From contig NZ_JANADO010000001.1 in the NCBI RefSeq assembly GCF_024199845.1, forward strand, positions 2,852,001 to 2,916,000: a stretch of DNA of 64,000 bases, in the 5' to 3' direction. The notes under the pieces were generated by a model that saw nothing but the letters and a program-made list of their open reading frames with translations, had not been told where the DNA came from and did not search any database. Position 1 is the first letter of the stretch. The number at the start of each line of letters is the position of its first letter. This stretch comes from Bradyrhizobium sp. CCGB12. GTDB taxonomy: Bacteria > Pseudomonadota > Alphaproteobacteria > Rhizobiales > Xanthobacteraceae. This document shows, one piece after another, positions 1-64,000 of the stretch. A program made the position numbers and the translations under genes.

Positions 1-49
1 GCACGCCGGCGGAGGAGCCGCATCCCAGGATCGTCAGCGTCAGCGTCAT
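1..49 (-). CDS. MBL-fold metallo-hydrolase, N-terminal fragment (runs off the window)
   Basis: Only the first 16 codons lie inside the window. They read MTLTLTILGCGSSAGV, the usual opening of PhnP/RNase Z-like metallo-beta-lactamase-fold hydrolases (beta strand followed by GCGSSxG). The ATG overlaps the tatD stop codon in an ATGA, so it is the next gene of the same operon and probably translationally coupled. The metal-binding HxHxDH motif is outside the window, so the substrate cannot be judged. Confidence 0.7.
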   Translation of the reverse strand, partial: MTLTLTILGCGSSAGV

Positions 50-834
50 GCGTCGTTCAAAGCTTTCACCTTGGAGAACAGACGGAAGAAGTTCTCAGTG
101 GTCTGGCGCGAGATCTCCTCGAGCGACACGCCGCGCGTTTCGGCGAGCACTTTTGCGACCTCGACCACATAAGCCGGCTCGTTGCGTTTGCCCCGGAACT
201 TCCCGGGCGCAAGATAGGGCGCGTCTGTTTCAACCAGAATACGGTCCGATGGCAGCTCGGCCGCGAGCGCGCGCAGGGCATCCGACTTCTTGAAAGTCAG
301 AATACCCGTGAAGCCGATATAGAGCCCCAGCGACACCGCTTTCAGCGCAAGCTCACGCCCGCCTGTGTAACAATGCAGCACGGCGCGAAACGATCCGCGC
401 CCAGCCTCCTCTTCGAGGATGCGCGCGCAATCCTCGTCCGCCTCGCGGGTGTGGATCACGAGCGGCAGGCCGGTGGCGCGGGCGGCGGCAATGTGGGCGC
501 GAAAGCCCCTCGTCTGCGCCTCCGGTGAGCCGTTGTCGTAGAAATAGTCGAGCCCGGCTTCGCCGAGCGCGACGACCTTGGGATGCTGCGTGAGCGCGAT
601 CAGCTCGTCCGGCGCGATGCCGTCCTCCTCATCCGCGTTATGAGGATGGGTGCCGACCGAGCAATAGACGTCATCGTAGCGGGCGGCAATAGCCAGAAGC
701 TGGTTCAGCTTTCTCACCCGCGTCGAGATCGTGACCATGCGCGCGATGCCGGCTGCACGCGCGCGCGACACGATCCCGTCGAGATCTTCCGCAAAGTCGG
801 GAAAATCCAGATGACAATGGCTGTCGACCAGCAT
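46..834 (-). CDS. tatD: TatD family metal-dependent hydrolase
   Basis: This 262-residue TIM-barrel protein belongs to the TatD DNase family (3'-5' exonuclease, DNA repair and degradation). It shows DSHCHLD at residues 4-10 with the two metal His, then GEAGLDYFYD, VIHTREADED, LHCYTGG and ETDAPYLAP, in the order expected for the family. The start is the ATG just before LVDSHCHLD; the longer open frame upstream lies inside metG in another frame. It follows metG by 13 bases and overlaps the MBL hydrolase start by 4, so it sits in the metG operon. The length is typical. Confidence 0.93.
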   Translation of the reverse strand: MLVDSHCHLDFPDFAEDLDGIVSRARAAGIARMVTISTRVRKLNQLLAIAARYDDVYCSVGTHPHNADEEDGIAPDELIALTQHPKVVALGEAGLDYFYDNGSPEAQTRGFRAHIAAARATGLPLVIHTREADEDCARILEEEAGRGSFRAVLHCYTGGRELALKAVSLGLYIGFTGILTFKKSDALRALAAELPSDRILVETDAPYLAPGKFRGKRNEPAYVVEVAKVLAETRGVSLEEISRQTTENFFRLFSKVKALNDA

Positions 835-847
835 CACGCGAACGCCT

Positions 848-2815
848 TCAGGCCGCCGGCTCGATGTAGCGCGGGAACGCCGGTGTCGGTGCCGGCAAAG
901 TCGAGCCGGGCGCGATCCGAGTGGCGCCGCCGAGCGTTGCAAAATTGCGTGCGTCCGCGGGGATGCCGAGGCTGTCGAGCAGCAATCCCGAGGCCGTCGG
1001 CATCGCAGGCTGAGCCAGGATCGCAATCTGGCGCACGACCTCGGCGGTGACATAGAGCACCGTCTTCTGCCTGACCGGATCGGTCTTGGCGAGCGCCCAC
1101 GGCGCCTCACCCGCGAAATAGCGGTTGGCCTCCGCGACCACGGCCCACACGGCGTTGAGCCAATGATGGATCTGCTGGGTCGCCATGGCTTCGCGCGAGG
1201 CGGCGACCATGCCGTCGGCCATCGCCAGGATCGCCTTGTCATTGTCGCTGAATTCACCGGGCTCCGGCAGCAGGCCGCCGAGTTGCTTGGCGATCATCGA
1301 CAACGAGCGTTGCGCGAGGTTGCCGAGATCGTTGGCGAGATCGGCATTGATGCGCGCGACGATAGCCTCGTGGTTGTAGTTGCCGTCCTGGCCGAACGGC
1401 ACTTCGCGCAGGAAGAAATAGCGCATCTGGTCGACGCCATACTGGTCCGCGAGGTTGAAGGGATCGACGACGTTGCCGACCGACTTCGACATCTTCTCGC
1501 CCCTGTTGAACAGGAAGCCATGGGCGTAGACCCGCTTTGGCAGCGGAATTCCGGCCGACATCAGGAACGCCGGCCAGTACACGGCATGGAAACGGATGAT
1601 GTCCTTGCCGATGATGTGCACGTCGGCCGGCCAATAGCGCCAGTTTCCGTCGTTTTCATCGGGAAAGCCGACGCCGGTGATGTAGTTGGTCAGCGCATCG
1701 ACCCAGACATACATCACGTGCTCTTCGTCGCCGGGCACCTTCACGCCCCAATCAAAAGTCGTGCGCGAGATCGAGAGATCGCGCAGCCCCCCTTTGACGA
1801 AGCTCACCACCTCGTTCTTGCGGGAGTCCGGCCCGATGAAATCGGGATGATCCGCGTAGAGCTTCAGCAGCTTGTCCTCGTAGGCCGACAGGCGAAAGAA
1901 ATAGCTCTTCTCCTCGACCCATTCGACCGGCGTGCCCTGTGGTCCGAGCCGGACGCCGTCATCGTTCAAGCGCGTCTCATCCTCGGCGTAATACGCCTCG
2001 TCGCGCACGGAATACCAGCCGGCATAGGTGTCGGCATAGATGTCGCCGCTCGCCTCCATGCGCCGCCAGATCTCCTGGCTGGAGCGATGATGCTGCTCCT
2101 CGGTGGTGCGGATGAAGCGATCGAACGACACGTTCAGACGCTCGTCCATCTCCTTGAAGCGGCCGGCATTGCGGGCCGCGAGCGCGGAGACGGACATGTT
2201 CTCGCCGGCCGCAGTCTGAACCATTTTCTGACCGTGCTCGTCGGTGCCGGTCAGGAAGAACACGTCCTTGCCGTCGAGCCGCGCAAAGCGCGCCAGCACG
2301 TCGGTCGAGATCGCCTCATAGGCATGACCGATATGCGGGCTGCCGTTGGGATAGGCGATCGCGGTCGTGATGTAGAAGACGTTGTCGCGCGCGGGGCCCG
2401 CAACGGGCGCGACGGCTTGCGGAGCTACGACCGGCTTTGGCGCGCGCGTCGCCTTGGGTTTCGAGACTTTGGCCGTCACGGCCTTCGGCGGCGTGGCGAC
2501 AGGAACCGATGCCACGGCAGGCGCAGTCACCCCTGCCTTCTTGGCCACCTTCTTCGCCGGAGCCTTGGCCGGTTTTGTCGCGGCCTTGCTAGCCGCCTTC
2601 TTGGCGACGGGCTGCTTCTTCGCAGCCGTTCTGCCGGCCTTCTTGGAGGTCTTCGCAGCGCGTTTCTTCACGGTCTTCTTGGCGACCACCTTCTTGGTCT
2701 TCTTGGTTTTCTTGGCCGCTTTGGACGCGCGCGCCTTCACGGCCTTTTTGGTGGCCTTCTTCGCAGCCTTCTTGCCGCTCTTGCCTTTGACAGTTTTCTT
2801 AGCTCGCGTTGCCAC
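848..2815 (-). CDS. metG: Methionyl-tRNA synthetase with lysine/alanine-rich N-terminal tail
   Basis: Charges tRNA-Met. The catalytic core begins near residue 144 ([15 protein letters not shown]), with the HIGH motif as HIGH at 161-164 and KMSKS at 441-445. There is no cysteine anywhere in the protein, so the zinc knuckle of some MetG types is absent. The C-terminal EMAP/Trbp111 dimerisation domain is also missing. The first ~100 residues are almost entirely Lys, Ala, Thr and Arg (repeats such as [12 protein letters not shown]), followed by a Pro/Ala/Val linker; this resembles histone H1-like tails rather than any synthetase domain. The gene lies between holB and tatD on the same strand. Confidence 0.95.
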
Positions 2816-2863
2816 GACGAATTCCTTTACCGGCTTTTCCGAAATTTGGAAACGAACCTGCGC

Positions 2864-3910
2864 CTAGCGCGTTGCGTCCGCCAGCCAGCCGAACACCGAG
2901 AAAACCAAGGGCTTGCGCTCCAGATTGTAGGTTTCGGTGTCGCGCGCGGCGCGGACGATCTTTTCCCATACCTCAGCTAGCCGCGCAAGGCGCGGCAGGT
3001 TCTGGTTGGCATTGGCTTCGTCCGCATGCAGGCGCTCCGCGATCCAGCGGTCGATGCCGTCGATGAAGGCGGCAAGCGCGACGCGGTCGCTGATGGGAAG
3101 CGAATCGCCGAGCGTGTGCAATTCGCGCGGATCGACCTGCGGCAGACGCGCGAGCATTGCCGCTGTGCGCTGCTGGAGCTTGAGCGCATCGCCGCCGAGC
3201 AGCGTCAGCGCCCGCGCAACACTGCCCTCCGCGGCGTCCGCCGCCTCGCGCAGCGCCGGATCGTTCGGATCGAGGTCGGCCGCCGAGGCCGCAGCAGCGA
3301 TCACGTCGTCCGTGACGAGCGGACGCAGGCGCAGCTTGCGGCAGCGTGACTGGATCGTGGCGAGCACGCGTGCGGGCGCGTGGCTCACCAGCAGGAACAG
3401 CGATTGCTGCGGCGGCTCTTCGAGAATTTTCAATAGCGCGTTGGCCGCGTTTGGATTGAGCTCGTCGACGGTGTCGACAATGCAGACACGCCAGCCTTCG
3501 GCGGCGGCCGTCGAGCCGAAGAAGCCGATCGTCTCGCGCGTCTCGTCGACGGTGATCACCGTGCGCATCACGCCACGGTCGTTGGCGGTACGCTCCAGCG
3601 TCAACAGGCCGCCATGCGAGCTCGCCGCAACCTGCCGCGCCACCGCGTCATCGGGATCGATCGCAAGGTCTTCGGCGCGCTGCATGGGCGGCGCCAACGG
3701 CTGGCCACGGGCGAGCACGAAGCGCGCCATGCGGTAGGCCAGCGTCGCCTTGCCGATCCCTTGCGGTCCGCCAATCAGCCAGGCATGCGGGATGCGCCCG
3801 CTGCGATAGGCCGCGAGCAGCGCCGTCTCGGCCTCGCGGTGGCCGAACAGCCTCGATGTCCCGCGCGGATGCGGAATGGCAGTTTCGCGCTCGGTCTGAC
3901 GCGGGCTCAT
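2864..3910 (-). CDS. holB: DNA polymerase III subunit delta'
   Basis: Clamp-loader AAA+ subunit, 348 residues. A P-loop-like GGPQGIGKAT lies at 47-56, with Ala directly after the Lys, and the SRC motif of the sensor/arginine-finger region appears in TIQSRCRKLRLRP. RIPHAWLIGG and LLKILEEPP are typical of delta'/gamma proteins. The ATG at 3910 overlaps the tmk stop codon as ATGA, which fixes the start and implies coupling; 35 extra in-frame residues upstream lie inside tmk. The tmk-holB-metG-tatD order is the usual alphaproteobacterial arrangement. Confidence 0.93.
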   Translation of the reverse strand: MSPRQTERETAIPHPRGTSRLFGHREAETALLAAYRSGRIPHAWLIGGPQGIGKATLAYRMARFVLARGQPLAPPMQRAEDLAIDPDDAVARQVAASSHGGLLTLERTANDRGVMRTVITVDETRETIGFFGSTAAAEGWRVCIVDTVDELNPNAANALLKILEEPPQQSLFLLVSHAPARVLATIQSRCRKLRLRPLVTDDVIAAAASAADLDPNDPALREAADAAEGSVARALTLLGGDALKLQQRTAAMLARLPQVDPRELHTLGDSLPISDRVALAAFIDGIDRWIAERLHADEANANQNLPRLARLAEVWEKIVRAARDTETYNLERKPLVFSVFGWLADATR

Positions 3911-4593
3911 GCGGAGACCACTGATGTCGGCGTGGAAAGGAGACGTTCGCGCAACGCCGTCCAGATGCGCCCGGCAACCGTATCGGGATCGGAATTGGCG
4001 TCGATCAGCACGCAACGCGAGGGATCTTCCGCGGCTATCTTGCGATAGGCCTCACGCAGGCCCTGGTGGAACTTGAGGTTCTCGCCTTCGAACCGGTCGG
4101 GTGTGGCGCTGCCGCGGCGCGCGGCGGCGCGCTGCAAGCCGATCTCGACCGGCAGGTCGAGGATAATGGTGAGGTCCGGCTTGAGATCGCCGATTGTGAC
4201 CCGCTGCATCGCGTTGATCAGGCCGTCGGGCACGCGGCCGAGGCTGCCCTGATAGGCCCGCGTCGAGTCGGCGAAACGGTCGCACAGCACCCAGGCGCCC
4301 TGGTTGAGCGCGGGCTGGATCACGGTGCGGACGTGGTCATCGCGGGCAGCGGCGAACAGCAGCGTCTCGGCTTCGGGGCCGAGCAGCTTGCCCATGCCTG
4401 ACAGCACCAGATGACGCATGATCTCGGCGCCCGGCGAACCGCCGGGTTCGCGCGTGACGAGGACGCGCATCCTCGCCGCCTTGAGGCGGTCGGCGAGCTT
4501 CTTGATCTGGGTCGACTTGCCCGTCCCTTCGCCACCTTCAAAGGTGACGAAGCGTCCGCGTCCAGACGGCCACCTTACTGCGCTTTCACTCAT
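3907..4593 (-). CDS. tmk: Thymidylate kinase (dTMP kinase)
   Basis: Phosphorylates dTMP to dTDP. The P-loop GGEGTGKST lies at 20-28. The TREPGGSPGAE segment, the DRFADSTRAYQG substrate loop and the DLPVEIGLQRAAAR lid region follow in the usual order. The length of 228 is slightly above the usual ~210 because of a short N-terminal lead. It starts 2 bases after the DD-carboxypeptidase stop and overlaps holB by 4 bases, so the three genes are tightly coupled. Confidence 0.95.
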   Translation of the reverse strand: MSESAVRWPSGRGRFVTFEGGEGTGKSTQIKKLADRLKAARMRVLVTREPGGSPGAEIMRHLVLSGMGKLLGPEAETLLFAAARDDHVRTVIQPALNQGAWVLCDRFADSTRAYQGSLGRVPDGLINAMQRVTIGDLKPDLTIILDLPVEIGLQRAAARRGSATPDRFEGENLKFHQGLREAYRKIAAEDPSRCVLIDANSDPDTVAGRIWTALRERLLSTPTSVVSA

Positions 4594-4595
4594 GG

Positions 4596-5876
4596 TCAGA
4601 GCTTCTCGGCGCCTGCGCGGAACATGCCGATCACGAGCTCGCTGGCGCCGTCGATCGCGCGGCGCATGGTCGAGCCGGTGCCAACAGCCTCGGCGGCATA
4701 GACCGGCGTCTCCACCGCGATGTTTCCGCTGCGCCAGACCTTGACCACGCCGACCCGCTGGCCGGCCTCGACCGGCGCCCGCACCGGGCCGCTATAGACG
4801 ATGCGCGCGATCAGCTTGTCGCTGCCGTTCTTGTGCACCATCACCTTCACGGGCGTCTTGGCGACGAGCTTCACCGAACGGCTCTCGCCGCCGAACACCT
4901 TGGCGTAGCCGACAGGCTGCTCGGCCGCGATCAGCGTGCGGGTCTCGAAATTGCGAAAGCCCCATTCCAACATCTTCTTGGCTTCCGTGGCACGGTCTTC
5001 AGGATCGTCGAGCCCGTTGACGACGACGATCAGCCGCGTGCCGTTCTGCACGGCCGAGCCGACCATGCCGTAGCCACCTTCCTTGGTGTAGCCGGTCTTG
5101 AGACCGTCGGCGCCTTCCATCGAATTGAGCAGCGGATTGCGGTTAGGCTGGCGAATCTTGTTCCAGGTGTACTCCTTCTCGCCGAACAGTTTGTAGAATT
5201 CGGGGAAGTCCAAGATGATGTGGCGCGCGAGGATGCCAAGCTCGCGCACCGTCATCTTGTTGCCGGGATCGGGCAAGCCGTTGGAATTGGCGAAGGTCGA
5301 CCTGGTGAGACCGAGCTCGCGGGCGCGCTTGGTCATGAAGTCGGCGGCGAAAATCCGCTCGTTCCCCGCCATGGCTTCGGCGAGCGCGATGCAGGCGTCG
5401 TTGCCGCTCTGGATGATCGCCCCGTGCAGGAGGTCGTCGACCGAGACCTTGCTGTTGATGGCGGCGAACATGGTCGAGCCGCCCGAGGGCGCGCCGCCCC
5501 TGCGCCAGGCATTCTCGCTGATCCGGTACTCGTCGGTCAGCTTGATGTCGCCCTTCTTGATGGCGTTGAAGACGACCTCCGCGGTCATCAGCTTCATCAT
5601 GCTGGAGGGGGCGCGCAGCTCGTCGGCGTTCTTCTCGAACAGCACGCTGCCTGAGGAGGCCTCGATCAGGATTGCGGTCGGGGCATCGCCGTCGAAGCCG
5701 GAGTCTTCCGCTTTCTTGGCGCCCTGGACGCTCTGGTTGGCGGCGTAGAGCGCCCCGCCCCAGCCGATGCCCAAAACCAGGACCATGACCAGAACCGTCG
5801 CGATCAGCCGGCGCGCCAGCGCACCGGCGGTGAGCCGGGGGCGACGGAGCAAAGAAGGATGAAATGCCATGGCCAA
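4596..5876 (-). CDS. D-alanyl-D-alanine carboxypeptidase (PBP5/6-like, S11 family)
   Basis: Peptidoglycan DD-carboxypeptidase acting in the periplasm. A hydrophobic export/anchor segment spans about residues 22-46. The three penicillin-binding motifs are clear: SxxK at S92-K95 (SMMK), SGN at 157-159 and KTG at 260-262 in DGLKTGYT. A C-terminal PBP5-like beta domain follows, and the last 20 residues could form a membrane-binding helix. It is first in the operon with tmk, holB, metG and tatD. The region to the divergent hydrolase (about 150 bases) presumably carries the promoter. Confidence 0.93.
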   Translation of the reverse strand: MAMAFHPSLLRRPRLTAGALARRLIATVLVMVLVLGIGWGGALYAANQSVQGAKKAEDSGFDGDAPTAILIEASSGSVLFEKNADELRAPSSMMKLMTAEVVFNAIKKGDIKLTDEYRISENAWRRGGAPSGGSTMFAAINSKVSVDDLLHGAIIQSGNDACIALAEAMAGNERIFAADFMTKRARELGLTRSTFANSNGLPDPGNKMTVRELGILARHIILDFPEFYKLFGEKEYTWNKIRQPNRNPLLNSMEGADGLKTGYTKEGGYGMVGSAVQNGTRLIVVVNGLDDPEDRATEAKKMLEWGFRNFETRTLIAAEQPVGYAKVFGGESRSVKLVAKTPVKVMVHKNGSDKLIARIVYSGPVRAPVEAGQRVGVVKVWRSGNIAVETPVYAAEAVGTGSTMRRAIDGASELVIGMFRAGAEKL

Positions 5877-6024
5877 GCCCTGAGAGCGGCGTTCTAACAG
5901 CTGGAACAGGTGCGAACAACATGAGGTTGGACGCGCGTTCCTGAGATTGCACGATTCTCGTCGCGCCCCTATCGTGGCACCTCACATTTCCCGACCAAAC
6001 CCCTGAAACAAGGCGGAAAAGCGA

Positions 6025-6993
6025 ATGTCCTCCACCCGAACGATCAAGGCCAACGGGGTCGAGCTCTTCATTCGCGAACAGGGCCAGGGACCGCTGGTGG
6101 TGCTATGCCATGGCTGGCCGGAACTGTCCTATTCCTGGCGCCACCAGATCCCGGCCCTGGCAGAGGCCGGCTTTCACGTCGTCGCCCCCGACATGCGCGG
6201 CTACGGCCAGAGCGCAGCGCCGCCCGAGGTTGCCGCCTACTCCATCTTCGACACAGTCGGCGATGTTGTTGGCCTGGTGCAGGCGCTCGGCGAGACCAAG
6301 GCGATGGTGGTCGGCCACGACTGGGGCGCACCGGTGGCCTGGCATGCGGCGCTGTTCCGCCCCGACATCTTCACGGCGGTCGCAGGCCTGAGCGTGCCGC
6401 CGCCGTTCCGCGGCCGCGGCAAGCCGCTCGACCTGTTGCGCCAGGGCGGCATCACCAATTTCTACTGGCAATATTTCCAGACACCCGGCATCGCCGAAGC
6501 CGAGCTCGAGCGCGACGTCGCCCGCACCATGCGCATCGTGCTCGGCGGGCGCGGGCTGGCAGATCCGTCCGCGGCGATGTTCGTGCAAGAAGGCAAGGGC
6601 TTCCTCGGCCATGCGACCTCAGAAGAACCACTGCCCGGCTGGCTGAGCGAGGCTGACCTCGCCTATTTCACCAAGAGCTTCGGCAAGTCCGGCTTCCGCG
6701 GCGGGCTGAACTGGTACCGCAATATCGACCGCAATTGGGAGCTGACGGCGCCCTGGCAGGACGCGCAGATCCATCAGCCGTCGCTGTTCATCGCCGGCTC
6801 GAAGGACGCTGTCATCACCGGTCTGATCGGGGCAAAGCGCGTCAACGAGCTCGAGCGCGTGCTGCCCAACCTCACGCGCAAGCTGATCCTCGATGGCGCC
6901 GGCCATTGGGTGCAGCAGGAGCGGCCCGAGCAGGTGAACGCGGCGCTGGTGACGTTCTTGCAGGAGAGCTTGAAGGAAAGCGTGGCTCAGTAG
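6025..6993 (+). CDS. Alpha/beta hydrolase, epoxide hydrolase-like
   Basis: A 322-residue cytoplasmic alpha/beta hydrolase. The HGWP oxyanion motif at 29-32 followed by YSWRHQ, the nucleophile D99 in VVGHDWGAPVAW and the C-terminal GAGHWVQQERPEQV histidine match soluble epoxide hydrolases and the related haloalkane dehalogenases. An aspartate rather than serine nucleophile supports ester-intermediate chemistry. The natural substrate is unknown. It is divergent from the DD-carboxypeptidase and its stop overlaps the rlpA stop on the opposite strand by 7 bases. Confidence 0.85.
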   Translation: MSSTRTIKANGVELFIREQGQGPLVVLCHGWPELSYSWRHQIPALAEAGFHVVAPDMRGYGQSAAPPEVAAYSIFDTVGDVVGLVQALGETKAMVVGHDWGAPVAWHAALFRPDIFTAVAGLSVPPPFRGRGKPLDLLRQGGITNFYWQYFQTPGIAEAELERDVARTMRIVLGGRGLADPSAAMFVQEGKGFLGHATSEEPLPGWLSEADLAYFTKSFGKSGFRGGLNWYRNIDRNWELTAPWQDAQIHQPSLFIAGSKDAVITGLIGAKRVNELERVLPNLTRKLILDGAGHWVQQERPEQVNAALVTFLQESLKESVAQ

Positions 6994-7931
6994 AGCCCGC
7001 GACCGCTCAGGATGCTGCGGGCCTCGGCGGCGCCGTCCGAGGCGTAGCCGGCAGACGGAGCGCTCTCGTTCGCATAGCGGCCGTCCTCGTCATAGGACAC
7101 CGCGCGCGCGTTCTGGAGCGCCCGCCCTCGGCTGCGGCTCGAGGCCGACATTTCCGAGGTCGCATTCAGCGACGCCATGTCGGCCGAGCTGTTGCCGAGA
7201 TTGTAGGGCCGCCCTTCCGGCATCGGAACCTCGCCCCGAATGGTCCCGCGGTTCGACGAGGACAATTCCGGCACGAAGGGCTTGGCCGAAGCGACCCGGA
7301 CCATCGAGGGCGTCGGCGCCGGAATGCCGGTGCGCAAGGTGGCCATCAGCTGGCGGTCGTCGGAGCCTTCAAGCGGCGCCCGGCCGACATATTCGACCCG
7401 GACCTTGGCGACACCATTACCTTTGAATTCAAGGAGTTCGGCGGCCTTATTCGAGACGTCGATGAGCCGGTTGCCGTGATAGGGCCCACGATCATTGACG
7501 CGGACGATCAGCGACTTGCCGTTCGAGAGATTGGTCACCCGCGCATAGGACGGCATCGGTAGGGTCGGATGCGCCGCCGTCAGCGAGGTCATGTCGAACA
7601 CCTCGCCATTGGCGGTCAGGCGGCCATGGAAATCATCGCCATACCAGGACGCCATGCCCTCGGCGCGGTAATTGGCATCCTCCTCGGGCACGTAGGTCTT
7701 GCCCGCCACGACATAGGGCTTGCCGACGCGATAAGTGCCGCCGCCCTTCGGGACCGGATCGCCAAAAGCCACCACCCGGGGGCTCGAGGACACGCCGTAT
7801 TTCGGATCGACCCGGCTGGCGAACTTGTTCGAGGAGGCGCAATTGGCGAGCGCAAGGCAGGTAGCGACCGCCGCAACACCACGCGCGGCCCGCAAAACCG
7901 AATCTGACCGTCGGATCCCCATTCGCCCCAA
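6987..7931 (-). CDS. rlpA: Septal ring lytic transglycosylase RlpA family lipoprotein
   Basis: The N-terminal signal ends in a lipobox LANC with the lipidated Cys at residue 31, so the mature protein is an outer-membrane lipoprotein. The double-psi beta-barrel domain follows (GMASWYGDDFHGRLTANGEVFD, YARVTNLSNGKSLIVRVNDRGPY). The C-terminal third is low-complexity, Ser/Ala/Arg-rich, with no recognisable SPOR domain. In known members the protein cleaves denuded glycan at division sites. It lies close to the DD-carboxypeptidase, another wall enzyme, separated by the hydrolase. Confidence 0.9.
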   Translation of the reverse strand: MGRMGIRRSDSVLRAARGVAAVATCLALANCASSNKFASRVDPKYGVSSSPRVVAFGDPVPKGGGTYRVGKPYVVAGKTYVPEEDANYRAEGMASWYGDDFHGRLTANGEVFDMTSLTAAHPTLPMPSYARVTNLSNGKSLIVRVNDRGPYHGNRLIDVSNKAAELLEFKGNGVAKVRVEYVGRAPLEGSDDRQLMATLRTGIPAPTPSMVRVASAKPFVPELSSSNRGTIRGEVPMPEGRPYNLGNSSADMASLNATSEMSASSRSRGRALQNARAVSYDEDGRYANESAPSAGYASDGAAEARSILSGRGLY

Positions 7932-8278
7932 ATACCATTACGCCGGCGGCATGCCCAACCCGCGTTGGCTACGGGCGCGCCGTCCGATCCTCTAATCCGA
8001 GGCGGCCCACCACCGCATCGGAAGCGGTAAGGATAACGCAACCGGAACACGGCGGAAATGGGGAGCCCGCAGCGATCACGCCGGGATGGTAAACGGGACG
8101 TTCGCGCCTCCCCGTTGATCTACGGAGCGTGGGCACCCTGCTCTGTGCCAAGGCTGGACATTCTGTTGCGCCAAATCCTCACTCCACCCCCATTGTCGCG
8201 CCGCTCACCGAAATTCTTTTGACTGTGCAAGGCCGCACGCGTTTTCTCGGACGCAAGGGCGGGATTTGGAATTTAACG
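7932..8278. other. Intergenic region without recognisable gene
   Basis: About 350 bases upstream of rlpA and before the first small plus-strand ORF. No conserved reading frame, tRNA or strong terminator was seen. The rlpA promoter should lie here, but no convincing -35/-10 pair was found. Confidence 0.4.
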
Positions 8279-8368
8279 ATGATCGAGACGGTTTCGGCAC
8301 TGATGGGTCTGGTAAGCGCTGGCATCTTCCTGGCCCATGCGTTTGAAGGTTACCGCACGAGGGCCTGA
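8279..8368 (+). CDS. Possible 29-aa membrane peptide
   Basis: Begins MIETVSALMGLVSAG and continues as one hydrophobic segment ending in a polar tail (HAFEGYRTRA). The frame is open further upstream, but that part is rich in unlikely residues, so the internal ATG is preferred. No strong Shine-Dalgarno is visible. It could be a genuine single-span peptide or a chance ORF. Confidence 0.35.
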   Translation: MIETVSALMGLVSAGIFLAHAFEGYRTRA

Positions 8369-8472
8369 AGGCACTCGCGCGGGGCAGCAAGCATCACCTC
8401 TTTCAAGACGGCACGTTCGGACAATTTTAATCGATCCGATTGAGCATCGAAAAGGAGAGCGGCAGGTGTCCC

Positions 8473-8571
8473 ATGCGTAACCATGACCTCGTATCCGATG
8501 GCTTCCTGGTATTGACCGCAGGCGGCTTTGTTCTGTTGTGCTCGAGTCTCGTGGCACTGGCCTTCGGCTAA
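8473..8571 (+). CDS. Possible 32-aa single-span membrane peptide
   Basis: MRNHDLVSDGF is followed by one hydrophobic helix ending LVALAFG. An AAGGAG stretch lies upstream at a rather long spacing. It is one of three tiny plus-strand ORFs in a row (8279, 8473, 8743). Support is composition and a plausible ribosome-binding site only. Confidence 0.4.
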   Translation: MRNHDLVSDGFLVLTAGGFVLLCSSLVALAFG

Positions 8572-8742
8572 CCTCGAACGAGATTTTCGAACGAGATTTT
8601 CTCGCTTTCCCGACGACGACTATGTTGCGCCGCAAGCAGGTGTTTGCCCGGGATTGTCCTGCTCCCGTTTAGTTGATTGAATTTCCGCGTTCGGCGCCTC
8701 GACTTACATTTCAAGAGGCCATCACCAACGAAGGTGACTCAC

Positions 8743-8871
8743 ATGCTTGCCGAGAAATTTTTCCTGGTTCTTGAATCCCTGATCCGCGGCGATCGCACCT
8801 ATCCGGACGGAAGTCCCCGGGCCATCAGCACCTCCCCGCACGTGCCGGTGAAGCTGCCGAGCCGAAAATAG
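8743..8871 (+). CDS. Small conserved-looking hypothetical protein (42 aa)
   Basis: Starts MLAEKFFLVLESLIRG and ends in a Pro/Ser-rich tail (SPHVPVKLPSRK). A GAAGGTG ribosome-binding site lies 6-7 bases before this ATG, which decides the start over the longer open frame beginning at 8677. Peptides of this type (helix plus SPHVPVKLP tail) are familiar from Bradyrhizobium genomes, function unknown. Confidence 0.55.
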   Translation: MLAEKFFLVLESLIRGDRTYPDGSPRAISTSPHVPVKLPSRK

Positions 8872-8904
8872 CCGGCTCCGCTTTCGAGCCCGGTCACGCG
8901 CCGC

Positions 8905-9231
8905 TCAGCGCAGACCCAACAGCGAGCGGCGATAGCGGCCGTCGCGGGCCTCGCTCAGACAGACGAAGCTGCCGTCAAAGCCCTGTCGATATCGCTTCTG
9001 GCCCCTGGTGTAGTAGACGCCCTTCCTGAAATCGAGCCAGACCACCCGATCGTGCGGACAATGACGCTGCGCCTGCGCCTCGTAGCGAAACGGCGTCAGC
9101 GGCGTTGCCGATACCTCCCCGCCGCCGGCGCCGGCCATGATCGCGGCCGCGAGCGCGATCCCGCCAAACCCTCTGCCGAAGCCGGTCCAAGGCACTCCCC
9201 AAGACACTCCCGAAGACACTGCCCAAGGCAC
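8905..9231 (-). CDS. Hypothetical secreted protein with WLDFRKGVYYTRGQ motif
   Basis: An N-terminal hydrophobic, Ala/Gly-rich segment looks like a signal peptide. The mature part has a Cys pair (CPHDRVVWLDFRKGVYYTRG ... SFVCLSEA). This matches small periplasmic proteins of rhizobia in which a short beta-rich domain ends in YRRSLLGLR. The role is unknown. The start is uncertain because of several candidate codons in the repetitive GTPWxG-rich lead. Confidence 0.6.
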   Translation of the reverse strand: MPWAVSSGVSWGVPWTGFGRGFGGIALAAAIMAGAGGGEVSATPLTPFRYEAQAQRHCPHDRVVWLDFRKGVYYTRGQKRYRQGFDGSFVCLSEARDGRYRRSLLGLR

Positions 9232-9392
9232 TCACCACCTCCCGCTTCCCGCCGCCGCGCGACGGCCGATCGGACGGTAGCACGAAACAACACCATCCCC
9301 GGAAGGCGACACGCGCGCCGCCGCGTCTTCCGCCGGCCATCTTATCCGGCTACATGACGGCGAGATCATCTCGATGCGAGGATGCAGCCTGA

Positions 9393-9971
9393 ATGTCGGT
9401 TGAGCCTGGACCCAGCACCGAACCCCGCCTGCTCGCGCCGCGCCTGGGCCTGCTGCCGATGATCATCTTCGGCTCGCGCTGGCTGCAGCTGCCGCTCTAT
9501 CTCGGGCTGATCGTGGCGCAGTGCGTCTACATCGCGCTGTTCCTCAAGGAGCTCTGGCATCTGTCCTGGCACGCGCTCGACCTCACCGAGCAGCAGATCA
9601 TGATGAGCGTGCTGGCGCTGATCGACGTCGTGATGATCTCCAATCTGCTGGTGATGGTGATCGTCGGCGGCTACGAGACGTTCGTATCGCGGCTCGAGCT
9701 CCAGGGTCACCCCGACGAGCCGGAATGGCTCGGCCACGTCAATGCGAGCGTGCTGAAGATCAAGCTCGCCATGGCCATCATCGGCATTTCCTCGATCGCG
9801 CTGCTGCGCACCTTCATCGAGGCCGGCAATCTCGGCTCGAACCGCGCCGGCTTCACCGAGAGCGGCGTGATGTGGCAGGTCCTGATCCACCTTACCTTCG
9901 TCGTCTCGGCGATCGGCATCGCCTATGTCGACAAGCTCAGCGATTCCGGGATGCGCAGGCACGCCGAGTGA
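9393..9971 (+). CDS. UPF0114 / YqhA family membrane protein
   Basis: A 192-residue integral membrane protein with hydrophobic segments near residues 33-55, 68-92, 122-142 and 160-182. The family signature is present ([47 protein letters not shown]). The family is widespread and its function is unestablished. It converges on the ATPase zeta-subunit gene with a 19-base gap. Confidence 0.88.
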
Positions 9972-9990
9972 AGCACGACGATCGGCCTTG

Positions 9991-10308
9991 CTATTTGTCG
10001 GCTTCGAGCTGATGCATGGCCTGGCGCAGGCACTCCAGAAGCTTCTGGGCGACCTGCTCGCGCGCCACGCCCTTGGCGGCGAGATCGTCCGACACCCTGT
10101 TCACGACGTCGTCGATCGTCTGCCTCTCCAGATTGTCCGTGACCAACGCCGTCGCGTAGCTCGCGGCAGCATCGCCGCTGAGACCGAGCTGGCTTGCGGC
10201 CCAGAGTCCGAGCAGCTTGTTCGACCGGGCCGTGGCCTTGAACATCAGCTCCTCGTCGTGGGCGAATTTGGCCTCGAAGCCCTGCTCGCGCTTGTCGAAC
10301 GTGGTCAT
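9991..10308 (-). CDS. F1F0-ATPase inhibitor zeta subunit (DUF1476)
   Basis: 105 residues starting MTTFDKREQGFEAKFAHDEE, the hallmark of the DUF1476 family. In Paracoccus denitrificans this family is the zeta subunit that blocks ATP hydrolysis by the F1 motor through its N-terminal inhibitory helix. The protein is all helical, with KATARSNKLLGLWAA in the middle. An in-frame extension of 22 residues upstream is not family-like and was dropped. It stands alone, with no atp genes nearby. Confidence 0.9.
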   Translation of the reverse strand: MTTFDKREQGFEAKFAHDEELMFKATARSNKLLGLWAASQLGLSGDAAASYATALVTDNLERQTIDDVVNRVSDDLAAKGVAREQVAQKLLECLRQAMHQLEADK

Positions 10309-10525
10309 GGTCAGCTCCGTTATCGTTTTCGCTGATGGGACATCGGACTGGCTGGGAGCAAACGTCTCCGTCATTCGTCAGTTGATGATCGTTTTAAGCT
10401 TCCTCCCGGAAGGCAAACGCCGTCAAGGCCGCCGGCACGGCCCATGGCATAGAACGACACCCACCGGTACGAGAGCCGATGGGCGTCGGAAAGATCGCGT
10501 CAAGAGATTTGGGGTAGGTGCTCGG

Positions 10526-10717
10526 TCAGCCCTTCGCCGCGGCCGCTTCACGCGCGAGGCGTTCGGCTTTCAGCCGCTCCTTGTTGGCGTAAAACGCCTT
10601 CTGCGCCTCTTCATGATCGCGCATGGCCTTTTCGGCCTCGATCCGGCGTGAGGCATCGCGCGCCTGGCGCTGCTCGGGGGTCAGGGGTTTGCGTCGGAAG
10701 GAAAGGTCTTCAGTCAT
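10526..10717 (-). CDS. Small charged hypothetical protein (63 aa)
   Basis: MTEDLSFRRKPLTPEQRQAR followed by a continuous charged helix rich in Ala, Glu, Lys and Arg. It is probably an amphipathic or coiled-coil helix with no known domain. The start is the ATG at 10717. An EcfG-type promoter (10726-10750) would place transcription within a few bases of this ATG, so the message may be nearly leaderless. Longer in-frame starts run into the dispersed repeat and are unlikely. Confidence 0.65.
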   Translation of the reverse strand: MTEDLSFRRKPLTPEQRQARDASRRIEAEKAMRDHEEAQKAFYANKERLKAERLAREAAAAKG

Positions 10718-10725
10718 GGCGAAAC

Positions 10726-10750
10726 AACGTGGCGGTGAGGAAAAAGTTCC
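10726..10750 (-). promoter_or_regulatory. Candidate sigma-EcfG promoter (GGAAC-N16-CGTT)
   Basis: On the minus strand GGAAC is followed after 16 bases by CGTT, the alphaproteobacterial general stress (EcfG) consensus. It points into the 63-aa gene starting at 10717. Confidence 0.6.
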
Positions 10751-10791
10751 GCACGGGCCAATTAAAGGGCATAGACGCTGACATAATATTC

Positions 10792-10883
10792 GCGAAAACA
10801 ACCCCATGCACAGTAGCTAAGTCCTGCTGTCACAACGGCTTTTGCATCCGCGCAAAACCGTTTTGACCCGTCGGGCAAAACAA
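10792..10883 (+). repeat. Dispersed repeat, copy A (GCGAAAACAACCCCATGCAC ... GGGCAAAACAA)
   Basis: Begins GCGAAAACAACCCCATGCAC with an AGTAG continuation and ends with TTTGACCCGTCGGGCAAAACAA about 90 bases later. The same start and end motifs recur at 46009-46100, and the start motif recurs inverted at 23047-23072. It lies between the small 63-aa gene and the EEP gene. Confidence 0.75.
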
Positions 10884-10964
10884 TAGCCTTCTCTGTCATC
10901 TTCGGAAAATCGCTAGGAGCGCTGATGAGCCTCGACGAGGATCGTCTCCCGTCGGCAGAAAATT

Positions 10965-11639
10965 TTAGATTTCGATATCTGCAATGACGGGCAGGTGATC
11001 TGAATAGGCTCTTGCTTCCGCGTCGGTCCAAATGCTCCCGAACCGGCTGTCGGGCGTTGCATAGATCCGATCAAGTCGGAGCATGGGTAAACGCGCTGGG
11101 AAAGTCCGCAGCCGCGTACGGTTGGGGCAGGCCTGCGCGAGCACGCGCCGCACCGATTTCACCCAAAACCAGTCATTGAAATCGCCGAGGACGACGGTCC
11201 TTTCTGGCTTCACCAGGCTTACCAGGGCTCGAGCCTGCGCATAGCGCTCGTGGATACTTAGGCCGAGGTGCGTAGCGACCACGCGCACATCGCCGACCGG
11301 CGTCAGCAGTTCTACGGCAATCGCTCTGCGTGGCTCGCGCTCTCGATACGACACATCGACGATCTCGGGCACATCGGAGAATGGAAAACGGCTCAGGAGC
11401 ATCTGACCGTAGTCGCCATCCTCAGTGACAATCGACTTGGCGTGAACGCGGTGGTCGCCGACCACGCTTGCCAACTTCCCGAAGGGATCGTCTGACCGCG
11501 ATCGGGAATCGACCTCCTGAAGTGCGACAACATCAGGGGCCCATTTGCGAACGATGGAGCAAACACCCTCCAGATCGAACTTCGGATTGAGATTGAACGT
11601 GCCGTGCACATTCCACGTCATGAAGCGCATCGGCGCCAT
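10965..11639 (-). CDS. Endonuclease/exonuclease/phosphatase (EEP) family protein
   Basis: 224 residues of the EEP fold: MTWNVHGTFN near the N-terminus, ALQEVD with the metal Glu, VVATHLGL, VVLGDFNDW and YSDHLPVIADI at the end carry the expected Asn, Glu, His, Asp and His. Its ATG overlaps the stop codon of the PLD gene as ATGA, so the two are coupled. Pairing of an EEP protein with a cardiolipin-synthase-like PLD is known from ybhP-clsB in E. coli. A membrane-lipid or phosphodiester role is an inference; a nuclease role is equally possible. Confidence 0.85.
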   Translation of the reverse strand: MAPMRFMTWNVHGTFNLNPKFDLEGVCSIVRKWAPDVVALQEVDSRSRSDDPFGKLASVVGDHRVHAKSIVTEDGDYGQMLLSRFPFSDVPEIVDVSYREREPRRAIAVELLTPVGDVRVVATHLGLSIHERYAQARALVSLVKPERTVVLGDFNDWFWVKSVRRVLAQACPNRTRLRTFPARLPMLRLDRIYATPDSRFGSIWTDAEARAYSDHLPVIADIEI

Positions 11640-13672
11640 CAGCGCCTCCCGGCGAGCCACGTCGCAACGAATTGTGCGCCCGCGCAGATCCCAAGCCAGC
11701 CCGCAAACGCCAGCGCCAATAGCAGGCCGCTGCTCCAGGACGCGTTCCTCGCCAAATCTGCGATCTGAGCCCCAAGAACTGCCATGGCGAGAATACCGGG
11801 CATCATGCCCAGCAGCGTCCCGACCAGAAAGTCACGAAGAGGAAGTGTGCTCGCACCCGCCACGACATTCACCACCGAGAAGGGTGCTATGGGAATCATC
11901 CGGATGACCACGACGGCCAGAACACCCTTGCCGACAACCCGTTCCTGGATGCGCCCGGCACGTCGTCCGAGCAAATTCTGGAGGCGCTGTCGACCGAGTG
12001 CCCGTCCGATCGCAAAAAGGACGAAAGCGCTGAGCAAGACCCCGGCCATTGCGGTGATGAACCCCAGCCACGGCCCGAGTGCAGCAGCCGTTGCTGCAAT
12101 GAGCACGAGAACCGGAAACACGATCAGCCCGCCCACGACAAACGCTGCGATCGCAAACAGCGGACCCCACAGGGAATGCGAATAGGCGGACAGTAGCGTC
12201 GAAATACGACCTGCGTCGGCGATACCGCTCAGGGACGTGTACGACCAGGCGATCGCCAATCCAAAAAGCGCAACGGTAATCGACACGATCCCGATTAGCG
12301 TCTTCGTGCTCCACATGCGAGATGCCGCCCGCTCCAGATGAAGCGGTCGCTCAGGATCAGCCACCGGCTGAACCATCGTGGCCAGTGCGCTGATCAGAAT
12401 CGAGGATTCCACGTCCCGCAGCATCTTCGCCCCACCCGATCCCGACACGTCGTCCAGGAGCGCGAAAAGGCGATCCTCGTTTTGCGCCACGGTCTGTTCG
12501 TCGAGATCGCAAAAATGAGCGATCAGGCGACGGCGAACCGAAGCGATGAAATCCCGATGTTCGTCGGATGCTGCTTCAAGAATCAGGTCACATTCGCTGT
12601 CAGCGCCCATCGACCGGTTGTTCAGGTTCGCCGAGCCGATTCTCAAGATCCGGTCATCGACGATCATGAGCTTGCTGTGCACCATCACCGCAGCGTCCAT
12701 GTCCCCGCTGCGTGAGACCGGGTAGACGAAGCGGATGCGATCTGCGACGCCCGCTTCACCGAAGCACGCGAAGAAGGCACCACGGCCGTTCTGCATGGCT
12801 TGGGATTCCAGCCACGAGGAATGCAGTCTGGGAGTGACAACGAGAACCCGAAGCGAAGGTACGCGACGCATCTGCTCCGCCAAGTCACGCGCAATCTTGA
12901 TGGCGCTGGTAAACTGGTTTTCGATATAAACGAATCTCGTCGCTGAGCGGATCGCCGCAGTCAATGAGCGCTCGACCTCCTTGATACTTGAACCTGCAGG
13001 ACAGACGATCTCAGTCCTCGCGATACCCGCCGGCAAGTGCTCGGCCTCCACCGGCACATTGGGCGGCCACGGAATGCTCTTCAGCGGGCGCCGATCGTCG
13101 CTCTGTTGACCTGCAGCACGCCAGCGGTCCTTTGCGATGTCGAACAGCCACGCCGCAGCCTCCCCGTCGACCATGCATTGAACATCGTGAAAGGGTGGAT
13201 ATGGCCTACCCTCAGGGTCGCGGCGCAATACGGACTCAGCGCAGTGGTCGCTCGTGTCCCAGCGCCTTATCGTCAGATCGAGCCCACCAACGAATGCCAG
13301 CGAACCGTCGATACAGACGATCTTCTGGTGTTGAGCCGAACCGAACGGAAGCGTGGAATCGAGATGAAATCGGACGCGGCCACATGCTTGCGCGGTAAAT
13401 TTTCCAGCCGAATTCCACTCCCTTTCGGACGCGTAGAAGGAGACGAAGTCCCAGACGAGAATGTTGACCCGCAAGGAGGGACGGCGTTCAACGAGCGCGC
13501 GCAGGAATGGACCAAGCTGGTCCGGCAAGCCGTCTTCCGCGCGTCCGGAAGCTCCGACCAGCCTGGTCTCACTATGGATGTCCCATCCGACGATATAGAC
13601 TTGTTCTTGCGCCTCGAGCAGCGCTTCGCGCAGGGCCGCGAAGTAGTTGGCAGCATCGTTCAGAACCGTCAC
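11639..13672 (-). CDS. Phospholipase D / cardiolipin synthase-like protein fused to VTT membrane domain
   Basis: Two HKD motifs are present: HQKIVCID at residues 115-122 and HSKLMIVD in the second half, each followed by the usual G(S)/N motif. The C-terminal ~200 residues are a multi-span VTT/DedA-like (SNARE-associated) domain with the FPVLVLIAATAAALGPWLGF and MIPIAPFSVVNVVAGAS signatures. Cardiolipin or phospholipid transphosphatidylation at the inner membrane is likely. The start given is GTG, but PLD-like sequence (TLIPGETVW) continues upstream to about 13738, where only a CTG with a GCGAGG element is available. It is first in the pair with the EEP gene. Confidence 0.88.
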   Translation of the reverse strand: MTVLNDAANYFAALREALLEAQEQVYIVGWDIHSETRLVGASGRAEDGLPDQLGPFLRALVERRPSLRVNILVWDFVSFYASEREWNSAGKFTAQACGRVRFHLDSTLPFGSAQHQKIVCIDGSLAFVGGLDLTIRRWDTSDHCAESVLRRDPEGRPYPPFHDVQCMVDGEAAAWLFDIAKDRWRAAGQQSDDRRPLKSIPWPPNVPVEAEHLPAGIARTEIVCPAGSSIKEVERSLTAAIRSATRFVYIENQFTSAIKIARDLAEQMRRVPSLRVLVVTPRLHSSWLESQAMQNGRGAFFACFGEAGVADRIRFVYPVSRSGDMDAAVMVHSKLMIVDDRILRIGSANLNNRSMGADSECDLILEAASDEHRDFIASVRRRLIAHFCDLDEQTVAQNEDRLFALLDDVSGSGGAKMLRDVESSILISALATMVQPVADPERPLHLERAASRMWSTKTLIGIVSITVALFGLAIAWSYTSLSGIADAGRISTLLSAYSHSLWGPLFAIAAFVVGGLIVFPVLVLIAATAAALGPWLGFITAMAGVLLSAFVLFAIGRALGRQRLQNLLGRRAGRIQERVVGKGVLAVVVIRMIPIAPFSVVNVVAGASTLPLRDFLVGTLLGMMPGILAMAVLGAQIADLARNASWSSGLLLALAFAGWLGICAGAQFVATWLAGRR

Positions 13673-13767
13673 GCGCCGCGCTTCGCACTGCCGCCAGACA
13701 GTCTCGCCGGGGATCAGGGTCGATGAACTCTGAAGCAGGTGGACCTCGCAAGTCGCATTCGCGGCTC

Positions 13768-13793
13768 AACGTCCTGAACGCTCTGGAGGTTCC
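13768..13793 (-). promoter_or_regulatory. Candidate sigma-EcfG promoter (GGAAC-N17-CGTT) of the PLD-EEP operon
   Basis: The minus-strand GGAAC and CGTT boxes match the EcfG consensus exactly with a 17-base spacer. They lie 30 bases before the upstream CTG candidate and 96 before the GTG start of the PLD-VTT gene. Transcription would begin near 13760. Confidence 0.6.
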
Positions 13794-14616
13794 AAATAGC
13801 CTGCCCTTCACGCTGCTGGGCCGAGCACTCCCGGCGCTCTGATCCGCAATTGGATCGGCTGCCGGGAGCAGTAGGGGCTGGAGTGCGAGCCGTGCCATGT
13901 TCGCACCCGACTGACAATGGGTCGAACGTCGAAAAGCGGTAGTTCTACGGAATCCTTTTTCGGAACGGGGTGTTCTACTATGAGAACACCGGCGAGATTT
14001 GAGAACCGATTTCTATTTTATCCGGGATGGCCGCAGTGGGGGCTGGAACCACGCTGCGGCTTTTCCTGTTTTAGCGCGCCGGCAAAGAGGCGGTCCCGGC
14101 TTTGGGGATCGTTAAGGCGGAATGACCGGAGCCCGCTCCGCCTGCGCGAGCGGGAGCCGGCCATGATGCAAATATCTGCCTGTCCTCGGCTCCGTTCGCG
14201 GCGATCACCCCCGCGATCGTCGCAGGTGGCCCAGGTTCAGGCTGGGGGACCATGTCTCATCCGGCCAGCAGATTCGCCTTGCAATTGTGTTCGTGTACTG
14301 ACGTAATGCTGAGATTGTTCAGTTTTATTTTCATAGTTGCGTATTTTGAGGTCGTGATGATTGTTCTGGATCGAACTCCCTATGCCATTGCTTTGCACCA
14401 ACGTATGGCACTTCTCGAAAGTCAAATCGCGGAATTGGGCGTGTTGCGAAATCGAGTGGCGCAAGCTCAATTGCGCCGTTGCCGGAGCCGGCGAGCTTCC
14501 GAAAAGCCAGGCTCACGCCGTAGACGCAAGTAAACCTTCCGCACTCAACCGACGACCAGTTGCCGACTCGCGCCTTTAAGCCCAAGCTCTGGGGGGATGC
14601 GCGAGTCGGGGGATTC
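13794..14616. other. Long intergenic region with no confident gene
   Basis: About 820 bases. It holds a TGTTCT-N6-AGAACA inverted repeat near 13970-13987 that could be an operator, and one doubtful plus-strand frame (about 14357-14533) with a short coiled-coil-like run (ALLESQIAELGVLRNRV) but no good ribosome-binding site. No RNA gene was recognised. Confidence 0.4.
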
Positions 14617-14781
14617 ATGGAACGGAAGCCGTTCGAGAGCATGTCTGTCGAAGAGCTGTGGCGACTCCACACGGTCGTCAACGACATTCTCGCCGCGAGG
14701 CTCGTGGCCAAAAAGGAAGAGCTGGAACGACGATTGGGGCTGCTCAACCGAGAGGACAAGCCGCCCCATCGGCACGCTTGA
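14617..14781 (+). CDS. Truncated H-NS/HvrA-like protein: oligomerisation domain only (54 aa)
   Basis: MERKPFESMSVEELWRLHTV then LEERL-like helix KEELERRLGLL is the N-terminal oligomerisation region of alphaproteobacterial H-NS-family histone-like proteins. Full-length relatives continue with a YRNP...TWSGRG(K/R)QPRWL DNA-binding motif; here the frame stops after DKPPHRHA and no such motif is found in any plus frame downstream. It may be a pseudogene remnant or a short antagonist that poisons H-NS oligomers. The assignment rests on recognised motifs only. Confidence 0.55.
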   Translation: MERKPFESMSVEELWRLHTVVNDILAARLVAKKEELERRLGLLNREDKPPHRHA

Positions 14782-15060
14782 GCCAGAGAAGTAGGGCAGC
14801 AGCAGTTGGCGGCTCCCGCCGCTCGTGCGGGCGGGCCGCTCTCTATCATCGTCTATTGGTACTTGTTGGCCATCAACAAGTGCGGCTCAGGTGGTGCGTC
14901 GCCGAGTGATGCCCTTTCGGCTGAGCGGCTTCACCATGGCTCAGCACTCCGCGGATCGGCAGGACGTCGCCGCGACAAGCGCAGCAGCCAGTTTGGCTTC
15001 CGCCCTGCTCAGAACGATGCAACCACGCGATGGGAGCAACGACACCGGGATCACAACCCC

Positions 15061-15288
15061 TCACGGAATGTCCCCAGTCTTTCGGCTATCACCAATCGAA
15101 ACCGGCTTGTTCAGGAAATACTCGCGGTTGCCTGTCGCGGCTTCCGCGTATTGGTCGATCGCCACGATGATGGCCTGGACATGGGCATAGCACCACCCCT
15201 CCCGCGTCGCCTTTCGGCGAACGTCCTCGAGCGCGGTCAGGAAGGGCGATAGCTCGCGTTCATCGTCGAACCATCGCCTGCTCACCAT
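15061..15288 (-). CDS. Conserved hypothetical protein (about 75 aa)
   Basis: A compact helical protein (LTALEDVRRKATREGWCYAHVQAIIVAIDQYAEAATGNREYFLNKP). I recognise the type from Bradyrhizobium genomes but know no function. The ATG at 15288 overlaps the end of the upstream gene; a GGGAGG element is better spaced for the GTG one codon later (15285). It is coupled to the coiled-coil gene at 15282-15515. Confidence 0.7.
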   Translation of the reverse strand: MVSRRWFDDERELSPFLTALEDVRRKATREGWCYAHVQAIIVAIDQYAEAATGNREYFLNKPVSIGDSRKTGDIP

Positions 15289-15515
15289 GTCCTCCCGCCG
15301 AGCACCCTGCCCTTGGTCCGGCGCGGCCGCGCAATCCTAAGCGCGTCCCGCTGCGCGCGAAGACTTTCAATCTTCGCCTCCATCCGCGACAGCAGAGCTT
15401 CGGCCGAGGCCGTCCCGATCCGCGCACGCTGGAGTTGGAGGATCTCCTTCCTCTGCCTGCCCATCTGGATGCGCATCCGTTCGATCTCCCGCCTGACATG
15501 GTCCAGGTCCGGCAT
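15282..15515 (-). CDS. Small coiled-coil hypothetical protein (77 aa)
   Basis: MPDLDHVRREIERMRIQMGR then KEILQLQRARI and SAEALLSRMEAKIESLRAQRDALR form two predicted coiled-coil helices, with a basic tail. A GAGG element 8 bases before the ATG at 15515 favours it over the TTG two codons upstream. A decayed relative lies at 17949-18150, showing this is a multi-copy family here. The function is unknown. Confidence 0.65.
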   Translation of the reverse strand: MPDLDHVRREIERMRIQMGRQRKEILQLQRARIGTASAEALLSRMEAKIESLRAQRDALRIARPRRTKGRVLGGRTW

Positions 15516-15558
15516 GTTCAACCTCGCGATTTGAATATGCCGTCATGAGAACAAAAAC

Positions 15559-15583
15559 GGAACGAAGAGTCGAGTCCGACGTT
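15559..15583 (+). promoter_or_regulatory. Candidate sigma-EcfG promoter (GGAAC-N16-CGTT)
   Basis: Exact EcfG consensus on the plus strand, 27 bases before the ATG of the DUF3072 gene, an ideal distance for a promoter. Confidence 0.65.
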
Positions 15584-15610
15584 GGACGGAAGCGGAATAG
15601 GAGATGCGCG

Positions 15611-15802
15611 ATGGCCGACAACACCCAGAAGGCCCCGAAGGACTGGGTTTCCGGGGACGATCCGATGACGGGAGCCCAGGAATCCTACCTCAAGACCCTC
15701 GCCGAGCAGGCGCATCAGAACCTTCCCGAGGACGAGCTGACCAAGGCCGAGGCGTCCGAGTTGATTGACAAGCTGCGGCAAAAGGCCGGGCTGGAGCAGT
15801 GA
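15611..15802 (+). CDS. DUF3072 domain-containing protein (63 aa)
   Basis: MADNTQKAPKDWVSGDDPMTGAQESY then LPEDELTKAEASELIDKLRQK match the DUF3072 family: a small acidic helical protein with the DPMTGAQxSYLKTL motif and the LTKAEAS(E/K)xID helix. The start is the ATG with GGAGATG just before it; the longer frame from 15545 crosses the promoter. The family is common in rhizobia and actinobacteria, with no assigned function. The EcfG-type promoter suggests stress induction. Confidence 0.85.
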   Translation: MADNTQKAPKDWVSGDDPMTGAQESYLKTLAEQAHQNLPEDELTKAEASELIDKLRQKAGLEQ

Positions 15803-15860
15803 CCCGTAGAATTGCGGGAAGCCCGGGCCGTGTGTATGCAAACGAAATTGGGAATCGAAA

Positions 15861-16013
15861 ATGCCTTATTTCGTTTGTGCCCGCGACGGTGCCGGCCAGA
15901 TCATTTTGAAAAGAGACACGAGGGAGGCGGCCGAGAAGAAGGCCGCCGAGCTACGCGACATGGGCTATTTCGAAGTCGAGATCACGGCGAAGGGTGTCGG
16001 CAAGGCGGCGTGA
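15861..16013 (+). CDS. Small hypothetical protein MPYFVCARDGAG (50 aa)
   Basis: Reads MPYFVCARDGAGQIILKRDT and then a charged helix (REAAEKKAAELRDMGYFEVEI) ending GVGKAA. The alternating strand-helix-strand pattern with regular charges is protein-like, and the type is familiar from Bradyrhizobium. There is no strong Shine-Dalgarno. It may be cotranscribed with the DUF3072 gene, which ends 58 bases before. The function is unknown. Confidence 0.65.
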   Translation: MPYFVCARDGAGQIILKRDTREAAEKKAAELRDMGYFEVEITAKGVGKAA

Positions 16014-16100
16014 GGAATTCGCGCGGGGTGGCTTCGTTGACCGGGCTGGTTCTCGCACGCAAAGCCGACGCCGAAGCAGGCGGGCAATCGGGCGGCTCTG

Positions 16101-16232
16101 TCAAAACAGTTCGCCTACGAATTTGATGATGCTGACGATCAGGCCGGAGAGACATGCTGCACTGCCGAGGTCGGCCAGATAAAGCAGCACGTGACGCTCG
16201 TCTTCACTGAGTTCTGCTAGCGCCTTGCGCAT
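16101..16232 (-). CDS. Possible small membrane protein (43 aa)
   Basis: MRKALAELSEDERHVLLYLADLGS is followed by one hydrophobic segment (AACLSGLIVSIIKFVGELF). Its start lies inside the end of the 59-aa gene upstream in another frame (29-base overlap), suggesting coupled translation. Support is composition and context only. Confidence 0.5.
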   Translation of the reverse strand: MRKALAELSEDERHVLLYLADLGSAACLSGLIVSIIKFVGELF

Positions 16233-16383
16233 TTTCCCTCTCCATGGCCTCGATGAGCTCTTCGTCATCGAGGACATCAAGCAGATCATTGATTGTCTTG
16301 TTGCAGTCGCGCGACCCCGGCTCGACATAGCTCGCCAGAATAACCTGAGTCTGTTTGACGGTTTCTCTCACGCGATCCGCCAT
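16204..16383 (-). CDS. Small acidic hypothetical protein (59 aa)
   Basis: MADRVRETVKQTQVILASYV then INDLLDVLDDEELIEAMERENA reads as a well-formed helical protein with an acidic second half. An EcfG-type promoter lies 30 bases upstream. It overlaps the small membrane ORF downstream. The role is unknown; being just under 60 residues it is easily missed by automatic gene calling. Confidence 0.65.
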   Translation of the reverse strand: MADRVRETVKQTQVILASYVEPGSRDCNKTINDLLDVLDDEELIEAMERENAQGASRTQ

Positions 16384-16412
16384 GCCGGTACTCCAATCAT
16401 TCTGTGAAGCAA

Positions 16413-16437
16413 AACGCGATTGGGAACGGCGCGTTCC
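16413..16437 (-). promoter_or_regulatory. Candidate sigma-EcfG promoter (GGAAC-N16-CGTT)
   Basis: Exact EcfG consensus on the minus strand, ending 30 bases before the ATG at 16383. Confidence 0.65.
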
Positions 16438-16649
16438 TTTGCTTAGCTCATTTGAATGAGCTTGCCCGCAACAGCCCTTCGGAAGTGACGTCGCGACCCT
16501 CCACGTCAGCGTAGAACTTTGGCTCGACCGAGGTGGCTTTCGGATTCCTGAGGGCTTGGACGGGTCGCGAACGCCGAGGCGGTCTCCGCGTCACGAGACA
16601 GATGACGAGATCGACCAGTAGCAGTGGTGCTTCGCGGAAATCATTGATC

Positions 16650-16841
16650 TCAGCTGCGGCGGAGCCTCGCAGGTCGCGGCTCACGTAAGAACCGAATGCC
16701 TTCCATGGCGATCTCCCGCTCGGTCCCCTCAAAGCCAGCCAAGTGACGAACAAGGCTCTCCCGAGCTTTGTGGGCCCGCTCTTCGGTGAGCGAAGTCATC
16801 ATGCAGTAAGTGCGCATGATGTGTTCGATGACATCCGGCAC
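16650..16841 (-). CDS. Small hypothetical protein with GTG start (63 aa)
   Basis: Begins V(M)PDVIEHIMRTYCMMTSLTEE and continues as a helical protein ending in RFLREPRPARLRRS. The start is fixed by a near-perfect Shine-Dalgarno (AAAAGGAGG) five bases before the GTG; the open frame upstream to 17024 lacks protein-like composition. A weaker EcfG-like promoter (TGTT instead of CGTT) sits just upstream. The function is unknown. Confidence 0.65.
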   Translation of the reverse strand: MPDVIEHIMRTYCMMTSLTEERAHKARESLVRHLAGFEGTEREIAMEGIRFLREPRPARLRRS

Positions 16842-16863
16842 GTTTGCCTCCTTTTCCCGGCAG

Positions 16864-16888
16864 AACAGAATGGGAAGGAAATTGTTCC
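16864..16888 (-). promoter_or_regulatory. Weak EcfG-like promoter (GGAAC-N16-TGTT)
   Basis: One mismatch from the consensus in the -10 box. It is placed 23 bases before the GTG start at 16841, a good promoter distance. Confidence 0.35.
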
Positions 16889-16983
16889 TGTTCGTCGCCG
16901 CGCCACCTCGTAGCCAAACGATCGGGGAACGTTTTCGCGGATGCCAAGTTGTCCCGATGCCCGCCCCCAAAGGGCAAAGCGAA

Positions 16984-17022
16984 GGCCCCAGCTCACCGCC
17001 CCTGCCCCAAGGAGCTGGGGCC
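16984..17022. terminator. Strong GC hairpin, terminator-like
   Basis: GGCCCCAGCTC and GAGCTGGGGCC form an 11-bp perfect stem with a 17-base loop, followed on the plus strand by CATCTTT... (beginning after the stem with ATCTTT). No plus-strand gene ends nearby, so it may belong to an unrecognised transcript or act on the minus strand. Confidence 0.4.
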
Positions 17023-17122
17023 ATCTTTCGCTCCGCGGTCGCTTTGCGAACCCGCAGCCAGGACCGTCCACGCAGGAATCGAACTCAATAATCTTACAGG
17101 AACGGCGTCGCACGAGACGCAA

Positions 17123-17338
17123 CTAGGGTTGGAGGCGCAAAAGGATTCCTTGCCGGTCCTGCTCGCGACGACGCTGGTCGCTGCGCAGGATCTCCAACTC
17201 CGCTTCGGCTGCAGTCGTGTCGTCACCTAGTCGCTTCAACTCGACAAGACGCGCCTCTTGCGCAGCGAGTTGGCGCTCTCCTTGAACGACCTCGCGTTCG
17301 ATTTGCCTCAACTGATCTGAGAGCGCGTCTCTGTACAT
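17123..17338 (-). CDS. Small coiled-coil hypothetical protein (71 aa)
   Basis: MYRDALSDQLRQIEREVVQG ... LAAQEARLVELKRLGDDTTAAEAELEILRSDQ is a two-helix coiled coil of a type common in Bradyrhizobium (MYRDxL opening, basic tail). Ten extra upstream residues in frame (from 17368) are less likely. A weak EcfG-like promoter lies 60 bases upstream. The function is unknown. Confidence 0.6.
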   Translation of the reverse strand: MYRDALSDQLRQIEREVVQGERQLAAQEARLVELKRLGDDTTAAEAELEILRSDQRRREQDRQGILLRLQP

Positions 17339-17397
17339 GAGTTTCAGCCGCCTCCGGTTATCCTGCAACGCGCACGGTCACGAGACATACGTGATCC

Positions 17398-17423
17398 AAC
17401 AAGGCGGCAACTAGCAGCGTTCC
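17398..17423 (-). promoter_or_regulatory. Weak EcfG-like promoter (GGAAC-N17-TGTT)
   Basis: Same TGTT variant as at 16864, pointing into the 71-aa gene at 17338. The surrounding 17339-17665 holds no other feature that I can support. Confidence 0.3.
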
Positions 17424-17695
17424 AGCGGCATGAAAAATTCGGAGCTTCGTCGGCGGCGCGCTGGATCATTGATATGGTTCGAGAAGACAGCCTGTGATGC
17501 GCGCCACCATTCATGGCGCGCGGCGCATGTCACGAGGTTGATCCTCAACAGGCTCGGCCGTTCGCGACGGACAGCAGTGATTTCGCCACCACGGTACGAT
17601 CCAGCCAGTCGATCGCTGCGGCGATCGGGTCAGAGGACACATCGCCACCTGCATTACCTGCATTCGCGGAAGGGCGGCTCTTCAAAATGCCGCGA

Positions 17696-17956
17696 ATGAA
17701 CACCGACGGGCACGGAGCGCTATATTATGGGTATCAGTGGTGGCTTGGCCGTTCGCTGCTTGGCGGTCACGACCTGACCTGGACCGCCGGCTTCGGCAGT
17801 GGCGGCCAACGCCTTTTCATCCTGCCTCAGCTCGATCTCGTGGTCGTCGTGAACGCCTTCGACCACCAATATTCGATCCCGCTCGCCATCCTCAACCGGT
17901 TTGCGTTGCCTGCCGTAAGCGACTATCCGCCCCCTTCCGCGCAGAGCGTCAGATAG
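17696..17956 (+). pseudogene. Remnant of a serine hydrolase (class C beta-lactamase/esterase family), C-terminal part
   Basis: The frame encodes GALYYGYQWWLG, WTAGFGSGGQRLFILPQLDLVVVVNAFDHQ and ends SDYPPPSAQSVR. YGYQWWLG and GFGGQxxFVxPxLDLVVV are the C-terminal signature of beta-lactamase-fold serine hydrolases. The catalytic SxxK and YxN regions are absent and the upstream frame is not family-like, so this is a 5'-truncated remnant, left by deletion or an insertion scar. Confidence 0.75.
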
Positions 17957-18150
17957 AGCCGAAATCCGCCTCATCTTCACCACCTACGCTTCCAGCAACC
18001 TTGCCCTTGTTGTGGCCCGGCCCGGTCTTCACGGCATCCCGCTGCTCGCACATGGTGTCGATCTTGGCTTGCCTCCGCGACAGGAGAGCTTCGACCGAGG
18101 CCATCGAGATGCCCGACCTGAAGGGTCAGGATTCCTCTTGCTCCTGGGGC
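17949..18150 (-). pseudogene. Decayed relative of the 15282-15515 coiled-coil gene
   Basis: On the minus strand GISMASVEALLSRRQAKIDTM followed by EQRDAVK and NKGKVAGS aligns with the intact paralogue (IGTASAEALLSRMEAKIESL, AQRDALR, TKGRVLGG). The preceding helix (GILTLQ) is in another frame and a stop codon interrupts the joined frame, so the N-terminus is broken by a frameshift. Its end overlaps the hydrolase remnant on the opposite strand. Confidence 0.6.
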
Positions 18151-18194
18151 CCCGGCTCAGGCTTGGCTGGCGTTGAAATCCCAATTGTCGGTGC

Positions 18195-19523
18195 TCAATC
18201 CCGCTTCATGAATATCTGACGCCGCAGCTGCTTTTGTCCCGCCTTGAAATGACCGGGCACCCATTCTTCCCAATCCTCCTTCAGGAATCCAGCGTCCGGG
18301 TCGCCCTTGCCCGCCTCCTTGATCTTCTTGACGACATAGCGCGAGTAGAAGTGGTCGAACACGCGCATGAACTCGCCGAAATAGATGTCGGCGACTCTCG
18401 TGTTCCCGCGCATGACCAGCATATTCTCGTCGTTGGCGTTCTGCGACGGCCTGCTGAAGTTGGCGGTGCCAGTTACGACGACCGGGTCCGAACTCAAGGG
18501 ATCGATCAGCAGAAACTTGTCGTGAACGTAGAAGTTGCGGTTGAAACCCGTCAGCTTCTCGCCGAGGAAGAATTCGAGGTCGCCCTTTGAAAGCTTGGCT
18601 CCGGGCGCTATGACACTGTTACCCGTGACTTTGATTTCGTCGGCAAATTCGTCTCCGGGATCCTTGTCGAACAGCGAATAGCGGAGCGTATCATCGTCCT
18701 TTGCGAGCGCCTCGTAGAAGAAGTCGTCCAGATTGAACGCGAAGGTGATGCAGGCCATCCGCTTGGCGTCGGCGAGGAGATCCGCATACCACTCCAGCGT
18801 CGTGGGCTTGGTCTTTTCGTCGCGCGGCGAGTACAGCTGCAAGATGCGATTCTTCGGCGGCAAGGTATGGCGCGCAGGCGTCGCGTCGACAGCGAGATTC
18901 GCTTTCTTCAGGGGAGCCAGCGTCACGTCCGGTGCAGCGAGGCGCTCCCAATAGTCGAGGAAGCTCTGTGCAATCTCACCGTCCCATATGACGTGGCCGA
19001 CATTGGAATGGCCGAAGATGCCGCCCGAGGAAATGTTCGTCGACCCCGTCCAGACGGCGATCGGTGCGCCGTTGTGGAGCAGGACGATGAATTTGTTATG
19101 CCTGATTCCGGCGCGTGACTTCTGCGGTGTGGAGATGCTGTTGATCTTGGCCGCGGCTATCATCTCTTCGTTTTCGTCCGCATAGCTTTGTGCCTCGTAG
19201 CGGATATCGACGTCGACGCCCGCATTCTTCGCTTTCTTGAACGCCAGACCGACGGGCTTGTAGCGAAATTCGTAAAGCATCGCCCGCAAGGCGTACGCGT
19301 CGGGGGGTTGCAACGTTGAAGGATATTCGATGAACTTGATGAGCGCCTCGAACAAGCCACGGGAAAGCCATTTCATCGCATCCGAGTTGGGGTCGTTTTC
19401 ATCGAGCTCGGTCTTGCCGAACTTGCGGGCGAACGCCTGAGACCTGGCCGCGCCACGGTTGAAGTAGATGTCGTGGGTGGTTTCTCCGGGCTTCTTTCCG
19501 CCCTCCTCGGCCTCCGTGCTCAC
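18195..19523 (-). CDS. Phospholipase D-like domain protein, C-terminal part of a frameshifted gene
   Basis: Carries two PLD half-sites: RHNKFIVLLHNG followed by TGSTNIS, where the usual motif Asp is Leu, and VHDKFLLID followed by TGTANFS, a complete HxKx4D. Such proteins act as phospholipases, nucleases or transphosphatidylases. The 442-residue ORF opens with a GTG, but its frame continues upstream (IPVYGKPKLLELD) to a GTGTGT tract at 19589-19594 where homologous sequence passes into the frame of 19520-19936. An N-terminal domain has therefore been split off by a 2-base insertion. It is divergent from the unknown gene at 20164. Confidence 0.8.
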   Translation of the reverse strand: MSTEAEEGGKKPGETTHDIYFNRGAARSQAFARKFGKTELDENDPNSDAMKWLSRGLFEALIKFIEYPSTLQPPDAYALRAMLYEFRYKPVGLAFKKAKNAGVDVDIRYEAQSYADENEEMIAAAKINSISTPQKSRAGIRHNKFIVLLHNGAPIAVWTGSTNISSGGIFGHSNVGHVIWDGEIAQSFLDYWERLAAPDVTLAPLKKANLAVDATPARHTLPPKNRILQLYSPRDEKTKPTTLEWYADLLADAKRMACITFAFNLDDFFYEALAKDDDTLRYSLFDKDPGDEFADEIKVTGNSVIAPGAKLSKGDLEFFLGEKLTGFNRNFYVHDKFLLIDPLSSDPVVVTGTANFSRPSQNANDENMLVMRGNTRVADIYFGEFMRVFDHFYSRYVVKKIKEAGKGDPDAGFLKEDWEEWVPGHFKAGQKQLRRQIFMKRD

Positions 19524-19936
19524 ACGAACTTTGGTTGCCGATGCAACATCGAGTTCGAGCAGTTTCGGCTTGCCGTAGACCGGGATGACACACTGAACTC
19601 GTAGGTTGTCTCAGGCTTCGCCGTGTAATCGCCCCACTGAAATGTCTGAATTGGATGCTCCGACGTCGGCACCGGAGTTCCGGGCGCCAGTCCCTCATCC
19701 TTGTGCTTGAAGCGCTTGATCCCTCGGATGAAGTAGCGCTCGTGGATATTGCCGTTCCTGTCGAACTCGGTGCGCTCGATGGCGAAGCCCAATAGTCCGG
19801 TCTTCTTGGCTTCCTGGCCCGGCGCGAAGTCCCAGGCCAGCGTAACAACGTGCAGTCCAGCAATTGCGCGCACGTACAATACGGCGCCCTCTTCAAATTC
19901 GCGCACGGAAAGCCCCGCAATTTTGTCCCTGCGCAA
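19520..19936 (-). pseudogene. N-terminal part of the frameshifted PLD-like gene
   Basis: Encodes RDKIAGLSVREFEEGAVLYV ... LAWDFAPG, LGFAIERTEFDRNGN, IKRFKHKDEGLAPGTPVPTS and PIQTFQWGDYTAKPETTYEFSV, a beta-rich (fibronectin-like) domain seen in front of PLD domains in such proteins. After EFSV the frame becomes unrelated; deleting one GT from AGTGTGTC would give FSVIP and join it to the PLD ORF. The start is a TTG near 19936. It could be a real mutation, a slippage-prone switch or a sequence error. Confidence 0.65.
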
Positions 19937-20163
19937 TATGCAGGGAGATCGCGTTTCTCAACGAGAACACGTGCATCTTCTCATGAGAACAATCCAAAGT
20001 CGAGATACCGCGCCCAAGATCGCCGCGATTGCCGTCACTCAAGGGGCCGTCGGCGCTGTCAGCACAATCTGGGAAATGGCCCCCGCGGCCATTCACGATG
20101 ACAGTCCATGTTCTCACCGTTGGCCTGCATCTGTGAAAGCAAAGCTTCAGCGAGGCAATTACG

Positions 20164-21282
20164 ATGACAGGAGCCGTCGGAAACTGCCGGTTCTTTCCTT
20201 ATCTTGCCGCGGTCATCCGCGAAATGCCTGCCGCCGAAATTAAAGGAATTGATTGGACGCTTCAGGTAGCGCGCGATTATGATGCTACCAGAGATGTTAC
20301 TTCTACAATGAGGGCTCTCATGGACGTCCTGGCAAGCGTACAAAAGCATGTGCATGTATTTAGCGGCGGACTCTTTGCAAACTGGATGCCTGCCGACAAG
20401 GTTGATGTCGGGGACTATGGAATAGTCTCTGGTGAGCGCTTCGTACGCGACGGCAATCTGAGCGAGCTTGACATCCCAATCGAGGTCGACGTTCCTTCAA
20501 AGTCGAAGGGCAAGCTCGAGTATACGGATCGAGCAGAGGTCTCCACCGCGATCGGCCTCAAGGTCGCGGCTGCCATCCCCGGACTGCCACCTCCAAAGAC
20601 GTCCGCGCGCATCAAATTCTCGGGCAAAGGCGCATTCGTTTATCATCTCTCGGGAATTACAACGCGCAGATTCAGAGATGCCCGCAAACTGTATGAGGAA
20701 ATCGCCCGACAATGGCTCGCAGGCAATTTACATTTTGAAGAACGGTCTGTCATCGTTTCCGAAACACGGGCCGCGGACAAGGCTACGATTGTCGTCTCGC
20801 AAGGGCATTCCGGGCTACTCGAGCTAAGCGGAGATTTCGACCTCGCAGGCGAGGCTGTGCTCGCGGAAGTCAGGGGGCAGCTCAGCGTCGCCACCAAGAC
20901 AGGGAGCATGTTCCGTTGGCTGGCTTCTGACGCAACCATTCCCCTCATTGGTCTGATCCGGCCGGAAATGGGTCCACCAGATGGAGGCAATCAGAACAAA
21001 GCCGCAGCCGTCGTTGCCTCATTCGTTCAGAAGATACAGGATCTTTTTTCCCAGCATCGGTGGGATGTTCGCACGATTCAAATGCGCGATTATGTTCAAA
21101 CCAAAGAACACGCGAGCTTCTCGGCGATACTACCTGACGGCCAAACCGTCTTGTTTCGCTTCAGAAAAGTCGAAGAGGCCGAGTTCTTTGCCCTGAACGA
21201 TCCCTCGGGAGGGCAAGCAATCGTTGAAGAGAGAGTTCAAACAGTAGCAGTAGGTCGAAATAGAGCCGGCAAAGCGGCCTAA
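20164..21282 (+). CDS. Unidentified 372-aa protein, divergent from the PLD-like gene
   Basis: I do not recognise this protein with confidence. It has no signal peptide or clear membrane span. The middle reads VDVGDYGIVSGERFVRDGNL, then alternating polar/hydrophobic strands (ARIKFSGKGAFVYHLSG), a short helical stretch, and ERSVIVSETRAADKATIVVSQ. The C-terminal third is a separate mixed alpha/beta region (VRTIQMRDYVQTKEH onwards). The layout loosely recalls gasdermin-like pore-forming N-domains, but that is a guess. G+C is visibly lower than in flanking core genes, suggesting transfer. It is divergent from the frameshifted PLD gene across 227 bases. Confidence 0.7.
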   Translation: MTGAVGNCRFFPYLAAVIREMPAAEIKGIDWTLQVARDYDATRDVTSTMRALMDVLASVQKHVHVFSGGLFANWMPADKVDVGDYGIVSGERFVRDGNLSELDIPIEVDVPSKSKGKLEYTDRAEVSTAIGLKVAAAIPGLPPPKTSARIKFSGKGAFVYHLSGITTRRFRDARKLYEEIARQWLAGNLHFEERSVIVSETRAADKATIVVSQGHSGLLELSGDFDLAGEAVLAEVRGQLSVATKTGSMFRWLASDATIPLIGLIRPEMGPPDGGNQNKAAAVVASFVQKIQDLFSQHRWDVRTIQMRDYVQTKEHASFSAILPDGQTVLFRFRKVEEAEFFALNDPSGGQAIVEERVQTVAVGRNRAGKAA

Positions 21283-21593
21283 TCTCTCAAATCGAAGCAG
21301 GAGCACAGCACCAGCAACGATATCGATCGATCAGCGAAGATCCTATCCACCGATATCCTCCCCTAACGGGCTGCCACGAGCAAGGAATTACGGGGTTGCG
21401 ATGGACCGATCGCCGTTGCGGCGCCTGCTGAACCTGCGGAGTTCGTCTACGCACGCTGGTTTCCTCGCCAGCCGTTTCCCCTTCACGCACACGTGCACCC
21501 ACCCCCTGCCCCCGGTCCCCTTTTCCTGCTATCTCCTCTTCCGCCGGCTTCGCCGACCCAAAAACCCTCCATCCGTTCCAGGGAGCAAGAAAC
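21283..21593. other. Intergenic region
   Basis: About 310 bases between the unknown gene and the glyoxalase-like gene. Contains a short AT-rich GATATCGATCGATC stretch and C-rich sequence (ACCCACCCCCTGCCCCC). No gene or RNA was recognised; it looks like the boundary between accessory and core DNA. Confidence 0.4.
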
Positions 21594-22046
21594 ATGCGAT
21601 ACCTCCACACCATGCTGCGCGTGCGCAATCTCGATGTCGCGCTGAAGTTCTATCAGGATGCACTGGGCTTGAAGGAGGTGCGGCGGATCGAGAACGACAA
21701 GGGGCGCTTCACGCTGGTGTTCCTGTGCTCGGCCGACGATCTCGAGGCGCTGAAGAAGCAGCCGCAAACGCGCGGCGCACCGCTAGTCGAGCTCACCTAC
21801 AATTGGGACGAGGAGAAGTACGGCGAGGACCGCTTCTTCGGCCATCTCGCCTATGAGGTCGACGACATCTACGCCACCTGCGAGAAGCTGATGAAGGCCG
21901 GCGTCACCATCAACCGGCCGCCGCGCGACGGCAACATGGCCTTCGTGCGCTCGCCGGACCTGCACTCGATCGAGATCTTGCAGAAGGGCGATCCGAAAGC
22001 GCCGCAGGAGCCGTGGACATCGATGCCGAACACCGGCCATTGGTAA
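21594..22046 (+). CDS. VOC-family protein, lactoylglutathione lyase-like (glyoxalase I)
   Basis: 150 residues with two beta-alpha-beta-beta-beta modules. It begins MRYLHTMLRVRNLDVALKFY, has a metal His at residue 5 and Glu in LVELTYNWDEEKYG, and the second module has GHLAYEVDDIYATCE and HSIEIL. This arrangement fits glyoxalase I, which isomerises the methylglyoxal-glutathione adduct. The adjacent GST supports a glutathione-dependent detoxification setting. A generic VOC function remains possible. Confidence 0.85.
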   Translation: MRYLHTMLRVRNLDVALKFYQDALGLKEVRRIENDKGRFTLVFLCSADDLEALKKQPQTRGAPLVELTYNWDEEKYGEDRFFGHLAYEVDDIYATCEKLMKAGVTINRPPRDGNMAFVRSPDLHSIEILQKGDPKAPQEPWTSMPNTGHW

Positions 22047-22116
22047 CGCGCTTGGCAGGAACAAGCCCCCTCGCCCGACGTTCTCTCCCCAACGAAACCG
22101 ATTGGAGGAGGATGCG

Positions 22117-22197
22117 ATGGCGAGAGGGCTGTTGTTGTGGATGATTGGCGTGCCGATCCCGGTGATCATTCTGTTGTGGCTGTTCTTCGGCCGTTGA
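22117..22197 (+). CDS. Small membrane peptide (26 aa)
   Basis: MARGLLLWMIGVPIPVIILL continuing WLFFGR: a single hydrophobic helix. A strong TTGGAGGAGG ribosome-binding site lies upstream and an intrinsic terminator follows 25 bases after the stop, so this is a complete transcription unit. Such tiny single-span peptides are common in rhizobia. Confidence 0.7.
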   Translation: MARGLLLWMIGVPIPVIILLWLFFGR

Positions 22198-22221
22198 TCG
22201 TCGCGTTGAATTTGCAACGAA

Positions 22222-22245
22222 GCTCCGCCCCGGGCGGAGCTTTTT
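22222..22245 (+). terminator. Intrinsic terminator
   Basis: GCTCCGCC-CCG-GGCGGAGC stem-loop followed by TTTTT, directly after the 26-aa membrane peptide gene. Confidence 0.85.
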
Positions 22246-22334
22246 GCATGAGGGGCTCGGCGCAATCGCGCATCGCTCGATGATGCAAATTCCGCTATCC
22301 CCGCCCCAATCGAACACGCTGCGGGAGACGCTTC

Positions 22335-22973
22335 ATGCCTGACACCAAGCTGACGATCTGGGGCCGCGCCAATTCGGTCAACGTGCAGAAGGTGCTGTGG
22401 TGCCTCACCGAGCTCGGCCTGCCGTTCGAGCGCATCGATGCCGGCATGCAATACGGCAAGACCCGCGAGGCCGACTATCTCGCGATGAATCCCAACGCGC
22501 GGATCCCGACGCTGGTCGAGGGCGACTTCGTGCTGTGGGAGTCCAATTCGATCATGCGCTATCTCTGCCTCGCGCATGGACGCGGCACGCCGATCTATCC
22601 CGAGGCGACGAAGCCGCGCGCCAGCGTCGACCGCTGGCTCGACTGGACGCTGTCGGCGGTGCAGCCGGTTGATCGCCCGGTGTTCTGGGGCATCGTGCGA
22701 ACCGCACCCGCCGAACGCGACATGATCCAGGTGCAGCGCGATGCCGATGCCGCTGCCGAGGTCTGGGCGATCGCCGATCGCCTGCTTTCCTCGCGCCGCT
22801 TCATCGAGGGCGAGGCGTTCACGATCGCCGACATCGCAATCGGCTGCTATGCGCGGCGCTGGCTCGGCGTCGAAGGCATCAGCCGGCCGGCGCAGCCGCA
22901 CCTCACCCGCTGGCTCGCCGAGCTCGGCAAGCGGCCCGGATTTGCGCAATTCGTTGCACCGCCGATGTCGTGA
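22335..22973 (+). CDS. Glutathione S-transferase family protein
   Basis: 212 residues. A thioredoxin-like N-domain (LTIWGRANSVNVQKVLWCLTE, with NPNARIPTLVEG and the conserved cis-Pro, then LWESNSIMRYL with the glutathione-binding ES) is followed by an all-helical C-domain with FTIADIAIGCYARRW. Ser13-Asn15 occupy the catalytic position of theta/beta-like bacterial GSTs. Cytoplasmic, probably detoxification. It follows the glyoxalase-like gene. Confidence 0.9.
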   Translation: MPDTKLTIWGRANSVNVQKVLWCLTELGLPFERIDAGMQYGKTREADYLAMNPNARIPTLVEGDFVLWESNSIMRYLCLAHGRGTPIYPEATKPRASVDRWLDWTLSAVQPVDRPVFWGIVRTAPAERDMIQVQRDADAAAEVWAIADRLLSSRRFIEGEAFTIADIAIGCYARRWLGVEGISRPAQPHLTRWLAELGKRPGFAQFVAPPMS

Positions 22974-23046
22974 CCGGCGGCGCGGCCTAAGCTGCGCTGA
23001 TCGCGCGAGGAATCGTCGTTGTGGCGCAACCGTCCGGCATGTGACG

Positions 23047-23072
23047 GCTACGGTGCATGGGGTTGTTTTCGC
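23047..23072 (-). repeat. Dispersed repeat, copy B (core only)
   Basis: On the minus strand it reads GCGAAAACAACCCCATGCAC followed by CGTAGC, matching copies A and C at their 5' end. The distal GGGCAAAACAA box is not evident, so this is a partial copy. Confidence 0.65.
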
Positions 23073-23089
23073 AGATTTTGTTTTGGATC

Positions 23090-23257
23090 CTACCGCCAGC
23101 CGCGCTCGACCAGCAACACGCAGACGATCAGCACCAGCGTCACGGCGGCGGTGGCCAGCCGCGCGGTCCAGCTCAGGCCGCGCCCGACCCACCACAGCAG
23201 CGCGCAATACATCAGCACCGGAACGATGATATCGAGCCGCATCAGATCCGGTGACAT
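23090..23257 (-). CDS. Small two-span membrane protein (55 aa)
   Basis: MSPDLMRLDIIVPVLMYCAL ... WWVGRGLSWTARLATAAVTLVLIVCVLLVERGWR: two hydrophobic helices joined by a short Arg-containing loop. It starts 6 bases after the stop of the secreted porin-like peptide gene upstream, so the two are probably cotranscribed. It is below the usual length cut-off of gene finders. The function is unknown. Confidence 0.65.
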   Translation of the reverse strand: MSPDLMRLDIIVPVLMYCALLWWVGRGLSWTARLATAAVTLVLIVCVLLVERGWR

Positions 23258-23263
23258 GCGGCC

Positions 23264-23524
23264 TCAGCGCCCCACGGTGGTGCCGATGCGGACCGAGCCG
23301 CCGACCTCCACGCAGGTCCCGGTGCCCTCGACCATGACGAAGCGCGCCCCGTAGGCGGCGCAGGAGCCTGCCCCGGCCTTCCCGGCGGTGCCCTTCAGCG
23401 GCAGCAGCGCCTTGCCGGTCTCCTTGCCCGCCTGCGGCCGCTCGGCAGGCGGCAGGCGCAGGCTCTCAGCCGCGGTCGCGGATGTGGCCAGCAACGAGAC
23501 GAGGATGAGGAGCGGCGCGCGCAT
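23264..23524 (-). CDS. Small secreted protein ending in a porin-like Cys motif (86 aa)
   Basis: A signal peptide is clear (MRAPLLILVSLLATSATAAE). The mature part ends CAAYGARFVMVEGTGTCVEVGG, which resembles the CxxYGxGFxxxPGTxTCxxxGG motif at the N-terminus of alphaproteobacterial Omp2b-type porins, but no barrel follows. It may be a stand-alone periplasmic peptide or a domain spun off from a porin. The ATG at 23524 is chosen because 12 upstream residues would break the signal. Confidence 0.65.
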   Translation of the reverse strand: MRAPLLILVSLLATSATAAESLRLPPAERPQAGKETGKALLPLKGTAGKAGAGSCAAYGARFVMVEGTGTCVEVGGSVRIGTTVGR

Positions 23525-23581
23525 GGGCGCCTTGTAGCCCGGACTGCGCCAGCGCGCCATCCGGGTCAGCGCGCCCTGATG

Positions 23582-23836
23582 TCAGAGGAACTTGATGCCG
23601 GCCGACTTGCCGCGGCGCCAGACCACCTGGCAGCTCCGCCCAGTCCGGGCATCGCGGGCAAAGGCCAGCCGGATCACGCCGGGAAGCTGGCTCGCATCCT
23701 CGTCCAGCGTGATCTTCGCGCCCGTATCCGAGATGTCCTGGACCAGGCAATGCCGCGCCGCGAATCCGCCGTCGAGCGTGATCCAGGCGTGCTGCGACAG
23801 CAGCTTGCGGGCTGCGCGCTTCTTTGGCGGTGGCAT
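23582..23836 (-). CDS. PilZ domain-containing protein (84 aa)
   Basis: A minimal PilZ-like protein: basic N-terminus (PPPKKRAARKLL), then LVQDISDTGAKITLDED, matching the D/NxSxxG part of PilZ, and strands to CQVVWRRGKSAGIKF. The canonical RxxxR for c-di-GMP binding is replaced by the basic KKRAARK stretch, so ligand binding is uncertain. The ATG at 23836 has GGGAG upstream. Small PilZ proteins are abundant in Bradyrhizobium. Confidence 0.8.
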   Translation of the reverse strand: MPPPKKRAARKLLSQHAWITLDGGFAARHCLVQDISDTGAKITLDEDASQLPGVIRLAFARDARTGRSCQVVWRRGKSAGIKFL

Positions 23837-24056
23837 TGGAAAATCTCCCACTCCAGCGCTACTCAGGGAACCCTAAGAAACCGTTGAATTCGTCCAATGA
23901 TCCCCGGTCCGGCGCTATCCACCGGGATCAAAAGACCGTTCCCGAACGGCTTGCCCGGGAGCGCAAAGGCCACTATACGTTCGCCCGCTGCAAGCCGCCG
24001 GACACTGTTCGGCCGGCCAGCGGCCGTGCCGCGACAAGCGGCGGGGCCCTGCGTTT

Positions 24057-24131
24057 GCTCCCTTCGTCTATCGGTTAGGACGCCACCCTTTCACGGTGGA
24101 GAGAGCGGTTCGATTCCGCTAGGGAGCGCCA
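24057..24131 (+). tRNA. tRNA-Glu (anticodon UUC)
   Basis: A complete cloverleaf: acceptor GCTCCCT/AGGGAGC, D-arm with TCGGTTAGGA, anticodon stem CCACC/GGTGG enclosing CTTTCAC with anticodon TTC, T-arm GCGGTTCGATTCCGC, and an encoded 3' CCA. No integrase lies next to it, so there is no sign that it serves as an island attachment site here. Confidence 0.97.
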
Positions 24132-24230
24132 GCTGCGCGTTGGCGCGCCAAAGCCGACAAATCCATCCCGCGACGTGAACCTCCCTGCCCCCGACCTCCG
24201 ACCAAGGTCCGATCGGAACCGGGCAGGCCC

Positions 24231-24896
24231 ATGGAGCAGCGCGAGACCATCCCGAAAGACCACGCCGGCGCGGCCTCGCAGCCGCCGCCCTGGATGCATC
24301 GGACGGCGCCCTATGCGCCGGGCCGGCGTGCCAGGATGCTCGAGCACATGGCGCGCGCCAGATCGCTTCCGCAGCGCCAGGCCACGGCGGCGCAACTATC
24401 GCCGCAATCGTCGCTTGCGGCCGGCATGACCATTCTCGGTGACGCCTCTGGCTACGCAGTCTTGTTCGGCATCATCGCCCTCCTCTTCCAGTCCTACGTT
24501 CCCCTCTATCTCGGCGCGTTTCTCTTCCTGACCGACGGCACGCGCATCGAAAGCGCGCTCGGAGCGATCGGTATCAGGTTCGAGTCCGACACGATCGGGC
24601 CCGATATCATCAAGGGCTCCGGGTCCTGGTTCGGCTGGATCGCGCTGCTCGTGTCCTCGAGAGGCTCCGTCCCCGCCTGGCTCGCACCGTGGATGCCGCC
24701 AGCCTTGTCATGGTCTTCGATCGCCGGCATCGCTCTTGCGCTCGCCATTCTCGATACGCTCGCAGCGTCGATGATCCCTCGCGCAGGTCCGTGGTTCGGA
24801 TTGGCGATCCGGCCAGACAGCCTGATCTGCACGGCAATCAAGTTCGTCATCCTCGTCGGTGTGCTCGCGCTGCTGGTGCTGCTCGAAGCGGCCTGA
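24231..24896 (+). CDS. Hypothetical membrane protein
   Basis: A polar N-terminal ~60 residues are followed by hydrophobic segments at about 68-100, 130-145, 158-180 and 196-221. No motif was recognised. The start is uncertain: ATG at 24231 is used, but internal ATGs near 24294, 24339 and 24426 would still keep all membrane spans. It lies alone downstream of tRNA-Glu. Confidence 0.6.
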   Translation: MEQRETIPKDHAGAASQPPPWMHRTAPYAPGRRARMLEHMARARSLPQRQATAAQLSPQSSLAAGMTILGDASGYAVLFGIIALLFQSYVPLYLGAFLFLTDGTRIESALGAIGIRFESDTIGPDIIKGSGSWFGWIALLVSSRGSVPAWLAPWMPPALSWSSIAGIALALAILDTLAASMIPRAGPWFGLAIRPDSLICTAIKFVILVGVLALLVLLEAA

Positions 24897-25078
24897 ACAC
24901 CACCGTCCGGATGGCGCGATGACGACGTTGTGACCTCACGCAGGCGAAATGTCGCGCCGCGCCGGCCTGCGCATTTACCGGAAATTTACCCCTGCTCGGA
25001 AGCTGCGGTATCATTTGCTTAGACTTTGACCGCTACCAGTGGATTTACGGAAATCACCCGAAACCCCGATCGGCGTTC

Positions 25079-25705
25079 ATGTCTGTTGCAGAGTTTCTCA
25101 GGCAGCGTGCAGTGGAAGTCACCGTGGACGGCAGCTACTCGCTGCCGCGCTGGTACGATTGCGAGGGCAAGCTCCGCAGCTTCGCTTGCCGCACCAAACG
25201 CGTCTCGCCTTTCCGCATGATCGTGGACGTGCCTGTGGTCGGCAAGGTCGGCGAGCGCCTCACCTCCTACTTCCAGGATTTTGGCGAATTCCAGTGCACG
25301 ATCAGCGCGACGCTGAAGTCGGGTTTCCTGATGGAGCTCGACATGACGCGAGCACGGCGCGCCTGGATGTCGGAAAAGCTGACCTGGCTCGAGAAGAAGC
25401 AGAAGGACGCCAGCGTCCAGGAGCTGCGGCGTGACGCGCGTTTCGTTCCGCAGGTCTCGCATACGTTCCTGACGCTCGCCGACGGTAGCACCCATCCGTG
25501 CTTCATCATCGACGTCTCCACGGCCGGGGTCGCGGTCTCCTGCGAGTACGATCCGCCGGTCGGAACCCCGCTTGCGGTCGGCGCCTGCGTCGGACGCGTG
25601 ATCCGCAAGTTCGACCACGGCTTTGCGGTCCAATTTGCCGAAAAGCAGTCCCGGGACGACCTCGTCCGGCTGATCGTCCGCACGCCCTTGCTGCAGTCGG
25701 CCTGA
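25079..25705 (+). CDS. PilZ domain-containing protein (208 aa)
   Basis: The C-terminal half contains RRDARF (RxxxR-type) near residue 121 and IIDVSTAGVAVSCEYDPPVG, the PilZ c-di-GMP-binding signature, ending GFAVQFAEKQ. The N-terminal half has similar beta-rich character (YDCEGKLRSFACRTKRVSPFRM), probably a degenerate second PilZ or YcgR-N-like domain. A cytoplasmic c-di-GMP receptor role is likely; the target is unknown. Confidence 0.85.
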   Translation: MSVAEFLRQRAVEVTVDGSYSLPRWYDCEGKLRSFACRTKRVSPFRMIVDVPVVGKVGERLTSYFQDFGEFQCTISATLKSGFLMELDMTRARRAWMSEKLTWLEKKQKDASVQELRRDARFVPQVSHTFLTLADGSTHPCFIIDVSTAGVAVSCEYDPPVGTPLAVGACVGRVIRKFDHGFAVQFAEKQSRDDLVRLIVRTPLLQSA

Positions 25706-25813
25706 CCCTCGGCATCGCCGCCCTATAGTGGCCCCATTGCGGGGTCAGCTTTTGTGGGTCGGGTCTGTGCCTCGTGCCGGACGTCAGTTGCAGACTTGCG
25801 ATCGGGGGACCGA

Positions 25814-26050
25814 ATGGCAGTCGACAAGATCACTTGGGACAGGGTCGGCCGGGTCACCGAGCCCGGACGCTACATGTATACCTTCGGCTGGCTTACCATC
25901 ACCGCCGGCGACCTCGAGATCTGGAAGCAGTTCCCGCAGGCCGCCTTCACGCTGCTGGCCCAGCATTCCGAGCCGCACGAGTCCGTCGGCGAGGAATTCC
26001 ATCTCGGCGCCTTTGACGTCGCACCCGACACCTCGTTGACCAAGCACTGA
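25814..26050 (+). CDS. Conserved hypothetical protein (78 aa)
   Basis: MAVDKITWDRVGRVTEPGRY, then MYTFGWLTITAGDLEIWKQFPQAAFTLL, reads as a compact alpha/beta protein with no membrane segment. The ATG follows GGGGGACCGA; the longer frame from 25754 lacks protein-like composition. I recognise the type from Bradyrhizobium but know no function. It lies 108 bases after the PilZ gene on the same strand. Confidence 0.65.
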   Translation: MAVDKITWDRVGRVTEPGRYMYTFGWLTITAGDLEIWKQFPQAAFTLLAQHSEPHESVGEEFHLGAFDVAPDTSLTKH

Positions 26051-26103
26051 GCCCCGAAAACAGGCGCCGCCGCGGGAACGCGTGGCATGGGCGTTGCTTT
26101 ATC

Positions 26104-26259
26104 ATGGCCATGATGCACATCCCTGCCGTCGACCAGACCTTCCTGCTGCTGCTCATCATCTTCTGCCTCGGCACGTGCCTCGTACGTGCCTTCTGGGAGC
26201 TTGAGCAGGCGCGAGCGCGCCGGATCGCGCCGCCGTCGCGCACAACGAAGCGCGATTAG
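26104..26259 (+). CDS. Possible single-span membrane peptide (51 aa)
   Basis: One hydrophobic helix (TFLLLLIIFCLGTCLVRAF) followed by a basic tail (RARRIAPPSRTTKRD), a normal type II/III topology. Three Met codons near the start leave the exact initiation open. Support is composition only. Confidence 0.45.
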   Translation: MAMMHIPAVDQTFLLLLIIFCLGTCLVRAFWELEQARARRIAPPSRTTKRD

Positions 26260-26580
26260 GCTGGCGTAGCCGGGTCGCGGGCCGGTCCGGAGCGGCAATT
26301 CCGCTTCCGGGCCCATCGCCGTGTCGTGAAGCGAAGAAGCCTGCGTATTTCCTTGATCCGGCTCGCCAATCGCGGCCATCCCCTGAACACGTGATCGCTG
26401 CCGTGGATGACGAACAGGTTCTGTCATGCGATTGATTGCGCTTGTATTCTACACCTTCACCGGCGGTACGGATGAATGGAAGCTGTCGCGGCTGTTAAGC
26501 GAGGCGACAGCAAGCACATGACAGATGGTCGCAGCGATGGAAGTGGATAAGGCGATCAAGGGAACCTATTTTCGGCGCCG
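26260..26580. other. Intergenic region
   Basis: About 320 bases before the PrsW-like gene. On the minus strand a short frame reads NLFVIHGSDHVFRGWPRLA, which could be a scrap of an alpha/beta hydrolase, but it has no start codon and no extension. A 31-codon plus-strand ORF at 26426 is also unconvincing. Confidence 0.3.
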
Positions 26581-27621
26581 ATGTACCTGATTGAAGCGTT
26601 ACCCACCGTCATCGGAACTGCCGCCATCGCCCCGGCGCTGCTGATGCTGTGGCTCGTCATCGCCGCCGAGGAGCGCCCGGGGCCCCCCGCCCAGGTCTGG
26701 ACCGCCTTCCTGCTCGGCGCGGCCAGCATTTCCCTGCTGGGCCTCGCCCGCGCGCCCTTCGCCAAGATGGTCGCTGCGCCCGACGACCCTTGGGCGGCGC
26801 TCGCCATGCATTCGATCTTCGGTGTCGCGCTGCCGGAGGAAGCCGTCAAAGTGATTGCCATCGTGCTGGTGTCCTCGACCAAGCGGCGGACTTTTGCCAA
26901 TCCGATGGACACCGTGGTCTATGGCGCCGCCGTCGGCCTCGGCTTCGCCGCTTACGAGAACCTTGCCTACCTCGTGCAACATGCCGAGATGTGGCGCTCG
27001 CTGGCCGCCCTGCGCAGCGTGCTGACGGTGCCATTCCACGGCGCGCTCGGCATCATCGCAGGCGCCTACCTCACCATCGCCCGTGCCGGCACGGCGCTGG
27101 GTGCCAACCGCCACCATCGCGACTGGGCCCGCCTGTCCAGCCGCCTGCTGATCTTTGCCGGTCCGCTCGCGCTGCATTCGGCCTTCGACTTCCCGCTGCT
27201 CACCCTCCAACGCATGCCGGATCTGGACCCGACGCTCCGGATGTGGCTGGGCGCAGCGAGCCTGTTGGTCGGCTTCAGTTCGATCGCCTTCGCCATCCGC
27301 CTGGTCCGGCGTGTTGCGCGCCATCACGCGCCCCGGACGGACGTCGCCCGCGAGCGGCTCAGCCAACTGCGCCGGATGTGGGCGCTGCTGCTCGCCGGCG
27401 GCGGCGTCGGCTTTCTCGGCCTCGCCTTCGTGTTGACCTCGATCCATCACTGGCTGATCAATCCCGAGCGCAATCTGACGCTGGCCCTGATCCCGATCGG
27501 CTTCGTCTCGATCCTGCTCGGTCTTGCGCTTCTGGTTGTCACGACCGCGATCTACATTCTCGGCCGCAACCGCATCCGCACCAGCGCCGAAGGCTTTTCC
27601 TCGGCGCCCGGCGGCGGGTAG
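26581..27621 (+). CDS. PrsW-like intramembrane metalloprotease
   Basis: A 346-residue polytopic protein with about nine hydrophobic spans. The PrsW/CAAX-protease-type metal motifs appear in order: PEEAVK (EExxK), YENLAY, VPFHGALG and LHSAFDF. In Bacillus PrsW starts regulated proteolysis of an anti-sigma factor; the substrate here is unknown. The family is heterogeneous, so activity is inferred from the conserved Glu/His residues. The C-terminal spans (from about 250) extend beyond the usual PrsW core. Confidence 0.85.
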   Translation: MYLIEALPTVIGTAAIAPALLMLWLVIAAEERPGPPAQVWTAFLLGAASISLLGLARAPFAKMVAAPDDPWAALAMHSIFGVALPEEAVKVIAIVLVSSTKRRTFANPMDTVVYGAAVGLGFAAYENLAYLVQHAEMWRSLAALRSVLTVPFHGALGIIAGAYLTIARAGTALGANRHHRDWARLSSRLLIFAGPLALHSAFDFPLLTLQRMPDLDPTLRMWLGAASLLVGFSSIAFAIRLVRRVARHHAPRTDVARERLSQLRRMWALLLAGGGVGFLGLAFVLTSIHHWLINPERNLTLALIPIGFVSILLGLALLVVTTAIYILGRNRIRTSAEGFSSAPGGG

Positions 27622-27690
27622 CCCGCGGAATGGCAAGCGCGCCGCGCGCATAGTAGATTGAGTCCAGCCCTCCCGCTCAGGAGCCTGCCG

Positions 27691-28269
27691 ATGCCATCGC
27701 CCGAGGAGTTTTCACGGATGCAATCCGCGATGAGCCGGGCGATGAAGGCGCATTGGAGGGCGTTCCTGTTCGAGGGAATCCTGCTCGCGGTTCTCGGCAT
27801 TGCCGCGCTGATCCTGCCGCCGCTCGCGAGCCTTGCGACCGCGATCTTCCTCGGCTGGATGCTCCTGATCAGCGGCATCGGCGGACTGATCGTGACCTAT
27901 TGGGCGCGCAGCACGCCTGGCTTCTGGTGGTCGCTGATCTCAGCTGCGCTCGCGGTGCTCGCCGGCATGCTGCTGCTGGCCCGCCCGATGCAGGCCGTGC
28001 TGACGCTGACCATCGTGCTCGGCGCTTATTTCCTCGCCGAAGGCGTCGCCACCATCATGTACGCGTTGGAACATCGCCGCGAGCTGAGCAGCCGCTGGTC
28101 GTGGCTGCTGATCTCGGGCCTCGTCGACATCGCGATCGCGTTCATGGTGATCACGGGACTGCCGAGCTCGGCAGAATGGGCGATCGGCGTCCTCGTCGGC
28201 ATCAACCTGCTGTTCGGGGGTGCCACCCTGATCGGCATGGCGCTGGCGGCACGCAAAAGCAACACCTGA
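27691..28269 (+). CDS. HdeD family membrane protein
   Basis: 192 residues with six hydrophobic segments and the HdeD pattern of paired short helices (FEGILLAVLGIAALILPPLA, GWMLLISGIGGLI, LTLTIVLGAYFLAEGVATI). In E. coli HdeD contributes to acid resistance at high cell density. An AGGAG 6 bases before the ATG at 27691 decides the start over the TTG at 27658. It follows the PrsW-like gene by 69 bases and may be cotranscribed. Confidence 0.88.
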   Translation: MPSPEEFSRMQSAMSRAMKAHWRAFLFEGILLAVLGIAALILPPLASLATAIFLGWMLLISGIGGLIVTYWARSTPGFWWSLISAALAVLAGMLLLARPMQAVLTLTIVLGAYFLAEGVATIMYALEHRRELSSRWSWLLISGLVDIAIAFMVITGLPSSAEWAIGVLVGINLLFGGATLIGMALAARKSNT

Positions 28270-28337
28270 GACGCCTCGTCGCGTCTCGCGCCGTTTGGGG
28301 GGTGACAAGGCGCCAGCGGCACGCTATATGGCCTCCC

Positions 28338-28418
28338 ATGATCACCGTCGCCACCAGCTATTTTTGGTACTTTAGCTACGACAGCTCGCTGGCGGCGGGA
28401 GGATCGCGCTCAATCTGA
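28338..28418 (+). CDS. Leader peptide of aroG (26 aa, aromatic-rich)
   Basis: A short ORF whose codons 8-14 encode YFWYFSY: three Tyr, two Phe and one Trp in seven codons. It lies immediately upstream of a DAHP synthase gene, is followed by a terminator, and its 3' part (CTGGCGGC, 28389-28396) is one arm of the attenuator. Ribosome stalling at these codons when charged aromatic tRNAs run short would free that arm. The peptide itself probably has no function. Confidence 0.85.
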   Translation: MITVATSYFWYFSYDSSLAAGGSRSI

Positions 28419-28461
28419 CACATTGCAGCAAACGTCCGAACAAGCCGCCAGACCTGGCGGC
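28350..28461 (+). promoter_or_regulatory. Four-segment transcription attenuator of aroG
   Basis: Segment 1 GCCACCAG (28350-28357), segment 2 CTGGCGGC (28389-28396), segment 3 GCCGCCAG (28444-28451) and segment 4 CTGGCGGC (28454-28461). Segment 2 is the perfect complement of 3, pairs with 1 with one mismatch, and is identical to 4, so 2:3 (antiterminator) and 3:4 (terminator) are mutually exclusive. Segment 2 lies 9 bases beyond the aromatic codons and before the leader stop, as trp-type attenuation requires. Confidence 0.82.
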
Positions 28462-28467
28462 TTTTTT
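28443..28467 (+). terminator. Intrinsic terminator of the aroG attenuator
   Basis: AGCCGCC-AGACCT-GGCGGCT hairpin directly followed by TTTTTT, placed between the leader peptide stop and the aroG start, not at a gene end. Confidence 0.9.
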
Positions 28468-28503
28468 ATTGGCCGGCAGGTTCTAAACAGACAGGAGCCC
28501 GCC

Positions 28504-29589
28504 GTGCTGAGCACGACCGACGATCTTCGTATCCGCGAACTGAAAGAGCTGAGCACGCCGGAAGAGGTGATGCGGGAGGTCCCGCGCACGCTCACCGCGA
28601 CGCGTGTGGTGATGGCCGCGCGCAATGCCATCCATGCGATCCTGAGCGGTCAGGACGACCGCCTGCTGGTCGTGGTCGGCCCCTGCTCGGTGCATGATCC
28701 CAGGGCTGCACTCGACTACGCCGAGCGCCTCGCAAAGCTGCGCGAGGACCTCGCCGACCAGCTCGAGATCGTGATGCGGGTTTATTTCGAGAAGCCGCGC
28801 ACCACGGTCGGCTGGAAGGGTCTGATCAACGATCCCAATCTCGACGGCAGCTTCGACATCAACAAGGGCCTGCGGTTGGCGCGCAACGTTCTGTCGGCCG
28901 TCAACAATCTCGGCCTGCCCGCAGGCGCCGAATTCCTCGACATGACGACGCCGCAATACATCGCCGACCTCGTGTCATGGGCTGCGATCGGCGCGCGTAC
29001 GACCGAGAGTCAGATCCATCGCGAGCTCGCGTCGGGGCTGTCCTGTCCGGTCGGCTTCAAGAACGGCACGGACGGCAACGTGCGGATCGCGGCGGACGCG
29101 GTGAAGTCGGCCGCGCATCCGCATCATTTCATGGCGGTGACCAAGCTCGGCCGTTCGGCGATCGCTTCGACTGCGGGCAACGAGGACTGCCACATCATCC
29201 TGCGTGGCGGCAGCAAGCCGAACTACGACGCGGCAAGCGTCGCATCTGCCTGCAACGAGCTGACCAAATCGGGCGTCGCGCCGCTGGTGATGGTCGATGC
29301 GAGCCACGCCAATTCGAGCAAGAAGCCGGAGAACCAGCCGCTGGTGATGACCGACATTGCAGGCCAGATCGCCGGAGGCGAGACCCGCATCATGGGCGTG
29401 ATGATCGAGAGCAATCTCGTCGCCGGCCGTCAGGACGTGGTACCGGGAAAGCCGCTCACCTACGGCCAGAGCATCACCGACGGCTGCATTGACTGGCCGA
29501 GCACGGCGGCCGTGCTCGAGCAGCTCGCCGACGCGGTCGAGATCCGCCGCAATACCCAGCGTGCAGGGCTGCACGAACGCTCGGCTTAG
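28504..29589 (+). CDS. aroG: 3-deoxy-7-phosphoheptulonate synthase (DAHP synthase, AroFGH type)
   Basis: First step of the shikimate pathway, condensing PEP and erythrose 4-phosphate. 361 residues, class I. Motifs: VGPCSVHDPRAALDYA, RVYFEKPRTTVGWKG, PVGFKNGTDGN, HIILRGG and DASHANSSKKPENQ. The start is GTG with AGGAG 8 bases upstream; an in-frame TTG at 28423 would put coding sequence through the terminator. N-terminal DDLRIRELKELSTPE is the usual allosteric lead for feedback-sensitive isoforms. Regulated by the upstream aromatic leader/attenuator. Confidence 0.95.
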   Translation: MLSTTDDLRIRELKELSTPEEVMREVPRTLTATRVVMAARNAIHAILSGQDDRLLVVVGPCSVHDPRAALDYAERLAKLREDLADQLEIVMRVYFEKPRTTVGWKGLINDPNLDGSFDINKGLRLARNVLSAVNNLGLPAGAEFLDMTTPQYIADLVSWAAIGARTTESQIHRELASGLSCPVGFKNGTDGNVRIAADAVKSAAHPHHFMAVTKLGRSAIASTAGNEDCHIILRGGSKPNYDAASVASACNELTKSGVAPLVMVDASHANSSKKPENQPLVMTDIAGQIAGGETRIMGVMIESNLVAGRQDVVPGKPLTYGQSITDGCIDWPSTAAVLEQLADAVEIRRNTQRAGLHERSA

Positions 29590-29599
29590 CTGAATCAGG

Positions 29600-29634
29600 T
29601 GCGGGCGGGGCAACGCTGTCGCGCCCTGCCCGCA
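29600..29634. terminator. Hairpin between convergent genes
   Basis: TGCGGGCGGGGC and GCCCTGCCCGCA form a 12-bp stem (one G-T pair) with an 11-base loop, just after aroG and before the stop of the opposing gene. There is no good U-tract, so it may act by pausing or in both directions. Confidence 0.5.
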
Positions 29635-29644
29635 TCGTTGCGGT

Positions 29645-29896
29645 CTAGCAGCCGCGGCAAATGCTCTTGATCTTGCGATCGAGCTCCGCGTCTTCCTTGT
29701 TCGCGGGGGTGTTCGGATTGCTCAGATTCTTCTCGCTCGGCACGTCGGCCGCGCGCGGCTGACGGTGACCGACGGGGGCCGGCAACACTCCGGAGCTCAT
29801 GCCCCCCGATGTCGATCCCTTGGATCCGCCGGTCTGGGCAACCGCCGCGCCGCCAAGCAAGACCACGAGCGATGCTGCCACCATGATCCTTTTCAT
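29645..29896 (-). CDS. Hypothetical secreted protein (83 aa)
   Basis: Signal peptide MKRIMVAASLVVLLGGAAVAQ with a signal peptidase I site, then a Gly/Ser/Thr-rich stretch and a charged C-terminus ending in DRKIKSICRGC with two Cys. The ATG at 29896 has GAGAAGCGG upstream; the frame beyond it overlaps no signal-like sequence. Probably periplasmic, function unknown. Confidence 0.7.
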   Translation of the reverse strand: MKRIMVAASLVVLLGGAAVAQTGGSKGSTSGGMSSGVLPAPVGHRQPRAADVPSEKNLSNPNTPANKEDAELDRKIKSICRGC

Positions 29897-29939
29897 GTCC
29901 GCTTCTCCGTTCTCAAACCGGCGCACATTCCAGCACCGC

Positions 29940-31034
29940 TCAGGTATCGGGCGGATAGAGATGAACGTCGCCGCAATAGTCCACGATACGATAGCGCGTT
30001 TCGGCTCCCGCTTCACGCGCATCGCCTGCGATATTTTGCGCCACCAACACATAATTCGGCCCGACTGGTGACTTGCCGGCGCCGCCGGGAATATCGATGA
30101 CATAGTCAGGCTGACACAGCCCTGACACCCGCCCGCGCAGCTGCCGCATCAAATCCTGTCCCTCGGCCAGCGTCGTTCGCAAATGCACGGTGCCGGGCGC
30201 GAGATCACCGTGATGCAGGTAATAGGGCTTGATCCGGCATTCGACGAAAGCTCGCATCAAATCCGACAGAGCCGTGATGTTGTCGTTGACGCCGCGCAAG
30301 AGCACGGACTGGCTCACCATGGGAATGCCGGCGTCGACAAGCCGCGCGCAGGCGGCGCGCGCTGTTCCCGTCAGTTCCCGCGCATGGTTGGCGTGCAGCG
30401 CGACCCAGGTGGTCGCGCCCTCGACCTTGAGCGCGGCGACCATCTCGTCGCTGATACGCGCGGGATCGGCCACGGGGACGCGGGTGTGAAGACGGATGAT
30501 CTTGACGTGATCGATCGCGGCCAGATCGGCCATGATCTCGCTCATCCGTCGCGGCGAGAGCATCAGCGGATCGCCGCCGGTCAGGATCACTTCCCAGATC
30601 TCGCCGTGCGCGCGGATGTAGTCGATCGCCGCGCGATAGGCGCTGTCCGAGAGTGCGTTTTCCTTGCCGGGCCCGACCATCTCGCGGCGGAAGCAGAAGC
30701 GGCAATAGACCGCGCAGACGTGAACGAGCTTGAACAGCACGCGATCGGGATAGCGATGAACGATGCCTGATACCGGCGAGTGCGGGTGATCGCCGATCGG
30801 ATCGGCGTTCTCGCCCGGCTGCACGTCCAGCTCGGCCGCGGTCGGAACGAACTGCCGTGCGATGGGATCGTCCGGATCGGCCGTGTCGATCAGCTCGACC
30901 AGATCAGGCGTGATCGCCACCGCGTAGCGCGCGGCAACGCGCTCCAGCGCCGGCAACGTCGCTGCGGGCGCGAGGCCTTCGGCGACGAGATCGCCCGGCT
31001 CGCGCAAAGTGCGTGCAAGATTTGTCGTCCTCAT
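29940..31034 (-). CDS. epmB: EF-P beta-lysylation protein EpmB (lysine 2,3-aminomutase family)
   Basis: Radical SAM enzyme, 364 residues. The 4Fe-4S site is CAVYCRFCFRRE (CxxxCxxC), preceded by YPDRVLFKLVHV and followed by EVILTGGDPLML, all hallmarks of the KamA/EpmB family. In the EF-P pathway it converts (S)-alpha-lysine to (R)-beta-lysine. Its ATG overlaps the epmA stop codon as ATGA, so it is translated from the epmA-epmB message, and efp is divergent next door, which makes EpmB a better call than a catabolic aminomutase. Confidence 0.92.
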   Translation of the reverse strand: MRTTNLARTLREPGDLVAEGLAPAATLPALERVAARYAVAITPDLVELIDTADPDDPIARQFVPTAAELDVQPGENADPIGDHPHSPVSGIVHRYPDRVLFKLVHVCAVYCRFCFRREMVGPGKENALSDSAYRAAIDYIRAHGEIWEVILTGGDPLMLSPRRMSEIMADLAAIDHVKIIRLHTRVPVADPARISDEMVAALKVEGATTWVALHANHARELTGTARAACARLVDAGIPMVSQSVLLRGVNDNITALSDLMRAFVECRIKPYYLHHGDLAPGTVHLRTTLAEGQDLMRQLRGRVSGLCQPDYVIDIPGGAGKSPVGPNYVLVAQNIAGDAREAGAETRYRIVDYCGDVHLYPPDT

Positions 31035-32095
31035 GTCTCACTTAACGTTTCATTTGCAGGCGGCGTCCAGACCACCTGATCAATTCGCAATGCGCCGCTC
31101 GCCAGCATGACCAACCGGTCGAAGCCGAGCGCGACGCCGCTGGCCTCCGGCATTGCGGCAACCGCGGCCAGAAAGTCCTCGTCCAGCGGGTAGGCCTCGC
31201 CGTAGCGGCGCTGCTTCTCCGCCATGGAGTCCGTGAAGCGCAGGCGCTGCTCCTCGGCATCGGTGAGTTCGCCAAAACCGTTGGCGAGCTCGACGCCGCA
31301 GGCATAGACCTCGAACCGCTCGGCGACCCTGGGATCGGCGGCCTTCACACGCGCCAGCGCCGCCTCTGGAGATGGGTATTCGAACAGGATGGTCAAACGG
31401 CCCTGCCCCAGATGCGGCTCGACATGCTCGACCAGAACCTTGCTGAAGATGTCGGACCAGGTGTCGTCCTCGGCCACACGGACCTTCCCGCCCGCCGCCT
31501 GGGCAAGCGCGGCACGGTTACCCTCACCGCCCGAGATTGTCGACAGCAGGTCTATGCCGGCGAACCGCTCGAAGGCGCCCGCGACCGTCACGAGTTCCGG
31601 CTCGGCGAAGGGATCGGCGGCCCGGCCGCGGAAGGCGAAAGTTCCGATGCCCGTCGCCTGCGCCGCGCGGGCAATGACGACGACCGTGTCCGCCATGATG
31701 GCGTCATAAGGAGCGCCGGCGCGGTACCATTCCAGCATGGTGAATTCGGGTAGATGCAGGTCGCCGCGCTCGCGGTCGCGGAACACCCGGGCGAACTCGA
31801 AAATCCGCTCCTCGCCCGCCGCCAGCAGCTTCTTGCAGGCAAATTCCGGCGAGGTCCGCAGGTAGCGGCTGGCACGGCTGCCGTCCGGCCGCATGATCTC
31901 GGTCCTGGGGGCGTGCAGATGGGTCTCATTGCCGGGAGAGACCTGGAGGACGGAGGTTTCGACCTCGACGAAGCCCTGCTCGGCGAAAAATCCCCGCAAG
32001 GCCCCGGTAATCGCCCCCCTTGCCTGGAGGAAGGGCCGCCGGTCGAGGTGCCGTTCGGGCGACCAGAACGGCGAAACCGGCTTGTCCCCAGCCAT
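31031..32095 (-). CDS. epmA: EF-P lysine ligase EpmA (PoxA/GenX)
   Basis: Class II lysyl-tRNA synthetase-like catalytic domain without an anticodon-binding domain. At 354 residues it is close to the known EpmA length (~325). Motif 1 region FFAEQGFVEVETSVLQVSPG, motif 2 YLRTSPEFACKKLL...FEFARVFRDRE and motif 3 GVALGFDRLVML are present. It ligates beta-lysine to the EF-P lysine. The ATG at 32095 (MAGDKPVSPFW) is the first family-like start; much longer open frames upstream run antisense to efp and the M23 gene. Confidence 0.93.
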   Translation of the reverse strand: MAGDKPVSPFWSPERHLDRRPFLQARGAITGALRGFFAEQGFVEVETSVLQVSPGNETHLHAPRTEIMRPDGSRASRYLRTSPEFACKKLLAAGEERIFEFARVFRDRERGDLHLPEFTMLEWYRAGAPYDAIMADTVVVIARAAQATGIGTFAFRGRAADPFAEPELVTVAGAFERFAGIDLLSTISGGEGNRAALAQAAGGKVRVAEDDTWSDIFSKVLVEHVEPHLGQGRLTILFEYPSPEAALARVKAADPRVAERFEVYACGVELANGFGELTDAEEQRLRFTDSMAEKQRRYGEAYPLDEDFLAAVAAMPEASGVALGFDRLVMLASGALRIDQVVWTPPANETLSET

Positions 32096-32257
32096 TAACC
32101 GACCGCCTCTTGGGACAGCAAAATGCTGGCATCCAACGGCAAAATCAGTATGTTGCGGCCCGAAACGGGCGCCGAGGTCTGATTTGAGGCCCCAAGTCCC
32201 CCATCGATTTGACCACGTCCTGGCCCGAGCCGGGCCAAGCAAGCAGGAAATACAGCT

Positions 32258-32824
32258 TTGAGAGTCATCGCCAGTTCTATTCGCAAGGGCAACGTGATCG
32301 AGCAAGACGGCAAGCTTTATGTCGTCGTGAGCGCCGAGAACATCCATCCCGGCAAGGGCACCCCGGTCAGCCAGATCGAAATGCGCCGAATCTCGGACGG
32401 GGTAAAGATCTCCGAGCGGTACAAGACCACCGACCAGGTCGAAAAGGCCACGATCGAAGAGCGCAACTACACCTTCCTGTATGAAGATGGCGATGGCTTC
32501 CACTTCATGAACCCCGAGACCTACGATCAGGTCCAGGTGCCCAAGGACGTCGTCGGCGACGCGGCCGCGTATCTTCAACCGGAGATGATCGTCAAGCTGT
32601 CGACCCACGACGTCAACGTGGTCTCGCTCGCGCTGCCGCAGCGCGTCACGCTGGAAGTGGTCGAGACCGAGCCTGTGACCAAGGGCCAGACGGCTTCCTC
32701 GTCCTACAAGCCCGCCGTGCTCTCCAACGGCATCCGCACCACCGTGCCTCCGCACATCTCGGTCGGCACCCGCATCGTGGTGATGACCGAAGACGGCTCC
32801 TACTCCGAGCGCGCCAAGGACTAA
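32258..32824 (+). CDS. efp: Elongation factor P
   Basis: 188 residues with the three EF-P domains; it relieves ribosome stalling at polyproline. The modification loop reads IHPGKGTP with the target Lys at position 33-34 of the protein, consistent with EpmA/EpmB next door. The start is TTG (no ATG available before [11 protein letters not shown]), with AGGAA upstream. C-terminal [21 protein letters not shown] is canonical. It is divergent from epmA across 162 bases, which presumably hold both promoters. Confidence 0.96.
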
Positions 32825-32869
32825 CGGGGAACGGAACGATCGCAACAGGTACCGCCGGGGGGCGAGGCA

Positions 32870-34471
32870 GTGGTTGGGAAGGGGGTCCGCTTCGTCTGGC
32901 TTGTTCTGGCCTCGCTTTCGCTCCTCACTGCCGCTCCGCTCGCTGCGGATGAATTCCGCAGCCCTTCGCTTACGGCCCTGCGCGTCGACTGGCGCGCAGC
33001 GCTCGACCAACTCCGCACCGAGATCAATGCTCGTCCTGGGGTCGCGGACGATTTCATCTTCGCACCCCGCCGTTCGATGCCGCGCTACGATCCGCGCGCG
33101 ATGCCGGCGCTGGTTCAGCTCAACGCGGTCTCCTCGCCATTCTTCACCGGCATCGCCCGCAGCCCCGTGCCCGTGCTGCTGCCGTTCGACGCCGCCGCCT
33201 ACCTCGAGGCGCAACGCAATGGCGCGCCGGCCACACTCGCGCTGGCGCGCTACCAGGCTGATTTCAGTCCCGTCGACATGTTCGATGCCGGCCCTGCCGG
33301 CTACAGCGCGACCTTCTCGTTCGAGCCGGGCGCCGGCGACGGCATGCCGAGCCGGGTATTTGCAAGGCCGGTCGAGGTGCAGATCACGGGCTCCGTGCTC
33401 GTCTACGACATCGCCGATCCCTCGGGGGGCAAGGGCGAGCCGGTCAAACCCCTCGCGGCGCTCTACCCGGACCTGCGCAGGTTCATCCGCGAAGGCTATG
33501 TGCGCTATGCCTTCACGCGGTTCGGCGTCGCCTATGTGGTGTCGATCCAGTGTCTCGACAGCGTCGCCAAGCCACGGCGTCTCGCCTGCAAGGAAGCCTA
33601 TCCGGTCGCAGAACGCTTCCTGAAGGCGCTGCGGGTCGCCGGCGGGCAACGGATGCGGCCGCTGATGGACGTTGCCTCCAACGTCCTCGATCGTCCTGCC
33701 GCACGCTCGGCAGATTTCACTTATCGACCGAGCGGCGATATCATCCCGAATACCGGCTACCGCAAGCAAGGTGGCCATCCCGACGTGATGGCCTACGCAC
33801 AGATCCGCTTCCCGCTCGAAAAGGCGCCGGCCTTCGTGCGCTCGCAATCCTACGGCAAGCGTGACAAGAGCGACGGCCCGGCCGGCTATCCTTGGCGCGA
33901 CAATTTCTGCGAGTCCCGCAGCTTCGAGGTCTGGCAATGCGCCGGCGGATACGGTCACCAGGGCGAGGACATCCGCGCCGCCGATTGCCCGCCGCCCGGC
34001 GAAGGCCGCGAGCCCTGCGATCCCAAGCAGCGCGGCGTCGTCGCCGTGCGCGATGCGATCGTGATCCGCGCTGCCAAGGACCAGGCCGCGACGCTTCAAA
34101 TCAACAGCCGGACCGAGCACATCCGCTTCCGCTACATGCATATGAACCCGCAGGCGCTGAACGCCTATGGCCTCGTCAACGGCCGCATCGTCACCGAAGG
34201 CGAAAAGATCGGCGTGGTCTCGAACTATCTCGACCATCCCGCCGGCACATCGATGCACCTTCATTTCGACGTGCAGGTCTTCACCCGCGACGGCTGGATC
34301 TGGGTCAGCCCCTACGCCACGCTGGTCTCGGCCTATGAGCGCCTGATCCGCGCCCGCGGCCGCGAGGTCGGCCCGGAGATCGCAGGTACTCCGCAGCCCG
34401 TGGCACACGCGCTGCCGGAAGACGTGATCAAGCCGGACCTGCGCGAGGGATCGGGCGGCGAGGATAATTGA
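32870..34471 (+). CDS. M23 family metallopeptidase (secreted)
   Basis: Signal peptide near residues 7-26 (VWLVLASLSLLTAAPLAA). The first ~340 residues are a large N-terminal region without a named domain. The C-terminal LytM/M23 fold has GYGHQGEDI (HxxxD) and SMHLHFDV (HxH), the zinc ligands of peptidoglycan endopeptidases. The start is GTG after a GGGGGGCGAGG stretch. Four Cys around 350-390 may form disulfides. It follows efp by 45 bases but is unlikely to be related to it in function. Confidence 0.85.
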   Translation: MVGKGVRFVWLVLASLSLLTAAPLAADEFRSPSLTALRVDWRAALDQLRTEINARPGVADDFIFAPRRSMPRYDPRAMPALVQLNAVSSPFFTGIARSPVPVLLPFDAAAYLEAQRNGAPATLALARYQADFSPVDMFDAGPAGYSATFSFEPGAGDGMPSRVFARPVEVQITGSVLVYDIADPSGGKGEPVKPLAALYPDLRRFIREGYVRYAFTRFGVAYVVSIQCLDSVAKPRRLACKEAYPVAERFLKALRVAGGQRMRPLMDVASNVLDRPAARSADFTYRPSGDIIPNTGYRKQGGHPDVMAYAQIRFPLEKAPAFVRSQSYGKRDKSDGPAGYPWRDNFCESRSFEVWQCAGGYGHQGEDIRAADCPPPGEGREPCDPKQRGVVAVRDAIVIRAAKDQAATLQINSRTEHIRFRYMHMNPQALNAYGLVNGRIVTEGEKIGVVSNYLDHPAGTSMHLHFDVQVFTRDGWIWVSPYATLVSAYERLIRARGREVGPEIAGTPQPVAHALPEDVIKPDLREGSGGEDN

Positions 34472-34550
34472 GGGCTCGTTCCAATGCCGCGAGGCGCAAG
34501 AGCGTGTCGTCGCGCACACCGCCGGCTCGAACGAAGAAAGGACCGTGTGG

Positions 34551-35537
34551 ATGAGTGTCGGACTGATCGGCCTTCTCGACGATATCGCAGCGATCGCAAA
34601 GGTGGCCGCGGCCTCGCTCGACGATGTGGCGAGCCAGGCAGCCAAAGCCGGCGCAAAGGCGGCCGGCGTGGTCATCGATGACGCGGCCGTTACGCCGAAC
34701 TACGTCATCGGTTTTGCCTCGAAACGCGAACTGCCGATCGTCGGCAAGATTGCGGTGGGGTCGCTGCGCAATAAGTTACTGATCCTGCTTCCCGTTGCCC
34801 TGCTGCTTGGCTATTTCCTTCCCGCCGCGGTCACGCCGCTGCTCATGCTGGGCGGAGCCTTTCTCTGCTACGAGGGGGCCGAGAAGGTGCTCGAAGCCGT
34901 GATGCCGCATCATGCGCAACACCACGAAGCTCAGCTCCAGCCGATTGCGTTGAATGCCCGTTCGGTCGAGGACGAGAAGGTCGCCAGCGCCATCAAGACA
35001 GATTTCATCCTGTCGGCGGAGATCATGGCGATCACGCTTGCGGCCCTCCCGGGGGGCAGCATCTGGACGCAGGCGCTGGTGCTGGCTCTGGTCGCCATCT
35101 GCATCACCGCCGGGGTCTACGGCGTGGTCGCCCTGATCGTGAAGGCGGACGATGTCGGCGTGGCCCTTGCGCGCTATGACGGGGCTTCAGCCGTTGGCGG
35201 CGCGATCCGCTTGCTTGGACGCGCGCTCGTCCGCGGCATGCCCACCTTCCTGACGGTGCTGAGCACCATCGGCACTGCCGCCATGATCTGGGTCGGCGGC
35301 GGGATCATCCTGCACGGCATCGAAAAATACGGCCCGCCCGCTGTCGGCCGCACGGTCCATGCCGCAACCGAGGCTGCCGCACACGCCCTTCCATCCGTTG
35401 CCGGCATCATCGAGTGGTCGGTCGAGGCAGCCATCTCAGGCGTGCTTGGACTGCTTGTCGGCGCAGTTGCGATTCCGGCCGTCGAATACGGTTTCTCGCC
35501 GGTATGGAAACGGTTGCGGCGATCCCGGCCGGCCTGA
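34551..35537 (+). CDS. DUF808 family membrane protein (YedI-like)
   Basis: 328 residues. The signature MSVGLIGLLDDIAAIAKVAA, then DDAAVTPNYVIG, KRELPIVGKIAVGSLRNKL and LGGAFLCYEGAEKVLE are diagnostic of DUF808. About six membrane spans. The function is unknown in the family. ATG at 34551 is preferred to the GTG two codons upstream because AAAGGA is better spaced and the family starts at this Met. Confidence 0.92.
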   Translation: MSVGLIGLLDDIAAIAKVAAASLDDVASQAAKAGAKAAGVVIDDAAVTPNYVIGFASKRELPIVGKIAVGSLRNKLLILLPVALLLGYFLPAAVTPLLMLGGAFLCYEGAEKVLEAVMPHHAQHHEAQLQPIALNARSVEDEKVASAIKTDFILSAEIMAITLAALPGGSIWTQALVLALVAICITAGVYGVVALIVKADDVGVALARYDGASAVGGAIRLLGRALVRGMPTFLTVLSTIGTAAMIWVGGGIILHGIEKYGPPAVGRTVHAATEAAAHALPSVAGIIEWSVEAAISGVLGLLVGAVAIPAVEYGFSPVWKRLRRSRPA

Positions 35538-35553
35538 AGCCACCGAAGCGTGT

Positions 35554-35571
35554 AGCCCGGATGGAGCGAAG
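35554..35571 (+). repeat. REP palindrome, left half (split by the IS)
   Basis: AGCCCGGATGGAGCGAAG, continued on the other side of the insertion at 37256 as CGAAGCGCAATCCGGGG. Removing the IS and one CGAAG restores the common Bradyrhizobium REP sequence. Confidence 0.75.
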
Positions 35572-37255
35572 AGACTGGGCAAGATTCTAACATCGAGTGA
35601 AGGTAGGATTCGGCATGACGAATCGTACCTTCAAAACCGGCGTCAGGCGGGATCAGCCGAGCCTTCTGCCGGCGCGGGTGGAAGATTATGTGGCCGGCGA
35701 CAATCCGGTTCGGGTGATCGAGGCTTTTGTTGCAGCGCTTGACCTCGGGAAGCTTGGCTTCCGCCATGCCGGATCGAGCGGCGGGGCTGGACAGCCACCT
35801 TATGACCCGGCCGACCTGCTGAAGCTTTATCTTTATGGCTACCTGAACCGGATCCGGTCGTCGCGCAACCTGGAGCGCGAAGCCCGGCGCAATCTGGAAC
35901 TGATCTGGCTGATGAAGCGCCTGGTGCCGGGCTATCGCACCATCGCCAAGTTCCGCCAGGAGAACTGGAAGACGCTCAAGGCGGTGAACCGGGAGTTTGT
36001 GCTGATGCTGCGCGAACTCGGTCTGATTGGCGGAGAGGTTGTGGCGATCGACGGTGCGTTTTTTGATGGCAACGCCAGCAAGGCGAGCATCAAAACGCAG
36101 CGCAAGCTCGCCAAGCGGCTGGCGGAGATCGAGCAGGATATTGAAGCCTATGGTGCCACGCTCGAGGCCAACGACAGCGCCGAGGTGGAACGTCCACCCG
36201 CGGGGCGGGATGGCGGAGGCGATGGCAGTCGCGGCGGAGACCTCGCACAAGAGGTGGCGGCGTTGATGGCCAAGCGCGCCAGCTTGCAGGCCGATCTGGC
36301 ACGACTGGAGGAGAGCGGGCAGACGCAGCTGTCGCGAACCGATCCGGATGCCCGCCTGTTGTCGAAGAACGGCCAGGTGGTGGCAGGCTATAACGTTCAG
36401 ATCGGCGTCGACGACAAGCACGCTCTGATCGCGGCGAGCGAGGTCGTCAACGACGGCAACGATAGCGGCCAGCTTTACGACATGGCCAAGGCCGCAAAGG
36501 ACGAGCTTGGCGTCGAGACGCTGACGGTTCTCGCCGATACCGGCTACTACAACGGCCATACGCTCAAGGACTGCGAGGAGAACGGCATTGCCGCCTACGT
36601 TCCGCTGGCCAAGCGAACCACGCGGCTCGAAGCGCAGGATCGCATCAGCCATGAGGCGTTCGCCTACGACGCCGAAGCGGATGTCTATCGCTGTCCCGCC
36701 GGCAAGCAGCTGCGTCCCACGGACGGTCGCAAGACCAACGGCAACCGGATCGAGATCAGGTATGTCAGCCGCAAGTCAGATTGCGACGCCTGCCCGCTGC
36801 GCGCGCGCTGTGTCACCGTCAAGATCCCGACGCGCACCGTCCAGCGCTGGGAGCATGAAGCGGTGCTGGATCGGCATCGCGCGCGGATGCAGGGCGCCGA
36901 GGCCCAGATGCGCCGCCGCGCCGAACTCGCCGAACACCCCTTCGGCACCATCAAATGCCGGGCCGGCTACCGCCACTTCCTCGTCCGCGGCTTCGACAAA
37001 GTCTGTGGCGAATGGAGCCTGATGGCGCTTTGCTACAATTTCTCCCGAGTCCTCAGCATTCTCGGCCTCGACGCCTTCATGGCCTATCTGGCAAGCCGGC
37101 TTCCGCATTTGGCACTCTTGCTGCTCAACGCCATCACCGACATCACCGACATCATCACCCGGATACGGCCCGCTCCAGCGCCAATCCGAGCCCAAATCCG
37201 TCCAATTTTCCGATATGCCGCGTAAGCCGCGCCCAAACAAATACTTGCCCAGCCT
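35572..37255 (+). mobile_element. IS1182-family insertion sequence, complete (about 1.68 kb)
   Basis: One transposase ORF flanked by imperfect terminal inverted repeats: left AGACTGGGCAAGATTCT, right (reverse complement) AGGCTGGGCAAGTATTT, identical at 11 of the first 12 bases. It is bordered by a 5-bp direct repeat CGAAG (35567-35571 and 37256-37260), the target duplication. The element lies inside a REP palindrome, with no other gene disrupted. An intact ORF, matching ends and an unblemished duplication suggest recent insertion. Confidence 0.9.
35615..37225 (+). CDS. IS1182-family transposase
   Basis: About 536 residues, a DDE transposase. MTNRTFKTGVRRDQPSLLPA, VRVIEAFVAAL, PPYDPADLLKLYLYGYLNRIRSSR (N-terminal DUF772 region), then VVAIDGAFFDGNASK with the first Asp, TVLADTGYYNGHTLK with the second, and AEHPFGTIKCRAGYRHFL with the Glu-side motif. 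A CPLRARCVT zinc-like motif lies between. Six extra in-frame codons precede the chosen ATG. No stop or frameshift interrupts it, so it is probably active. Confidence 0.95.
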   Translation: MTNRTFKTGVRRDQPSLLPARVEDYVAGDNPVRVIEAFVAALDLGKLGFRHAGSSGGAGQPPYDPADLLKLYLYGYLNRIRSSRNLEREARRNLELIWLMKRLVPGYRTIAKFRQENWKTLKAVNREFVLMLRELGLIGGEVVAIDGAFFDGNASKASIKTQRKLAKRLAEIEQDIEAYGATLEANDSAEVERPPAGRDGGGDGSRGGDLAQEVAALMAKRASLQADLARLEESGQTQLSRTDPDARLLSKNGQVVAGYNVQIGVDDKHALIAASEVVNDGNDSGQLYDMAKAAKDELGVETLTVLADTGYYNGHTLKDCEENGIAAYVPLAKRTTRLEAQDRISHEAFAYDAEADVYRCPAGKQLRPTDGRKTNGNRIEIRYVSRKSDCDACPLRARCVTVKIPTRTVQRWEHEAVLDRHRARMQGAEAQMRRRAELAEHPFGTIKCRAGYRHFLVRGFDKVCGEWSLMALCYNFSRVLSILGLDAFMAYLASRLPHLALLLLNAITDITDIITRIRPAPAPIRAQIRPIFRYAA

Positions 37256-37323
37256 CGAAGCGCAATCCGGGGTTTTCTCGCGCAGAGGCAGCGGTCTCGG
37301 ATTGCGCTTCGCTCCATCCGGGC
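37256..37323. repeat. REP palindrome, right half plus inverted second copy
   Basis: CGAAGCGCAATCCGGGG (37256-37272) completes the interrupted REP. After 25 bases the inverted copy CGGATTGCGCTTCGCTCCATCCGGGC (37298-37323) follows, so the original site was a head-to-head REP pair able to fold into a long hairpin. Confidence 0.75.
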
Positions 37324-37329
37324 GACTGA

Positions 37330-37833
37330 TCATTCGAGCAACGTCGTCAATTGCGCGCCCTCGTCCGCCACGAACACCGCGATCAACTCTGCCGGCTCGG
37401 TCGCGCTGGCATTGGCGGAGACTAGATGCGTCGAGCCCGGCGGCTCGAAGAAAGACTGGCCGACGCCGAACGTTTCGACCGGGCCACCACCAAGCTGGGA
37501 GCGGATCTCGCCCTTGGTGATGTAGGCCGTCACCGAGCCTGCGTGGCGATGCGGCCGCGAGAATCCGCCGGGACCGTAGGTCACGCGCACGATGGTGACG
37601 CGCTTGCCCGGGACGTTCGGCAGCGCGTAGGAGCCGATCGGCTCGACCTTGTCGAGCGGCGAACTCTCCGCAGCCGTGGCGCAGAGCGGCGCCAGTGCGC
37701 CTGACACACTGTCGATCGTGACCGGCAGCGCCTTGCCGATCACAAAGGCGCAGGCGAGCCCGCCCAGGGCGGCAATCGCCATCGAATGCGACGCCATCGG
37801 GCGCTGCGCAGCGGCCAAACTCATCGCTGTCAT
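37330..37833 (-). CDS. Cupin domain-containing exported protein
   Basis: A hydrophobic N-terminal segment (about 18-36, AIAALGGLACAFVIGKALPV) suggests export or anchoring. The cupin motif is VTYGPGGFSRPHRHAGSVTAYITKGEIRS with the metal His pair, then FEPPGSTHLVSANASATEPAELIAVFV. It is closely similar in pattern to the cupin at 48701-49117 (LPNVPGK, GEIRSQ/GAIRSQ, SANAS(A/D)TEPA), so the two are paralogues. It follows the AhpD-like gene with a 21-base gap, in one operon under the MarR regulator. Confidence 0.85.
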   Translation of the reverse strand: MTAMSLAAAQRPMASHSMAIAALGGLACAFVIGKALPVTIDSVSGALAPLCATAAESSPLDKVEPIGSYALPNVPGKRVTIVRVTYGPGGFSRPHRHAGSVTAYITKGEIRSQLGGGPVETFGVGQSFFEPPGSTHLVSANASATEPAELIAVFVADEGAQLTTLLE

Positions 37834-37854
37834 GCTGACCTCCCCGCGCTGCAA

Positions 37855-38334
37855 TCAGGATGCCGCGGCATTCGCCGCGACCGGCCGCTTGGCCGGCGTC
37901 CAACGATAAGCTGCACCAAATCGGTTCCAGACATTGATCGAGGCGATCGCCGAGGTCAGGTAGGTCAGCTCAGTTTCAGAGAACTCGCGCTTTGCCTCCG
38001 CATAGACCTCATCGGTGACGCCACCGGGGAGCAGCGTCAACGCCTCCGCCCAGGCCAGCGCCGCGCGCTCGCGCGCGGAAAAGATCGGCGCCTCGCGCCA
38101 TGCCGCGACCAGATGGAGCTTGTCGACGGGAACCCCGATCCGTTCCGACAGCAGGACGTGATGCTGCAGGCAGAAGGCGCAGCCGTTGATCTGCGAGGCG
38201 CGCAGCTTGACGAGCTCGATCAGCTGCTTGTCGAGACCGGCCTTGCTTGCAAGCTGGCCGAGCGCCAGCACCAGATCAAAGACGTCGGGCGCGATCTTCT
38301 TGAAATCCTCGTACTCGCTGCGGGCGTGTGACAT
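37855..38334 (-). CDS. Carboxymuconolactone decarboxylase / AhpD-like protein
   Basis: 159 residues, all helical. The redox motif CAFCLQHH (CxxC plus His) in QINGCAFCLQHHVLLSE is the AhpD-type thiol peroxidase centre, and ERAALAWAEALTLL is the family's second signature. Members with this motif are alkylhydroperoxidases. Divergence from a MarR regulator and cotranscription with an exported cupin fit an oxidative or xenobiotic stress response, as inference. Confidence 0.9.
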   Translation of the reverse strand: MSHARSEYEDFKKIAPDVFDLVLALGQLASKAGLDKQLIELVKLRASQINGCAFCLQHHVLLSERIGVPVDKLHLVAAWREAPIFSARERAALAWAEALTLLPGGVTDEVYAEAKREFSETELTYLTSAIASINVWNRFGAAYRWTPAKRPVAANAAAS

Positions 38335-38354
38335 TGCGGTTCACCTCGTCTTAT

Positions 38355-38370
38355 TGTAAGTGTACTTACA
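38355..38370. promoter_or_regulatory. Palindromic operator between ahpD-like and marR-like genes
   Basis: TGTAAGT-GT-ACTTACA, an inverted repeat of 7 bp arms, midway in the 54-base divergent gap. The width and position fit a MarR dimer site that could repress both genes; a second palindrome CTTATAAG lies just beside it. Confidence 0.7.
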
Positions 38371-38388
38371 TCTTATAAGAGCTCTGAT

Positions 38389-38919
38389 ATGTCGCGCAAG
38401 CCCGTCACCATCACAAGATCGAAAAACGCGCGCAAGGCGCCCGCACCTGCCGACGACGGCGCCGTGCGCGTACCCGCTCCTGGCGAGGGCAAGCGCGGCG
38501 AGCAGGGCTATCTCGGCTATCTCCTGCGCCAGGCCCACGCCGCGGTTCGGCTGAAGATGGAGCGTGCCCTGGCCGATCTCGGCGTGACCTCGCCGCAATT
38601 CGCGGTGCTGACCATGCTCAACGCCTATCCGGGCCTCTCGGGGGCCGACGTCGCCCGCCTCACCTTCCTGACCCCCCAGACCGTCGGCGTCATCATTCGC
38701 AACCTCGAACGCGACGGTGCGATCGCGATGACGCCTCATCCGGTCCACGGCCGTATCCAGCAATGGACGCTGACGCCGCGCGGCGCGACGCTTTTGAAGG
38801 CGTGCCGGCAGCGTGTACTTGATTTGGAGAAACGCCTCGCCCGAGATCTGGATACCAAGGCGGAAACCGCGATCCGGCGCTGGCTCGCCGGCATCGCAGC
38901 CGAGTTGCAGGAGGACTAG
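38389..38919 (+). CDS. MarR family transcriptional regulator
   Basis: A winged-helix protein: a basic disordered lead of ~35 residues, then GYLGYLLRQAHAAVRLKMER, LGVTSPQFAVLTMLNAYPGLSGADVARLTFLTPQTVGVIIRNLERDG and the wing HPVHGRIQQWTLTPRG. It probably represses itself and the divergent AhpD-cupin operon through the operator at 38355-38370. The inducer is unknown; no obvious redox Cys is present in the DNA-binding part (one Cys lies in the C-terminal helix). Confidence 0.92.
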   Translation: MSRKPVTITRSKNARKAPAPADDGAVRVPAPGEGKRGEQGYLGYLLRQAHAAVRLKMERALADLGVTSPQFAVLTMLNAYPGLSGADVARLTFLTPQTVGVIIRNLERDGAIAMTPHPVHGRIQQWTLTPRGATLLKACRQRVLDLEKRLARDLDTKAETAIRRWLAGIAAELQED

Positions 38920-38951
38920 TCGAAATTGAGCCGCAACGCCGGAAGGCCCCG

Positions 38952-39203
38952 TTACCCGCCCTTCAACACATTCTTGACCTCGCCGTCGGGCCAAGCTTCA
39001 CCCGCCGCGATCACGCGAACGCGGGTTTGGTCCATCGCATTCACCAGCACATGCGAACTGATCCGATCACTGCTGCGCTCGAGCCGTAGATCGGTTTCCG
39101 GCTTCCAGCTCAACGTCGTCGCGAGATCGCCGGGAAAAATCTGCCATTGCGATCCGTCATCGAGCTCGACGACATGGCTTTCCGCATGCGCGCGTATCTT
39201 CAT
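38952..39203 (-). CDS. Conserved hypothetical protein (83 aa)
   Basis: MKIRAHAESHVVELDDGSQW, then IFPGDLATTLSWKPETDLRLER and ALVNAMDQTRVRVI-like strands: a small beta-rich protein. Residues such as DGSxWxIxPGD recur in rhizobial hypothetical proteins. No signal peptide. It converges on the marR-like gene. Confidence 0.7.
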   Translation of the reverse strand: MKIRAHAESHVVELDDGSQWQIFPGDLATTLSWKPETDLRLERSSDRISSHVLVNAMDQTRVRVIAAGEAWPDGEVKNVLKGG

Positions 39204-39264
39204 TCCACCCCGATTCGATTTGCCGAGCGTGGGCGCCCCGGCGCCAAGCCGGGGCTCCCCTGCG

Positions 39265-39525
39265 TCAGTCGTTGTCGTGATGAATCACGGTCTTGCTGCG
39301 ATTGCCGAATTCATCTTCCTTCTTGATCACCGTCGTACGGTCGGCGGGCTCACGCTCCTTGATGACCGTGGTGCGGTCGCGATCACGGTCTCGCTCGCGA
39401 TACTCGTGGGACTGACCAACCGTCACACCAGCGCCGACCGGGCCGACGTGAACGCCGACCTCATCCGCGAGTGCAGGTGCCGCGATGGCGGTGACCATGG
39501 CGGCGGCAAGCAGATATTTCCTCAT
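39265..39525 (-). CDS. Small periplasmic protein with Arg/Asp repeats (86 aa)
   Basis: Signal peptide MRKYLLAAAMVTAIAAPALA, then a Gly/Val-rich start (GVHVGPVGAGVTVGQ) and a striking hydrophilic run RERDRDRDRTTVIKEREPADRTTVIKKE with two TTVIK repeats. The start has GGAGGAGAAG just upstream. This low-complexity charged type is common in Bradyrhizobium (stress-related or metal-binding guesses only). Confidence 0.75.
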   Translation of the reverse strand: MRKYLLAAAMVTAIAAPALADEVGVHVGPVGAGVTVGQSHEYRERDRDRDRTTVIKEREPADRTTVIKKEDEFGNRSKTVIHHDND

Positions 39526-39658
39526 CTTCTTCTCCTCCTGTAGTGCGGGGAGGAATGCAGGGCTGCGACAGTTTGTTCCGGCGGAACGTGCAAGATCTCG
39601 CGTGCAGCTGTTCCAGGAACCGACTCACACAAGCCGTGTTTCGGGCTAGAATGTGCCC

Positions 39659-40888
39659 ATGAAGCATGCTGATTCCTCACCCCCTCCAACTCGCCGCGCA
39701 CTGCTCCAGTCGACGCTCGGTGCAGCTGCCTTGCTCGCACTCCCGACACGCGCGCTTGCCGCCCCTCCAGGCTTCGACGAATGGCGCGAAGCCTTTCGCG
39801 CGCGTGCGATGGCAAAGGGCATCTCTGCCGCAACCTGGCAGCGCGCGATGGCGCGCGTCGAGCCTGATATGAGCGTGTTCAAGCAGATGCGCAACCAGCC
39901 GGAATTCCGCGAGCAGGTGTGGCAATACATCAACCGCCGCGTTTCAGACTGGCGCATCATCAACGGCAAGATCGCGCTGAAGAACAACGAGGCGCTGCTT
40001 GGGCGCATCGAGCGCGATTTCGGCGTCGAACGCGGCACGCTGCTGGCCTTGTGGGGCGTCGAGTCCGCCTATGGCGATCCCCTGGTGCAGCAGAACCACA
40101 TGACGCCGGTGTTTCCTTCGCTCGCTGCGCTCGCCTGGAACGAGCCACGGCGCAAGGCCTATTGGGAGACCGAACTGATCAACGCGCTGCGCATCGTCGA
40201 CAAGGGCTGGAGCACGCCGGAACAGATGCAGGGATCCTGGGCCGGCGCGATGGGGCATTCGCAATGGATGCCGGAGGTCTGGCTCAATGTCGGCATCGAC
40301 TACGACGGCGACGGCAAGGTCTCGCCGTTCGGCAAGCCCGACGACGCGCTGGGCTCGACCGCCAAATATCTCGTCAACCGCGGCAAATGGCATCGCGGCG
40401 AGCACTGGGGCTACGAAGTGCGCGCGCCCGGCAACATGAGCGGAAGCCGCACCTATGCCGCCTGGGCGTCAGCCGGCGTCACCCGCGCCGACGGCCAGCC
40501 ATTCCCGCAGCCGAACGCATCCGCTCAGCTGTGGACACCCGTTGCGGGCGGACCGACCTTCCTGCTGGGACCGAACTTCTATTCGGTGAAGAGCTACAAT
40601 CCCTCGATGAACTATGCGCTGGCAATCTGCCATCTCGGCGACCGCTGCCTGGGTGCGCCACCCTTCATCCAGCCCTTCCCCGGCTCCGAGCGCGCGCTGA
40701 CGCTCGCCGAGGTGCAGGAGATGCAGACGCGCCTGACCAAGGCCGGCTTCGACACCGGCGGTACCGACGGCCGCGTCGGCAACGACACGATGAAGGCGGT
40801 CAAGGATTTTCAGCAGCGTGCGGGCATCACGCCGGCGGACGGATACGGCGGGCTAAAGGTGCTGGCGAAGTTGCGGCAGGGGTTGTAG
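39659..40888 (+). CDS. Lytic murein transglycosylase, MltB family, with peptidoglycan-binding domain
   Basis: Tat-like signal (RRALLQSTLGAAALLALPTRALA). The MltB/SLT_2 domain follows: WGVESAYGDPLVQQN with the catalytic Glu, GSWAGAMGHSQWMPEVW, DYDGDGKVS and NYALAICHLGDR. It ends in a PG_binding_1 domain (LTLAEVQEMQTRLTKAGFDTGGTDGRVGNDT). It cleaves glycan strands in the periplasm to 1,6-anhydro products. ATG at 39659 is preferred to the GTG two codons before. Confidence 0.92.
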   Translation: MKHADSSPPPTRRALLQSTLGAAALLALPTRALAAPPGFDEWREAFRARAMAKGISAATWQRAMARVEPDMSVFKQMRNQPEFREQVWQYINRRVSDWRIINGKIALKNNEALLGRIERDFGVERGTLLALWGVESAYGDPLVQQNHMTPVFPSLAALAWNEPRRKAYWETELINALRIVDKGWSTPEQMQGSWAGAMGHSQWMPEVWLNVGIDYDGDGKVSPFGKPDDALGSTAKYLVNRGKWHRGEHWGYEVRAPGNMSGSRTYAAWASAGVTRADGQPFPQPNASAQLWTPVAGGPTFLLGPNFYSVKSYNPSMNYALAICHLGDRCLGAPPFIQPFPGSERALTLAEVQEMQTRLTKAGFDTGGTDGRVGNDTMKAVKDFQQRAGITPADGYGGLKVLAKLRQGL

Positions 40889-40893
40889 GTCTC

Positions 40894-40997
40894 GTCATTC
40901 CGGGGCGCGCCACTTGGTGCGAACCCGGAATCCATTTGTCTGCCTGGCTTGTTGCTCGATGGATTCCGGGCTCGCGCTTCGCGCGCCCCAGAATGAC
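40894..40997. repeat. Dispersed palindromic repeat (GTCATTCCGGGGCGCG type), copy 1
   Basis: Begins GTCATTCCGGGGCGCG and ends GCGCGCCCCAGAATGAC; internal arms CCGGAATCCA and TGGATTCCGG pair as well, giving a nested hairpin. It fills the gap between the convergent mltB-like and aldolase genes. A second copy is at 61323-61443. Confidence 0.75.
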
Positions 40998-41008
40998 GAA
41001 CTGAGAAG

Positions 41009-41800
41009 TCAGTGCCGGTACTGCGGCTCCTCCGCATCGAGCTGGCGGCGGATCGCAGCCAGATGCAATCGCGCGGATTCGGAATCGCCTTCGCGCATCT
41101 GCCGGTAGGTTTCGGCCGCAACAGCGGGATCGACAGGCAGGACTTTCCGTCCCGTCGACATCGCCAGCACCTGCACCTCTGCGGCGCGCTCAAGATAGTA
41201 GAGATCGTCCCAGGCTTCCGCGATGGTCGGGGCCAGCACCATCACGCCATGATGCTTCATGAAGACGATGTCGGCATCGCCGACAGCGGACGCGATGCGC
41301 GCGCCCTCGCGGTTGTCGAGCGCGAGGCCGTTATAGTCACGGTCGACCGCGGTGCGGCCGTAGAATTTCAGCGCGGTCTGGCCGGCCCAGATCAGAGGCT
41401 CGCCCTCCGTCATCGACAGCGCCGTGGCATAGGGCATATGGGTGTGGAAGGCGACCTTGGCGCGCGGCAGGCGCTTGTGCATCTCGGCGTGGATGTAGAA
41501 GGCGGTCGCTTCGGGCTCGCCCTCGCCGTCGAGCACGTTGCCGTGGAAATCGCAGATCAGCAGCTTCGACGCGGTCAGCTCGCGGAAGGCGTAGCCATAG
41601 GGGTTGACCAGGAAGAGATCGTCATGCCCCGGCACCACGGCCGAGAAATGATTGCAGATGCCCTCCTCAAAACCGTTGCGCGCGGCCATGCGGAAGCAGG
41701 CGGCAAGATCCTCGCGCGCGCTGCGAACCGCATCAGTGGCGAGATCCGGTCGGTTCGAACGATGGGGCACGGGTGAGGACGCGTGAAGACTGTGCGCCAT
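41009..41800 (-). CDS. Class II aldolase/adducin family protein
   Basis: 263 residues. GICNHFSAVVPGHDDLFLVNPYG, then HAEMHKRLPRAKVAFHTHMPYATAL with the zinc HxH, and MKHHGVMVLAPTIAEAWDDLYYLERAAEVQVLA with the third His are the family signature (L-fuculose-phosphate aldolase fold). The substrate is unknown. The ATG at 41800 (MAHSLHASS) is chosen over 17 in-frame upstream residues that lack family similarity. The SDR gene lies upstream on the same strand after 120 bases. Confidence 0.88.
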   Translation of the reverse strand: MAHSLHASSPVPHRSNRPDLATDAVRSAREDLAACFRMAARNGFEEGICNHFSAVVPGHDDLFLVNPYGYAFRELTASKLLICDFHGNVLDGEGEPEATAFYIHAEMHKRLPRAKVAFHTHMPYATALSMTEGEPLIWAGQTALKFYGRTAVDRDYNGLALDNREGARIASAVGDADIVFMKHHGVMVLAPTIAEAWDDLYYLERAAEVQVLAMSTGRKVLPVDPAVAAETYRQMREGDSESARLHLAAIRRQLDAEEPQYRH

Positions 41801-41920
41801 GGCGAAGGACACCTCTGTCGGTCGAGAGCTGCCCGCGTTGTACAGGGGCAACGCCTGCGCGTCAGCCCCTGCCCTACGCCACCCTGCTCTTCGCGGCTCG
41901 CGCAGCGGCGGATCGTGCTC

Positions 41921-42730
41921 CTATTGCCGTCGCGGCACGCCGCCGGCGTTCATGCCACCATCGACGACGAGCTCGCTGCCGGTGACGTAGCGCGAGGCAT
42001 CGGAGGCCAGATACAGCACGCCAGAGGCGATTTCCGCCGCCTGGCCGGCACGGCCGAGCGGCGTGACCACCTTGGCGCGCTCCTCGGGATCGATCGGCGC
42101 GTTGCCCTGGTTGCCGGTCGCGCTGGTCGGGATCTTGCCCCAGATCGGCGTATCGATGATGCCGGGATGCACCGAGTTGACGCGGATACCGTCGCCGGCG
42201 GCCGCGCATTCCATTGCGATCGACTTCGCAAACAGCCGCACGCCGCCTTTGGTCAGCGAATAGGCCGACAGGCCGGGCGCGCCGCGCAGGCCCGCGAGCG
42301 ACGACATCATGACAATCGAGCCGCCGCCGGTCTTGCGCATCAAGGGCAGGCAGTGCTTGACCGAGAGGAACACGCCGTCGAGGTTGATCGCGTTCTGTTT
42401 GCGCCAGTCACCAAGGGTCATGTCGACGATCGAGGGTACGGAGATGCCGATGCCGGCGTTGGAGACCATGATGTCGAGCCGGCCGTAGCGCTTTGCGATT
42501 TCGGCAACGACCTCGATCCAGCGCTCCTCGCTGGTGACATCCTGCTCCAGGAAGGTCGCCTTGCCGCCGGCCTTTGCAATGCGCTTGGCAAGTTCTGGGC
42601 CGCGCAGCTCGTCGATGTCGGTTGCGATGACGGTGGCGCCCTCGCGCGCGAATAGCTCGACGATGGCCTCGCCGATGCCGGAGGCGCCGCCCGTCACCAG
42701 TGCGACCTTGCCCTCAATTTGCCCTGCCAT
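41921..42730 (-). CDS. SDR family NAD(P)-dependent oxidoreductase
   Basis: 269-residue Rossmann enzyme: VALVTGGASGIGEA cofactor loop, then ATDIDE (acidic residue favouring NAD), NAG in VSNAGIG, the catalytic SS and SAYSLTKGG (YxxxK), PG in HPGIIDTP, and GSELVVDGGMNAGG at the end. A 3-oxoacyl or sugar/alcohol substrate cannot be told apart. The ATG preceding AGQIEGK has GGGAG upstream and is preferred to two upstream Met. It lies between recJ and the aldolase gene on the same strand. Confidence 0.92.
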   Translation of the reverse strand: MAGQIEGKVALVTGGASGIGEAIVELFAREGATVIATDIDELRGPELAKRIAKAGGKATFLEQDVTSEERWIEVVAEIAKRYGRLDIMVSNAGIGISVPSIVDMTLGDWRKQNAINLDGVFLSVKHCLPLMRKTGGGSIVMMSSLAGLRGAPGLSAYSLTKGGVRLFAKSIAMECAAAGDGIRVNSVHPGIIDTPIWGKIPTSATGNQGNAPIDPEERAKVVTPLGRAGQAAEIASGVLYLASDASRYVTGSELVVDGGMNAGGVPRRQ

Positions 42731-42765
42731 GTTCACTCCCATTTTTTTGTTGTTTGAGGCCGTTG

Positions 42766-44607
42766 TCATCTAATCACGGACGGCCCCTGGTCCGGTAGCG
42801 CGACGTCGATGACGCGAAATTGCACACGCTCGACGCCCTGGTAGCGATCGACCGACAATGACCCCGCGACATGAATTTGCTGACCGCGGTTGGCTAGCAG
42901 CGCATTGCCGAGCTTCTGGCCGACCGAACGGAATGCGATGCCGTTGACGATGGCGCCGTCACCGGACTTGAAGCGCAGCCTTAAGTGCGCCTGGCCGACC
43001 TCGTCGGCATAGATGAGCTGATGCGCCGGCAGGGCCAGCACGGGTTCCGGATTGCCGCTGCCGAACGGACCTGCGCGATTGAGGGTGGTCGCAAGCTCCG
43101 GCGTCACCGCGCGCGCGGAAACCGCGCCATCGACATAGAGCTCGTTGACGTGCCGCGCCTCGGCGACGTCGCGCGCCAGTGCGTTCTCCAGATAAGCGCG
43201 GAATTCGGCGAGCTTCTCCTTGCGCAGCGTCACGCCCGCGGCCATCGCGTGGCCGCCGCCCTTCAGCAAGATGCCGTCAGCGACCGCCTGGCGGACCGCC
43301 TTGCCGAGATCGACGCCCGCGATCGAGCGGCCCGATCCGGTGCCGATGCCGCCGGGCTCCAGCGCGACGGCAAAGGCGGGCCGCGAAAACTTCTCCTTCA
43401 GGCGAGAGGCGACGAGGCCGACCACGCCGGGATGCCAGCCTTCCGAGGCCGTGACGATGACACCGAGCTTGTCCTCGAGCCCGATCGAGGCGAGTGCCTC
43501 GGCTTCGGCCTGCGCTTCCGCCGCCTGCTCGATGACACGGCGCTCGCTGTTGAGGCGATCGAGCTCAGCCGCGATCCGCGCGGCCTCGACGCTGTCGCCT
43601 TCCAGCAAAAGCCGCACGCCGAGGTCGGCGCGGCCGATGCGGCCACCGGCGTTGACACGCGGTCCCAGCATGAAGCCGAGATGCCAGGCCTCCGGCGGGC
43701 CGTTGAGCCGCGCCACATCCATCAGCGCGGTATGACCGACATGGTCGCGCCGCCGCATCGCGATCAGCCCTTTTGCAACGAAAGCGCGGTTGAGGCCGAT
43801 CAGCGGGGCGACGTCGGCGACGGTGCCGAGCGCAACGTGATGCAACATGCCGAGCAGATCCGGCTCGGGCATCTCGCTGCTCCAGAAGCCGCGCTGGCGC
43901 AGCTCGCGGTTCACGGCAACGAGCGTCACCAGCACGAGCCCGACGGCGGCGAGATGGCCGAGGCCGGAGAGATCGTCGAGCCGGTTCGGATTGACCAGCG
44001 CATCGACCTCCGGCAGCTCCGTGCCGGCCTGGTGATGATCGATCACGACCACGGACATGCCGAGGCGCTTGGCTTCCGCCAGCGGATCGATGCTGGTGGT
44101 GCCGCAATCGACGGTGACCAGCAGCGTGGCCCCCTTCGCGGCCAGCGCGCGCACCGCTTCCGTGTTGGGGCCGTAGCCCTCGAATATCCGGTCCGGAATG
44201 TGGATCAGCGGATCGAGCCCGCAATGACGCAGGTGCCAGGCGAGCAGCGCCGCCGAAGTGGCACCATCGACGTCGTAGTCACCGAAGATCGCGACCGTCT
44301 CGCCCCTGGTCGCGGCATCCGCGATCCGCTGGGCAGCAGCTTCCATCTCCGTCACCGTGAACGGGTCCGGCAACAGCTTTCGGATGGTCGGATCGAGGAA
44401 GTCGGCGACCGCGTCGATATCGACGCCGCGGCCCGCCAGTACCCGCGCCAGCAGCTCCGGCAATTGGTGCCGCTGCACGATGGCGAGCGCCTTCGCCGCT
44501 CCGCGCCCGTCCAGCCGGTCACGCCAGAGCTTGTCGGTGAGCGAGCGCGCAACGCCCAGGAACGCCTGGGGAGACTCGACGGGCAAGGCAGTGGCGGGCG
44601 GCGTCAT
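42766..44607 (-). CDS. recJ: Single-stranded-DNA-specific exonuclease RecJ
   Basis: 5'-3' ssDNA exonuclease, 613 residues. DHH phosphoesterase motifs: IFGDYDVDGATSAALL, VTVDCGTT, VVIDHHQAG, then LGPRVNAGGRIG, and the DHHA1 motif LKGGGHAMAAGVTL; a C-terminal OB fold follows. The length is typical. In several rhizobia recJ follows hom-glpX, but here it lies about 17 kb away from that pair. Confidence 0.95.
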   Translation of the reverse strand: MTPPATALPVESPQAFLGVARSLTDKLWRDRLDGRGAAKALAIVQRHQLPELLARVLAGRGVDIDAVADFLDPTIRKLLPDPFTVTEMEAAAQRIADAATRGETVAIFGDYDVDGATSAALLAWHLRHCGLDPLIHIPDRIFEGYGPNTEAVRALAAKGATLLVTVDCGTTSIDPLAEAKRLGMSVVVIDHHQAGTELPEVDALVNPNRLDDLSGLGHLAAVGLVLVTLVAVNRELRQRGFWSSEMPEPDLLGMLHHVALGTVADVAPLIGLNRAFVAKGLIAMRRRDHVGHTALMDVARLNGPPEAWHLGFMLGPRVNAGGRIGRADLGVRLLLEGDSVEAARIAAELDRLNSERRVIEQAAEAQAEAEALASIGLEDKLGVIVTASEGWHPGVVGLVASRLKEKFSRPAFAVALEPGGIGTGSGRSIAGVDLGKAVRQAVADGILLKGGGHAMAAGVTLRKEKLAEFRAYLENALARDVAEARHVNELYVDGAVSARAVTPELATTLNRAGPFGSGNPEPVLALPAHQLIYADEVGQAHLRLRFKSGDGAIVNGIAFRSVGQKLGNALLANRGQQIHVAGSLSVDRYQGVERVQFRVIDVALPDQGPSVIR

Positions 44608-44880
44608 GAATGGCGATTGGCTTGAGAAATCCGGAAGCGTGGCAGCTGGTCGGCCGACGGGACGATTGACCCGGAATCCACCGACATATGCAATGTCCGC
44701 GCCGCATAAAGTGGTGGATTGCCGCTTTGCTGCGCGGAGTGACTATCATTTGGGCATTCCAGGGAACAGCAAATTAAGCGGGCGTTAGGCGGAATCTTCG
44801 AAAAAGACTCGTATTCGATCTGTAATTTGTTGTTCCGGGTTCGTTGCAGATCAGACCTCATTGCCAAGGGAAAATCCCCG

Positions 44881-45957
44881 ATGTCTGCTGCGCTGGGTCT
44901 GAAAGCCAAGCCGATCGCCACCGAACCCGCCGACGATGATTCCGACATCTCCGCGCTGATCAACCGCCTCACGGCGGAGGTCAACCAGATCGCGGTCGAT
45001 AAGACCAAGGCGATCCAGCAGATCACCAACCAGATGAAGATGCTGGCGTTGAACGCGCTGATCGAGAGCTCGCGCGCCGGCGCGCAAGGCGCGGGCTTCG
45101 CGGTGGTGGCGCAGGAGGTGCGCGGCGTCGGCCAGCAGGTCGAGACCATCGCCCGCGAGCTCGAGACACAGCTGACGAAACGGACCGGCGATCTCGTCGC
45201 CTCGATCGACCGCATGAGCCAGCGCTCGCGCGGCGAGCGCATGGTCGATTTGTCGCTCAATGCCGTCGAGCTGATCGACCGCAACCTCTATGAGCGCACC
45301 TGCGACGTGCGCTGGTGGGCCACTGACTCCGCGGTGGTCGATTGCGCAGCCTCGCCTGCTCCCGCTGCGGTCACCTATGCCTCGCAGCGCCTCGGCGTGA
45401 TCCTGGGAGCCTACACCGTCTATCTCGACCTCTGGCTCTGCGACCTCGACGGCAACGTCATCGCCAACGGCCGCGCGGATCGTTTTCGTGTCGTCGGCCA
45501 GAACGTCGCCCACACCAAATGGTTTCGCGAGGCGCGATCGCTGCGCTCCGGCGACGACTACGTCGCCGGCGACGTCGAGAACCAGCCGCTGCTCGGCAAT
45601 GCGCAGGTCGCGACCTACTGCGCCAGTGTCCGCGCCGGCGGCCAGGCCAACGGTACGCCGATCGGCGTGCTCGCCATCCATTTCGACTGGGAGCCGCAGG
45701 CCCGCGCCATCGTCCAGGGCGTGCGCGTCGGCGACGTCGACAAGGCGCGTGTGCTGCTGGTCGATTCGAATTTTCGCGTGATCGCCGCCTCCGACGGCCA
45801 GGGTATCCTCAGCGAGCGCATCTCGATCTCGCTGAACGGTCAGCGTTCCGGCTTCTACCACGACCGCACGGGCGCGCTGGTCGCCTTCCATGCCACGCCG
45901 GGCTATGAGACCTATCGTGGGCTCGGCTGGTACGGCGTGATCGTCTGTGGCGCGTGA
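44881..45957 (+). CDS. Soluble methyl-accepting chemotaxis-like sensor
   Basis: 358 residues with no membrane span. The chemoreceptor signalling tip lies near the N-terminus (KMLALNALIESSRAGAQGAGFAVVAQEVR, residues 53-81) in a short coiled coil. A long C-terminal ligand-binding region (residues ~115-358, LYERTCDVRWWATDSAVVD, WLCDLDGNVIANGRA, GVLAIHFDWEPQARA) resembles a dCache/PDC-like fold. Such short-hairpin receptors with a distal sensor occur in alphaproteobacteria. The start ATG (MSAALGLKAK) follows AAGGGAAAA. No che genes are nearby. Confidence 0.82.
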   Translation: MSAALGLKAKPIATEPADDDSDISALINRLTAEVNQIAVDKTKAIQQITNQMKMLALNALIESSRAGAQGAGFAVVAQEVRGVGQQVETIARELETQLTKRTGDLVASIDRMSQRSRGERMVDLSLNAVELIDRNLYERTCDVRWWATDSAVVDCAASPAPAAVTYASQRLGVILGAYTVYLDLWLCDLDGNVIANGRADRFRVVGQNVAHTKWFREARSLRSGDDYVAGDVENQPLLGNAQVATYCASVRAGGQANGTPIGVLAIHFDWEPQARAIVQGVRVGDVDKARVLLVDSNFRVIAASDGQGILSERISISLNGQRSGFYHDRTGALVAFHATPGYETYRGLGWYGVIVCGA

Positions 45958-46008
45958 GAGCGAACTGGTTGGGACCGAACGACCGGTCCCCGCTTCCAAC
46001 CCAAAAAT

Positions 46009-46100
46009 GCGAAAACAACCCCATGCACAGTAGCCCCGGGGTTGTCGGCGTGATGCACACTCGCGCTGCATAAGTGTTTGACGCGCTGGGCAGAACAACA
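46009..46100 (+). repeat. Dispersed repeat, copy C (GCGAAAACAACCCCATGCAC ... GGGCAGAACAAC)
   Basis: Same first 25 bases as copy A at 10792 (GCGAAAACAACCCCATGCAC, AGTAG), then a diverged middle, and TTTGACGCGCTGGGCAGAACAAC matching TTTGACCCGTCGGGCAAAACAA of copy A at the same distance (about 92 bases). The rest of the 45958-46317 gap shows no gene. Confidence 0.75.
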
Positions 46101-46317
46101 GCGACCGAGCACCGGCCACAAGGTGCGGGCTATCATGTCGTCTTGATCGGTTCGGCACCACATCATGTTCCAGCCCCGCCGCCGTGGAACCGGCCGTGTC
46201 CCCTGCTGGAACGGTACTTGTCGCTCCTCCAGCACTTCCCAAATGAACGGGGTGGTCGCACCGCCTGGTTTTCGCGCAGCGGGCGGCCGTTTCGGGATCT
46301 CCTCCGCGGAGACCAAC

Positions 46318-47604
46318 ATGCCCTCACCGGCGCCCACAAATGAAACAGAACGGCTCGCCGCCCTGCACGCGCTCGACATCGTCGACAGCGCGCCGGAAGC
46401 TGCTTACGACGAAATCACCGAGCTTGCGGCGCAACTCTGCGGCTGCCCCGTCTCCTATATCAGCTTCATCGATGACGACCGGCGCTGGCTCAAGGCGAGA
46501 TACGGTCTGCCGGCCGACGTCACCGACGCGCCGCGCGAGAGCGCCGTTTGCACGACGACGATTTGCGGCGCCGATCTGCTCGTCGTTCCCGATCTGAAAC
46601 AGGATCCGCGCTTTCGGAACAGTCCGATGGTCGCGCTCCGGCCATCCTGCCGGTTCTATTGCGGCATGCCGCTGATTACCGATGAAGGCTATGCGCTCGG
46701 AACGCTCTGTGTGATGGACTTCGAGCCGCGGCAGCTGTCCTTCGAGCAGACGGAAGCGCTGCGAATGCTGTCGCATCAGGTGCTGGCCCAGCTGGAGCTC
46801 CGCCGCAAGGTGCTCGAGTACGGCCAGACCATCCGGGAACTCGAGCAGGCGCGACTTGAGGCCGCTGCCGAGCGCGCCCGCGCCGAGGACCTGCTGCACA
46901 ACGTCTTGCCGGCGCCGATCGCCGACGAGCTCAAGCGTAGCGGCAGAGTGCAGCCCAGATACATCCGATCGGCAACGATCCTGTTCGCGGACATCCAGGG
47001 TTTCACACTGCTGGCCGAACGAACCGAACCAGCCCGCCTCATCAATCTACTCGATGAATATTTCTCCGCCCTGGACGAAATCGGCGCGCGCTATGGTCTG
47101 GAGAAGGTCAAGACCATAGGCGATGCCTACATGGCGGTTGCCGGCGTGCTCGCGCCCGATCGGCGGCACTCCATCGACGTTTGCCTTGCGGCGCTGGAGA
47201 TGCGCGCCCGTCTCGATCGCCTGAAGGCGCAATACGAAGCGGTTGGCGAACATGCTCTGCAACTGCGCATCGGCATCCACACCGGTCCCGTCATTTCGGG
47301 CGTCGTCGGTCTGCGCAGGATGACCTTCGACATCTGGGGCGATGCGGTCAACACCGCATGGTTCATGGAAGCGCTCGGAGTTGCGGGACGGATCAACGTG
47401 TCGGAAACCGTGGCCGGGCATGTCCACGGCTTGTTCGAACTCGAGCCGCGCGGCCCGATCGAAGCCAAGCACGAGCGCGCGCATGAAATGTTCTTCCTCA
47501 ACGGCTTGAAGACGGAATATTCGCGCGATCGCGACGGCCATTTGCCGAATGATCAGTTTCTTGCCGAATATCATCGGATCGGCGGTTCGCGGATTGGCTC
47601 CTGA
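46318..47604 (+). CDS. GAF domain-containing class III adenylate/guanylate cyclase
   Basis: 428 residues. An N-terminal GAF domain (about 11-160: LAALHALDIVDSAPEAAYDEIT ... GYALGTLCVMD) is joined by a short coiled coil (162-192) to a class III cyclase domain with the metal Asp pair in ILFADIQGFT (D225) and KTIGDAYMAVAG (D269), and TFDIWGDAVNTA with the transition-state Asn. Cytoplasmic cAMP (or cGMP) synthesis controlled by a small ligand is likely. The ATG (MPSPAPTNETERL) is preferred to an upstream start in unlikely sequence. Confidence 0.9.
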   Translation: MPSPAPTNETERLAALHALDIVDSAPEAAYDEITELAAQLCGCPVSYISFIDDDRRWLKARYGLPADVTDAPRESAVCTTTICGADLLVVPDLKQDPRFRNSPMVALRPSCRFYCGMPLITDEGYALGTLCVMDFEPRQLSFEQTEALRMLSHQVLAQLELRRKVLEYGQTIRELEQARLEAAAERARAEDLLHNVLPAPIADELKRSGRVQPRYIRSATILFADIQGFTLLAERTEPARLINLLDEYFSALDEIGARYGLEKVKTIGDAYMAVAGVLAPDRRHSIDVCLAALEMRARLDRLKAQYEAVGEHALQLRIGIHTGPVISGVVGLRRMTFDIWGDAVNTAWFMEALGVAGRINVSETVAGHVHGLFELEPRGPIEAKHERAHEMFFLNGLKTEYSRDRDGHLPNDQFLAEYHRIGGSRIGS

Positions 47605-47906
47605 TCGATGAGCTCGCGCCCGCTGATGCTCGACCTGCCGGCGGCGTGCCCGGGCTCTTCGGGCTAGGTGGATTTTCCCGCGGCGAGCGGGGGCGCGCCT
47701 CCGGGCACGGCACGATCCCTGACCAATTTGTACCGCCACGAACGCTCTGGAGCATTTTTCGACAAGGCAGGCCCATTCCAGGCAAGAGCTCGCCCTATTG
47801 CTCGGGTAAGATGGCTCTGCATCACGTTGATCGACGTCATCGACGGAAGAGCCTGCCCCATTCGTTGGGGCATCTCGCGTTCGTCGAATGCTGAGGAGAC
47901 ATTGCC
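47605..47906. other. Intergenic region
   Basis: About 300 bases between the cyclase and NmrA-like genes. A CCCGGGCTCTTCGGGCT stem near 47647 could terminate the cyclase message. No gene or RNA recognised; the GAGGAGA at its end is the ribosome-binding site of the next gene. Confidence 0.4.
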
Positions 47907-48650
47907 ATGAAGATTGTCGTGATCGGTGGGACCGGATTGATCGGATCCAAGCTCGTGGCGAAGCTCAAGCAGCAAGGCCACGAGCCCGCGGCAGCCTCGC
48001 CGAAATCAGGCGTGAACGCCGTGACCGGGGAAGGCCTCGCCGCCGTGCTGGCCGGCGCTGATGTCGTCGTCGACGTCGCCAACGCGCCGTCCTGGGAGCC
48101 CGCCGCCGTGCTCGATTTCTTCCAGCGATCGAGCAAGAATCTCGTCGCGGCGGAGGCCGCCGCAGCCGTGAAACATCACGTGGCGCTCTCCATCGTCGGC
48201 ACCGAGCGTTCGCCCGACAACGCCTATTTTCGTGCCAAGCTGGCGCAGGAAACCATCATCAAGTCCTCCTCGGTCCCCTACTCGATCGTGCGCGCCACGC
48301 AGTTCTTCGAATTCCTCGGCGCCATTGCCGAAACGGGCCTGACCGGCGGCAAGATCGTCGTTCCCACGGCGCAATTTCAGCCGATCGCGGCCGACGACGT
48401 CGCCGATCGCCTCGCAGAGGTCGCAACGGGCCAGCCGCTCAACGGCACCATCGATATCGCGGGCCCCGAGAAGGCGCCCTTCAACGAATTCATCGCACGT
48501 CGCCTGAAGGCGTCCGGCGACGTCCGGCCTGTGGTGGGAGACCCGAAAGCGCCCTACTACGGTGCCCCCATTGACGACACATCGCTGAACCCGCTCGGCG
48601 AGGCGCGGCTCGGGAAAACGCCGCTCACAACCTGGCTCGCGAGGCTCTGA
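47907..48650 (+). CDS. NAD(P)H-binding NmrA-like / SDR-a family protein
   Basis: Atypical SDR of 247 residues: MKIVVIGGTGLIGSKLVAKL with GGxGxIG at 7-13, then VVVDVANAPSW, YFRAKLAQE and SIVRATQFFEFLGAI. The catalytic YxxxK is replaced by YFRAK, as in NmrA/NAD-sensing relatives, so it may be a redox sensor or quinone/isoflavone-type reductase. It lies 50 bases before a cupin gene on the same strand. Confidence 0.88.
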   Translation: MKIVVIGGTGLIGSKLVAKLKQQGHEPAAASPKSGVNAVTGEGLAAVLAGADVVVDVANAPSWEPAAVLDFFQRSSKNLVAAEAAAAVKHHVALSIVGTERSPDNAYFRAKLAQETIIKSSSVPYSIVRATQFFEFLGAIAETGLTGGKIVVPTAQFQPIAADDVADRLAEVATGQPLNGTIDIAGPEKAPFNEFIARRLKASGDVRPVVGDPKAPYYGAPIDDTSLNPLGEARLGKTPLTTWLARL

Positions 48651-48700
48651 GGCTCGGCCAGTCCTGCAATCACGACAGAAACGGCAATGAAGGGAATCCC

Positions 48701-49117
48701 ATGCGCAGATTGCTGATCGCGACGGCGGTTTATACCGCGTCTTTCCTGACCGCCCATGCCGCCGAGACGGCAGCACCATTGGCGAAAGTGACTGTGGTGT
48801 TCGACCAGACGCTGCCAAATGTCCCGGGCAAGAGCATGAAGGGGGTGCTGGTCGAATATGGTCCCGGAGGATCATCACCGGCCCACATGCATCCGCGCTC
48901 CGCATTCATCTATGCAACCATCCTGGAAGGAGCGATCCGCAGCCAGGTCAATGACGAGCCCGCCAAGGTCTATCGCAAAGGAGAGAACTTTTTCGAAAAG
49001 CCCGGCGACCGCCACGCCATAAGCGCGAATGCCAGCGATACCGAACCTGCGAAACTGCTGGCTGTCTTCGTCGTGGATACAGCAGACAAGGAGCTGGTGA
49101 CGCCTATCACGAAGTGA
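48701..49117 (+). CDS. Secreted cupin domain-containing protein (138 aa)
   Basis: Signal peptide MRRLLIATAVYTASFLTAHAAE. Single cupin: VEYGPGGSSPAHMHPRSAFIYATILEGAIRS, with HxH metal ligands, then ENFFEKPGDRHAISANAS. Paralogue of the cupin at 37330-37833 by the shared LPNVPGK opening and SANASxTEPA stretch. Likely cotranscribed with the NmrA-like gene. Substrate unknown. Confidence 0.87.
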   Translation: MRRLLIATAVYTASFLTAHAAETAAPLAKVTVVFDQTLPNVPGKSMKGVLVEYGPGGSSPAHMHPRSAFIYATILEGAIRSQVNDEPAKVYRKGENFFEKPGDRHAISANASDTEPAKLLAVFVVDTADKELVTPITK

Positions 49118-49135
49118 GGCGGGATCGGCGTGCCA

Positions 49136-50140
49136 TCACGCCCCGCGCCGCGCCGCCATCTCCGCGGCGAGCAGCATCGCGGCGCGGCTGGCGCCGATCG
49201 ACGCGATGCCTTGCCCTGCGATGTCATAGGCGGTGCCGTGCGCGGGCGTGCAGATCGGGAATGGAAAGCCGCCAAGCAACGTCACGCCGCGATCGAAGCC
49301 CATCAGCTTCATCGCGATCTGCCCCTGGTCGTGATACATCGTCAGCACCGCATCGAAGGCGCCGCCCTTGGCGCGCAGGAACACGGTATCCGCGGGAAAC
49401 GGCCCCTCCGCGTCGATATCCTCGCGCTGCGCTGCTGAGACCACGGGCGCAATGATGTCGATCTCCTCACGGCCGAAATTGCCGCCGTCGCCGGCGTGCG
49501 GATTGAGACCTGCGACGGCGATGCGCGGCCGCGCGAAGCCGGCATTGCGCATGCAGGTATCGGTCAGCTTCAGCGCGCGATGGATGCGCTCGCCGGACAA
49601 TCGCCCGGCGACATCCTTGAGCGGGATGTGAGAGGTGACACGTGCGTTCCAGAGCCGATCCAGCACATTGAACTCGCTCGCCGCGGTCTTGAGGCCGACA
49701 ATCTCGGCTGAAAACGCGATCTCGTCGTCGTAATCCGCGCGCGCCAGCCGCATCGCCTGCTTGTTGAAGGGCGTGAAGCAGACGGCATCGACGCGGCCGT
49801 CGCGGCCGAATTCGAGCGCATGGCGATAGTTGGCGAGCGCAAACCTGCCGCCGGCAAGGCTCGCGGTTCCCCGCTCGACCTCGGCGGGATCGAGGAGGCC
49901 GAGATCGACGAACAGCGTCTCGCCCTCCGCTGCGCGAAAGTCAGATCCCTGCTCGACCGTCGTCAGCTCCGGCCTGATGCCGGCAATGCGTGCGCCTTCG
50001 TCGAAGACGCGGCGGCCACCGATGACGACGAGCCGGCTGCGGGCGCGGATGTCGTCCTGCACCACGAGCTTCGCCGTCAGCTCCGGGCTGATGCCGGCGG
50101 GATCTCCCATTGCCAACGCAATGAGCGGCTTTGCGGTCAT
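49136..50140 (-). CDS. pdxA: 4-hydroxythreonine-4-phosphate dehydrogenase family (PdxA)
   Basis: 334 residues with the PdxA signatures: ALAMGDPAGISPELTAKL, NVLDRLWNARVTSHIPLKDV with the metal His, AVAGLNPHAGDGG, LTMYHDQGQIAMK (HDQG) and GTAYDIAGQG. Classical PdxA acts in pyridoxal phosphate synthesis, but placement in a TctABC/CoA-transferase operon suggests a PdxA2-type catabolic dehydrogenase acting on a four-carbon sugar acid phosphate. It overlaps tctA by ATGA. Confidence 0.88.
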   Translation of the reverse strand: MTAKPLIALAMGDPAGISPELTAKLVVQDDIRARSRLVVIGGRRVFDEGARIAGIRPELTTVEQGSDFRAAEGETLFVDLGLLDPAEVERGTASLAGGRFALANYRHALEFGRDGRVDAVCFTPFNKQAMRLARADYDDEIAFSAEIVGLKTAASEFNVLDRLWNARVTSHIPLKDVAGRLSGERIHRALKLTDTCMRNAGFARPRIAVAGLNPHAGDGGNFGREEIDIIAPVVSAAQREDIDAEGPFPADTVFLRAKGGAFDAVLTMYHDQGQIAMKLMGFDRGVTLLGGFPFPICTPAHGTAYDIAGQGIASIGASRAAMLLAAEMAARRGA

Positions 50141-51675
50141 ATGATCACTTTCTCCTGGGCTGTCGTGTCGGCCACGGCGGATGCGGGTTTGCGCCAGAGC
50201 CGCGCGAGCTGCAACACGAGCGGAAGCAGCAGCAGTGCGATGCCGGCGACGATCAGGCATGTCACGAGCTTGTTGGCAAAGAAGATCCCGAGCGATCCCT
50301 TGGAGATCAGCATCGACTGGCGGAACGCGTCCTCGGCCTTGTCGCCGATGACGATCGCGAGCACGAGCGGCGCCAACGGATAGAACAGTTTCTTGAAGAG
50401 ATAACCGACGATGCCGAAGCCGAGCATCATGACTACGTCGAGATAGGAGTTCGACACCGAATAGGCGCCGACGACGCAGATGATCACGATCAGCGGCGCG
50501 ATCACCACGAAGGGAATCCGCATCAGGGCCGCGAAGACCGGAACGGTGAGCAGCACCAGCGCGACCGCGACGATATTGCCGACATACATCGAGGCGATCA
50601 GACCCCAGACAAAATCCTTACTGTCGACGAACAGCATCGGCCCGGGATTGAGACCCCAGATCATCAGCCCGCCCATCATGACCGCCGCGGTCGCCGAGCC
50701 GGGAATGCCAAGCGAGAGCATCGGCAAGAGCGCGCTGGTGCCGGCGGCGTGGTCGGCTGTCTCCGGCGAGATGATGCCTTCGACCTCGCCCGTGCCGAAA
50801 TATCGGCCGCGGCGCGAGAAGCGGCGCGCGATGCCGTAGCTCATGAAGGAGGCCGCGGTCGGACCGCCCGGCGTGATCCCCATCCAGCATCCGATCGCGG
50901 CGCTGCGCAGCAAGGCGACGCCATGCCGCGGCAGGCGGCCGACCGCGCGGAACACTTCGGCCCAGTCGATCTTCGAGGAGACCGCGCGCGCGTGAAACTC
51001 CTCTTCGACGGCAACCAGGAGCTCGCCGATGCCGAACAGCCCCATCACGGCGACGACGAAATTCACGCCCTTGACGAGTTCATCGACGCCCATGGTAAGG
51101 CGGACACTGCCGGACACCGTGTCGATGCCGATGGCAGCGATCGCGAAGCCGATGGCAAGCGCGACGACGGTCTTGATCGGTGCCGCGCCGCCCATGCCGA
51201 CGAAGCTGGCAAAGGCCAGGAAATAGACGGCAAAATACTCGGCCGGCCCGAAGGCGAGCGCGACCTGCGCCACCCAGGACGCAAGGAAAGTGATCAGGAT
51301 GACGCCGATCAGCGCGCCGAACGCCGCCGAACCGAAGGCCGTCGCGAGCGCCGTCGTTGGCCGGCCGTCGCGCGCCATGGGATAGCCGTCGAAGGTGGTC
51401 GCGACCGACGACGGCTCACCGGGAATGTTGAACAGGATCGAGGTCACGGAGCCGCCGAACAGCGCACCCCAATACATGCTGGAGAGCAGGATGATCGCCG
51501 AGACCGGCTGCATGCCGAACGTCAGCGGCAGGAGCAGTGACACCCCGTTCGGCGCGCCGAGCCCCGGCAACACGCCGACGAGAATGCCGAGCAGCACACC
51601 GACCACCATGAGGAGCAGATGCGGCACGGTGACCGCGATGGTGAAGCCGTGCAGGAGCTCTGCGAGATTATCCAT
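50137..51675 (-). CDS. tctA: Tripartite tricarboxylate transporter permease TctA
   Basis: 512 residues, about 11-12 membrane spans. The family signature GVLPGLGAPNGVSLLLPLTFG, SILFNIPGEPSSVATTFDGYPMARDG and GCWMGITPGGPTAASFMSYG (both glycine-rich TctA motifs) are present. Large membrane subunit of a TTT carboxylate importer. Starts 11 bases after tctB and overlaps pdxA, so all are cotranscribed. Confidence 0.95.
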   Translation of the reverse strand: MDNLAELLHGFTIAVTVPHLLLMVVGVLLGILVGVLPGLGAPNGVSLLLPLTFGMQPVSAIILLSSMYWGALFGGSVTSILFNIPGEPSSVATTFDGYPMARDGRPTTALATAFGSAAFGALIGVILITFLASWVAQVALAFGPAEYFAVYFLAFASFVGMGGAAPIKTVVALAIGFAIAAIGIDTVSGSVRLTMGVDELVKGVNFVVAVMGLFGIGELLVAVEEEFHARAVSSKIDWAEVFRAVGRLPRHGVALLRSAAIGCWMGITPGGPTAASFMSYGIARRFSRRGRYFGTGEVEGIISPETADHAAGTSALLPMLSLGIPGSATAAVMMGGLMIWGLNPGPMLFVDSKDFVWGLIASMYVGNIVAVALVLLTVPVFAALMRIPFVVIAPLIVIICVVGAYSVSNSYLDVVMMLGFGIVGYLFKKLFYPLAPLVLAIVIGDKAEDAFRQSMLISKGSLGIFFANKLVTCLIVAGIALLLLPLVLQLARLWRKPASAVADTTAQEKVII

Positions 51676-51686
51676 CGGCCTCTCCG

Positions 51687-52169
51687 TCAGAAGCCGAACG
51701 CGGCGGCGAGCGCGCCGTGCGGCAGGCTGACCTGGAACAGGCGCTCGAACACCACGTAGAGCGCGAGCGCCGTCGCGCCCGCCATGGCGAGCGCACGCGG
51801 CACGGATTGGTGCCGGGGGATCGCCAGCACTGCGAAGACATAAAACGCCGACGCGACGTACATCCCGGCCAGCGGAATCGCGGCCACGAAGATCGCAGCC
51901 GGCACGAACAGACCGGCCAGCCGGCGCAGCTCGATGGACGTGATGGCGATGGGGACATTTGCCAGTGCCGCGGCCGGCAGCACGCCCCGCACGAGATTGT
52001 AGAGGCTTCCAAGCACGATGATGAGTCCGGTCAGGAAGGGAAAAGTGCCGGCGTCCACGCCCGCGCTCGACCAGCCGATGCCGTTGTCCAAACTCTGGAC
52101 CACCACAGCGACACCAAATCCGCCGGTGAGGACGGCAGTCGCAAGTTCAAGCGCGCGGCGCGAGATCAT
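51687..52169 (-). CDS. tctB: Tripartite tricarboxylate transporter small subunit TctB
   Basis: 160 residues, four hydrophobic segments, with the TctB-like GWSSAGVDAGTFPFLTGLIIVLGSL motif near residues 33-57. It is the small membrane subunit paired with TctA directly downstream. The gap to tctC upstream (180 bases) contains a dispersed hairpin. Confidence 0.9.
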   Translation of the reverse strand: MISRRALELATAVLTGGFGVAVVVQSLDNGIGWSSAGVDAGTFPFLTGLIIVLGSLYNLVRGVLPAAALANVPIAITSIELRRLAGLFVPAAIFVAAIPLAGMYVASAFYVFAVLAIPRHQSVPRALAMAGATALALYVVFERLFQVSLPHGALAAAFGF

Positions 52170-52239
52170 GGGCGGCTCCAGTCGGGCGGCGTGCAGCGGG
52201 AGATCGTGAATGGCGCACGCGTTTTCCGCGTCATCAAGT

Positions 52240-52282
52240 GTCGTCCCGGCCTAGTGCGCAGTGCGCACGGGGCCGGGACGAC
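52240..52282. repeat. Dispersed hairpin (GTCGTCCCGGCC ... GGCCGGGACGAC) inside the tct operon
   Basis: A perfect 12-bp stem with a 19-base loop that itself contains TGCGCA twice. It lies between tctC and tctB. It could reduce expression of the membrane subunits relative to the abundant binding protein. Confidence 0.7.
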
Positions 52283-52349
52283 GGCTGTGTATGTGGCACG
52301 ATGGCCGCGATGCGGCAGGACCCACTATCCATGCTGTCACCGCCAAGCC

Positions 52350-53342
52350 TCACTTCACGAGCCAGCCCTGCTCGCCTGCGACCTGCTTGACGTGATCGAG
52401 GTCCTCCTTGATGAACTTGTCGAACTCGGCACCGGTCAGGAAGGTGTCGACCTGGGAGGTCTTCTCGATGTAGTCCTTCCATTCTGGCGTCGCCTGCACC
52501 TTCTTCATGAGATCCACGTAGAACGCGGCCTGGTCCGGCGTGACCTTGCCGGGCAGCCACACGGTGCGCGGCTGCTCATATTGCTTGATGTCGAGGCCCT
52601 GCTCGACACAGGTCGGAACATCGCTCCAGCCTTCGGTCGCGGTGACCTTCGGCCCCTGCGGCAGCCGCTTGGGGCTGAAAACACAGAGCGGGCGTTGCGT
52701 GCCGCCGCGCCATTGTCCAAGGCTTTCGCTGGGATTGTTGACGTGGGAATCGAGGTGTCCGCCGGCGAGCTGCACGGCAGTCTCGGCGCCGCTCTTGAAG
52801 GGGATATAGGTCAGCTTGATGTGACCCGCCTTCTCGATCATGCGGGTCAAGACCTCGTCGGTGTCTTTCGACTGCGCGCCGCCCATCTTGAATTCCCCCG
52901 ATGCGGCCGCCTTGAGATAGTCGCCCGCCGACTTGATGGGAGAGTCTTGCTTGACCCAGAGCAGAAACTCGTCCTGCGCCATCGCCGCGATCGGGGTGAG
53001 ATCCGTGTAGTTGAAGGCAACCTTGGAGACGAGCGGCTGCTGCCACGCATTCGAGGTGCCGAAGATCACCTTGTAGGGATCGCCGGCGGAAGCCCTGCCG
53101 TAGACATAGCCTTCGGCGCCGCTGCCGCCGCCCTTGTTGACGACGACGATCGGCTGCTCCGTCAGCTTGTGCTTGGTAATGATGTTCTGCACCGCGCGGG
53201 CAAGATTGTCGGTGCCGCCGCCGGGTCCGGCCGTGGCCACGAACTCGATCGGCTTTTGCGGTTGCCAGGCGCTGAGCGCTGGAACCGTGCCGGCGAGCAT
53301 GGTCGCGGCTGCGGAAAGCAGAAGTGTTGACGTCCGACCCAT
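52350..53342 (-). CDS. tctC: Tripartite tricarboxylate transporter substrate-binding protein TctC
   Basis: Signal peptide MGRTSTLLLSAAATMLAGTVPALSA; mature two-lobed periplasmic binding protein: PIEFVATAGPGGGTDNLARAVQ, then VVNKGGGSGAEGYVYG and YIPFKSGAETAVQLAGGHLDSHVNNPSE. The AGPGGGTD loop contacts the carboxylate ligand in related Bug proteins. At 330 residues it is a normal TctC. It lies between the CoA transferase and tctB. Confidence 0.94.
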   Translation of the reverse strand: MGRTSTLLLSAAATMLAGTVPALSAWQPQKPIEFVATAGPGGGTDNLARAVQNIITKHKLTEQPIVVVNKGGGSGAEGYVYGRASAGDPYKVIFGTSNAWQQPLVSKVAFNYTDLTPIAAMAQDEFLLWVKQDSPIKSAGDYLKAAASGEFKMGGAQSKDTDEVLTRMIEKAGHIKLTYIPFKSGAETAVQLAGGHLDSHVNNPSESLGQWRGGTQRPLCVFSPKRLPQGPKVTATEGWSDVPTCVEQGLDIKQYEQPRTVWLPGKVTPDQAAFYVDLMKKVQATPEWKDYIEKTSQVDTFLTGAEFDKFIKEDLDHVKQVAGEQGWLVK

Positions 53343-53392
53343 GATTTCCTCCAGCTGATTTTATCGTTTGTTCTTGTCGTATCGACGTCCGG

Positions 53393-54652
53393 TCAGGCGA
53401 CGCGTTCCTCGCGTCTTCCCGATGCCAGCACGATGGCGCCCTCCTTTTCGAGCGCCTCGATCTGCTTCTGGTCGAACCCGTGCTCGGCCAGAACCTCGCC
53501 TGTGTGCTCACCATAGACCGGCGCGCCTGATCGCACTTTGCCTGGGGTCTCCGAAAACTTGACGGGAAGACCGATCGTCTTGACGGGACCGAGCGTGGAG
53601 TGCTCGACCTCCACCACCATCTCGCGCGCCAGCGTCTGCGGATCGCTGAGGGCTTCCAGCATGTCGTGCACGGGGCCGCACGGCACGCCCTTCTCGTCCA
53701 GCGCCGCAAGCCAATGAGCGCGCGATCTGGTGCGGAAGCGCTCGCTCAGGACCGCTTCGAGCTCCTTCAGATGCAACATGCGGTCGGCCCCGGTGACGAA
53801 ACGCGGATCGGCGGCGAGCTCGCTGGCGCCGAGCGCCTCCAGCATCAGGAGCCAGTGCTTCTTGTTGGCGCCGCCGACCACGAGCCAGCCGTCCGAGGCC
53901 TCAAAGGCCTGGTATGGCGCGTTGAGCGGATGCGCCGACCCCATCGCGCGCGGTGCGGTGCCCGCAGCCAGCGCGATGGTCGATTGCCAATAGGTCTGCA
54001 CCAGGGCGGCTTCATAAAGGGAAGTCTCGACCCACTGCCCTTCGCCGGTCTTGAGACGATGCGTATAGGCGGCGAGGATGCCCATGCTCGCGAGCAGGCC
54101 GGCGGTGATGTCGGACAACGGCGGACCGCATTTGACGGGCGGACCGTCGGGACGTTCGCCGGTAAAGCTCATGATGCCGCTCATGGCCTGCGCGACCAGA
54201 TCGAAACCCCGGCGATGCTTGTAGGGGCCGGTGCGACCGAAGCCGGACAGCGAGCAGTAGATCAGCGTCGGGAATTCGGCGTGCAGCGCCTCGTAGCCGA
54301 AGCCGAGACGCTCCATGGCCCCCGGCGCGAAATTCTCGACCAGCACGTCGGCGCTCGCGATCAGCCGCCGCAGCACTCCTTTGCCGCCGTCGGTCTTCAG
54401 ATCCAGCACGATGCCGCGCTTGTTGCGGTTCATCATCAGGAAGGAGGCCGCCTCGTCGCCGATCTTCGGCGGCACCGAATGGCGGGTGTCGTCGCCGTTC
54501 GGCCATTTCTCGATCTTGATGACGTCGGCGCCCATGTCGGCGAGCATCAGCGTGCAGGTCGGTCCCGCCATGACATGGGTGAGATCGATGACCTTGAGGC
54601 CGGCGAGCGGTCCCGAACGGCGAGAGGTGGATTGCGATCGATCGCTTTGCAT
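53393..54652 (-). CDS. CaiB/BaiF family CoA transferase (class III)
   Basis: 419 residues. GLKVIDLTHVMAGPTCTLMLADMGADVIKIEKW, NRNKRGIVLDLKTDGGK, ENFAPGAMERLGFGYE, YCSLSGFGRTGPYKHRRGFDLVAQAMSG (the catalytic Asp is in RGFDLV) are the family's formyl-CoA/carnitine-CoA transferase motifs. It probably activates the carboxylate brought in by TctABC. The gene is 10 bases from the hydratase upstream. Confidence 0.92.
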   Translation of the reverse strand: MQSDRSQSTSRRSGPLAGLKVIDLTHVMAGPTCTLMLADMGADVIKIEKWPNGDDTRHSVPPKIGDEAASFLMMNRNKRGIVLDLKTDGGKGVLRRLIASADVLVENFAPGAMERLGFGYEALHAEFPTLIYCSLSGFGRTGPYKHRRGFDLVAQAMSGIMSFTGERPDGPPVKCGPPLSDITAGLLASMGILAAYTHRLKTGEGQWVETSLYEAALVQTYWQSTIALAAGTAPRAMGSAHPLNAPYQAFEASDGWLVVGGANKKHWLLMLEALGASELAADPRFVTGADRMLHLKELEAVLSERFRTRSRAHWLAALDEKGVPCGPVHDMLEALSDPQTLAREMVVEVEHSTLGPVKTIGLPVKFSETPGKVRSGAPVYGEHTGEVLAEHGFDQKQIEALEKEGAIVLASGRREERVA

Positions 54653-54661
54653 CGGCCCGTC

Positions 54662-55456
54662 CTATTGGCCGCGCCATTGCGGCGCGCGCTTGTTGAGGAA
54701 AGCATCGAGCCCTTCGCGAAAATCCTGGCTCGTGTAGCACATCAGGATGAGGTCTTCGCCCTCGTCCCGCGTCAGCCGTCTTTGCAGACGAGCCACCGCC
54801 TGCTTGGTCGCATTCAGCGTCAGCGGCGCATGGCTGGAGACGAGGCGGGCCACCTCGTCGGCGCGCCGATCGAGAGCTGGGATATCGTCGACGACCTCGC
54901 CGAGCAGCCCGACGCTTGCGGCCTCCGTGGCGTCGACCAGGCGCGCCGTGAAAATGAGATCCTTGACCCGCGCAGCGCCTACGAGCGCCGTGAGACGGCT
55001 GACATTGGACATCGACAGGCAATTGCCGAGCGTGCGGGCGATCGGGAATCCAATTCTGGTGCTCTTGGTGCCGATGCGGAGGTCGCAGGCCGCAGCAATA
55101 CCCGCGCCGCCTCCGGTACAGAATCCGTTGATCGCCGCGATCGTCGGCACCCGGCACTGCTCCAGCGTGGTCAGCACGCGATCGATCCGGTTTTCGTAGT
55201 CAATGGCGTCCTGCGGCGACTTGAATTCGCGGAACTGGTTGATGTCGGTGCCGGACGCAAAGGCCTTATCGCCGGCCCCGCGCAGCACCAGCACCTTGAT
55301 GGCAGGGTCGCGGTTGGCCTCCTCGCAGATCGTGGCGAGCCGCTCATACATGGCGAAAGTGAAGGCGTTGCGGGCCTGCGGGCGGTTGAAGGTGATCCGC
55401 CCTATTCCGTCCTGGCGCTCGAAGACAAGGTCTTCTGCGTCCACTTGCAGATCCAT
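54662..55456 (-). CDS. Enoyl-CoA hydratase/isomerase family protein
   Basis: 264 residues, crotonase fold. ITFNRPQARNAFTFAMYERL, LRGAGDKAFASGTDINQF (oxyanion Gly), then AAINGFCTGGGAGIAAACDLRIG. In the position of the catalytic Glu pair, the second Glu region reads LVGAARVKDLIFTARLVDATEA, so activity as hydratase, hydrolase or lyase is open. First gene of the operon, divergent from the GntR regulator. Confidence 0.92.
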   Translation of the reverse strand: MDLQVDAEDLVFERQDGIGRITFNRPQARNAFTFAMYERLATICEEANRDPAIKVLVLRGAGDKAFASGTDINQFREFKSPQDAIDYENRIDRVLTTLEQCRVPTIAAINGFCTGGGAGIAAACDLRIGTKSTRIGFPIARTLGNCLSMSNVSRLTALVGAARVKDLIFTARLVDATEAASVGLLGEVVDDIPALDRRADEVARLVSSHAPLTLNATKQAVARLQRRLTRDEGEDLILMCYTSQDFREGLDAFLNKRAPQWRGQ

Positions 55457-55481
55457 TTCCTCATGCCTTTCTGTTTTTTGC

Positions 55482-55557
55482 TTTTTGAATGCAAAATTTA
55501 GGATTTACAAGCTGGAACTTGCTATTTTGCAGCTGTTAGCTCATTTTTGAATGCAAA
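55482..55557. promoter_or_regulatory. Direct repeats TTTTTGAATGCAAA upstream of the operon and gntR
   Basis: TTTTTGAATGCAAA occurs at 55482-55495 and again at 55544-55557, 62 bases apart (about six helical turns), in an AT-rich divergent gap. Between them ATTTTGCA is the inverse of TGCAAAAT in the first copy. These are good candidates for binding by the adjacent GntR/FCD regulator. Confidence 0.65.
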
Positions 55558-55572
55558 TTGAGACTTAGACCT

Positions 55573-56238
55573 ATGCTTCATGAAGAAGTCGTCGGACGCA
55601 TCCGCACCATCCTGCTGGACGGCGACATCCCGCCGGGCGCGCGGATTCCCGAGCGCGAGCTGTGTGAGCGGCTCGATATCTCGCGGACCCCACTGCGCGA
55701 GGCGCTCAAGGTGCTGGCCGCGGAAGGCCTCGTGCAGCTGCTGCCGCATCGCGGCTCGCGCGCGGCGAAGCTGACCGACAAGGACATGCGCGACCTGTTC
55801 GAGGTCTGCCAGGGCCTCGAAGCCCTCGCCGGCGAGCTCGCCTGCGAGCGCATCACCGACGCCGAGATCGACGCGATCGCCAACGCGCATGCGGACATGG
55901 TGCAGCAATATCGCGCGGGTGATCTGATCCAGTACTATCGCGGCAACCGCGCCATTCACGAAGCCATCGTCAACGCTGCCGGAAACCCCGTGCTCGCGGG
56001 GTTGTACACATCCGTGACCGCACGCATCCGGCGCGCGCGCTATGTCACGCCGATGACGCCGCAACGCTGGGCGCTCGCCGTCAGGGAGCACGAAGCGATC
56101 CTGAATGCGCTCCAGCGCCGCGACGGTGCCGGCCTCTCCCACATCCTGCGTGCGCATCTGCGCCACAAACGCGAAGAAGTCTTGCAGGCGGGTTTTGCGG
56201 ATACGGAAGGCACTGACGTCACGCTGAGAATTGCGTAA
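55573..56238 (+). CDS. GntR family transcriptional regulator, FCD subfamily
   Basis: Winged-helix domain (VGRIRTILLDGDIPPGARIPERELCERLDISRTPLREALKVLAAEGLVQLLPHRGSR) followed by an all-helical FCD ligand-binding domain (metal-type residues in HADMV, NRAIHEAIVNAAGN, REHEAILNAL). Controls the divergent hydratase-CoA transferase-tct-pdxA operon, by position. ATG at 55573 is used; a TTG at 55558 would add five residues and directly abut the second operator repeat. Confidence 0.92.
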   Translation: MLHEEVVGRIRTILLDGDIPPGARIPERELCERLDISRTPLREALKVLAAEGLVQLLPHRGSRAAKLTDKDMRDLFEVCQGLEALAGELACERITDAEIDAIANAHADMVQQYRAGDLIQYYRGNRAIHEAIVNAAGNPVLAGLYTSVTARIRRARYVTPMTPQRWALAVREHEAILNALQRRDGAGLSHILRAHLRHKREEVLQAGFADTEGTDVTLRIA

Positions 56239-56441
56239 CGCGCAATTCCGCATTGCCAGGGTTGCGAAACGTGCTGGCACGCCACGTCCCTGCTCCGCAT
56301 ACACCCGCAGACCAATTCCACTTGCTAGCTTGTCGTAACCAGCGCAGCATGGCTTTCGCCGACCTGCGGCCGCGTGCCGACCGGGCCGGCCCCAACGCGC
56401 AAATAATTGCGCAAAACAAAAGACAAAAGCGGAGGAAACGC

Positions 56442-57413
56442 ATGACAGTCGATGTCTCTCGTCGGTCCCTGCTCGCGCTCGGGGCAGGTCTTGGCGCCAG
56501 TGCCATGCTCGGCAGCAGCGCAATGGCGCGCGCTCCCAAGCTCGGCACACAGACGCCCTACTGGCACCGCTTCATTCTCGGCGATGCCGAGGTGACGGTT
56601 GTATCCGACGGGCCGCTGCCGCTCGGCGATCCCTCCGGGACTTTCACCGGCGTTCCCAAGGAAGATGTCAAGAAGATGCTCGCCGACAATTTCCTGTCGC
56701 CTGACAACGTCGTGCTCGAGCAGAACTCGCCGATCGTGAACACCGGCGACAAGCTCATCCTGTTCGACACCGGCATGGGCAGCTCGAAAATGTTCGGCGC
56801 CAGCACCGGCCGGCAACAAAAGAGCATGACCGAGGCCGGCATCAAGCCGGGAGACATCGATGCGGTGGTCTGCTCGCATGCCCATATCGATCATATCGGC
56901 GGCATCGTGGACGAGGGCGGCAAGCCGCTGTTTCCGAACGCGCAGATCTACATCTCCCAGACCGATTTCGACTTCTGGACCGACGAAGGCAAGCTCGGCA
57001 GCCCCGCCAAGGACTTCGTCGTCCACGCCCGCAAGAACCTGCTGCCGGTCCGCGACCGCATCGTGTTCTTCAAGGACGGCCAGGAATTCCTGCCCGGCGT
57101 GCAGGCAATTGCGGCGCCGGGCCATACCGTCGGCCACACCATCTTCATGGTCACGTCGGCGGGGAAATCGTTCGCCTTCCTCGGCGACCTCTCGCACCAT
57201 TCGGTGCTGTTGCTGGAGCGGCCACGGATGGAGTTCTCCTACGACACGGATCCCACGCAAGCGGCTGAATCGCGCGTAAAATTGCTCACGATGCTTGCGG
57301 CGAACAAGACCCCGGTGATGTCCTATCACTTCGCCTGGCCGGGCTATGGCCACGTCGCCAAGGCCGGTGACGGTTTCCGCTATTATGCCGAACCGATGCA
57401 GATGACGTTGTAG
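56442..57413 (+). CDS. MBL-fold metallo-hydrolase with Tat signal
   Basis: SRRSLLALGAGLGASAMLG is a twin-arginine signal (SRRSLL). The mature enzyme has CSHAHIDHIGG (HxHxDH), PGHTVGHTIFMV, GDLSHHS and the C-terminal SYHFAWPGYGHVA histidine, an MBL-fold hydrolase (lactonase/sulfatase-like) acting in the periplasm. ATG at 56442 has GGAGGAAACGC directly upstream, which overrides the much longer frame from 56253. Followed by an intrinsic terminator. Confidence 0.9.
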   Translation: MTVDVSRRSLLALGAGLGASAMLGSSAMARAPKLGTQTPYWHRFILGDAEVTVVSDGPLPLGDPSGTFTGVPKEDVKKMLADNFLSPDNVVLEQNSPIVNTGDKLILFDTGMGSSKMFGASTGRQQKSMTEAGIKPGDIDAVVCSHAHIDHIGGIVDEGGKPLFPNAQIYISQTDFDFWTDEGKLGSPAKDFVVHARKNLLPVRDRIVFFKDGQEFLPGVQAIAAPGHTVGHTIFMVTSAGKSFAFLGDLSHHSVLLLERPRMEFSYDTDPTQAAESRVKLLTMLAANKTPVMSYHFAWPGYGHVAKAGDGFRYYAEPMQMTL

Positions 57414-57436
57414 GTCACCAGGTCGTTCGTCAGAGC

Positions 57437-57469
57437 AGGTCCGGGCAGCCCACGCTTCCCGGACCTTTT
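57437..57469 (+). terminator. Intrinsic terminator after the MBL gene
   Basis: AGGTCCGGG and CCCGGACCT form a 9-bp stem with a 12-base loop, followed by TTTT, 24 bases after the stop codon. Confidence 0.8.
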
Positions 57470-57641
57470 GCTTGCCGCCGCGCGCCGCATATCGGTTTTT
57501 CGTATTATCTACATATTCGATTGTAAGAGCCAATATTATTCGTTTGTCAAAACCATTCTCCTGCGTAGCCTGAGCAGCGCGCTATCGCCGGCTGCCCGAA
57601 ACGGGCGCCACCACAAATGGCGAGGCACGAGGAGGATGGGA

Positions 57642-59060
57642 ATGACGACGACGCTCGACGCATCGGGAACGCCTGCACGTTCGCTGCTGCCCTTTCTCGA
57701 TCGCGAGCACACGATCGCAAGGCCGGGCTACAGCCGATGGATGGTGCCGCCCGCGGCGCTTTGCGTGCACCTGTGCATCGGCCAGGCCTACGCCTTCAGC
57801 GTCTTCAATTTGCCGATGACCAAGCTGATCGGCGTCGCTCAATCGGCACCCGGCGACTGGAAGCTGACCGAGCTCGGTTGGATTTTCTCCATCGCGATGG
57901 TGTTCCTCGGACTGTCGGCCGCCGTGTTCGGACGCTGGGTCGAGGAAGGCGGCCCGCGCAAGGCGATGTTCACCGCCGGCGTCGCCTGGGCGAGCGCATT
58001 CCTGATCTCGGCCCTCGGCGTCCATCTCCACAATCTCTGGATCATCTATCTCGGCTACGGCGTGATTGGCGGCTGCGCGCTCGGAATCGGTTACATCTCG
58101 CCGGTTTCGACGCTGATGAAATGGTTTCCCGACCGGCCGGGGATGGCGACCGGCATGGCGATCATGGGCTTTGGCGGCGGCGCGCTGATCGCCTCCCCCT
58201 TCTCCGTCTGGCTGATGAGCAAGTTCGCCAGCACGAATGACGTCGGTGTGCTCGGCGCCTTCGTCACGCTCGGCTGCGTCTACTTCGTCTTCATGATGGT
58301 CGGCTCCGCCATCGTGCGCGTGCCCGCGCCGGGCTGGAAGCCGGAGGGTTATGTGCCGCCTGCGGCCGCCAGCAAGCTGATGACCAAGAACGACGTGTTC
58401 GTCTATCAGGCGATCAAGACGCCGCAGTTCTGGCTGATCTGGATCGTGCTGTTCTGCAACACCACCGCCGGCATTGGCGTGCTCGGCCAGGCCTCGGCCA
58501 TGAGCCAGGAGATGTTTCCCGGCCACATCACCGCGGTCGCGGCGGCGGGTCTGGTCGGCCTGATGAGCCTGTTCAACATGGGCGGACGTTTCAGCTGGGC
58601 CTCGATGTCCGACTTCATTGGCCGCAAGAACACCTATTTCGCCTACATGGTGCTCGGAATCGCCCTCTACGTGACCGTGCCGTATGCCGGCGCGAGCGGC
58701 AATGTCGTGCTCTTCGTGCTGTGCTTCCTGATCATCGTCAGCATGTATGGCGGCGGCTTCTCCACCGTGCCGGCCTATCTGCGCGACATGTTCGGCACGC
58801 GTTATGTCGGCGCCATCCACGGCATCCTGCTCACGGCCTGGTCGATGGCGGGCATCGCCGGGCCGGTGCTGATCAACTACATCCGCGAGTACAACGTCAC
58901 GCATGGCGTGCCGAAGGCGCAGGCCTACAACACCACCATGTACATCATGGCCGGACTGCTCGTGGTCGGCTTCCTCGCCAATCTCTGCGTCCGTGCCGTC
59001 GACAAGCGTCATCACATGAAAGACGAGGACAACGCAGGTCTCGAGCCGGCGCGTGCCTGA
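57642..59060 (+). CDS. OFA family MFS transporter (oxalate/formate antiporter-like)
   Basis: 472 residues, 12 membrane spans. GYSRWMVPPAALCVHLCIGQAYAFSVFNLP is the OFA N-terminal signature; GWIFSIAMVFLGLSAAVFGRWVEEGGPRK is the MFS loop 2-3 motif; FNMGGRFSWASMSDFIGRKNTYF is its second-half counterpart. Oxalate/formate or a related organic anion is the expected substrate. ATG at 57642 is 6 bases after GGAGG; the frame upstream is untranslated. Three tiny genes follow on the same strand. Confidence 0.93.
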   Translation: MTTTLDASGTPARSLLPFLDREHTIARPGYSRWMVPPAALCVHLCIGQAYAFSVFNLPMTKLIGVAQSAPGDWKLTELGWIFSIAMVFLGLSAAVFGRWVEEGGPRKAMFTAGVAWASAFLISALGVHLHNLWIIYLGYGVIGGCALGIGYISPVSTLMKWFPDRPGMATGMAIMGFGGGALIASPFSVWLMSKFASTNDVGVLGAFVTLGCVYFVFMMVGSAIVRVPAPGWKPEGYVPPAAASKLMTKNDVFVYQAIKTPQFWLIWIVLFCNTTAGIGVLGQASAMSQEMFPGHITAVAAAGLVGLMSLFNMGGRFSWASMSDFIGRKNTYFAYMVLGIALYVTVPYAGASGNVVLFVLCFLIIVSMYGGGFSTVPAYLRDMFGTRYVGAIHGILLTAWSMAGIAGPVLINYIREYNVTHGVPKAQAYNTTMYIMAGLLVVGFLANLCVRAVDKRHHMKDEDNAGLEPARA

Positions 59061-59086
59061 CGCACGCCGCACCAAAGGAGGCGATC

Positions 59087-59245
59087 ATGACAACGACATC
59101 ACGAAGCGACGCGTCATTCTCCCAATTGCTCCTGAGCTGGGCCGCCTACCGGGTGTCCCAGACGATGGCGGCGATGAGACCGGAGCATCGCGCCGGCGAG
59201 ATCGCGGCCGCAGCGGCGGCGAGCAACAATCCCGCGGGGGCGTGA
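59087..59245 (+). CDS. Small hypothetical protein after the OFA transporter (52 aa)
   Basis: MTTTSRSDASFSQLLLSWAA, then a helix and an Ala-rich tail (EIAAAAAASNNPAGA). An AAAGGAGG element lies 5 bases before the ATG, and the next small gene begins 4 bases after its stop, so it is part of a tightly packed operon. Function unknown. Confidence 0.65.
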   Translation: MTTTSRSDASFSQLLLSWAAYRVSQTMAAMRPEHRAGEIAAAAAASNNPAGA

Positions 59246-59249
59246 CATC

Positions 59250-59375
59250 ATGCAGAACGTTCGGACGGCGAAGACCACGCCGCTGCAATTGGCGCTGGCC
59301 TGGAGCTTTGCGGGCATCCCCCTGCTCGCGGGCGTCATCCAGACCCTGCTCAACGCCATGAAGCTGTTTCAGTAG
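59250..59375 (+). CDS. MFS transporter small subunit-like membrane peptide (41 aa)
   Basis: A single hydrophobic helix: LALAWSFAGIPLLAGVIQTL with a short tail NAMKLF. Tiny peptides of the form LAWxxxGIPLxxGVxxT(L) encoded just after OFA-type MFS antiporters are a recognised family (annotated as MFS transporter small subunit). Probably associates with the 57642-59060 transporter. Confidence 0.72.
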   Translation: MQNVRTAKTTPLQLALAWSFAGIPLLAGVIQTLLNAMKLFQ

Positions 59376-59382
59376 GCGGCAA

Positions 59383-59592
59383 ATGCGTCCCACGAACAAG
59401 CGCGCAACGCCTCTTAGCGGTGCGCGGCAGTTGATCACCGACGAGGGCTTCACCGTCACCATGCTGACCGCAGTGATCGCCGCTGCGGTTCTCGCCTTTG
59501 GCTTCGACGCAACTGCGGACATCGTTGTCGCGACGCTTGCGCTCGGCGCGGTGACGGCGCTCGCCGAGACCCGCCTGCACAGGCGCGGATAG
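59383..59592 (+). CDS. Small two-span membrane protein (69 aa)
   Basis: Polar lead MRPTNKRATPLSGARQLITD, then hydrophobic segments VTMLTAVIAAAVLAFGF and IVVATLALGAVTALAE, basic tail LHRRG. Starts 7 bases after the preceding stop; cotranscribed with the transporter. Function unknown, convergent with the LysR gene. Confidence 0.65.
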   Translation: MRPTNKRATPLSGARQLITDEGFTVTMLTAVIAAAVLAFGFDATADIVVATLALGAVTALAETRLHRRG

Positions 59593-59610
59593 ATTCGGAC
59601 CAACGAACCG

Positions 59611-60546
59611 TCAGCGTCGCGTGCGCGCGCTACGCGCCGGCGCTTCCGTTACGCGCCGGCTCTGCTCGGCGGCGAGCTCGCGCATGATCGAGATTGCGCC
59701 GTGGACGTGATCGTCGGGCTGGTCGAGCGAATAGACCACATAAGCAGGCATCGAAAACTTCGGCGCGCCGGCCACGAGGTGCAGGCGCCGCGCCCTCAGC
59801 AGCGGCTCGACGATGCGGCGCGCGAAATAGCCCGAGCCGCCGTTGGCCAGAACGTGCTGAAGCCCGAGCCAGCCGATATTGGCTGATAGCGCGGGCCCCG
59901 CGAAATTGGGAAAGACGGCGCTGTGGCGGGCGTAGAATTCGGGCCCCCAGTCGACATAGACATAGCCATCCTGCGGCTCCGGATCGCCTCTCGGATCGGT
60001 CGAGACCAGCACGAGCTGCTCCTCGATCAGCAACTCGACCTTGAGGCCGGGGCGGCTCTGCGGGGTGTACATCACGCCGATGTCGATGCGGCCCTCGACC
60101 AGCCCCTGCATCAATTCAGGTTCGAGCGCGCTCTCGGCGCGGATGGAGATCTGCGGATTGGCCTGCTGCATGCGCGGCACCCAGAGCAGCAGAAACTCCT
60201 CCCACAGGCCGATGCGGCCGCCGACCACGAGCGCGCCGCTAAAGCCCTTGGGGACGCCGACATCGTGCCGGGCCTGCTCGACGGTGCGAACAAGCGTCGA
60301 GGCGTGACGCTGGAACTGCCGCCCGGCCGCCGTGAGCGTTGCGCCGGCCTTGTTGCGCACGAACAGCGTGCAGCCGAGCAGCTCTTCGAGCGAGTGGATC
60401 CGCGTCGAGACAGTGGATTGGCTGACATGAAGCCGCTCGGCGGCGGTGATGAAATTGCCGGTGGCAACCACCGTCAGGAATGTACGCGCAAGCTCGGTAT
60501 CCACGGACACCCCCACATCGAAATTATCGATATGAAAGGCGCTCAC
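59611..60546 (-). CDS. LysR family transcriptional regulator
   Basis: Winged-helix N-domain (ELARTFLTVVATGNFITAAERLHVSQSTVSTRIHSLEELLGCTLFVR) and a type 2 periplasmic-binding-like effector domain (VGGRIGLWEEFLLLWVPRMQ ... GLVEGRIDIGVMYTP). 311 residues, typical. It faces the OFA operon tail to tail, so it may control that operon in trans or the HAD gene upstream region; the target cannot be read from the sequence. Confidence 0.93.
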   Translation of the reverse strand: MSAFHIDNFDVGVSVDTELARTFLTVVATGNFITAAERLHVSQSTVSTRIHSLEELLGCTLFVRNKAGATLTAAGRQFQRHASTLVRTVEQARHDVGVPKGFSGALVVGGRIGLWEEFLLLWVPRMQQANPQISIRAESALEPELMQGLVEGRIDIGVMYTPQSRPGLKVELLIEEQLVLVSTDPRGDPEPQDGYVYVDWGPEFYARHSAVFPNFAGPALSANIGWLGLQHVLANGGSGYFARRIVEPLLRARRLHLVAGAPKFSMPAYVVYSLDQPDDHVHGAISIMRELAAEQSRRVTEAPARSARTRR

Positions 60547-60576
60547 TTCAGGGATGTCAAACCCAGGAATTGTTGC

Positions 60577-61296
60577 CTAGCAGCCAAGCTTGTCGGCGAT
60601 GCCGCCGAAATCCCTGGCAACGACATCCCAATTGCCGGTCGCCTCGAAATCGATCTTCTGGAGCGGACCGTACTCCGTCGGCCGCGGGACAAATGCCGTC
60701 TTCAATCCGTTCTTCTGCGCGGCCGCGAGATCGCCGTTGTGGGCGGCGACCATCATCACCTCCTCCGGCTTGAGGCAGAGCAGGCGCGCGGCGCCGAGAT
60801 AGGTCTCGGGATCGGGCTTGTAGTGCTCGAACAGCTCGGCCGACATGATGAGGTCCCACGGCAGGCGAGCGAACTTCGCCATGTTGGTGAGCAGCGCGAC
60901 GTTGCCGTTCGACAGCGGCGAGATCACGAATTTGGTTTTCAACCGGGTCAGGCCCGCGACGCTGTCGGGCCAGGGATGCAGGCGGTGCCAGCCCTTGGTG
61001 AGGTAATCGAGATCGGCCTCGGTGAGGCCCTTGATCGAGAATTGATCGACCAGCTTTTCCAGCGAGCGGCGGTGCAGATCGTCGAGCATGACATAGCCGC
61101 GCTCGGCATGTTTGCGCACGTCGTCCATCGAGGCCATGTACATGCCGCGCCAGCCGTCGACCAAAGCGGTCCAGTCTGCGCCGATGCCGCGCTGCTTGCC
61201 CCACCACATGAAGTCGGTGATCAGGCTGGTGCGCCAGTCCACGACCGTCCCGAACACGTCGAAGACGAGGGCTTTGACGGCGGAAAGGTCGGACAT
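60577..61296 (-). CDS. Haloacid dehalogenase type II
   Basis: 239 residues. ALVFDVFGTVVDWRTSLI has the nucleophile Asp in the DVFGT form typical of type II L-2-haloacid dehalogenases; VISPLSNGNVALL gives motif II (SNG), HYKPDPETYLGAARLL motif III Lys, and MMVAAHNGDLAAAQKNGLKTAFV motif IV. Hydrolyses 2-haloalkanoic acids or phosphoglycolate-like substrates. It ends 30 bases from the LysR start. Confidence 0.9.
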   Translation of the reverse strand: MSDLSAVKALVFDVFGTVVDWRTSLITDFMWWGKQRGIGADWTALVDGWRGMYMASMDDVRKHAERGYVMLDDLHRRSLEKLVDQFSIKGLTEADLDYLTKGWHRLHPWPDSVAGLTRLKTKFVISPLSNGNVALLTNMAKFARLPWDLIMSAELFEHYKPDPETYLGAARLLCLKPEEVMMVAAHNGDLAAAQKNGLKTAFVPRPTEYGPLQKIDFEATGNWDVVARDFGGIADKLGC

Positions 61297-61322
61297 ATGC
61301 GCTTCCTGTGATTGTTCTTATT

Positions 61323-61443
61323 GTCATTCCGGGACGCGCAGAGCGCGAGCCCCGGAATCCATTTCACACTGGACTCTGCCGCCCGATGGATTCCGGGTTC
61401 TCCGGGCCGCGCGCTTTGCGCGGTCCGGTCGCCCCGGAATGAC
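61323..61443. repeat. Dispersed palindromic repeat (GTCATTCC...GGAATGAC type), copy 2
   Basis: Opens GTCATTCCGGGACGCGC and closes GTCGCCCCGGAATGAC, with internal CCCCGGAATCCA and TGGATTCCGGG arms, the same design as 40894-40997. It fills the gap between the HAD-like and glpX genes. Confidence 0.75.
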
Positions 61444-61452
61444 CAGAAGGCC

Positions 61453-62454
61453 TCAGTCCAAATGGAACTTCGCCAGCTCGCGGTGCTCGGCCTTGATGTA
61501 GCGCACGGTGCCGGTGACGGAGCGCATCACCACCGTCTCAGTTTCGATCACGCCGTCCTTGCGGAATTTGACGCCCGAGAGCAGCGAGCCCGTGGTGACG
61601 CCGGTGGCCGCGAACAGGCAGTCGCCGCGCGCCATGTCCTCGATGCCGTAGATCATCTTGGGATCGTTGACGCCCATCTTGGCGGCACGCTCGCGCTTCT
61701 CGTCCGAATCCAGGATCAGGCGGCACTGCATCTGGCCGCCGATGCAGCGCAGCGCCACGGCCGCGAGCACGCCTTCCGGCGCACCGCCGGTGCCGAGATA
61801 CATGTCGACGCCGGTGTTGTCGGGATCGGCGCAATGGATCACGCCGGCGACGTCGCCATCGGTGATGAGGCGGACAGCGGCGCCGGTCGACCGCACGCTC
61901 GCGATGATGTCGGCATGGCGCGGACGGTCGAGCACGAGGACCGTGATGCCATCAGGCTTGACGCCCTTGGCCTTGGCAAGGCGGCGGACGTTGTCCGCCG
62001 GCGAGGCGTCGAGATCGACGACGCCCTTGTCGTAGCCGGGGCCGATCGCGAGCTTCTGCATGTAGACGTCGGGCGCGTGCAGCAGCGTGCCGCCGTCGGC
62101 CATCGCCATCGTGGCGATCGAGCCCGGCATGTTCTTGGCGCACAGCGTGGTGCCTTCGAGCGGATCGACCGCGATATCGACTTCGGGGCCCGCCTTGAGG
62201 CCGACCTGCTCGCCGATATAGAGCATCGGCGCCTCGTCGCGCTCGCCCTCGCCGATCACGACGGTGCCCTGGATCGGCAGCTTGTTGAGCTCGCGCCGCA
62301 TGGCGTCGACGGCCGCCTGGTCGGCGGCCTTCTCATTGCCGTGGCCGCGCAACCGCGCCGACGACACTGCCGCCCGCTCCGTCACCCGCACGATCTCCAG
62401 CGTGAGGATGCGCTCGAGCAAAGCGTGCGGGGGGACTGAAATATGGGTCGACAT
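61453..62454 (-). CDS. glpX: Class II fructose-1,6-bisphosphatase GlpX
   Basis: 333 residues. GEGERDEAPMLYIGE, AVDPLEGTTLCAKNMPGSI (metal/phosphate site DPLEGTT), DVYMQKLAIGPG and TGGAPEGVLAAVALRCIGGQM are the family motifs. Gluconeogenic (and Calvin cycle) phosphatase. It lies downstream of hom with a 156-base gap, the usual order in rhizobia. Confidence 0.95.
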   Translation of the reverse strand: MSTHISVPPHALLERILTLEIVRVTERAAVSSARLRGHGNEKAADQAAVDAMRRELNKLPIQGTVVIGEGERDEAPMLYIGEQVGLKAGPEVDIAVDPLEGTTLCAKNMPGSIATMAMADGGTLLHAPDVYMQKLAIGPGYDKGVVDLDASPADNVRRLAKAKGVKPDGITVLVLDRPRHADIIASVRSTGAAVRLITDGDVAGVIHCADPDNTGVDMYLGTGGAPEGVLAAVALRCIGGQMQCRLILDSDEKRERAAKMGVNDPKMIYGIEDMARGDCLFAATGVTTGSLLSGVKFRKDGVIETETVVMRSVTGTVRYIKAEHRELAKFHLD

Positions 62455-62610
62455 CGGCTTACTCCTTCAAACGGTTCTGGACGGACATCTCCGTCCGCAT
62501 CAACTCGCAACGCCCACGGTTCGTTCGAACCGCCTCATTGTTTGAGCATCCTCTTTCCGGAAGGCCGCGTCATTTTGCGCAAGCACGGCCCTCCGGGTCC
62601 GGAGCATACT

Positions 62611-63927
62611 CTAGTTCTTCTCGATCCGGATCACCTGCGGCCGTCCGCTGATCACCTTGTCGCGCTGCACGGCAGCGAGCGCGCGGCGCACGGCGTCCTC
62701 ATGCGTCGCATAGGTGATCAGGATGACGGGCACGGGGACCGCCTTGCCGTTGCTGGGCGCAGCGCCGCCATTGGGATGACGCTGCACGATCGACTCGATC
62801 GAGATCTTCTGTTCTGCAAGCCGCGTCGCGATCGCGGCCGCAGTGCCAGGGAAATCGCGCGCGAGCAGGCGGATGTAATAGCCGCCCTCATGACGTTCCA
62901 TCGGCGCCTTCTTGGTGTCGCGCAGATGCGAAGTCGGCCGGCCGAACGGGTTGGCGCGGATGCCGCGCGCGACATCGGCGATATCAGCGACGACGGCCGA
63001 TGCGGTCGCCGCTCCCCCGGCGCCGGGCCCGACCAGCGTGATCGGCGGAATCCCCTCGCCGTCGATCGTGACCGCATTGGTGACCCCCATCACCTGCGCG
63101 ATCGAGGAAGATTTTGGCACCATGGTGGGATGCACGCGCTGCTCGATGCCCGTGGCGGTGCGGACCGCGACGCCGAGCAGCTTGACGCGATAACCGAGAT
63201 CGGCCGCCGCGCGAAGGTCTTCCGGCGCGATGGATGAGATGCCTTCGACATACACCGCGCTTTGAGCAACTTTCGTGCCGAAAGCGAGGCTGGCGAGAAT
63301 GGCGAGTTTTTGCGCGGTGTCATGGCCGTCGACGTCGAAGGACGGGTTGGCTTCGGCATAGCCGAGCCGCTGCGCGTCCTTCAGGCATTCGGCGAAAGAC
63401 AGCCCCTCCTGCTCCATCCGGGTCAGGATGTAGTTGCAGGTGCCGTTGAGGATGCCGTAGACGCGGTTGACCCCGGTTCCGGCAAGACCTTCGCGTAACG
63501 TCTTGATGACAGGGATCGCGGCGCCGACCGCTGCCTCGAAATTCAGCGCACCGCCGTGCTTTTCGGCCGCCTTGGCGAGCTTGAGGCCATGCTTGGCGAG
63601 CAGCGCCTTGTTGGCGGTGACGACCGACTTGCCGGCGTCGAGCGCGGCTTCCACCGCCGACAGCGCGGGATCGCCGGCGCCGCCCATCAGCTCGACGAAG
63701 CAATCGACCTCGGGATGCGTGGCAAGCGCCATCGGATCCTTCGCCCAGTCGACGCCGCGCAGGTCGACGCCGCGCTTCTTCGCCTTAGAGCGCGCCGTGA
63801 CCGCGACGACGCGGATGCCCCGGCCGCTGCGGCCCGCGAGCACGCGCGCCTGCGTTTCGATCAAACGGACGACTTCGGCACCCACGGTGCCGAGCCCCGC
63901 TATGCCCACTTTCAGGGGTGCGACCAT
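62611..63927 (-). CDS. hom: Homoserine dehydrogenase with C-terminal ACT domain
   Basis: 438 residues. Rossmann loop GIAGLGTVGAEV, then SVVTANKALLAKHG, catalytic region NGTCNYILTRM and YAEANPSFDVDGHDTAQKLAILASLAFG, with the ACT regulatory domain from about residue 350 (GGYYIRLLARDFPGTAAAIATRLAEQKISIES). Catalyses aspartate semialdehyde to homoserine for Thr and Met; the ACT domain implies threonine feedback. Confidence 0.96.
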   Translation of the reverse strand: MVAPLKVGIAGLGTVGAEVVRLIETQARVLAGRSGRGIRVVAVTARSKAKKRGVDLRGVDWAKDPMALATHPEVDCFVELMGGAGDPALSAVEAALDAGKSVVTANKALLAKHGLKLAKAAEKHGGALNFEAAVGAAIPVIKTLREGLAGTGVNRVYGILNGTCNYILTRMEQEGLSFAECLKDAQRLGYAEANPSFDVDGHDTAQKLAILASLAFGTKVAQSAVYVEGISSIAPEDLRAAADLGYRVKLLGVAVRTATGIEQRVHPTMVPKSSSIAQVMGVTNAVTIDGEGIPPITLVGPGAGGAATASAVVADIADVARGIRANPFGRPTSHLRDTKKAPMERHEGGYYIRLLARDFPGTAAAIATRLAEQKISIESIVQRHPNGGAAPSNGKAVPVPVILITYATHEDAVRRALAAVQRDKVISGRPQVIRIEKN

Positions 63928-63956
63928 GATGCTTTTCGAAAACCTGTCGAAGAGAA

Positions 63957-64000
63957 TTAGCGCCGGTTGGCGAGCGGAACGACGTTGTGCAACGTTTCGA
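63957..64000 (-). CDS. C-terminal end of a gene upstream of hom (probable aminotransferase)
   Basis: The last 13 codons read ETLHNVVPLANRR before TAA. In rhizobia hom is preceded by an aspartate/alanine aminotransferase-family gene (AlaC/DapL type), which fits the position. The sequence alone is too short to prove it. Confidence 0.45.
   Translation of the reverse strand, partial: ETLHNVVPLANRR

Follow-up and report, generated by a model that had tools for sequence, protein, structure and literature searches.

How is the gene for the enzyme at the entry point of the shikimate pathway controlled in a Bradyrhizobium, and which amino acids does that control read? 3-Deoxy-7-phosphoheptulonate (DAHP) synthase is this entry point, i.e., the first enzyme of aromatic amino acid synthesis, and, as far as we know, work on its regulation has concerned mainly E. 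coli and Corynebacterium. The window, by which we mean the whole stretch of 64,000 nucleotides from Bradyrhizobium sp. CCGB12 that was analysed here, holds a type I DAHP synthase gene, aroG, which is 96% identical to aroG of Bradyrhizobium forestalis and has the following surroundings:

27658-28269: HdeD-like gene upstream of the leader
28493..28497, plus strand: ribosome-binding site AGGAG of aroG, read from the sequence
28504..29589, plus strand: aroG, type I 3-deoxy-7-phosphoheptulonate (DAHP) synthase, GTG start (NCBIfam TIGR00034, 529.9 bits against a cut-off of 173.2)

The second DAHP synthase of the genome is of class II (G000:C1:3538654-3539967), and no aromatic leader was seen when the 400 nt upstream of its gene were read by eye in three frames. 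With two DAHP synthases found and no leader before the class II gene, the type I aroG would be the attenuated one.

The original prediction placed directly in front of aroG a 26-codon ORF carrying YFWYFSY (3 Tyr, 2 Phe, 1 Trp), followed by four short segments able to form competing hairpins. The sequence agrees with this ORF base for base, from the ATG at 28338-28340 to the TGA at 28416-28418, and the letters of the four segments are exactly as predicted (28350-28357, GCCACCAG; 28389-28396, CTGGCGGC; 28444-28451, GCCGCCAG; 28454-28461, CTGGCGGC). It is also true that 28389-28396 lies within the leader ORF, between codons 8-14 (28359-28379) and the stop at 28416, and that the 3:4 hairpin ends in six U (six T at 28462-28467). 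The end of the leader ORF is separated from aroG by 85 nt, and an intrinsic terminator and a competing antiterminator are present. The elements, as drawn from sequence, folding, and comparison, are as follows:

28338..28418, plus strand: leader ORF of 26 codons, MITVATSYFWYFSYDSSLAAGGSRSI, stop TGA (sequence)
28345..28353, plus strand: segment 1 (CCGUCGCCA), with its partner at 28390-28398 (fold; 1:2 co-adapted in the alpha/gamma clade only)
28359..28379, plus strand: regulatory codons 8-14, Tyr Phe Trp Tyr Phe Ser Tyr (sequence; composition kept in relatives)
28389..28398, plus strand: segment 2, core CTGGCGGC (28389-28396), within the leader ORF (fold and comparison)
28401..28406, plus strand: 5' side of the second arm of the antiterminator, GGA 28401-28403 and CG 28405-28406 (fold; co-adaptation)
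28433..28437, plus strand: 3' side of the second arm, CG 28433-28434 and UCC 28435-28437 (fold; co-adaptation)
28444..28451, plus strand: segment 3 (GCCGCCAG), common to antiterminator 2:3 and terminator 3:4 (terminator scan, fold, comparison)
28454..28467, plus strand: segment 4 (CTGGCGGC) and the U6 tract, forming the intrinsic terminator (terminator scan; conserved)

The terminator is a 9-bp stem at 28442-28463 (the terminator scan found one against 0.4 expected in shuffles), and the stretch 28338-28475 folds better than all of 200 shuffled versions (z −3.15). The unoccupied leader RNA folds as 1:2 plus 3:4. Two of the predicted pairings had to be redrawn. The 1:2 hairpin does fold in the window; however, 28350-28357 with 28389-28396 has one mismatch, and the best pairing is instead that of CCGUCGCCA (28345-28353) with UGGCGGCGG (28390-28398) over 9 bp, which is co-adapted only in the alpha/gamma clade described below. 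The 2:3 pairing is present as predicted and is conserved in relatives, but the antiterminator is longer than had been thought, its second arm (28401-28403 with 28435-28437) having been missed.

We then folded the RNA with a ribosome in place, assuming footprints of textbook size. For a ribosome at codon 8, 10, 12, or 14 (A site), and before segment 4 has been made, 2:3 forms with 8 bp (7 bp for codon 14), and the GGA/UCC of the second arm also pairs, with CG/CG inside. When segment 4 is present, the forced 2:3 and 3:4 structures have similar energies, i.e., −31.6 versus −30.7 kcal/mol for codon 8, −30.4 versus −30.7 for codon 10, −29.2 versus −30.7 for codon 12, and −23.5 versus −26.1 for codon 14; since 3:4 is slightly favored at equilibrium for codons 10-14, the switch must be kinetic, depending on the order of transcription. 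A ribosome placed on the stop codon (assumed footprint −17 to +12) covers the second arm; 1:2 then folds upstream of it (−22.6) and 3:4 downstream (−15.9). The constrained folds are thus in agreement with the expectation that a stalled ribosome favors 2:3 and a finishing ribosome 3:4, where the model has 2:3 forming before segment 4 is made.

We consider it very probable, judging from sequence, that aroG has a ribosome-mediated transcription attenuator that responds to how much charged tRNA-Tyr, tRNA-Phe, and tRNA-Trp is available. The transcript would begin at the leader ATG or right beside it, and the ribosome would load without a Shine-Dalgarno site, as promoter spacing suggests. If any one aromatic aminoacyl-tRNA is short, the ribosome is expected to stall at codons 8-14 and cover segment 1; according to comparison and folding, this would leave segment 2 and the second arm free to pair with segment 3 before segment 4 is made. 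With 28389-28396 paired to 28444-28451 and GGA paired to UCC, the terminator would be blocked and aroG transcribed. If all three are plentiful, the ribosome would reach the stop at 28416 and cover the second arm, and segment 2 would pair with segment 1, a step for which co-adaptation speaks in the alpha/gamma clade only; segment 3 may then pair with segment 4, and transcription would end at U6.

An aromatic codon string by itself proves little. The pattern TWYTWYTGGTWYTWY occurs twice in the 9.43-Mb genome, which does not exceed the five occurrences of its reversed control, and we dropped the string alone as evidence; as it is not rare in the genome, its significance lies in its position and conservation. 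This lack of rarity, and the fact that the hairpin stands after the HdeD-like gene (27658-28269), are what can be said for a much simpler reading, i.e., that the hairpin is a mere terminator of that upstream gene and the short ORF a chance frame. Conservation bears on it directly.

Within the genus sample, aroG is present in 185 of 195 genomes, and the leader, searched with a covariance model (R1, E up to 1e-5), was found in the same 185. All ten genomes without aroG are also without the leader, seven of them being at least 99% complete and three 67-75%. In every one of the 29 loci fetched from this sample, the leader is directly before aroG. In the genome of the window, the aroG leader is the single significant R1 match (9.4e-22), the next one being partial (0.03). 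Seven genomes of the genus (G065, G087, G098, G160, G166, G175, and G178) have a second R1 match at E up to 1e-5. A lack of conservation of the aromatic codons or of the 2:3/3:4 complementarity had been named beforehand as what would speak against the attenuator; with the leader in 185/185 aroG-bearing genomes and these features kept far outside the genus, the outcome is the opposite.

Beyond the genus, we looked at the 80 nearest aroG loci, a sample that covers nearest relatives only, and 63 of them have an aromatic leader plus terminator, with members in the alpha-, beta-, and gammaproteobacteria. A leader was called when at least four aromatic residues in eight were followed by a terminator, by which leaders with few aromatics would be missed. 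By record title, the 63 include loci from Bradyrhizobium, Mesorhizobium, Devosia, Methylosinus, Leisingera, Phenylobacterium, Rhizobium, Bordetella, Burkholderia and relatives, Massilia, Rugamonas, Janthinobacterium, Xanthomonas, and Dyella. No leader was called in the other 17 loci, including those of Methylotenera, Ferrovum, Enterovibrio, Pantoea, and Photobacterium, and one of the 17 (L043) has just 52 bases upstream and is not judgeable. Two loci are near misses. In Candidatus Burkholderia humilis (L035), the aromatic codons and the terminator are kept and the frame overruns the usual stop. A locus from an assembly titled Anaerolineae MAG (L051) has an aromatic leader of different build, MSRYFSFFSWYGYFAAGQVERAVVRPRDV, and after it a long G+C-rich hairpin poor in U; it may be a pan-aromatic leader of independent origin, or the contig may be mis-binned.

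In a phylum-wide sample of 398 genomes, aroG was found in 225 (E up to 1e-60), of which 49 have the leader immediately upstream of the gene, a figure from which the filters lose weak matches and in which one of the 49 has an E of 1e-4; i.e., by model R1, most aroG genes of this sample are without such a leader. Looking from the side of the leader, 48 of the 52 full-length R1 matches in the phylum sample (E up to 1.4e-5) are directly before aroG. The other four were inspected and are not before aroG, one of them being without an evident aromatic leader; R1 matches away from aroG precede genes that we take to be pheA, pheST, and trpE (trpE leader MNIGNWWWARFARP). Three xanthomonad-like loci (L171, L172, and L173) have a weak full-length second R1 match with E of 1.8e-4 to 4.3e-4, followed by a gene that reads like ilvC, a name we assume from its start; these matches are probably other attenuators or chance.

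Searches of single families gave very different rates, i.e., an R1 match in 53 of 60 genomes of a family that is betaproteobacterial by its place in the aroG tree (f43), in 14 of 60 genomes of a xanthomonad-like family (f46), and in 2 of 61 genomes of a third one (f17); an even sample of the window's class gave 8 of 289. The new loci from these searches have the leader before aroG in all but two cases, both from the class sample: L229, with no aroG in the fetched stretch, and L233, where the script found no leader. Altogether, 189 of the 210 fetched loci carry a leader, which is not a frequency estimate because the loci L116-L163 and L185-L233 were mostly fetched for the very reason that R1 matched them; the counts of 63/80 nearest loci, 185/195 genus genomes, and 49/225 aroG-bearing genomes of the phylum sample are less biased. 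The genus, phylum, and family counts indicate that the element is widespread but patchy, and its leader types follow gene clades in the aroG tree of 98 leader-bearing rows.

If the arms of the antiterminator matter, they should fit each other better than they fit the arms of other loci. For this comparison, thinning by shared 6-mers reduced the 170 distinct leaders to 98 before the permutation tests, and segment 2 was anchored at the first of seven GGCGG-like words after the aromatic run, regardless of segment 3. An RNAalifold run on a MAFFT alignment (A1), made without segment 4, recovered only three 2:3 pairs and was set aside; the arms are far apart across gapped columns, and for this reason anchored arms and permutation tests were used. 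In the 98 thinned leaders, the own pairing of arms 2 and 3 has a mean of −21.84 kcal/mol versus −19.35 when partners are exchanged (permutation sd 0.29), a difference reached by none of 5000 permutations; as controls for arm 2, a shuffled arm has a mean energy with arm 3 of −15.0 and the aromatic codon stretch one of −8.4. When the exchange is restricted to within three clades of the aroG tree, the 2:3 signal stays (z −6.0, 0/5000), and so does that of the second arm alone (z −5.1, 0/5000), with the neighboring control stretch at z 0.3. The 2:3 pairing is co-adapted even within clades, mainly via the second arm (28401-28403 with 28435-28437).

The core of segments 2 and 3 alone gives less within clades (z −2.8, 30/5000), mostly from the rows outside the two named clades (3/5000); little co-adaptation of the core is seen in the f43 clade (1852/5000) or the alpha/gamma clade (964/5000), probably because the core is nearly constant there. 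The 1:2 pairing is co-adapted in the alpha/gamma clade (z −2.8, 17/5000), and no co-adaptation of it was detected in the f43 clade (z 0.3, 3015/5000) or the remaining rows (z −0.8, 1028/5000). In the column adjoining the core, the bases of the three segments are T, A, and T in 28 of 98 leaders and C, G, and C in 36 of 98, which is mostly a clade difference, and the best covarying column pair on the tree comes to 4-5 independent pairs, too few for a sign test. The most frequent distance from the end of the segment 2 core to the stop codon is 20 nt (26/98), at which a ribosome on the stop would sit over the second arm and not over segment 2 itself. Some Oxalobacteraceae leaders (L019, L021, and L027-L030) have the stop right behind segment 2, i.e., the classical arrangement.

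Returning to the reading of the hairpin as the mere end of the HdeD-like gene, in three classes the element accompanies aroG and the sequence upstream of it varies, and co-adapted 2:3 arms are needless for a plain terminator. We therefore reject this reading and give it practically no chance. The attenuator is the reading that we pursue in what follows.

Which amino acids would it sense? The 170 leaders encode 141 distinct peptides, of which 111 have Phe, Tyr, and Trp and 30 have Phe and Tyr only. In the best 8-codon stretch of the 170 leaders, there are on average 6.1 aromatic codons in frame 0 versus 1.9 and 1.5 in the other frames, a contrast that is partly built in because frame 0 was chosen for at least four aromatics in eight. 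Both Phe codons and both Tyr codons are in use across leaders. The aromatic composition is kept, the order changes, and both codons are used, as expected if the codons are read. The original prediction was that a single leader reads all three aromatic amino acids, and codons for all three do occur in the window leader and in 71 of the 98 thinned leaders; the other 27, however, have Phe and Tyr only, and none is without Phe or Tyr.

These 27 leaders raise the possibility that the attenuator senses just one or two amino acids, most likely Phe and/or Tyr, with Trp as a passenger or fine-tuner. The presence of Trp also changes at least 17 times on a quick aroG tree that has weak support at 38 of its 95 inner branches. 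By arithmetic with textbook footprint sizes, a ribosome held at codon 14, the last Tyr codon, should leave segment 1 uncovered and reach into segment 2 by one base. A further hint is from Corynebacterium glutamicum, where the aroR leader with its Phe-Tyr-Phe is reported in a review to answer Phe and not Tyr (Neshat et al. 2014, via PMC11802643). Against this, the Trp codon is kept in 71/98 leaders, including many alphaproteobacterial ones around a Trp-Tyr-Phe core, and in the window leader it is codon 10, i.e., in the middle of the codon range, where a stall should work best. We regard sensing of one or two amino acids as unlikely but a serious alternative to a leader that reads all three.

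The peptides also bear on whether the nascent chain itself could stall the ribosome on a free aromatic amino acid rather than via an empty tRNA. Such an arrest peptide would act like TnaC, which is reported to respond to free Trp. Aromatic residues are prominent in some arrest peptides. In the leaders, however, the order and spacing of aromatic residues vary freely (e.g., YFWYFSY, FYFYFFW, YYFWFYGY, and FFFAYFWFS), which is what codon reading predicts, and the signal would have the wrong sign for a biosynthetic gene. We reject an arrest peptide as very improbable and keep to codon reading.

The start of the transcript was approached from the promoter side, and the following elements stand before the leader:

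28302..28307, plus strand: −35-like hexamer GTGACA, putative, from promoter scoring of the 60 nt before the leader
28324..28330, plus strand: −10-like element CTATATG, putative, ending 7-8 nt before the leader ATG

A strict consensus promoter scan found none before the leader. The promoter counts across relatives each leave out one leader whose upstream sequence is shorter than 60 bases. A distance of 6-8 nt between the end of the best −10 element and the start codon is seen in 117 of 169 leaders (56 of 97 in the thinned set), and in some leaders, mainly of the Burkholderia and Oxalobacteraceae kind, the best −10 element is 20-26 nt upstream. A Shine-Dalgarno-like word is found before the leader ORF in 1 of 169 leaders; in the thinned set, it is 1 of 97 versus 3.4 expected by shuffling, a weak depletion. 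Around the aroG start, such a word is found in 65 of 97 loci, where 45 nt were searched versus 14 nt for the leader and the two counts are not like for like. Given this −10 spacing and the usual distance, the transcript would start at or within 1-2 nt of the leader ATG, and the leader ORF is probably leaderless.

The start geometry that the promoter spacing suggests is known from trpL. In Sinorhizobium meliloti, the attenuator RNA rnTrpL is leaderless, has the ATG of trpL as its 5' end, and is active in trans, according to PMC7298713 and PMC10117765; the Bradyrhizobium japonicum peptide peTrpL is given there as MSTAVAPARLWWRTS. By this likeness in start geometry, the released leaderless RNA of about 130 nt, or the 26-residue peptide, might have a function in trans in addition to attenuation in cis. 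Outside its aromatic run, the peptide differs between groups, and hence no conserved peptide function is visible; we hold such an additional activity to be quite improbable, and the cis attenuator is what we compare with known systems. The aroG and trpL leaders share their being alphaproteobacterial attenuators of an aromatic pathway gene, and the aroG leader ORF would, by its promoter spacing, probably begin at the 5' end as that of trpL does in S. meliloti; in contrast, trpL has Trp codons only, stands before trpE(G) and not before the first step of the common pathway, and has an unlike leader peptide.

The four-segment logic is common to the E. coli pheA, pheST (pheM), and trp attenuators, which differ in that a single amino acid and other genes are involved. 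The Rfam family Phe_leader (RF01859) gives a sub-threshold match over 28352-28470, with 23.1 bits against a gathering threshold of 55; no Rfam family, Phe_leader included, gives a gathering match at the aroG leader or in 15 of 15 relatives searched, and no Trp leader family is among the three matches up to E 1 in 28200-28600. The sole Rfam gathering match in the window is a tRNA at 24057-24128 (58.5 bits). Multivalent attenuators do exist, e.g., those of E. coli ilvGMEDA (Leu, Ile, Val) and thr (Thr, Ile), which likewise have one leader that reads several end products of a branched pathway but belong to other pathways. We know of no other leader for all three aromatic amino acids.

Our literature search, in open-licence papers, found no description of an aroG or DAHP synthase attenuator of Proteobacteria. 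The likeliest places for an earlier mention are Vitreschak et al. 2004 and Panina et al. 2001, and the abstract of the former is not known to name aroG. In the portions available, aroG is absent from the main text of a Bradyrhizobium start-site study (PMC4842269), aroG and aroF are absent from the main text of a survey of premature terminators (PMC2965389), a study of alphaproteobacterial RNA motifs has no aroG (PMC1273637), and one of Actinobacteria has no aroF or aroG (PMC1262725); the theory of attenuation is treated in PMC1183508. The closest known system is aroR-aroF of C. glutamicum, where a leader is described for aroF (PMC4046766). It shares with the aroG element a short aromatic leader ORF and an attenuator transcript before a DAHP synthase gene, with ribosome-mediated attenuation reported; it differs in being from an actinobacterium and in having Phe-Tyr-Phe named and no Trp, a comparison made by description only.

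We consider this a real, conserved attenuator of a known type; what we have not found described is its setting, with codons for all three aromatic amino acids, the first enzyme of the common pathway as the target, a probably leaderless ORF, and a two-part antiterminator. A wider reading, which we put forward tentatively, is that of an old attenuator family common to alpha-, beta-, and gammaproteobacteria. Its ORF, single and mostly leaderless, would let one ribosome respond to a low pool of any of the Phe, Tyr, and Trp tRNAs, as an OR gate, and thereby control entry into the shikimate pathway, the two-part antiterminator being switched by the ribosome alone where 1:2 is missing. E. coli has several isoenzymes plus the TyrR and TrpR repressors, and, if this reading is true, one RNA does what E. 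coli does with all of these. The element offers a test of how a multi-input attenuator weighs codons by their position; it may also define a new RNA family and be of use in tuning aromatic production strains. A conserved switch responsive to all three end products would account for the way in which many other Proteobacteria set how much flows into the pathway.
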